In this document: positions 1 through 20,225 of the stretch, piece after piece
Layout of the letters: the number at the start of each line of letters is the position of its first letter
Position numbering within the stretch: position 1 is the stretch's first letter
Virus record (IMG/VR): IMGVR_UViG_3300022934_003465
Location: 1 to 20,225 of that record
DNA from: a virus
DNA: 20,225 nt
Strand: one strand, 5' to 3'
Made by a program: the position numbers and the translations under genes
The notes under the pieces: model-generated
The model's input: the letters and a program-made list of their open reading frames with translations, nothing else
What the model was told of the DNA's origin: nothing
The model's database searches: none

Positions 1-1
1 T

Positions 2-124
2 CAGGCCATTGAACGTGCAGAAGCAATAAGGGAATGGATTATAGGCATTCTGTTATTCTGTGTCACTTCTGGGGTCCTTGGTGCCATATTCTACGTGATT
101 GGAGCAAGCCAGGGGAAATGGTGA
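2..124 (+). CDS. C-terminal fragment of a small membrane protein
   Basis: The window opens inside a plus-strand reading frame that stays open for 40 codons and stops with TGA at 122-124. The visible part begins with a charged stretch (AIERAEAIREW), followed by a single hydrophobic segment of about 23 residues (WIIGILLFCVTSGVLGAIFY) and a short tail ending QGKW. This is the look of a one-pass membrane protein with a short distal tail. The start lies outside the window, so length and family cannot be judged. It is transcribed against almost every other gene here and converges on the minus-strand operon that ends at 235. I do not recognise the family; a holin-like or small structural membrane protein is possible but unproven. 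Confidence 0.55.
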   Translation, partial: QAIERAEAIREWIIGILLFCVTSGVLGAIFYVIGASQGKW

Positions 125-172
125 GGCTGCAGCCGAATGGCAGTTTCCCACTTGTTTTCATATGCATATGGT

Positions 173-202
173 TAGTTATAGATTAGATTTTTTGTATAAC
201 TA
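173..202. repeat. AT-rich inverted repeat between converging genes
   Basis: TAGTTATA at 173-180 is exactly complementary to TATAACTA at 195-202, giving an 8-bp stem with a 14-nt loop that contains a run of six T. It lies in the 110-bp gap between the converging genes ending at 124 and 235, where a two-way terminator would be expected, but the stem is AT-only apart from one G-C pair and no U-tract follows it. The same arm sequence recurs at 14981-15006, so a protein-binding site is an alternative. The rest of the gap (125-234) holds only short palindromes (GGCTGCAGCC, CATATGCATATG) and nothing I can assign. Confidence 0.35.
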
Positions 203-234
203 GATAGTAATGGATTGAATATCTTGCTTGAAGG

Positions 235-516
235 TTATTCGATATAGTGTATTTCGAACCATGTGAGGAGATTGATTGCTTGATCGTTGTCGATATTGAA
301 CCATTCTCCTTTTATTTTTTTGTAGTTGATTTCTTTGTGTAGTTTTGATTCGAGGATTTTGACTTGTTGTTTTGGTACTGGTATAGAGTGTAGTAGAGTG
401 AGAGTGTGGATATTGCCTGTTTGTAGTTGTTTGAGGCGTTTGAGAGGGTCGTTTGAATATCCGAATTTGCAGTGGCCGTTGTTATCGGATATGCAGTATA
501 GGAAAGAGTTATCCAT
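235..516 (-). CDS. GIY-YIG-like (T5orf172/MUG113-type) small protein
   Basis: A 93-aa protein that reads as a compact GIY-YIG nuclease-like domain of the T5orf172/MUG113 type. The N-terminal FLYCISD segment fits the first strand (the GIY position), KFGYSNDPLKRLKQLQTGN fits the YIG strand and helix with the conserved Arg, and LHKEINYKKIKGEWF fits the distal part with a Glu and the GEWF motif typical of this group. In established families the domain cuts DNA and is common in phages, either free or fused to other modules; the small T5orf172 versions are mostly uncharacterised. It is the last gene of the minus-strand operon, overlapping the gene before it by 8 nt (ATGGATAA). No good ribosome-binding site is visible, so translational coupling is likely. 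Confidence is good for the fold, moderate for nuclease activity. Confidence 0.72.
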   Translation of the reverse strand: MDNSFLYCISDNNGHCKFGYSNDPLKRLKQLQTGNIHTLTLLHSIPVPKQQVKILESKLHKEINYKKIKGEWFNIDNDQAINLLTWFEIHYIE

Positions 517-769
517 TATAGATTTTTTGTAGCATGGATTCGAATTCTTCTACTTTAGCTAGTCTATTAGGCCATAGAATGTATTCTTTTTCTGGATTTT
601 TCTTGAGATTATTGAGTAGTGGAACGACTGCATTATATAGAGAGTCGAGTCTTTGTTGTGTGGATTGGGCTGCTTGTTCTGCGTCTGATGCGAGTGCTTG
701 AGTTGCTTGGACAGCAGAGAGTTCTTCTTCATCTACTGCAGTGAATCCAAAGTCGAATATGTCTGACAT
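509..769 (-). CDS. Conserved phage coiled-coil protein (hypothetical)
   Basis: An 86-aa acidic protein. It begins with the striking sequence MSDIFDFGFTAVDEEEL, has an Ala/Gln/Ser-rich heptad-like middle (about residues 18-50) likely to form a coiled coil, and ends with a YILWPNRLAKVEEF segment. I recognise the general pattern (FDFGFT...VDE at the N-terminus, WPNR near the C-terminus) from small hypothetical proteins of marine T4-like phages, but I know no function for them. AAGGA lies six bases before the ATG, supporting the start. It sits between a 34-aa gene and the GIY-YIG gene, overlapping the latter by 8 nt. Codons are often C-ending, like its two neighbours and unlike the genes beyond 1.8 kb. 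Confidence 0.7.
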   Translation of the reverse strand: MSDIFDFGFTAVDEEELSAVQATQALASDAEQAAQSTQQRLDSLYNAVVPLLNNLKKNPEKEYILWPNRLAKVEEFESMLQKIYNG

Positions 770-783
770 TTTTATTCCTTATG

Positions 784-888
784 TTATTCGTCTTTCTCAT
801 AGATGTAGTGGAAGTCTTTTTCAGATTTACGAAATCTTGATAGAAAGAGGTTGATTCGCATCTTGAGAATGAAGAGGTATTTTTTCAT
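784..888 (-). CDS. Small basic hypothetical protein, 34 aa
   Basis: A 34-codon reading frame fills the otherwise empty space between the SGNH gene and the coiled-coil gene. The product starts MKKYLFILKMRINLFLS, a hydrophobic and basic amphipathic stretch, followed by RFRKSEKDFHYIYEKDE, which ends strongly charged. It could be a membrane-associated peptide with a charged tail; the N-terminal half is only weakly hydrophobic enough for a full membrane span. The start lies 4 nt after the SGNH stop codon and the end is 15 nt before the next ATG, which is the spacing seen throughout this operon. The ribosome-binding site is weak (a GGA in the preceding gene's last codon), so coupling is likely. Function unknown. 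Confidence 0.55.
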   Translation of the reverse strand: MKKYLFILKMRINLFLSRFRKSEKDFHYIYEKDE

Positions 889-891
889 GTG

Positions 892-1725
892 TTATCCGTA
901 TAGTTCTTTATATTTATTGAGATAAAGATTTGCAATAAGTTGTTGGCCATTGGCGTTTGGGTGGGGGTCCCATTTGTCTGGTACGAGGTTTGTGAAACCG
1001 ACTTCGTGATCTGATTGTTTGCCTGGGACGAGTTTGAGGACTGAGTTTCCTCCGAGTTCTCGATGGCCGGGCCATCCTATGAAGTGGTTGGTATTGATTT
1101 TATGAAAGAGGTCGACGAGAGAGAATTCAAGGTATTCTTTACGTGCGGTGAGGTTGTTGATTTGAAGATCTTCGAGGTGTTGAAAGATCATGGGTGGAGT
1201 TCCGTGAGCGAAGATGTATTTTAGATTAAGTTCTTCGCATAGTCTTTGTAGTGTATAGACTTGTCTTGTGAATGTTTTTCCAAGAGTGTAGCCGAGGCCG
1301 CCTGGGTCAGGTTTTCGATTAAAGTAGTCTATGAGGTGTTTCGAAATTTCGTAAGGATCAGGAAGGTACATGTATCTTTCATGATTTTGATTGTGTATTG
1401 GATACACGTCATTCGGGCCGTTTTTTTCAAGGTTTAGCCAGACTCCAGGATTATATGACTCAGTGTCGTAGAGCCACATTCTTAACGTTTGACTCCATGC
1501 AATTACGACGAGTTCGATGTCGTTGTGATTATCGAGAATGTATTGAACTGATTTTTGTAAGATATAGTCATTGCCGTGGCCACCTAGGCCAAGATTGACG
1601 TCAGGTAGATCGAGTTCATTTCCAAGAAGTTCTGGCCACATTGGCCAGCCACCTACGCCTTTTCCGCGTTGTCTCCAATTTTTCATTGTAAAGCTGCAGC
1701 CGCAAGCGTATATGTGTTTTGTCAT
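892..1725 (-). CDS. SGNH/GDSL-hydrolase-like protein (copy 1)
   Basis: A 277-aa protein with the blocks of the SGNH hydrolase fold. Block I is near the N-terminus (YACGCSFT, likely nucleophile Ser11), the Gly/Asn block is GLGGHGND, a strand ELVVIAWSQ follows, and the C-terminal DPHPNANG carries the Asp-x-x-His-like pair. In this superfamily the Ser/Asp/His set hydrolyses or transfers acyl groups, including O-acetyl groups on glycans. Start choice: an upstream in-frame GTG would add 26 residues, but AGGA seven bases before the ATG at 1725 and block I directly after it favour the shorter form. It is a diverged paralogue of the next gene upstream (1816-2634). Its codons are mostly C-ending, unlike that paralogue. 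It is separated from it by 90 bp without a gene. Substrate unknown; glycan deacylation is inferred from carbamoyl- and glycosyltransferase neighbours. Confidence 0.75.
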   Translation of the reverse strand: MTKHIYACGCSFTMKNWRQRGKGVGGWPMWPELLGNELDLPDVNLGLGGHGNDYILQKSVQYILDNHNDIELVVIAWSQTLRMWLYDTESYNPGVWLNLEKNGPNDVYPIHNQNHERYMYLPDPYEISKHLIDYFNRKPDPGGLGYTLGKTFTRQVYTLQRLCEELNLKYIFAHGTPPMIFQHLEDLQINNLTARKEYLEFSLVDLFHKINTNHFIGWPGHRELGGNSVLKLVPGKQSDHEVGFTNLVPDKWDPHPNANGQQLIANLYLNKYKELYG

Positions 1726-1815
1726 TTTTCGTCCTGTTCGTAGATGTAGAGAGAACCTGTTTCTGGCGTTTCTTTTCGAAAACGTAATTTGAAAAGTCTC
1801 CACTTTATTTTTATC

Positions 1816-2634
1816 TTATTCATATATCTCTTGATATTTGTCATAGAAAACCTCTGCTATAAGTTCATGTCCTTTTTTATTTGGATGGTGATCTCCTTTA
1901 TCAGGTGCGATACGCTCTTTATCTGTTAAGATCTCAGCGCCTAAGCTCCAACCATTTATGTATGGGTGAAATGGCCAACCAATAAGAGTATGGTTGTCGA
2001 CTTCATTGAACTTTGGAGAGTTTTGGATCATCCATGCCCACTGATCTTCGTTGTAATGAAATTCTTTTCCTAAACTTTTTACGCAGTAAATATATCTGCC
2101 TTGATGAAATGCATTTAATAAATTAGCTGCTATTAATTTAATCTTATATTTTTTACAAATTTTTTGTATTCTTATGATCGTCTCAATGTGATTATTGACA
2201 ATGATTTGAAATAAATTTTCATTTTGTTGATAGTGTTCATTTGCAAGTCTTTCTTCAATCATAAATCGATAATATGGAATTGATTTTACTCTTGAAGCAG
2301 TGTCCCAGTGATCGCTCGTTCGGTCTTGTTGATCAAACCAAGCGAGAGGATTATGATGCATTAGATTATAAACACTATATCTCCATGTTTCGGTAAAACC
2401 TATTACGACGAGCTCTATGTTATCACTGTCGCTTATCACTCTATTAATGATTGATTTTTCAATCCAATCATTCGAGACTCCACATTCCGCTACGTTGACT
2501 ACAGGTTTGTCAAGCATTTTTCCAAGTAACTCCGGCCATTTTGGAAAATCTTTGTGCTCTACAATATTTGATTTAAAATTTTTATCAGTAAAGCTGCAAC
2601 CCGAAGCTAAAATGTATTTAGAAGACTCTGACAT
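1816..2634 (-). CDS. SGNH/GDSL-hydrolase-like protein (copy 2)
   Basis: A 272-aa paralogue of the protein at 892-1725, with the same order of blocks: LASGCSFT (nucleophile Ser14), then WPELLGKMLDKPVVNV, AECGVSND, the strand ELVVIGFTETW, and DHHPNKKGHELIAEVF at the end with the Asp/His pair. Both copies also share a YDKYQEIYE/LNKYKELYG C-terminus and GWP-containing segments about 60 residues before it. A nine-residue longer start exists, but GGAA placed seven bases before the ATG at 2634 favours this one. It overlaps the end of the carbamoyltransferase gene by 17 nt, so the two are probably co-translated. Codons are A/T-ending like the genes upstream. Role inferred as acyl transfer or hydrolysis on the same glycan as the carbamoyltransferase; not proven. 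Confidence 0.75.
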   Translation of the reverse strand: MSESSKYILASGCSFTDKNFKSNIVEHKDFPKWPELLGKMLDKPVVNVAECGVSNDWIEKSIINRVISDSDNIELVVIGFTETWRYSVYNLMHHNPLAWFDQQDRTSDHWDTASRVKSIPYYRFMIEERLANEHYQQNENLFQIIVNNHIETIIRIQKICKKYKIKLIAANLLNAFHQGRYIYCVKSLGKEFHYNEDQWAWMIQNSPKFNEVDNHTLIGWPFHPYINGWSLGAEILTDKERIAPDKGDHHPNKKGHELIAEVFYDKYQEIYE

Positions 2635-3967
2635 TATATTTTTCCATAAATTCTTGAGCATGGGACCAAGTGTCTACCATAGGTTGACCTTTAATATTTA
2701 GGCTCGTGTTCAGAAGCATTGGGACACCAGTCTTTTCATACCATTCTTCAAGTATAGGACGTAATATAGACTGGCAATCTTTACGAACTATTTGCACTCT
2801 TGCTGTACCGTCGACATGTGTCACTGATGAGTAATCGTGTTTTGCTTTTGCAACAAACTGCATATACTCGTTCATTGGGCCTGAAAAATATTCTTCAGCA
2901 TATTCTTCCAAGATTGCGGGTGCAAAGGGTCGAAAGAGTTGTCTACGTTTAATTTGATTAACAGTGTCTTTAATTTCTCGTCGAGGATCAGCAAGCAGGC
3001 TACGATTGCCAAGGGCACGAGGACCAAACTCTGCACGGCCATTTGCAATACCGCAATAGGCATGATCATACAAATACTCAGCAACTTCACGAGGATTGAT
3101 TTCTTGACAGATATTTGTTCCAAGGTATGGTCCTTTCCACTTTAGCTTTTTGCCATATGCTAATGCTGCAGCGCCAAGAGATGATCCACAGTCACCAGGA
3201 TTAGGCATGATCCACATATTTTTACCAAAAGCAGCGATACGACTATTCGCTACACAGTTGAGTGCTACACCACCCATGAATACGAGATTGTCGTGCTTAC
3301 AGTATAGTTGAACATAATGTAGTATTTCATTCTCAATCATGTTTTGAGCTGATGCGGCAATGTCTTCATTTCGAGCTGTAGGTAATACGTTTCCTATGCC
3401 TTTGTGGCAATTGGAATACATGTATGTACGAAGATCTGAAACATGAATTGGCTCACCATATGCAGCCATTCCCATCGTAATGTATTCATCTTCATTAGGC
3501 TTCAAGCCAATTCGTTGAGTAATAGCTGAATAGAACAAGCCAAGTGAGAATGGATATTTCTCACTCTTGATCTTCTTCATACGTGGTGTTTCACCATCCA
3601 TCCATGCATTCCAGATAGAGATCGTATCCCATTCACCTATAGAGTCAATAACAAGGATGTTACACTCATCGAATGTGGAGGTATAGAAACCAGCTGCAGC
3701 ATGAGTCTTATGATGAGAAAATGCTACATCATACTTTGTTCTTGCAGGTTTCCATCCTTGACCAGCATATAATTGACGTGTTCTTTTGAGCCAAGGCTTT
3801 TCATAAAATGAAACGACATCGGCCTCAACCATTTGTGATGGATGAAGCCAACGATCATTCTTCTTACGTGAATATCTTTCTGAGTGAGTTGCTGATAGGA
3901 TTTCATTGTTTTCAATTAGACATGCACCAGCATCATGAAATCCTTCGCTTAATCCTAATATTTTCAT
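2618..3967 (-). CDS. NodU/CmcH-family O-carbamoyltransferase
   Basis: A 449-aa member of the NodU/CmcH/TobZ carbamoyltransferase family, which moves a carbamoyl group from carbamoyl phosphate via a carbamoyl-adenylate to a hydroxyl of a sugar or other acceptor. The N-terminal ASKHA-fold domain shows GLSEGFHDAGA (residues 5-15), FSHHKTHAAAGFY with metal-binding-type histidines (85, 86, 89), and GGVALNCVANS (232-242). The C-terminal YrdC-like domain shows GRAEFGPRALGNRS (310-323), RPFAP, and LLNTSLNIKGQP (418-429). It is shorter than the usual 550-600 residues, as phage forms often are. It starts within the stop codon of the SPASM-like gene (ATGA). Established relatives decorate Nod factors and antibiotics, and a metavirome enzyme is reported to carbamoylate 5-hydroxymethylcytosine. 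Given the glycosyltransferase and SGNH neighbours I favour a glycan acceptor, but DNA cannot be excluded. Confidence 0.92.
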   Translation of the reverse strand: MKILGLSEGFHDAGACLIENNEILSATHSERYSRKKNDRWLHPSQMVEADVVSFYEKPWLKRTRQLYAGQGWKPARTKYDVAFSHHKTHAAAGFYTSTFDECNILVIDSIGEWDTISIWNAWMDGETPRMKKIKSEKYPFSLGLFYSAITQRIGLKPNEDEYITMGMAAYGEPIHVSDLRTYMYSNCHKGIGNVLPTARNEDIAASAQNMIENEILHYVQLYCKHDNLVFMGGVALNCVANSRIAAFGKNMWIMPNPGDCGSSLGAAALAYGKKLKWKGPYLGTNICQEINPREVAEYLYDHAYCGIANGRAEFGPRALGNRSLLADPRREIKDTVNQIKRRQLFRPFAPAILEEYAEEYFSGPMNEYMQFVAKAKHDYSSVTHVDGTARVQIVRKDCQSILRPILEEWYEKTGVPMLLNTSLNIKGQPMVDTWSHAQEFMEKYNVRVF

Positions 3968-4275
3968 TCTTTTACTTTACAAAATCTTTCACATTGCATA
4001 AGTGTTGTTTCTTCTTTATACCAAGACTCCACAAGAGTTTTGTTAAACCAATCATGGCTCAATATTTCTGGCATAGTCTTATTATTTAAGTTAAGATCAT
4101 CTTTATTTTCTTGATATTGTTTCATGACATTTTGTTTAAGGTGAATTTGTTTCCACTCTTCTTTTTCTGGCATAAACATAAAGTTTGCAAGATAGCAACA
4201 AGGATATACTTGGCCGTCAGGGTTAATTAGTACTTTATTATTTTTTCGCCATTTGCATTCGATGCGATATGTCAT
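3964..4275 (-). CDS. Stand-alone SPASM-like auxiliary cluster protein (cassette A)
   Basis: A 103-aa protein that looks like the C-terminal auxiliary Fe-S domain of a radical SAM/SPASM enzyme, encoded on its own. Cysteines fall at ECKW (Cys7), in the hallmark NPDGQVYPCCY (Cys26, Cys27) and in QCERFC (Cys95, Cys99). That is five cysteines, short of the seven of a classical SPASM domain, so one cluster of this or twitch type is likely. It begins inside the stop codon of the radical SAM core gene (ATGA overlap), so the two products are probably made in step and work together. A TAA precedes the ATG in its own frame, so it is not an unread extension of the core. It is clearly paralogous to the protein at 5835-6236 (shared VLINPDGQVYPCCYL, DELNLxxK, WF...SW.KEET). 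Confidence 0.8.
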   Translation of the reverse strand: MTYRIECKWRKNNKVLINPDGQVYPCCYLANFMFMPEKEEWKQIHLKQNVMKQYQENKDDLNLNNKTMPEILSHDWFNKTLVESWYKEETTLMQCERFCKVKE

Positions 4276-4979
4276 TTAAACTCAAACCTTTTGATTTTGT
4301 TATCTGCTTCTTCAAGATATTCACGCTCTCCATTCTCGTTAATGAATTCCCAAGGAGATGGTTCATATATTGTAAATCGATCTGATGGTGTGATTGACCA
4401 GGACGTGGCCCCGCATTCTTTTGTAAGCTGAATAATATCATCAACATATTCTTGATTGTGTTTAAATACAACAATAAAGCACTTAGTGTCTCCACCAGCA
4501 TCTGCAAATGCTCGCATATTTTCTAATGCTTTTGAAAGAGATACACCTCGGCGATATTTGTTATGCATTTCTTGATTGATACCATCAATATCAAATCCAC
4601 ATTGAATTCTTTTTCCGCCTAATTGACCAAGTTGAGTCCACCATTCTTTTGATCGAATTCCTCCATTAGTAAAGAGTAAGATCTTTGCAGTTGAGTTGTC
4701 AAGAATATATTTACAAATCTCTAAGATGTCCTTGTTCATAATTGGATCACCCCAGCTTCCACAAAACTCAAATGAATTAAACATATGTAAGGTGTCAATA
4801 GGATATTGCTTTTGAAAGTGACTTAGGTCATGCTGAACGAGAGGAAGCCAATCTGCTTTTCCAAGTCCATTTCTATTTGTCCTGTGGCATTGAGGGCAAG
4901 CTGCGTTACAGTATGTCGTAATGTCTACCCATGCCGTCATCTTTTCATCAATCATGGAAGAAAAGAAACCTATATTCAT
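4272..4979 (-). CDS. Radical SAM core enzyme (cassette A)
   Basis: A 235-aa radical SAM protein. The [4Fe-4S]-binding CxxxCxxC motif is YCNAACPQC (Cys24, Cys28, Cys31), placed right after the first strand (AWVDITTY) as in the family. SWGDPIMNKDILEI fits the GGEP-like SAM-binding region, and FTNGG, GFDIDGINQEMHNKYR and FIVVFKHNQEY fit later barrel strands. Such enzymes cleave SAM to a 5'-deoxyadenosyl radical; those with SPASM-type partners act mostly on peptides, but sugar and cofactor substrates are known. The chain stops after the partial barrel and the SPASM part is a separate overlapping gene. It overlaps the glycosyltransferase upstream by 4 nt (ATGA). It is a paralogue of 6208-7029. The substrate is unknown. 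Confidence 0.88.
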   Translation of the reverse strand: MNIGFFSSMIDEKMTAWVDITTYCNAACPQCHRTNRNGLGKADWLPLVQHDLSHFQKQYPIDTLHMFNSFEFCGSWGDPIMNKDILEICKYILDNSTAKILLFTNGGIRSKEWWTQLGQLGGKRIQCGFDIDGINQEMHNKYRRGVSLSKALENMRAFADAGGDTKCFIVVFKHNQEYVDDIIQLTKECGATSWSITPSDRFTIYEPSPWEFINENGEREYLEEADNKIKRFEFK

Positions 4980-5842
4980 TGTACTTTCTCTACATTAAAA
5001 AATTGATTAAATTGTTTGTTTATAATGTGAACAATCTTTGCATCTGGTGCAATAGGTTCATTTTTATTACGGTGATTCCAAACCCAATGCCATTTTGATC
5101 CAAGATCTTGAAAAGGTAAGTTGTGTATTGATATTAAAAAGGAAACAACTGACTCATTGTTTATATTGAAAAGCTTTTCTATTTCTTTTTGATAAAAATT
5201 AGTCCCTTTGGTTTTAATTCTCCACACGTCTACACCAGCCCAACTTAAAGATTTCATATAACTCATGTCTTGTATTTGCTGGCTCGTAAAACCCATAATT
5301 CCAGTATTTAATACTTTTTGTAGCTTTGACTCTACATTTCTATTTTTGCATAGTGATTTCATTAACGCATATTTTACAGCAACTGATCGTTTCATTGGCA
5401 CATAAGTTAACCAACCTTCTTCGATATTTTCTACGTTTTCAGGCCTATCATCATGAAATCCATGCATTAATATTCCTTTATTAAAATCAAAAGCTTCGAA
5501 AATATTTTCATCTGTATTAGGAATTACATCTAAATCAAAATAAACAATCTCATCATATTCTTTTGAAAACTTTTCAAGCAAATAAAACTTAAAGTGCTGG
5601 ATGGATTGATATTCTCCTTCATATATTTCTTTTTCTTTCAAATAATTTTCTAAATCATGAAATAAGTTACCATATCCTACAAGTTTGTAATCAGCATTAC
5701 ATTTTTCTGCATACTTTTTTTGTAAGTAACTAATAAGAGAAACATTTAAGTTTAAGTCATGACGCGGCTCATACTCATTTAGATCACCTCCAGCATAAGT
5801 AAAGTTTATATAAATTGAAAATATAAGTCTTTTTTTACTCAT
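4976..5842 (-). CDS. GT-A-type glycosyltransferase-like protein
   Basis: A 288-aa protein resembling GT8-like GT-A glycosyltransferases. After an N-terminal strand (RLIFSIYINF) and a helix region ending SIQHFKFYLLEKFSKEYD, it has IVYFDLDVIPN, where Asp103 and Asp105 form the DxD metal/nucleotide-sugar site. NTGIMGF near residue 190 matches the usual N-x-G region after the DxD, and IVHIINK near the end could supply the late His. No signal or membrane segment is seen, so it should act in the cytosol on an activated sugar. It lies between the two radical SAM cassettes, overlapping the upstream SPASM-like gene by 8 nt (ATGAGTAA) and the next core gene by 4. This placement suggests that sugar transfer and radical chemistry act on one substrate. 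Donor and acceptor unknown. Confidence 0.72.
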   Translation of the reverse strand: MSKKRLIFSIYINFTYAGGDLNEYEPRHDLNLNVSLISYLQKKYAEKCNADYKLVGYGNLFHDLENYLKEKEIYEGEYQSIQHFKFYLLEKFSKEYDEIVYFDLDVIPNTDENIFEAFDFNKGILMHGFHDDRPENVENIEEGWLTYVPMKRSVAVKYALMKSLCKNRNVESKLQKVLNTGIMGFTSQQIQDMSYMKSLSWAGVDVWRIKTKGTNFYQKEIEKLFNINNESVVSFLISIHNLPFQDLGSKWHWVWNHRNKNEPIAPDAKIVHIINKQFNQFFNVEKVQ

Positions 5843-6236
5843 CTACATAATGCTCACAAAACTGTCGACACTGATCTGATCTTGTTTCTTCTTTTTCCCA
5901 TGATTTAGGAAGTATTTCAGTAAACCATTTGTGATTAAGAATATCTTTCATAGATTTCTTTTTTAAATTTAACTCATCATAGTGTTTTTTATATTCTATC
6001 ATAACCATATCACCAGATCCAGCTTCAGATTCTGGATTCGTCTTCCAATACCAGTTTTCACCTTTTTGAGATAAATCTTCTACTTGGTTATTTGGACCAA
6101 ACACCCCGAGAATTTCTGTTTTAAATGCTTTATTACAAAGATAGCAACAGGGATAAACTTGTCCATCAGGATTAATAAGAATTCTACCCATTTCTTGCCA
6201 AGAGCATTTAATGTATGTCTTCTTCTTCTCCGACAT
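5835..6236 (-). CDS. Stand-alone SPASM-like auxiliary cluster protein (cassette B)
   Basis: A 133-aa paralogue of the SPASM-like protein at 3964-4275. It carries KCSW (Cys11), NPDGQVYPCCYLC (Cys30, Cys31, Cys34) and QCRQFC (Cys123, Cys127): six cysteines, one more than copy A. About 28 extra residues sit between the PCC motif and the DELNLKKK helix. The ATG at 6236 is preferred over an in-frame TTG two codons earlier because AGGA lies at good spacing from the ATG. It overlaps the radical SAM core of cassette B by 29 nt and so is likely translated by coupling. The family would bind an auxiliary Fe-S cluster and contact the substrate in a complex with the core; that two-protein arrangement is inferred. 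Confidence 0.8.
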   Translation of the reverse strand: MSEKKKTYIKCSWQEMGRILINPDGQVYPCCYLCNKAFKTEILGVFGPNNQVEDLSQKGENWYWKTNPESEAGSGDMVMIEYKKHYDELNLKKKSMKDILNHKWFTEILPKSWEKEETRSDQCRQFCEHYVDE

Positions 6237-7029
6237 TTTCAACTTTCCTTTTCATTTCTAAAAACCAAGGCTGAAACTCTGATCGAGTTTTCCAATCACT
6301 TTGAGCGTCTCTCACCTTTTTAGGTTTGTAATATGTAGTTGCTTGTTCTAAAACATCTTCTTCACCGTGTTCATTTTTAAACTCAAATACCGGCCCATCG
6401 CTAAATCGATTTGACTCTACAAAAATAACATCGATAGCACCATACGCTCTACATAGGTCAAGAATTTCTTGTAAGTAATCTTGATTATGTTTATGCACCA
6501 CACAGAATCCATCTGCTTGTGCACCTGCATCAGTGACTTCTTTCATATTTGCAAGAATTTTATCAAGCTCTGTTTTTCTACGATATTTTTCTTGCATTTC
6601 TTGGTTAATACCTTCAATAGCAAAGTCAAAGCGAATAAGTCCTTTTCCTTTACATTTTTTAGAAAGCTCACCCATTTTACGCCACCAACTTTTTGGACGA
6701 ATGCTACCATTTGTATCAATTGTAAGTTGAGTTCTAGGATTTGTATCGAGAATATATTCACAGATCTCATATAAATCCTTACACATAGCAGGATCACCCC
6801 AAGTGCCACAAATTTCCCACAAATAAGTTCTTTTCACAAGTTCTTCATCATAAGCATTTTTAAACTCTTCAAGTGTCCATTGTATTAAAGGAAGCCATTC
6901 AATTTTTCCTAATCCACCGCCCCAACGATCAGTACGATGGCATTGTGGACAGCCTGCATTACAATAAGTAGATATATCTATGAACATATGCAATTCATGA
7001 TTATCATAAAAATCTTTATATGAATTCAT
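6208..7029 (-). CDS. Radical SAM core enzyme (cassette B)
   Basis: A 273-aa radical SAM protein with the cluster motif TYCNAGCPQC (Cys23, Cys27, Cys30) after the strand HMFIDIS. Further matches to the family are CGTWGDPAM (SAM contact region), LTIDTNGSIR, DFAIEGINQEMQEKYRR and FCVVHKHNQDY. Shared segments with cassette A (CPQCHRT, LGK.EWLPL, INQEM..KYRR, AGA/AGG then a VV.KHNQ) show recent common ancestry. The C-terminus has an extra 35-40 residue charged tail (KVRDAQSDW to EEEDIH) that A lacks. Its start codon overlaps the stop of the 27-aa gene (ATGA) and its end overlaps the SPASM-like gene. No SPASM cysteines are present in this chain. Substrate unknown; the reaction would begin from reductive SAM cleavage. 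Confidence 0.88.
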   Translation of the reverse strand: MNSYKDFYDNHELHMFIDISTYCNAGCPQCHRTDRWGGGLGKIEWLPLIQWTLEEFKNAYDEELVKRTYLWEICGTWGDPAMCKDLYEICEYILDTNPRTQLTIDTNGSIRPKSWWRKMGELSKKCKGKGLIRFDFAIEGINQEMQEKYRRKTELDKILANMKEVTDAGAQADGFCVVHKHNQDYLQEILDLCRAYGAIDVIFVESNRFSDGPVFEFKNEHGEEDVLEQATTYYKPKKVRDAQSDWKTRSEFQPWFLEMKRKVENVGEEEDIH

Positions 7030-7109
7030 TCTTTTTCTTTTTCACGCTCTTGTTTCAATTTCCATAACATCCATTCATAATAACGTTCTGGTTCATCACT
7101 GTCTTTCAT
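7026..7109 (-). CDS. 27-aa peptide heading the radical SAM operon
   Basis: A 27-codon gene, first in the operon. CAGGAG lies six bases before the ATG, a strong ribosome-binding site, and the TGA stop overlaps the ATG of radical SAM core B (ATGA). The product has an acidic start (MKDSDEPE), an aromatic middle (RYYEWMLWKLK) and a Glu/Lys-rich end. The residues suit a single amphipathic helix. Three roles fit: a translated leader that controls the downstream genes, a small accessory subunit, or a peptide substrate of the radical SAM enzymes. Nothing in the sequence (no leader/core boundary, no Gly-Gly, no Cys repeats) proves the last. The gene itself is well supported by its signals; its function is unknown. 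Confidence 0.65.
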   Translation of the reverse strand: MKDSDEPERYYEWMLWKLKQEREKEKE

Positions 7110-7137
7110 TTTGTTCTCCTGATGTATATATACTATC

Positions 7138-7626
7138 ATGTTTAGAGCAATTATTTTACTTATTATTATATCTATGCCTTTGACTGGAAATGCTCATCCT
7201 GCAGATCTAGGTCATCCTTTCTTGCTCACAGCAATGAAATATTTAGGCATGACAGAAACTAACGATAGATCAGAGCTACAAAAGCTAATGAATGTTGATC
7301 CAATTAAGACTGAATGGTGTGCAGCATTTGCAAATAGCATCATTCATCTAAATGGATACAAAGGATCGGAAGCAGTATCTCCCAATCCTTTACTTGCTAA
7401 AAGTTTTAGCAAATTTGGTGTACCAGTTCTGACACCAGAACCAGGTGATATTGTAGTGTTTAATAGAATTGATGGCGCTGATTGGCAAGGACACGTTGGC
7501 TTTTATGTTAAGACCGAAGGCGAAACATATCAGATCATTAGTGGGAATAGCAGCGACATGGTCAAGTTTAGATTTTATCCTATTGAATATGTCGTTGCTA
7601 TTCGAAGACCAATGATACTTGATTAA
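7138..7626 (+). CDS. Secreted CHAP/NlpC-P60-like (TIGR02594-type) cell-wall enzyme
   Basis: A 162-aa plus-strand protein. Residues 1-19 (MFRAIILLIIISMPLTGNA, followed by H) look like a Sec signal sequence. The rest matches the TIGR02594/CHAP-like papain fold group: TEWCAAF with the catalytic Cys61, PEPGDIVVF, GHVGFYV with His119, and IISGNSSD with the late Asn/Asp. Such enzymes cut peptide or amide bonds in peptidoglycan, so a role in host lysis or entry after export to the periplasm is likely; a signal-anchor-release endolysin is possible. There is no ribosome-binding site before the ATG, and an in-frame stop at 7120 rules out a longer form. It starts 28 bp from the divergent 27-aa gene and abuts the next minus-strand gene end to end, making it an insertion between two minus-strand operons. 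Confidence 0.85.
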   Translation: MFRAIILLIIISMPLTGNAHPADLGHPFLLTAMKYLGMTETNDRSELQKLMNVDPIKTEWCAAFANSIIHLNGYKGSEAVSPNPLLAKSFSKFGVPVLTPEPGDIVVFNRIDGADWQGHVGFYVKTEGETYQIISGNSSDMVKFRFYPIEYVVAIRRPMILD

Positions 7627-7878
7627 TTATTTTGCTTCAGCGAATGCATCAAGTGCATCCATCATACCATCAATAGCTTGTTTATTAGCATCGATTTTAG
7701 CATGATGTGTATCATGATCTACACGATGTCGAGCTGATAGCGCTGAATGAGCACCAGACAATTTTAAAAAATCATTATTTAGCTCTACAACTTGTCCTTG
7801 GATGTCGTCTAGTCGAGCGTCGTTTTCTTTAATACCTTCTGCTAGTGTATAAATGATAATTGCTGCAATAATTTCCAT
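7627..7878 (-). CDS. Membrane-anchored coiled-coil small protein
   Basis: An 83-aa protein with a hydrophobic N-terminus (MEIIAAIIIYTLAEGI), then about 60 residues with heptad-like spacing and many Asp, Asn, His and Gln residues, including HRVDHDTHHAKID. This suggests a one-pass membrane anchor with a coiled-coil stalk. AAGGAG lies six bases before the ATG. Its stop codon (7627-7629) begins at the base after the stop of the plus-strand cell-wall enzyme, so the two genes meet tail to tail with no gap. A spanin-like or lysis-accessory role could be imagined from the neighbour, but the sequence alone does not establish it. Last gene of the transcript that carries the tRNA. Confidence 0.65.
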   Translation of the reverse strand: MEIIAAIIIYTLAEGIKENDARLDDIQGQVVELNNDFLKLSGAHSALSARHRVDHDTHHAKIDANKQAIDGMMDALDAFAEAK

Positions 7879-7881
7879 AGA

Positions 7882-8070
7882 TTACTCCTTCACTGTTACT
7901 TTCATGCATATCGCCTGCATATCTGTTGGAAAATGTCCGTGTTGGCCACCGACTTCAAAGCTTAAATTTTCTCTTTCTTCAAAACATTCCATATGTGTTT
8001 CAAAGAGGCCATTTCCGACTGTCATAATTTGACCATCCCAATACGTAATAAAAATTAATAACCATGCCAT
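7882..8070 (-). CDS. Small hypothetical protein with hydrophobic N-terminus
   Basis: A 62-aa protein starting MAWLLIFITYWDGQ, a short hydrophobic stretch that may be a signal or membrane anchor, then a polar part with Cys29, Cys55 and a VGGQHGHF segment. Two spaced cysteines in an exported protein could form a disulfide, but this is a guess. AAGGAG lies seven bases before the ATG, so the start is secure. It lies 3 nt from the next gene and about 20 nt from the last of the hairpins that follow the tRNA. I recognise no family with certainty. Confidence 0.65.
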   Translation of the reverse strand: MAWLLIFITYWDGQIMTVGNGLFETHMECFEERENLSFEVGGQHGHFPTDMQAICMKVTVKE

Positions 8071-8092
8071 AATTTAACTCCTTTATAAATGA

Positions 8093-8206
8093 GTGGGGAG
8101 ACTTTCCGCGGTGCCTCCCCACCTATCTTCCTGTACACCGGAAGACCGTGCCTCATTATGTGCTGAGGGTCACACACCATTCCAAAAGCTGCAGACTTGT
8201 GGATGG
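8093..8206 (-). ncRNA. Candidate structured RNA: four successive hairpins after the tRNA
   Basis: The minus strand between tRNA-Arg and the gene at 8070 has no credible reading frame but folds by eye into four hairpins in a row. (1) 8177-8206: CCAT/ATGG, CCA/TGG and AAG/CTT pairs, with one bulged A, a C-T mismatch and a 7-nt loop. (2) 8151-8168: CCTCA/TGAGG with an 8-nt loop. (3) 8127-8144: CTTCC/GGAAG with an 8-nt loop. (4) 8093-8122: a perfect 8-bp GTGGGGAG/CTCCCCAC stem with a 14-nt loop. GCAC in loop 2 could pair with GTGT in loop 3. The stretch is clearly more GC-rich than the genes around it. It could be an independent RNA released with the tRNA or a 5' leader of the next gene. No known RNA family is recognised, and no covariation data exist here. 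Confidence 0.45.
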
Positions 8207-8214
8207 ATTTTAAC

Positions 8215-8291
8215 TGGCGTCCCCTGTAGGATTCGAACCCACGGCCTAGTGCTTAGAAGGCACTTGCTCTATCCTGCTGAGCTAAGGAGAC
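8215..8291 (-). tRNA. tRNA-Arg (anticodon UCU)
   Basis: A complete 77-nt cloverleaf with an encoded CCA (8215-8217). The acceptor stem is GTCTCCT/AGGGGAC with one G-U pair, the D stem GCTC/GAGC, the anticodon stem AGTGC/GCACT, and the T arm GTGGG-TTCGAAT-CCTAC with one G-U pair. The anticodon loop CTTCTAA has TCT at 8255-8257, which reads AGA and AGG arginine codons. These are frequent in this AT-rich genome (for example in the KKRTK and RKK stretches of its proteins), so the tRNA may offset scarce host supply. Its first 10 nt overlap the end of the protein gene at 8282-8521. Confidence 0.97.
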
Positions 8292-8521
8292 AAATTTTCA
8301 AATTCTTTTTCTTTTAAAGTTTTAAGCATTTGTTCATATGTAAAGAACAGTTGCTCAAACTTCCATTCATAGAGTTGTCGCATGCCCATAAAAGCGTTGG
8401 TAATTTCATCAATAGTTGGTTCACGTTCACCATCACAGATCTGAGTATAAGCAGTTTTCAGATCATTGCAAATAGCCCAACAATCCATAATCTTTTCTTC
8501 TAATTCATATGGTTTAGTCAT
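8282..8521 (-). CDS. Conserved phage hypothetical protein ([15 protein letters not shown] type)
   Basis: A 79-aa, largely helical protein. The N-terminus [22 protein letters not shown] and the [12 protein letters not shown] segment resemble a small hypothetical protein often found in marine T4-like phages, for which I know no function. Cysteines at 14 and 18 are spaced CWAIC. It ends ...ENLSP, and its last codons and TAG stop lie within the first 10 nt of the tRNA gene: the stop is formed by tRNA positions 8-10. No ideal ribosome-binding site is seen (GAGAAG eight bases upstream may serve). It follows the glycine-zipper gene by 21 nt. Confidence 0.72.
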
Positions 8522-8542
8522 TTGTCTTCTCGTTTTTTAACA

Positions 8543-8998
8543 TCACTTTACAAATGTTGCTTCAAACTTTCGGCCGTTTACTGACCAACGGATGATAGAA
8601 TGGCTGTACACTGTTTTTTCAATATTCTCATAATATGTTACATTATCACAGCGACGTTCTTGCTTGTAACCTGTAACCACTTGCTTTTGCTTTTGGCCTT
8701 TGTCAGCAGCAATAATGCCACCCATAACAGCACCAGCTGCAGCACCATTATCTTTACCAGTGACGCCTTTGCCAAGAAGTCCACCAATAATCATGCCAGC
8801 TAACACGTCACCACCAGAAGCACCTGAGCCTTGGGTGGTGCCATAAATTGGCACGTCTACCGTAACACACTCTTGACGTGTAATTGGTTTTTGTTCGTAA
8901 ATGATAGTATATTTATCTTCAATCGTAGCATTGACTTTATCAGCAAATGCTGGTGTTGTTGCAGCAATCAACGCTGCAGTAAGTAAAATACGTTTCAT
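8543..8998 (-). CDS. Secreted glycine-zipper protein (17 kDa surface antigen-like)
   Basis: A 151-aa protein with a clear Sec signal peptide (MKRILLTAALIAATTPAFA, cleavage before Asp20). A Gly/Ala-rich zipper follows at roughly residues 70-105 (GDVLAGMIIGGLLGKGV, then GAAAGAVMGGIIAADKG), as in the glycine-zipper 2TM/Rickettsia 17-kDa antigen family, which inserts in or associates with the envelope. There is no lipobox Cys after the signal; two cysteines (Cys44 in QEC, another in RRC) flank the zipper and may form a disulfide. AGAGGAAA before the ATG at 8998 supports this start over one six codons longer. It overlaps the 56-aa gene by 4 nt. A phage envelope protein could act in superinfection control or lysis; this is inference. 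Confidence 0.8.
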   Translation of the reverse strand: MKRILLTAALIAATTPAFADKVNATIEDKYTIIYEQKPITRQECVTVDVPIYGTTQGSGASGGDVLAGMIIGGLLGKGVTGKDNGAAAGAVMGGIIAADKGQKQKQVVTGYKQERRCDNVTYYENIEKTVYSHSIIRWSVNGRKFEATFVK

Positions 8999-9165
8999 TG
9001 GCTTTCCTCTTCCCAACGTGTAGTTCTAACGGTACCCCAAAGTAGCATACCATTTTTATCTATTTCATTCCAAAGCTGTTTATGACGAACATCAGCAATT
9101 TTTGAGTCAGTAAAAAACTCAACGACTCTTTTGCCTTTAGCGTTTGTTGCTTCAACTCTCCACAT
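8995..9165 (-). CDS. Small hypothetical protein, 56 aa
   Basis: A 56-codon gene that exactly fills the space between two supported genes. It starts at the last base of the upstream stop codon (TAATG at 9165) with GAGGAGG seven bases before the ATG, and its own TGA overlaps the ATG of the glycine-zipper gene (ATGA). The product begins MWRVEATNAKGKRVVEFFTD and has further Trp residues in KQLWNEI, LLWGTV and TTRWEEE. The pattern suggests a small beta-rich domain with a helix in the middle. No signal peptide or cysteine is present. Function unknown; the translation signals make it a confident gene. Confidence 0.75.
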   Translation of the reverse strand: MWRVEATNAKGKRVVEFFTDSKIADVRHKQLWNEIDKNGMLLWGTVRTTRWEEESQ

Positions 9166-9476
9166 TATACAGCCTCCTCATGTCTTAGCATATTTTCGAT
9201 ATGACGTTCAAGATTACGATCTGACCAGTTAGCAAAATCGAGTGAACGTGCATATGATTTAGAAACAACTTCTGCTGTAAGATAATATGCATCATTAACT
9301 AACTGAGTACGATTAAACTCCTTCAAAGTACCTGAAGGAACAGCTGCCTCCCAGTAGTCAAGGTCTGATGGGCATGGATACTTACCCATCCAGTTGCCTG
9401 GAGTTTTGCTAAACTCGTCAGCTTCTGCACGTTGAGCGTTGATTGTGTCTTTAAGTGCTTGTTCCATAATATACAT
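9165..9476 (-). CDS. Hypothetical phage protein, 103 aa
   Basis: A 103-aa soluble-looking protein with an acidic, helical N-terminus (EQALKDTINAQRAEADEF), a middle WMGKYPCPSDLDYWEAAV, and a second helical part ending WSDRNLERHIENMLRHEEAV. GGAG eight bases before the ATG at 9476 supports the first of two possible starts. That ATG overlaps the upstream stop (TAATG), and the 3' end overlaps the next gene by one base, so three consecutive genes are joined by stop-start overlaps. I do not recognise a family. A co-role with the YodL-like protein upstream is suggested only by this coupling. Confidence 0.65.
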   Translation of the reverse strand: MYIMEQALKDTINAQRAEADEFSKTPGNWMGKYPCPSDLDYWEAAVPSGTLKEFNRTQLVNDAYYLTAEVVSKSYARSLDFANWSDRNLERHIENMLRHEEAV

Positions 9477-9799
9477 TATGCTGTCTCCATATCAAAAAGT
9501 TCAGTGAATCCAAAGTTAGCAACAAGATATGTTTTACGTGTTTCAGGATCTTCGATAATATCACCAACTGAAACTGAAGCCATACGATCCGAAATACGAC
9601 GGATGTTATCTTCAGGTCCAATGTTACCAACCTGAAATACACCATTAAGATCTGGTGCTGTGATTTCAGCAACAAGCGTATAAGACCAATCATTGAAAAG
9701 TTTTTCAGCTAAACCTTTTGGATCTTTGCCAAAGCCTAATTGAAAACGCTCATCGCGGAAGTCTGAACCTTGAAGTTGATATACACTGAAATTTTTCAT
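9476..9799 (-). CDS. YodL-like domain protein
   Basis: A 107-aa protein that resembles the YodL domain. The N-terminus FSVYQLQGSDFRDERF fits the Y-x-V-Y-Q-L...R...F start of the family, YTLVAEI the central strand, and ASVSVGDIIEDPETRKTYLV with NFGFTEL the S-x-S-V-x-D-v-i and G-F end. YodL domains occur in Firmicutes and mobile elements and have no well-established activity. The start at 9799 is chosen over an ATG two codons earlier because AGGA lies eight bases from it but almost touches the earlier one. It is the first gene after the promoter at 9827-9855 and overlaps the next gene in TAATG fashion. The assignment rests on motif pattern only. Confidence 0.55.
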   Translation of the reverse strand: MKNFSVYQLQGSDFRDERFQLGFGKDPKGLAEKLFNDWSYTLVAEITAPDLNGVFQVGNIGPEDNIRRISDRMASVSVGDIIEDPETRKTYLVANFGFTELFDMETA

Positions 9800-9826
9800 A
9801 ACCATTTTCCTTCATTTGATATAACT

Positions 9827-9855
9827 ATACTACCATAGTTCATACCGATTGTAAA
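9827..9855 (-). promoter_or_regulatory. Extended -10 sigma70-type promoter P4
   Basis: On the minus strand, TTTACA (9855-9850) is followed after exactly 17 bases by TAGTAT (9832-9827), with TGG directly before the -10, an extended -10 element. It matches the other three promoters of this window in spacing and in the ACTATGGTAG stretch shared with P3. It would start transcription about 25 bases before the YodL-like gene and drive the genes down to 7627, including tRNA-Arg. Confidence 0.7.
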
Positions 9856-9885
9856 GGATAAAATGCATTTTGTTTTTATTTAAAA

Positions 9886-9972
9886 TCAATCACTTACGTT
9901 TTTTTTCTCGACCCATTTATGTAATTCGCCATAATCTGTACAATCGTCACAAGGATCATCCGAATCAGTCAT
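9886..9972 (-). CDS. 28-aa acidic CxxC peptide
   Basis: A 28-codon frame whose ATG overlaps the stop of the DUF115-like gene (ATGA), the same coupling used throughout the glycan block. The product starts MTDSDDPCDDCTDYGELHKW and ends in a lysine-rich tail. The single CxxC pair in an acidic setting could bind a metal as half a zinc site, perhaps in a dimer, but a chance reading frame cannot be excluded because it is short and its ribosome-binding site (AGG nine bases upstream) is modest. It is the last frame before promoter P4. Confidence 0.45.
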   Translation of the reverse strand: MTDSDDPCDDCTDYGELHKWVEKKNVSD

Positions 9973-10574
9973 TTTCTTTTACCTAATCTTAGTTCTACAT
10001 TTTCAGGCAACTTAATAAGAGGGTCCACCTCTTTATGATAATATAATACAAATTGGGTATTGGAAAATTCTTTAAAAATACCTTGCCAAACAGGACGCCA
10101 GTTATTTGTTAGCCTTTGAGTATTATTTATCTGTCTATCACTACTCATATATGCATCTGTGCAAGATGTTATGTCAAAAGCAAATAAAGTATCAAATCCA
10201 TACATATGGATTTCTTCAGCAGCTAGCTTTTTAGCTGAATAATGTGTTGCCATATGTCCACAATTAAAGTTTGTGTAATTAATAGCATATTTTGGAAGAT
10301 CTAAGTGATACTCTTTGATCTGAGCAGCATATCGCATATGAAATGCAGGCTTCATTTCCATCCATTTCTTAGGTCTAGCTCCAAGTGTCCAGTCACCTGG
10401 TACTGTGACTACACCATCAGCAATTGCTTTCATCATTTTAAAATCTACCATACAAGTGGTATATGCATTCGCAATTTCAAATGGAGGAAGATTACATGTT
10501 ATTTTTAAACCTTTTGATGGTTTATATAATCCTGCTGATTTCCCATTGCCAATGACGTGGGCTACTTTAGTCAT
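9969..10574 (-). CDS. DUF115/GT42-like protein (GNGxS motif)
   Basis: A 201-aa protein with an N-terminal VAHVIGNGKSAGLY motif (residues 4-17), like the GNGPS start of DUF115/MptE-like and GT42 sialyltransferase-like proteins. The pattern continues with a CN at residues 27-28, VDFKMM, and the later block HMATHYSAKKLAAEEIHMYGFD, which fits the central Rossmann strand and helix of the same group. Its ending is basic (LGKRK). Members transfer sugars from CMP-activated donors or carry pyrophosphokinase activity, so the exact reaction here is open. It is the last large enzyme of the glycan block, overlapping the GT-A gene before it by 8 nt. No signal peptide is present. Confidence 0.6.
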   Translation of the reverse strand: MTKVAHVIGNGKSAGLYKPSKGLKITCNLPPFEIANAYTTCMVDFKMMKAIADGVVTVPGDWTLGARPKKWMEMKPAFHMRYAAQIKEYHLDLPKYAINYTNFNCGHMATHYSAKKLAAEEIHMYGFDTLFAFDITSCTDAYMSSDRQINNTQRLTNNWRPVWQGIFKEFSNTQFVLYYHKEVDPLIKLPENVELRLGKRK

Positions 10575-11166
10575 TCATCATACTCCGAATATGTTCTTTA
10601 CCTTTACGACCTGTCCAATGCATAATTTTTATATTTTTAGGTTCTGTTTTATCTAATAAATCTAATCTAAGTGTATTATATTCTCTTGGAACGTCTGATA
10701 TATGTATCATTCTTCTCATTCCATCTTTTACAAGAGCATGTAACACTTCTTGGTCTCCTATTTGTGGATTTGATTTGCATGCTGCAGCCCATTCAGATAA
10801 TATGTTAGGATAACTTTTAAATAAAACAACACCACTATTATGCCATGTCTCTCCTCTTCTTTTTGACCAAGGGACATCTTCTATCATGGATAATTTATTA
10901 GGTGCTGTATAAGACCAAAGATCGTTTAAGTTAGATCTTACTTCACAGTCAGTGTCAAGCCAACACACTTTATTTGCTAATTTTGCAGCATCCATCATAG
11001 CAGCAGGCTTTTTAAACCAACCTTTCATACTTGGCTCAAACTTATCAAAATCATACACTTTTAAGTGTGCGTCTGGATTATACTTGTAAAAGTTATCTTG
11101 GAACCAAGGGAGCATCCACTTAGTTGTGTTGTCACAGCCTGTAATAAATAAGTTAGAGAATTTCAT
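10567..11166 (-). CDS. GT-A glycosyltransferase-like protein (WLDTD)
   Basis: A 199-aa protein with features of small GT8/GT32-like glycosyltransferases. VCWLDTDCEV holds the DxD pair Asp71 and Asp73. NSGVVLFK (the common N-x-G after the DxD), GDQEVLH and IMHWTGRKGKEH near the end (His and Lys binding diphosphate) follow in the expected order. The ATG at 11166 has GGAG six bases upstream; a start six codons earlier lacks this. The gene begins inside the previous one (14-nt overlap) and ends inside the DUF115-like gene. A cytosolic enzyme adding a sugar to a growing glycan is the likely role; donor unknown. Confidence 0.75.
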   Translation of the reverse strand: MKFSNLFITGCDNTTKWMLPWFQDNFYKYNPDAHLKVYDFDKFEPSMKGWFKKPAAMMDAAKLANKVCWLDTDCEVRSNLNDLWSYTAPNKLSMIEDVPWSKRRGETWHNSGVVLFKSYPNILSEWAAACKSNPQIGDQEVLHALVKDGMRRMIHISDVPREYNTLRLDLLDKTEPKNIKIMHWTGRKGKEHIRSMMND

Positions 11167-11800
11167 AGCCTTCTCCGTAACCATGTTTAGCTAAACATCC
11201 TCTTTCATTTTGAATTGTAGTAAAAGCATCTCTTGCTTCTACTTTCCAAGGGTAATTTTCTTGTAGCCAAGGGAAAGTATCTATGTGTAAAAAAACATCT
11301 GTAGGCTTAGCATGGATCTTTGCTTGTTTAATTAGCTCTTTAGCGCCATTACTGTTCATTCTGTAAGCATGAGCTCCGCCAAAATATTTTTTATGAACTA
11401 AAGGCTGAGTGCCAAGGGCTGTTGGAATGTTAAATTTACCATAAGAAGGTTTACCTAAGTTTACAACTTTATTAAAAGGGATTGTACTGTTAAGTTGATT
11501 TACGACAACTGCGTCATGTTCAAATATTGTGGTTGTGTCATGATATTCTGCTGCAAGTTTCCATATGTTATAATGAGATAAGAAAGCAGCCAAACAATTG
11601 TCCAACCTAGAATATACTTCTTTGAATCCATCAACATTAATTCCTTCCTCTTTGGCCATAGCATATATGTCTGTGTTATATGGTGTAATGGCTTTAAATT
11701 TTTCTATTCTAGTGCCATGACGTGCACCAGATGCAATGCAACGTTCAGCAATTTGAACAGATCTTGGAATGTCTTCAATTGTAATTACATAATTTTTCAT
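11153..11800 (-). CDS. GT25-like glycosyltransferase (first of two)
   Basis: A 215-aa protein matching the GT25 (LPS/LOS-type glycosyltransferase) pattern. It starts NYVITIEDIPRSVQIAERC, has LAAFLSHYNIWKLA (the conserved S-H-x-x-x-W, residues 75-80) and TIFEHDAVV, where the EHD at 94-96 fills the E-D-D position of the family. GGAHAYRMNSNGAKELI is the typical acceptor-side segment. Bacterial relatives add galactose or other sugars to lipooligosaccharide. It shares the same layout with the next gene upstream and is a diverged paralogue. Overlaps are 4 nt upstream and 14 nt downstream. Acting on a host or virion glycan is inferred. Confidence 0.78.
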   Translation of the reverse strand: MKNYVITIEDIPRSVQIAERCIASGARHGTRIEKFKAITPYNTDIYAMAKEEGINVDGFKEVYSRLDNCLAAFLSHYNIWKLAAEYHDTTTIFEHDAVVVNQLNSTIPFNKVVNLGKPSYGKFNIPTALGTQPLVHKKYFGGAHAYRMNSNGAKELIKQAKIHAKPTDVFLHIDTFPWLQENYPWKVEARDAFTTIQNERGCLAKHGYGEGYEIL

Positions 11801-12492
11801 AGCGTTGTAGTACTTGGTAAACCTTGAACTCTTGTATAAAATTTACGAGTGACTCCTAATTTATTAACCAGTTGTCTACACATCATAGCATCATTTGGCC
11901 AGACACCATGTTTATACGTAAGTGATATCATTTGTTCTGCACCTTCAGGTGTCATAATATAAGCAGAATTTCCAGCTAATCCTTGTGGCATTTTTATATC
12001 TTCATCGATGTATGGTGTGTATTGAAATGCATCCCAACTATCTACGATCTTATCATAATAATCATGTGCCTTACGAGTAGCCATTAATGGATTATTGATA
12101 CCTAAGATTTGAAACTTTGTATCTCTAATATCAAAATCTACTCTATTCACAAACATTGCATCATGCTCAAGAATAAGCATTGGTTCTTTTAGTTCAAAGC
12201 ACATCTGCCACAAATTAAAGTGACTCATTGAGCATGCTTTTCTTTTTCTTTTGTCTTTTGTTTGATATGCTTTTTTAGTAAGTCCAGTGGCAAAATCTAC
12301 GACCTCACCTTCCCAAGGCCAGTTCCACTTAACATCAGATTCTTCCATAATTTGCTCTACATTTGATGGAGTAATAGCATCATAACGTAAAACTTTAAAC
12401 TCATTACCTACACTCTTAGAGCTGGTAACCAAATTTTTATAGCCAGCCTCAGATACAGCATTATCTTTTATTGTAATTGCATAAGCTATCAT
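11797..12492 (-). CDS. GT25-like glycosyltransferase (second of two)
   Basis: A 231-aa GT25-like protein. It begins AYAITIKDNAVSEAGYKNL, has ACSMSHFNLWQM (S-H-x-x-x-W, residues 90-95), LILEHDAMF with EHD at 109-111, and GNSAYIMTPEGAEQMI. These match the order and spacing of its neighbour at 11153-11800, so the two likely arose by duplication and now add different sugars or linkages. A lysine/arginine-rich stretch (KDKRKRKAC) precedes the SH motif. It overlaps the methyltransferase-like gene by 4 nt and the other GT25 gene by 4 nt (ATGA both times). No membrane segment. Confidence 0.78.
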   Translation of the reverse strand: MIAYAITIKDNAVSEAGYKNLVTSSKSVGNEFKVLRYDAITPSNVEQIMEESDVKWNWPWEGEVVDFATGLTKKAYQTKDKRKRKACSMSHFNLWQMCFELKEPMLILEHDAMFVNRVDFDIRDTKFQILGINNPLMATRKAHDYYDKIVDSWDAFQYTPYIDEDIKMPQGLAGNSAYIMTPEGAEQMISLTYKHGVWPNDAMMCRQLVNKLGVTRKFYTRVQGLPSTTTL

Positions 12493-13106
12493 TTATCAAT
12501 CTTCATAATATAACTGTCAGGCTCGCCAGAACCTTCACGTAAGTCAAATTCTGTTGTCTTTGATACTGGAATTTGTTCCATAAAGTAATCCATCTCTGAT
12601 TTATTATATCTTTCTGGATATTTTTTAACCCAAGGATGATTAAACTCTTCATCTTTCATAATATGTAAAGGCCAGACATCTTCAACAAAATACATTCCAC
12701 TTTCTTCTTTTAAGAACGGATAAAATACATTAAATGTCTGTCCATTAGCTCTTGGCGTATGTAAGCCATCGTCTAAAATTACATCAAACTCTACACCGTC
12801 CCACACTGTAGCAATTAAATCTCTAGTTGCTGTTTTTGTTGAGTCTGCTCGGATCCACTTTACTCTTTCATTTTGCAACACTGGTACATCTTTTGGATCA
12901 ATGCGGTGAAATGTATCAACACCATAGAATGTTGCGTTAGGAAAAAAATCTAGCCAAGCCTCAATACTATTTCCTCTAAATACTCCAATTTCTAGAAAAT
13001 TGATTGGCATGTTTCTCATACCATCAAACTCTGGCTCATATACTTTATGATATCCGTGTTTCTTTGCTTTATCGCAGCCATACTTATTAAATAATAATTC
13101 AAGCAT
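12489..13106 (-). CDS. SAM-dependent O-methyltransferase-like protein
   Basis: A 205-aa class I methyltransferase-like protein of the macrocin/rhamnosyl O-methyltransferase type. The opening LLFNKYGCDKAKKHGYHKVY is characteristic of that group. FLEIGVFRGNS (residues 37-47) is the SAM-binding motif I, YGVDTF gives the acidic residue after strand 2 (Asp64), and VILDDGLHT (Asp112, Asp113, His116) supplies the likely metal and catalytic residues. Relatives methylate sugar hydroxyls in natural products. The ATG at 13106 is chosen over a TTG 17 codons earlier because AAGGA precedes it. It overlaps the sulfotransferase gene by 8 nt (ATGCTTGA). Likely modifies the glycan made by the neighbouring transferases. 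Confidence 0.8.
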   Translation of the reverse strand: MLELLFNKYGCDKAKKHGYHKVYEPEFDGMRNMPINFLEIGVFRGNSIEAWLDFFPNATFYGVDTFHRIDPKDVPVLQNERVKWIRADSTKTATRDLIATVWDGVEFDVILDDGLHTPRANGQTFNVFYPFLKEESGMYFVEDVWPLHIMKDEEFNHPWVKKYPERYNKSEMDYFMEQIPVSKTTEFDLREGSGEPDSYIMKIDK

Positions 13107-13782
13107 TCCAGTAATTCCTTGTTGCTCCTGTATCAAAATCAAATCCCCAGTGATCAATATCTTTCTTGTACCAATCTGCTACAATTTGTATTGTCTCTGG
13201 AGTATATATGTCTTGATAACTACCTTCATTTAAAGCAGTAACATTACGAGCTCTGGACATTTCTTTTAAATTAAAATATTTACATAAGTCATCGTTTAAA
13301 TGTTCAAATCGTAGCATATCAACTTTTACTATACCAGATTCATCACAAACATGATCATATGCAGGATACCAACCTCTTACAGCACGGTGCCACATATATT
13401 TTTCATTGCCCCACTTGTGTCGTTCTTCAAGAAAAGCTTCGAAGGTTGATACATTAGCATAAGATGGTTTAACTTTTTTCTCTACCTCTATTACTTTCTT
13501 GGCGAAGAAGTAACGGCTAACCACACGATCCCAAGGATTGCGAATGACAGCAAAGGAGTTGTTTGTGTCACGTACTGAGGGATGTATGTCACGGTACCTG
13601 GCGTGTTCAAAACCATGATGATCTCCTAGTGAATTCATTTTATCTAAAACCGCCTGAGAATAAGACGGTGATTTATGTACATTAGATCCGGCTGGAATAA
13701 TTTTATTTACTAGCATAGGACTCTTACGAATCGTCATGCCAGCGTTTTTTGGAATGTGTATAAAAAGTTTTTTAAGCGACAT
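13099..13782 (-). CDS. Sulfotransferase (PAPS-dependent, Sulfotransfer_2-like)
   Basis: A 227-aa sulfotransferase. FIHIPKNAGMTI (residues 7-18) is the 5'-phosphosulfate loop, and FAVIRNPWDRVVSRYFF carries the 3'-phosphate-binding Arg81 and Ser89. The DHHGFEHARY segment between them could supply the catalytic base, and W...YPAYDHV and LRFEHLNDD are common later elements. The family moves sulfate from PAPS to hydroxyl or amino groups of glycans. The phage would depend on host PAPS; no PAPS synthesis gene is in the window. It overlaps the GT-A gene upstream by 11 nt and the methyltransferase gene by 8. A sulfated, methylated glycan product is the direct reading of this arrangement. Confidence 0.9.
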   Translation of the reverse strand: MSLKKLFIHIPKNAGMTIRKSPMLVNKIIPAGSNVHKSPSYSQAVLDKMNSLGDHHGFEHARYRDIHPSVRDTNNSFAVIRNPWDRVVSRYFFAKKVIEVEKKVKPSYANVSTFEAFLEERHKWGNEKYMWHRAVRGWYPAYDHVCDESGIVKVDMLRFEHLNDDLCKYFNLKEMSRARNVTALNEGSYQDIYTPETIQIVADWYKKDIDHWGFDFDTGATRNYWNA

Positions 13783-14557
13783 CTTTCATAAGCTCTTCTA
13801 CGTTTTCACCTTTATTTGGTAATTTATCTTTCAAGAAAAAGTGGACAAAATATGCATCTTTAATTTTTTCAGGTTTAACTGCAGTGTAAAGAGCGTTCCA
13901 TTTATATTCTAAGTGCTGTAACTTCATTTTCTCTTCTCTAATCCAAGTGTTAAGAAGAGTCTGGTCGGTAGACCATTTCCAAGGTCCTAACCCGTCAATA
14001 AAAGGTTTAAACCTAGGTCTAGAAAGAAATTGCTGTGGCGTTTCACCGTTTAGATATTTTCCAAACGATTTATTCATAATCATAACACCCATGTTGAAGA
14101 ACTCACCACCACGACCGTTCCATTTCCAATCAACATTTTTGATATTTGAATATTGCATACGAGAATAGTTTTTAATCTTATTAATATACCAACTTTGAAT
14201 TGGCATGTCACGTTCTATGACGCCAGCAAAAGCCACATCTGGATCGAGAATATCAAAAACATTAGGACTACCGGGTCTAACCCATACGTCACTATCAATG
14301 ATCGCAACTTGATCATAAGTTTTAAGATACGTAAACGCATTTTCTTTCTCATAAATTGGTAAGTAGCCACCATACTTTTCGTATGATTCCTTGCTTCTAT
14401 TCGTGTTAAAGGGATCTGGTTTAATCATTAATATAGGTGTACGCTGACACTCGTAGTCAGCACCAATTTCTTTTGCATATGCTTTAACCGAGGCCGTACA
14501 GTGATCGTATAGCCTCGATTTTTTTCCTACATAAACTTGATATATCAATCTTTTCAT
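13772..14557 (-). CDS. GT-A glycosyltransferase-like protein (IIDSDV)
   Basis: A 261-aa glycosyltransferase-like protein. RLIYQVYVGKKSRLYDHC opens the fold, VAIIDSDVWVRP holds the DxD pair Asp88 and Asp90, and GGEFFNMGVMIMNKS is the usual N-x-G region. WSTDQTLLNTW follows as in GT8-like enzymes, and AYFVHFFLKDKLP near the end carries a late His. Its overall layout recalls the GT at 4976-5842 (start RLI..., FxxDxDV), suggesting distant kinship. It is the first gene of the seven-gene glycan chain and begins 15 nt after the EF-hand gene. No transmembrane segment is seen. Donor and acceptor unknown. Confidence 0.75.
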   Translation of the reverse strand: MKRLIYQVYVGKKSRLYDHCTASVKAYAKEIGADYECQRTPILMIKPDPFNTNRSKESYEKYGGYLPIYEKENAFTYLKTYDQVAIIDSDVWVRPGSPNVFDILDPDVAFAGVIERDMPIQSWYINKIKNYSRMQYSNIKNVDWKWNGRGGEFFNMGVMIMNKSFGKYLNGETPQQFLSRPRFKPFIDGLGPWKWSTDQTLLNTWIREEKMKLQHLEYKWNALYTAVKPEKIKDAYFVHFFLKDKLPNKGENVEELMKDVA

Positions 14558-14571
14558 AACGAAAATCCATT

Positions 14572-14979
14572 TTATTTTTTAGGCGGTTCAGCTTTTCCTT
14601 TAGAGTATGCTTGCGCACCAAAGAAAGCAGCAACTAAGCCTGCAATTGCTACAAAATACGTAGGTGCAATATCACTTACGAGTTGTGCAGCTGTTTCTTG
14701 ACCTAATAAAGACGTAGCTATAATTGTTATTGGATAAAGAAGCATTCCCCAAAGAGCAAACCATGCCATAGCACGGATCTGATCTTCTTTTGCATCTTCA
14801 TTTTCTTGCATCTTTTTTCTATGCTCAAATTCTGCTATTTCTTTAGCTCTAGCCATTTCTTCATCGGTAATTATACCATCACCATCAGCATCAAGATGAG
14901 CAAAAATAGAATCAGGCTGTAATACCTTTGCATCTTTTTTTACTTTTTTTTCTACGCCAAAAGCGTTTTTTTCTGCCAT
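14572..14979 (-). CDS. EF-hand protein with two membrane segments
   Basis: A 135-aa protein joining three parts. A basic N-terminus leads to a canonical EF-hand loop at residues 30-41 (DADGDGIITDEE; Ca ligands Asp30, Asp32, Asp34, Thr38, Glu41 in the correct positions). A charged helix follows (ARAKEIAEFEHRKKMQENE). Two hydrophobic segments come last, about 70-91 (MAWFALWGMLLYPITIIATSLL) and 104-125 (IAPTYFVAIAGLVAAFFGA), before a lysine-rich tail. A hairpin membrane topology with a cytosolic calcium-binding domain fits. Similar EF-hand proteins occur in marine T4-like phages. A holin or virion membrane role is possible but not shown. Its ribosome-binding site sits in the loop of a hairpin (14981-15006). 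Confidence 0.78.
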   Translation of the reverse strand: MAEKNAFGVEKKVKKDAKVLQPDSIFAHLDADGDGIITDEEMARAKEIAEFEHRKKMQENEDAKEDQIRAMAWFALWGMLLYPITIIATSLLGQETAAQLVSDIAPTYFVAIAGLVAAFFGAQAYSKGKAEPPKK

Positions 14980-14980
14980 G

Positions 14981-15006
14981 TTAGTTATCCTTTTAGATAT
15001 AACTAA
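14981..15006 (-). promoter_or_regulatory. Hairpin holding the ribosome-binding site of the EF-hand gene
   Basis: TTAGTTAT and ATAACTAA form a perfect 8-bp inverted repeat around a 10-nt loop, and the AAAAGG of the ribosome-binding site lies in that loop, ending two bases before the ATG at 14979. As RNA this would present or hide the site; as DNA it could be an operator. The arms match the inverted repeat at 173-202. Confidence 0.4.
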
Positions 15007-15013
15007 GGCATAA

Positions 15014-15235
15014 TTAAAAGGTCACTTCATTTGCTTTTTCTAATATTTCTTCTGCTACTCTTTTCGCTTCATCATAATTTTTTCGCAGACGATTACTCGC
15101 GAATCCGTTATTAACGAACCACTCTAAGTTATTTATAGTGCCGTGTTTGCAATCATCGTCAACAAACCGAAATCGCTTAACTAGCTCTTCCCATTGAGAT
15201 CTTAAAACTAATATTTCAGCCAGTGATGTACTCAT
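15014..15235 (-). CDS. Small conserved phage protein (hypothetical)
   Basis: A 73-aa helical protein: MSTSLAEILVLRSQWEELVKR, then FRFVDDDCKHGTINNLEWFVNNG and a charged C-terminal helix ending EEILEKANEVTF. A longer in-frame start 13 codons upstream exists, but GGAAA placed seven bases before the ATG at 15235 favours the shorter protein. The gene starts inside the end of the HAD hydrolase gene (20-nt overlap). The pattern of a small helical protein after a HAD gene is familiar from marine T4-like phages, yet I know no function. No cysteine cluster, signal or membrane segment. Confidence 0.65.
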   Translation of the reverse strand: MSTSLAEILVLRSQWEELVKRFRFVDDDCKHGTINNLEWFVNNGFASNRLRKNYDEAKRVAEEILEKANEVTF

Positions 15236-15803
15236 AAATGTCTTTCCATTTTGCAAAGGTAGGGAATTTTCCATTGTTCATATTATGATAGTGTTCAACC
15301 ACAATCGATTCAAGACCAAGACGATCGCCAAGCTCAGCATTTTCCACTTTGTCTTCAATCCACATAAGTCCACTGCCACGATAAGGTTCTAAAACATCGT
15401 CTTTATCAGCACCAGTATCTTCAAATATGAACTTTGTAAATGCAGTTTCGCCAAATAACTTTTTAGTGTTTTGAATACGAAGTTTTTGAGCATGTTCATC
15501 TTTTGATAAAGATGTAATCATATGAAATGTATAGCCGTGCTTACGGTGTAGAAGGTCTACATAATACATAGCATCGCGAAGAGGAGGTAAGAATCCCATA
15601 GCAGCTGATTCATTGAACTGTCGAACTAAACGTAACTTTAATTCTTTAGAGAGGCCATAGCGATCTCCCATGTCATAGTTAGCTTCTCCACCTTCTACAA
15701 TTTCATATCCTTGGGTTTGCATCCATACATTCATGGCGTATTCCCAATTCATTAGGACTCCATCGCAATCAGTTAAGATAACCTTGTTTAAGTTGTTCAA
15801 CAT
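15216..15803 (-). CDS. HAD-superfamily hydrolase
   Basis: A 195-aa HAD-like phosphatase. Motif I is ILTDCDGVL (nucleophile Asp12, acid/base Asp14), motif II is FHMITSLS (Thr97/Ser98), and motif IV is LMWIEDKVENAELG (Glu150, Asp151). The helical insertion between motifs I and II (about residues 20-90) is a cap of the C1 type, as in 5'(3')-deoxyribonucleotidases. A role in nucleotide salvage or end repair is plausible, but the substrate cannot be read from sequence. The ATG at 15803 has AAGGAG six bases upstream; an earlier ATG five codons before lies in that very site. Promoter P3 ends about 18 bases upstream of the start. Confidence 0.82.
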   Translation of the reverse strand: MLNNLNKVILTDCDGVLMNWEYAMNVWMQTQGYEIVEGGEANYDMGDRYGLSKELKLRLVRQFNESAAMGFLPPLRDAMYYVDLLHRKHGYTFHMITSLSKDEHAQKLRIQNTKKLFGETAFTKFIFEDTGADKDDVLEPYRGSGLMWIEDKVENAELGDRLGLESIVVEHYHNMNNGKFPTFAKWKDIYEYITG

Positions 15804-15969
15804 TATTTTCTCCTTCATTATATTCTAATTCTACCATAGTATTCGGAGAAAGTAAATAGTTTTTTTTCGTTTTATCAGCACTTTTTATACGAAAATCTTT
15901 ATGTTGTGATTGACTTTTGTGTCGACCACGTTTCTTATTGCGGGGATCAAATCGGCTATACTTAGCCAT
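15769..15969 (-). CDS. Small basic protein, 66 aa
   Basis: A 66-aa protein with a very basic first half (MAKYSRFDPRNKKRGRHKSQ, then RIKSADKTKK) and a more acidic end (ELEYNEGENN). AAGGAG eight bases before the ATG supports the start, which directly follows the glutaredoxin stop. The charge pattern suggests nucleic-acid or protein binding, but no domain is recognisable. Its last third contains promoter P3 and it runs 35 nt into the HAD gene in another frame, so that part of the sequence serves three purposes. Confidence 0.65.
   Translation of the reverse strand: MAKYSRFDPRNKKRGRHKSQSQHKDFRIKSADKTKKNYLLSPNTMVELEYNEGENNVEQLKQGYLN
15828..15856 (-). promoter_or_regulatory. Extended -10 sigma70-type promoter P3 inside a gene
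   Basis: On the minus strand, TTTACT (15856-15851) and TAGAAT (15833-15828) are 17 bases apart, with TGG just before the -10. It lies within the coding sequence of the small basic protein and would drive the HAD hydrolase gene starting at 15803. P3 and P4 share the sequence ACTATGGTAG. Confidence 0.65.
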
Positions 15970-16218
15970 TTAAAAAGCTCCTTGTCCAAATTCACGAGTG
16001 TTTTCAATTTCAGCGGCAAAATTTTCATAGCCACCAATGTACTTATCATTCCACATAATTTGTGGTACAGTTTTAGCGTCTGCAAATAGACGTCTAAATT
16101 CTTGTTTATCTTCATCTGAAAAAATAATTTTATATTCATATGGCAAGTTATGTTGCTCAGCTAAAGCTCTTGCTCTCTTACACCATGGGCATGTTTCTGT
16201 TGCAAATATTCTTACCAT
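15970..16218 (-). CDS. Glutaredoxin
   Basis: An 82-aa glutaredoxin. RIFATETCPWCKRA carries the active-site CPWC (Cys10, Cys13) after strand 1, KTVPQIMWNDKYIGGYENF has the cis-Pro52 and the GG motif that bind glutathione. The length is normal for the class. T4-like phages use such proteins (T4 NrdC) to reduce ribonucleotide reductase for dNTP supply during infection. It lies between PhoH and the small basic protein with almost no spacing, in the early-gene-like block. Start at 16218 is the only sensible one, since the first strand follows it directly. Confidence 0.95.
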   Translation of the reverse strand: MVRIFATETCPWCKRARALAEQHNLPYEYKIIFSDEDKQEFRRLFADAKTVPQIMWNDKYIGGYENFAAEIENTREFGQGAF

Positions 16219-16226
16219 TTTTACAC

Positions 16227-16922
16227 CTACCTTATCTTTAACATTTCTTTTGTCATTATATAATCTCTTACAAGATCAGAGCGAATAATATCTTCCCAAC
16301 CAAAATGCACGGTACTAAAAAATCTCATTTGCTCGACAATTGCTAAAAACTTAATTAAACCATTTTTCTCATCTTCATTTTTAAAATCTGTTTGATTATA
16401 ATCTCCAGAAAATATAATTTTACAGTCTTCACCGACTCGTGTCATAATACTATCTAATTCATGGAAATTACAATTTTGCATTTCATCAACAATAACAATT
16501 GCATTATCAAATGTGGATCCACGAATAAATGATGTAGACTCGAATCTAATTTTCTTTTGTGTTACAAGCTTTGGCCAAGCTTGGTCATAACCAAATAAAT
16601 CATAACAAATTGACTTATACGGTACGGTGTATGCTTGTTTTTTTTCATCCTCACCACCTGGTAAAAAACCTATTTCTCTAGTTGGTACTATAGATCGAAT
16701 GATAATGAGTTCACGATATATCTCAGGCTTATCGAATAGTTCTTTTAAACCTAAGTACATTGCAATAAAGGTTTTTCCTGTACCAGCTGAACCTGATAAG
16801 ATTAAGTTATAGCCTTCTTTCCATTTTTCAAAAGCTTCGTCTTGCGCATCGGTAATAGGCTCATGATATTCTAATTCATCAGGAGTTACTTTTAGTGAGT
16901 TTGATAATTTCATTTTACTCAT
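16227..16922 (-). CDS. phoH: PhoH-family P-loop ATPase
   Basis: A 231-aa PhoH-like ATPase. ITDAQDEAFEKW resembles the Q-motif region, LILSGSAGTGKT is Walker A (residues 44-51), and IVIVDEMQNC is Walker B (Asp146, Glu147). FSGDYNQTDF fits sensor/motif III of this helicase-like group, and RSIVPTREIGFLPG is the family's conserved middle stretch. phoH is one of the commonest genes in marine phages; its role in infection is unsettled, with RNA metabolism or phosphate stress proposed. The ATG overlaps the stop of the gene before it (ATGA), and no strong ribosome-binding site is seen, so coupling is likely. An ATG three codons later is possible. Confidence 0.95.
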   Translation of the reverse strand: MSKMKLSNSLKVTPDELEYHEPITDAQDEAFEKWKEGYNLILSGSAGTGKTFIAMYLGLKELFDKPEIYRELIIIRSIVPTREIGFLPGGEDEKKQAYTVPYKSICYDLFGYDQAWPKLVTQKKIRFESTSFIRGSTFDNAIVIVDEMQNCNFHELDSIMTRVGEDCKIIFSGDYNQTDFKNEDEKNGLIKFLAIVEQMRFFSTVHFGWEDIIRSDLVRDYIMTKEMLKIR

Positions 16923-17152
16923 ACTTTAATTGTATTTCCTCGGCCGGAGCCAGATTTAATTCTTGTTAAGTTTTCTTTCCAACCATCATCTGTCTTTGAA
17001 AGAAGACTACCGGTTCCACTTACAATTTTAGGTGCTGATAACACTTGACTAACGTTTGGCATTTCATCAAGTGCAATTTGTAATTCTTCATATGAGCCAA
17101 AGAACTCCCAAGTGTCTCCAGTTTTATTATCTTTTAGCGTATACGTTGGCAT
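16919..17152 (-). CDS. FmdB-like small phage protein without its zinc cysteines
   Basis: A 77-aa protein. It begins MPTYTLKDNKTGDTWEFFGS, continues with YEELQIALDEMPNVSQVL and ends with WKENLTRIKSGSGRGNTIKV. The opening (MPTY) and the ending (GS/GRGNTI) recall the FmdB/zinc-ribbon family, but the cysteines that bind zinc are absent. Such degenerate versions occur in marine T4-like phages; function unknown. The start at 17152 is chosen because GGAA lies six to seven bases before it, while a start seven codons earlier lies inside the previous gene. It overlaps that gene by 19 nt and PhoH by 4 nt. Confidence 0.7.
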   Translation of the reverse strand: MPTYTLKDNKTGDTWEFFGSYEELQIALDEMPNVSQVLSAPKIVSGTGSLLSKTDDGWKENLTRIKSGSGRGNTIKV

Positions 17153-17352
17153 ATTCTTTTCCAGCTGCTCCATGCTTTATCTACATCATATCTATACATG
17201 ACTTTCCAATATTTTTCCTTTCCTGCTCCAGACCACGATCTGATAATCTTTTTTCCTTTTTCTGATCGCTCTAATCTAAGCCATACACCAGGATTCTCTG
17301 GATTACCAATTATAACTTCATCTAATATTTCATATTTTATCTCACCAAACAT
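17134..17352 (-). CDS. Small conserved phage protein, 72 aa (hypothetical)
   Basis: A 72-aa protein with a beta-like first half (EIKYEILDEVIIGN, GVWLRLERSEKG) and a basic, Trp-rich second half (RSWSGAGKEKYWKVMYRYD, AWSSWKRICQRI). GAGG seven bases before the ATG supports the start, which overlaps the metalloprotease stop (TAATG). The many Trp and basic residues could suit nucleic-acid binding, but no family is recognised. The 3' end overlaps the FmdB-like gene by 19 nt. Confidence 0.6.
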   Translation of the reverse strand: MFGEIKYEILDEVIIGNPENPGVWLRLERSEKGKKIIRSWSGAGKEKYWKVMYRYDVDKAWSSWKRICQRIR

Positions 17353-17864
17353 TATAATCCCTCACCAAATTTTTCATTTGCTTTGGCACTAACATACTTT
17401 TGTACTTTAGTTGAATTTTTAACCATGTAGTTATAAACACTTTTTTCTAACTCATGTGCTTCAATCTCCCAAGGTCTTTCATAATATGGCACTTCTAATG
17501 TGTTATAATGATCTTTTTCATATGCAACTCTAAAAGGACCGGCTAGATTACGTAATCTTCTTGTGGCAAACTGTTCTACATGGATAAGCTCATGAGCGAG
17601 TGTCTCAAGCATTTTAGCAAAGGACTCGATGCCTGAATAATTAAGTCTAATAGTATAGAACTTTGGTGACTTTTCATCGTGATCTTCCACGTCCATATCA
17701 CCCCATACATTTCTTTCTTTATATAAATCTTTTTGAATATAGATTTCAAAGAAAAGAGTATGTTTCATACGTTTAGAAACAAGAATATCCAAAGCAGAAC
17801 TAACTGCTTCGGATATTACATCTTTTTGTAAAGGAGATAGTTTATATCCAGTAAAGGTTATCAT
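17352..17864 (-). CDS. SprT-like zinc metalloprotease
   Basis: A 170-aa protein with a zincin core. LETLAHELIHVEQF gives HExxH (His91, Glu92, His95), and YYERPWEIEAHELE about 40 residues later offers the third metal ligand (Glu133 or Glu135), as in SprT-like proteins. The N-terminal part (ALDILVSKRMKHTLFFEIYI, then FYTIRLNY) fits the beta-sheet before the active helix. SprT relatives include DNA-protein crosslink proteases; in phages the target is unknown. The ATG overlaps the stop of the membrane coiled-coil gene by 4 nt and the stop overlaps the next ATG by one base. No signal peptide, so it acts in the cytosol. Confidence 0.82.
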   Translation of the reverse strand: MITFTGYKLSPLQKDVISEAVSSALDILVSKRMKHTLFFEIYIQKDLYKERNVWGDMDVEDHDEKSPKFYTIRLNYSGIESFAKMLETLAHELIHVEQFATRRLRNLAGPFRVAYEKDHYNTLEVPYYERPWEIEAHELEKSVYNYMVKNSTKVQKYVSAKANEKFGEGL

Positions 17865-18061
17865 TCTTTTTCTTCTAGATTTTCTTTTAAAACTTTAATA
17901 GTTCTATTTAAATCTACAACTTCATCTTGTAAACGATTAATCTTGTTTTTTAGATCCGTGTTTTGCTGCCAAAGATGTTGATCTATGTTTTGAACTTCAG
18001 TCCACACGGTGTAGATAACTGTTCCTAAGAAAGCTAGTACCATCCATGTTACCCAAGTCAT
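17861..18061 (-). CDS. Membrane-anchored coiled-coil protein, 66 aa
   Basis: A 66-aa protein. Residues 1-23 (TWVTWMVLAFLGTVIYTVW) form a membrane segment. A long coiled coil follows, with clear heptads (NKINRLQDEVVDLNRTIKVLKENLEEKE). The ATG at 18061 overlaps the upstream stop in TAATG fashion and has GAGG ten bases upstream; a start seven codons longer lies inside the preceding gene and is less likely. One-pass anchors with a coiled coil resemble i-spanins or division-protein-like FtsB/FtsL, but it lies in the early-gene-like block rather than with lysis genes. Role unknown. Confidence 0.65.
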   Translation of the reverse strand: MTWVTWMVLAFLGTVIYTVWTEVQNIDQHLWQQNTDLKNKINRLQDEVVDLNRTIKVLKENLEEKE

Positions 18062-18618
18062 TATGCAGCTACCTCGAACCATTCTGGAATATTACGTTTA
18101 GTCCATGCCATTTTAAACCGAGATTGTTTTGTTTGATAGAAAGCACGATATGCTTTAACTGGATCGCCAAGAGCAATACATTCTGGATAGTCAGCCATTG
18201 CAAGTTTAAATGGTGTCAATGGACCAATTGGAATGTTTTTAGGTGGTTGCATTAACGTATGTTTTAGCTTAGCTGTACCATGTTCTTTGCCATAACGATA
18301 GGTGTATTCGTCAAGTAAAGCAACAAAGTGATCATAATGCCAGATATAGTTAGCATCTGATTCCATAGTCCACACTGTAGAAGGATGGCCATGATGGACA
18401 GCTTTGTATAAACGTTCTTCCTTGTAAGGTTTTGGATGAACCCAATAGTTAATCATACGTTTGCCAGACTTTGATGGACGCTTTTCAACATAACCATCAA
18501 GCATACGATGAGCTGTGGAAAGCATTTGTGCTGACTCTACAATCATTTTAACTACATGCTTGTCGCACTGTAATTGTGCCGCTGTAATTGGATCTTTATC
18601 GAGAATGAAAATATTCAT
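18061..18618 (-). CDS. Conserved T4-like phage protein with CDKHVVK motif
   Basis: A 185-aa protein. It opens MNIFILDKDPITAAQLQCDK and continues with HVVKMIVESAQMLSTAHR, a pattern I recognise from a protein common in marine T4-like phages. It has been loosely linked with pyrimidine-dimer glycosylase (Pyr_excise)-like domains, but I would not claim activity from this alone. Several His, Trp and Tyr residues are well spaced in the middle (VHPKPYKEE, HHGHPSTVW, YIWHYDHFVALLDEY). GGAG six bases before the ATG supports the start. It is the first gene after promoter P2 and overlaps the next gene by one base. Confidence 0.75.
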   Translation of the reverse strand: MNIFILDKDPITAAQLQCDKHVVKMIVESAQMLSTAHRMLDGYVEKRPSKSGKRMINYWVHPKPYKEERLYKAVHHGHPSTVWTMESDANYIWHYDHFVALLDEYTYRYGKEHGTAKLKHTLMQPPKNIPIGPLTPFKLAMADYPECIALGDPVKAYRAFYQTKQSRFKMAWTKRNIPEWFEVAA

Positions 18619-18645
18619 GTGTTACTCCGAACATAATATAAAATT

Positions 18646-18674
18646 ATTCTATCAATAATTTTCACTTTTGTAAA
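18646..18674 (-). promoter_or_regulatory. Extended -10 sigma70-type promoter P2
   Basis: On the minus strand, TTTACA (18674-18669) and TAGAAT (18651-18646) are 17 bases apart, with TGA before the -10. The -35 is preceded by ATGG as in P1, and the leader after it (TATATTATGTT, then CGGAGTAA) is nearly identical to that of P1. The promoter begins 6 nt after the stop of the 53-aa gene and drives the CDKHVVK gene. Confidence 0.8.
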
Positions 18675-18679
18675 CCATT

Positions 18680-18841
18680 TTATGCTGCTTTATCCTGAAT
18701 TAATTGCTTGACTTTATCGTCTAGAAATTTCTTTTTGGCTCTTATTTTTTTTACCAAATCTGATTTTCCTTCTTCCGCTAGTTTTTCTACGAACATTTCT
18801 AATTCTGCTGAATCTTTTTGTAGTCTTTCTAGTGTAGACAT
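18680..18841 (-). CDS. Small coiled-coil protein, 53 aa
   Basis: A 53-codon gene in the space between the DUF6433-like gene and promoter P2. AAGGAG lies eight bases before the ATG, a strong ribosome-binding site. The product starts MSTLERLQKDSAELEMFVEK, continues with a lysine-rich KKIRAKKKFLDDKVKQL and ends QDKAA; it is almost certainly one or two helices with coiled-coil character. No metal or catalytic motif is visible. It is the last gene transcribed from P1 before P2 begins. Function unknown. Confidence 0.75.
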   Translation of the reverse strand: MSTLERLQKDSAELEMFVEKLAEEGKSDLVKKIRAKKKFLDDKVKQLIQDKAA

Positions 18842-18883
18842 ATAATAGTCTCCTTATAAGTGAAAATTTTTAGTTTTTTTTTT

Positions 18884-19303
18884 CTATTTCACAATCAATC
18901 CTGGAAATGCCTCCTGTGCTGTTGCTTTTGTAAGTCCTGTAACTGGGATTTTTTTATTAATCATTCCTATGACTAACTCCGCATCCTGTGGTTCTATTGT
19001 TTCTAATAGCCCAATAAAAATTTGCTCTCTCTTAGCTTTTAGCATCTTATCACCTTTACCACCAGCAACAAAATATTGAAACTTCATATGCTCACGCAAT
19101 AAATTGCCTGGCGCGCTATGTGGTTCATTTGCTTGATAGGGAGGTGTACCTGTAGGTAGGTTCCATTGAACACTGTCGTCAAACGTTCCTCTAAGGATGT
19201 CTTTGAGAGCCCATGATTCATTGGCTCTTAGCACTTCAATCTTTTCGCTTTTAGTTCGTTTTTTTCTGGCTTCTTCAATTACTTCATGGACACTTTTTAC
19301 CAT
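18884..19303 (-). CDS. DUF6433-like conserved T4-like phage protein
   Basis: A 139-aa protein. It has a basic, helical N-terminus (VIEEARKKRTKSEKIEVLR), the distinctive block WALKDILRGTFDDSVQWNLP followed by GTPPY, and a helical C-terminal half (FIGLLETIEPQDAELVIGMI). I recognise this pattern as a conserved T4-like phage protein (DUF6433-like) of unknown function that sits near replication genes. It starts at the last base of the exonuclease stop codon (TAATG-type overlap at 19303). After its stop there is a 10-A run in the transcript (18874-18883) before the next ribosome-binding site. Confidence 0.82.
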   Translation of the reverse strand: MVKSVHEVIEEARKKRTKSEKIEVLRANESWALKDILRGTFDDSVQWNLPTGTPPYQANEPHSAPGNLLREHMKFQYFVAGGKGDKMLKAKREQIFIGLLETIEPQDAELVIGMINKKIPVTGLTKATAQEAFPGLIVK

Positions 19304-20154
19304 TAAATAAACTCCTGAACACTTTCTAATAATAATTTACAACGTTTCTGAATCAGGTAGTTAAACACTTTTGATTTGTTTTTACTTTGATCCTGACTCT
19401 CATATGTATTTATAATTTCTTGTTTTATAGAACTAGGTGTTTCAGTTAAATCAATTAATTTTTTATTGCGTAAATAGTTACGATAAATATCGTCACCCAT
19501 AGCTTGTTGTAGATCTTCTGCTTGGATCCAAGCTTCGATCTTTTTCTTTGTTACTGGAGATTGTCTACGTCCATCAACAAAAACATTATCATCAGACAAC
19601 ACATTAGGGACTCCATCGCCACCATCTCCACGGAAAATGTGTTCCATCATATATAGTCGTGGATTACTATGCTTTACAAACTTTTTAGTCATTGGAGAAA
19701 ACTGTTTGATATTATCATACTTTTGTAGCTGGATAAAATCTTTATCAGCAGATACAATCATAACAGGTTCGTGTTTACCGAATTCCTGTGTCTCCATTGC
19801 AATTTGTGCAATTACATCGTCAGCCTCACAGCCATATTGATGCATAACTTTATATGGGAAATTGTCACGTATTTCGTCACGGATCATATTAATGATACGG
19901 AACATTTCAGTCCAATCAATGGAAGACTCATCACGTGATTTTTTACGGCTGGCTTTATATTGTGGATATACATCTTTACGCCAGTTACCAGCTCCATCGG
20001 CAACAATTACAACTTCACCATATTCACGGTGAAACTTTTGACGATACATACGAATTGAATTGAGAATCATATGACGTATGAGATTTTCGTCAGCAGCCAA
20101 TCGTTGTACTACTACATTGCCGATGGCAATACCATTGAAGTCAATTAAAATCAT
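19303..20154 (-). CDS. rnh: RNase H / 5'-3' exonuclease (T4 Rnh type)
   Basis: A 283-aa flap-nuclease-family enzyme like T4 RNase H (305 aa), which removes RNA primers and short flaps during lagging-strand synthesis. Metal-binding acidic residues lie in MILIDFNG (Asp5), VIVADGAG (Asp53), GCEADDVIA (Glu110, Asp112, Asp113) and VSADKDFIQ (Asp137, Asp139). The arch region shows WRKDVYPQYKASRKK, and GDGGDGVPNV (Asp177, Asp180) is the helix-3-turn-helix DNA contact. GGAG six bases before the ATG fixes the start. It is the first gene after promoter P1, giving early expression, and overlaps the DUF6433-like gene by one base. Confidence 0.95.
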   Translation of the reverse strand: MILIDFNGIAIGNVVVQRLAADENLIRHMILNSIRMYRQKFHREYGEVVIVADGAGNWRKDVYPQYKASRKKSRDESSIDWTEMFRIINMIRDEIRDNFPYKVMHQYGCEADDVIAQIAMETQEFGKHEPVMIVSADKDFIQLQKYDNIKQFSPMTKKFVKHSNPRLYMMEHIFRGDGGDGVPNVLSDDNVFVDGRRQSPVTKKKIEAWIQAEDLQQAMGDDIYRNYLRNKKLIDLTETPSSIKQEIINTYESQDQSKNKSKVFNYLIQKRCKLLLESVQEFI

Positions 20155-20179
20155 AGTTTACTCCTAACATAATATAACC

Positions 20180-20208
20180 ATTCTATCATATTTCATATCA
20201 ATTGTAAA
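20180..20208 (-). promoter_or_regulatory. Extended -10 sigma70-type promoter P1
   Basis: On the minus strand, TTTACA (20208-20203) and TAGAAT (20185-20180) are 17 bases apart, with TGA before the -10. The leader (TATATTATGTT, then AGGAGTAA) carries the ribosome-binding site and matches that of P2. It drives the exonuclease gene starting at 20154. Confidence 0.8.
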
Positions 20209-20225
20209 CCATTATTTTTTATTTT

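Follow-up and report, generated by a model that had tools for sequence, protein, structure and literature searches.

Radical SAM cores encoded beside separate twitch-like Fe-S proteins in a phage gene cluster: probable two-protein enzymes with a likely role in sugar modification

To our knowledge, radical SAM enzymes that carry auxiliary clusters are single chains. Among those of solved structure, SkfB acts on a peptide and BtrN on an aminocyclitol. In marine T4-like phages, radical SAM cassettes have been described next to glycosyltransferases in the host recognition cluster (PMC7029224), and one T4-like genome carries 12 radical SAM genes (PMC5332604); the passages on these cassettes in the two accounts do not describe a split between core and auxiliary part. 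Our literature search, which had most subscription journals outside its range, found no split radical SAM/SPASM enzyme.

The window analyzed here, by which we mean the whole stretch of DNA, is a 20,225-base linear virus record with T4-like genes for T4 RNase H and PhoH, the latter at about 49% to Synechococcus T4-like phages. A tRNA-Arg (tct) gene lies at 8215-8291. Seven minus-strand genes run from 7029 down to 1816, each overlapping the next, and read as one operon. The run begins with radical SAM core A (6208..7029, 273 aa; CNAGCPQC at residues 23-30; PF04055, 50.9 bits), followed by a twitch-like Fe-S auxiliary protein A (5835..6236, 133 aa from the ATG; PF13186, 30.2 bits) that overlaps the core gene by 29 nt, has AAGGA upstream of its start and could also begin at a TTG, giving 5835-6242. 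A GT8-like glycosyltransferase gene (4976..5842; PF01501, E 2.6e-4, 21.1 bits, under the cut-off of 24.3) sits between this pair and the next, which consists of radical SAM core B (4272..4979, 235 aa; CNAACPQC at residues 24-31; PF04055, 52.0 bits) and the twitch-like auxiliary protein B (3964..4275, 103 aa; PF13186, 26.5 bits, and the cysteine pattern), overlapping by 4 nt at ATGA. A NodU/Nol-like carbamoyltransferase gene (2618..3967; PF16861 163.7, PF02543 123.7 and phrog_1601 302.9 bits) overlaps auxiliary gene B by another 4 nt, and the operon ends with an SGNH/GDSL-like protein (1816..2661; weak PF19547 and PF00657 matches under cut-off). A second, paralogous SGNH-like protein of the same cluster, also on the minus strand, is found at 892..1803, with a weak PF19547 match. 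A preliminary description of this DNA had recognized two cassettes of radical SAM core and SPASM-like gene on either side of a glycosyltransferase, and both its coordinates and its motifs hold up: CNAxCPQCH, with the CxxxCxxC of the superfamily, is present in both cores, which lie above the PF04055 cut-off of 29.5 bits, and both auxiliary proteins exceed the 21.5 bits of PF13186 (SPASM).

The class of the auxiliary part needed revision. It had been called SPASM-like with 5 and 6 cysteines, and these counts are right (5 in auxiliary B, 6 in auxiliary A), with five in common in the order C, CC, CxxxC. The same five (L089 residues 248, 267, 268, 330 and 334) are invariant across 93 sequences of split and fused forms, as opposed to the seven cysteines of SPASM, and the window proteins score below the cut-off of TIGR04085. 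Five invariant cysteines are enough for one auxiliary [4Fe-4S] cluster, as expected of a twitch domain, and the auxiliary part looks like a one-cluster domain of this type rather than a depleted SPASM. On the core side, the three cysteines of CxxxCxxC are invariant in 20 aligned cores, and an extra cysteine in a CGTWGDP motif is nearly so.

A close-relative search with core A gave no match, but profile searches did find relatives, the nearest being L084 for core A (70-71%) and L090 for core B (54%). The only matches among phage isolates were distant proteins of Campylobacter phages, with about 32-35% identity, and cassette B had no match in plasmid DNA. Campylobacter phage CP220 (L006) carries at least 6 genes annotated as radical SAM within about 15 kb, close to genes for nucleotide-sugar transferase and amidinotransferase. 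Family loci were gathered by profile searches of viral contigs and then classified in six frames. Among 164 family cores selected by score, 132 had a separate auxiliary gene directly downstream, 24 were single-chain and 8 were other cases, a tally of contig occurrences that includes near-copies and is not a species count; the ratio of 132 to 24 is also a biased frequency, since the loci were retrieved with sequence patterns derived from cores and auxiliary parts. Counting distinct cores with an adjacent auxiliary part gave 72 split and 21 fused, and representatives at 90% core identity gave 59 and 18. The other cases include a core truncated by the contig end (L050), a short fragment (L082) whose longer copies, L080 and L083, carry an auxiliary gene 2.7 kb upstream of the core, and one identical core common to L021-L024, which in L021 and L024 has an auxiliary gene just upstream, in reversed order. 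The single polypeptide typical of known radical SAM/SPASM-twitch enzymes is found neither here nor in 132 of the 164 family cores. The preliminary description had argued that the split is no sequencing slip and suggests a stable two-protein enzyme, and had named mostly single-chain homologues, with this genome broken, as an outcome that would refute it; the survey found the reverse, with the two-gene state stable, widespread and in the majority.

The near-universal overlap of core and auxiliary genes (55 of 59 split representatives) might still be taken as a sign of errors in assembly or sequencing, or of programmed frameshifting that joins the product. However, the split occurs in dozens of independent, diverged phages, and the auxiliary frame relative to the core is +1 in 33 of the 59 representatives, +2 in 24 and in frame in 2. 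Shine-Dalgarno-like sequences were found at 29 of 59 auxiliary starts compared with 8% of control ATGs, a contrast somewhat inflated because candidate starts were picked partly by that score. Since both shifted frames are used and many starts carry such a sequence, we conclude that the auxiliary genes have starts of their own, and a frameshifted fusion was rejected. The reversed order in L021 and L024 and the 2.7 kb distance in L080 and L083 also count against error or frameshifting, which has practically no chance of being correct and is, for the family, already refuted. Core and auxiliary distances are correlated across split pairs (r 0.54; 0 of 2000 permutations), which speaks for a partnership of the two proteins, as do their union in single-chain relatives and the cysteines common to both forms.

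The fused phage homologue L089 was modelled with 110 family sequences, giving a confident model (pLDDT 93.1, pTM 0.92) with a dip at about residues 221-250. In the alignment, split cores fill the N-terminal part of L089 to about residue 225-240, with some scattered residues beyond, and auxiliary rows fill it from about residue 243. Both copies in the window had been said to break at the same domain border, and that border is the linker of the modelled protein. L089 aligns along its length to the solved structures of SuiB, BlsE, SkfB, anSME, MoaA, PqqE, DesII and BtrN, with Z 20.3 over 267 aligned residues for BlsE (7vob), Z 19.4 for SkfB and Z 15.7 for BtrN. The structural neighbours mix peptide-modifying enzymes (SuiB, SkfB, anSME) with sugar and nucleoside enzymes. 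Auxiliary A modelled alone with AF2 reached pLDDT 80.2 and pTM 0.72 and had no usable PDB match by Foldseek or VIA-align. In the fused model the auxiliary domain packs on the core as in SkfB and BtrN, suggesting that the split proteins could share a similar interface.

In genome_contigs, 36 loci were matched, and 34 of these, which are all of the bacterial-assembly loci holding both parts, have core and twitch-like domain in one chain; L166 and L167 look like phage contigs, leaving 32 bacterial loci. These relatives (L168, L172, L174, L177, L190 and others) have the same core motifs and the same twitch-like domain in the same order as the window pairs, and the split genes evidently share descent with the single chains. 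In L190, the cyanobacterial member scanned, TPR repeats lie between the core and the twitch-like part, so the junction appears to tolerate insertion as well as breakage. In a tree of 71 cores rooted on bacteria, the phage family forms one clade (support 100/100), and the fused and split states must have interchanged at least four times, by which a single simple fission is rejected. Split forms occupy the deepest phage branches, the clade with core A of the window (99/89) among them, with support of 77-94 for the deep branches, where the branching order is moderately supported. With that support, fused phage forms may be re-fusions, or the split may have arisen several times. L085 is split, is 73% identical to the neighbouring fused L089 and breaks at a shortened linker; judged from its place among fused relatives of 68-74% identity, it is an independent fission.

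The tree also bears on how the window came to hold two cassettes. Identity is 47% between the two cores and 50% between the two auxiliary parts; core A groups with L084, L070 and L058, core B with L090. Given the 47% identity and the different subclades, the two are old paralogues and not a local duplication; they are two old lineages meeting in the window phage, and the earlier term "duplication" is misleading. The accompanying proposal of two successive radical steps on one product found no support here.

Several neighbour families recur across 73 loci. GT8-like genes were present in 38, glycosyltransferase (GT)/methyltransferase-like genes in 36 (a mixed group assigned from sequence, for the most part with no Pfam support), fibre-like genes in 25, SGNH-like in 16 and carbamoyltransferase in 13. 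At least one of four sugar-related families (GT-like, GT/methyltransferase-like, carbamoyltransferase or SGNH-like) was present in 53 of the 73, and 20 had none of them within the flank examined. A frequent order is fibre-like, GT/methyltransferase-like, GT8-like, core, auxiliary and then a match to L-shaped tail fibre assembly protein, and other loci adjoin gp55 and further T4 core genes. At least two radical SAM genes occur in 37 of the 73 loci. The core gene of L037 (1363-2082) shares 4 nt with a gene for an A-type Fe-S carrier (1058-1366; PF01521); the carrier family is also seen in L003, L064, L019 and L101. L003 additionally encodes an unusually short DegT/DnrJ aminotransferase (5408-6010), with 200 aa against a PF01041 profile length of 360. 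In the window itself, a second glycan-type cluster at 9969-14557 holds two GT25 (LPS type) genes together with Sulfotransfer_2, methyltransferase-like and GT8-like genes.

We think it likely that each cassette encodes a two-protein radical SAM enzyme whose small subunit is twitch-like and whose substrate is probably a sugar. The core would bind the SAM [4Fe-4S] cluster, and the separate small protein would carry one auxiliary Fe-S cluster and dock at the site that the C-terminal domain occupies on the core of single-chain relatives. SAM cleavage and the abstraction of a hydrogen atom would fall to the core, with the auxiliary protein completing the active site and relaying an electron. Sugar modification is our best guess since most neighbouring genes are for glycosyltransferases, methyltransferases, carbamoyltransferases or fibre-like proteins. 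The sugar could be free, bound to a nucleotide or already part of a glycan, and we infer that the product probably feeds the phage glycosyl-, methyl-, sulfo- and carbamoyltransferases, which would decorate tail-fibre proteins or the host surface.

It is possible, though we consider it unlikely, that the substrate is instead a peptide or protein, such as a virion tail protein that the two-protein enzyme would crosslink or epimerize. ChlB, together with SkfB, SuiB and anSME, is among the best whole-length fold matches of L089, and virion/fibre-like families (4, 12 and 41) or the tail-fibre assembly family (10) are found in 28 of the 73 loci. Pelagibacter phage Mosig has a family 4 homologue immediately downstream of VrlC, a position that belongs to the host recognition cluster in the account that mentions radical SAM cassettes there (PMC7029224). 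However, by-eye inspection found no conserved small precursor ORF beside the pairs, glycosyltransferases, carbamoyltransferases and sugar-nucleotide enzymes make up most of the neighbours, and several sites are away from fibre genes, for example beside gp55. A sugar substrate is also preferred over phage DNA bases or nucleotides, whose hypermodification by this enzyme we judge very improbable. Viperin-like nucleotide enzymes do occur among the fold matches, and phage glycosyltransferases can modify DNA. Against this, GT25 (LPS type), sulfotransferase and carbamoyltransferase neighbours fit surface glycans, and the glycosyltransferases of pelagimyophages have been argued likewise to serve surface glycans, in the part of that work dealing with them (PMC7029224).

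The two-subunit reading has also to be weighed against one in which the auxiliary protein stands on its own, as an Fe-S electron donor or scaffold for several radical SAM proteins. In L120 (4986-5805) and L130 (4983-5837), two different auxiliary genes follow a single family core, although both loci are on fragments (G025 and G049) and a second core may lie elsewhere; together with the distance between core and auxiliary genes in L080 and L083 and the frequency of loci with several radical SAM genes, this arrangement suits a shared donor. On the other hand, the auxiliary part is one covalent chain with the core in every bacterial-assembly relative that has both, and likewise for 24 phage cores, the fused model fixes its position firmly (pTM 0.92), and the cysteine pattern is identical in split and fused forms, so that we regard a free-standing donor as rather improbable. 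If the auxiliary protein is a subunit, it could be an exchangeable one, with one core pairing with different twitch proteins that each set a different substrate or reaction, a tentative idea that we would not expect to be right. In L021 and L024 the order is auxiliary 1, core 1, core 2, auxiliary 2, and the two auxiliaries of L120 and L130 are each closer to a different one of L024's pair. An exchangeable subunit fits these loci, L080 and L083 and the auxiliary-GT fusions described below, without being proven by them, and if true, would mean that gaining or exchanging a small subunit lets phages vary their radical chemistry.

Other arrangements of the auxiliary domain were also seen. A second, divergent stand-alone cysteine-rich auxiliary (cluster 21) follows a second kind of lone core in five loci (L030:3801-4157, L060:6715-7047, L086:4691-4984, L107:5985-6356 and L122:7066-7434). 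In L128 (7133-8224) and L148 (7116-8246), the protein encoded directly after a lone core is GT-like and bears a related twitch-like domain at its N-terminus, in keeping with a sugar context; the L148 fusion had no Pfam or NCBIfam match.

A natural family with a separate auxiliary protein and close fused relatives makes the role of an auxiliary cluster directly addressable, as the auxiliary protein could be left out, added back or exchanged. With fibre and glycan-decoration genes beside it, the family is also a pointer to radical chemistry on sugars or proteins in marine phages.

Compared with described systems, the best solved-structure match by profile (weak, 24 bits) and by Foldseek E-value is BlsE (7vob), a cytosylglucuronate decarboxylase that shares a radical SAM core and C-terminal Fe-S domain over nearly the whole length. 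BlsE, however, is a single chain of about 15% identity, and the scores against its model TIGR04466 are 20.3 bits for L089 and 25.9 for core B, far under the cut-off of 400. NF033640 (N_Twi_rSAM), the model for twitch domain-containing radical SAM proteins, has a cut-off of 170, above the 35.5 bits of core A and the 135 bits of a companion gene in L133 (5360-6364). That companion has its SPASM match at the N-terminus (residues 4-67), the opposite domain order to the window family; similar single-chain radical SAM companions near NF033640 occur in other loci. SkfB (6efn) and BtrN (4m7t) combine a core with a small one-cluster domain, like the fold of the fused homologue, but are single chains, unlike the window pairs. 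The bacterial relatives, too, are one polypeptide, whereas the window enzymes are encoded by two genes.
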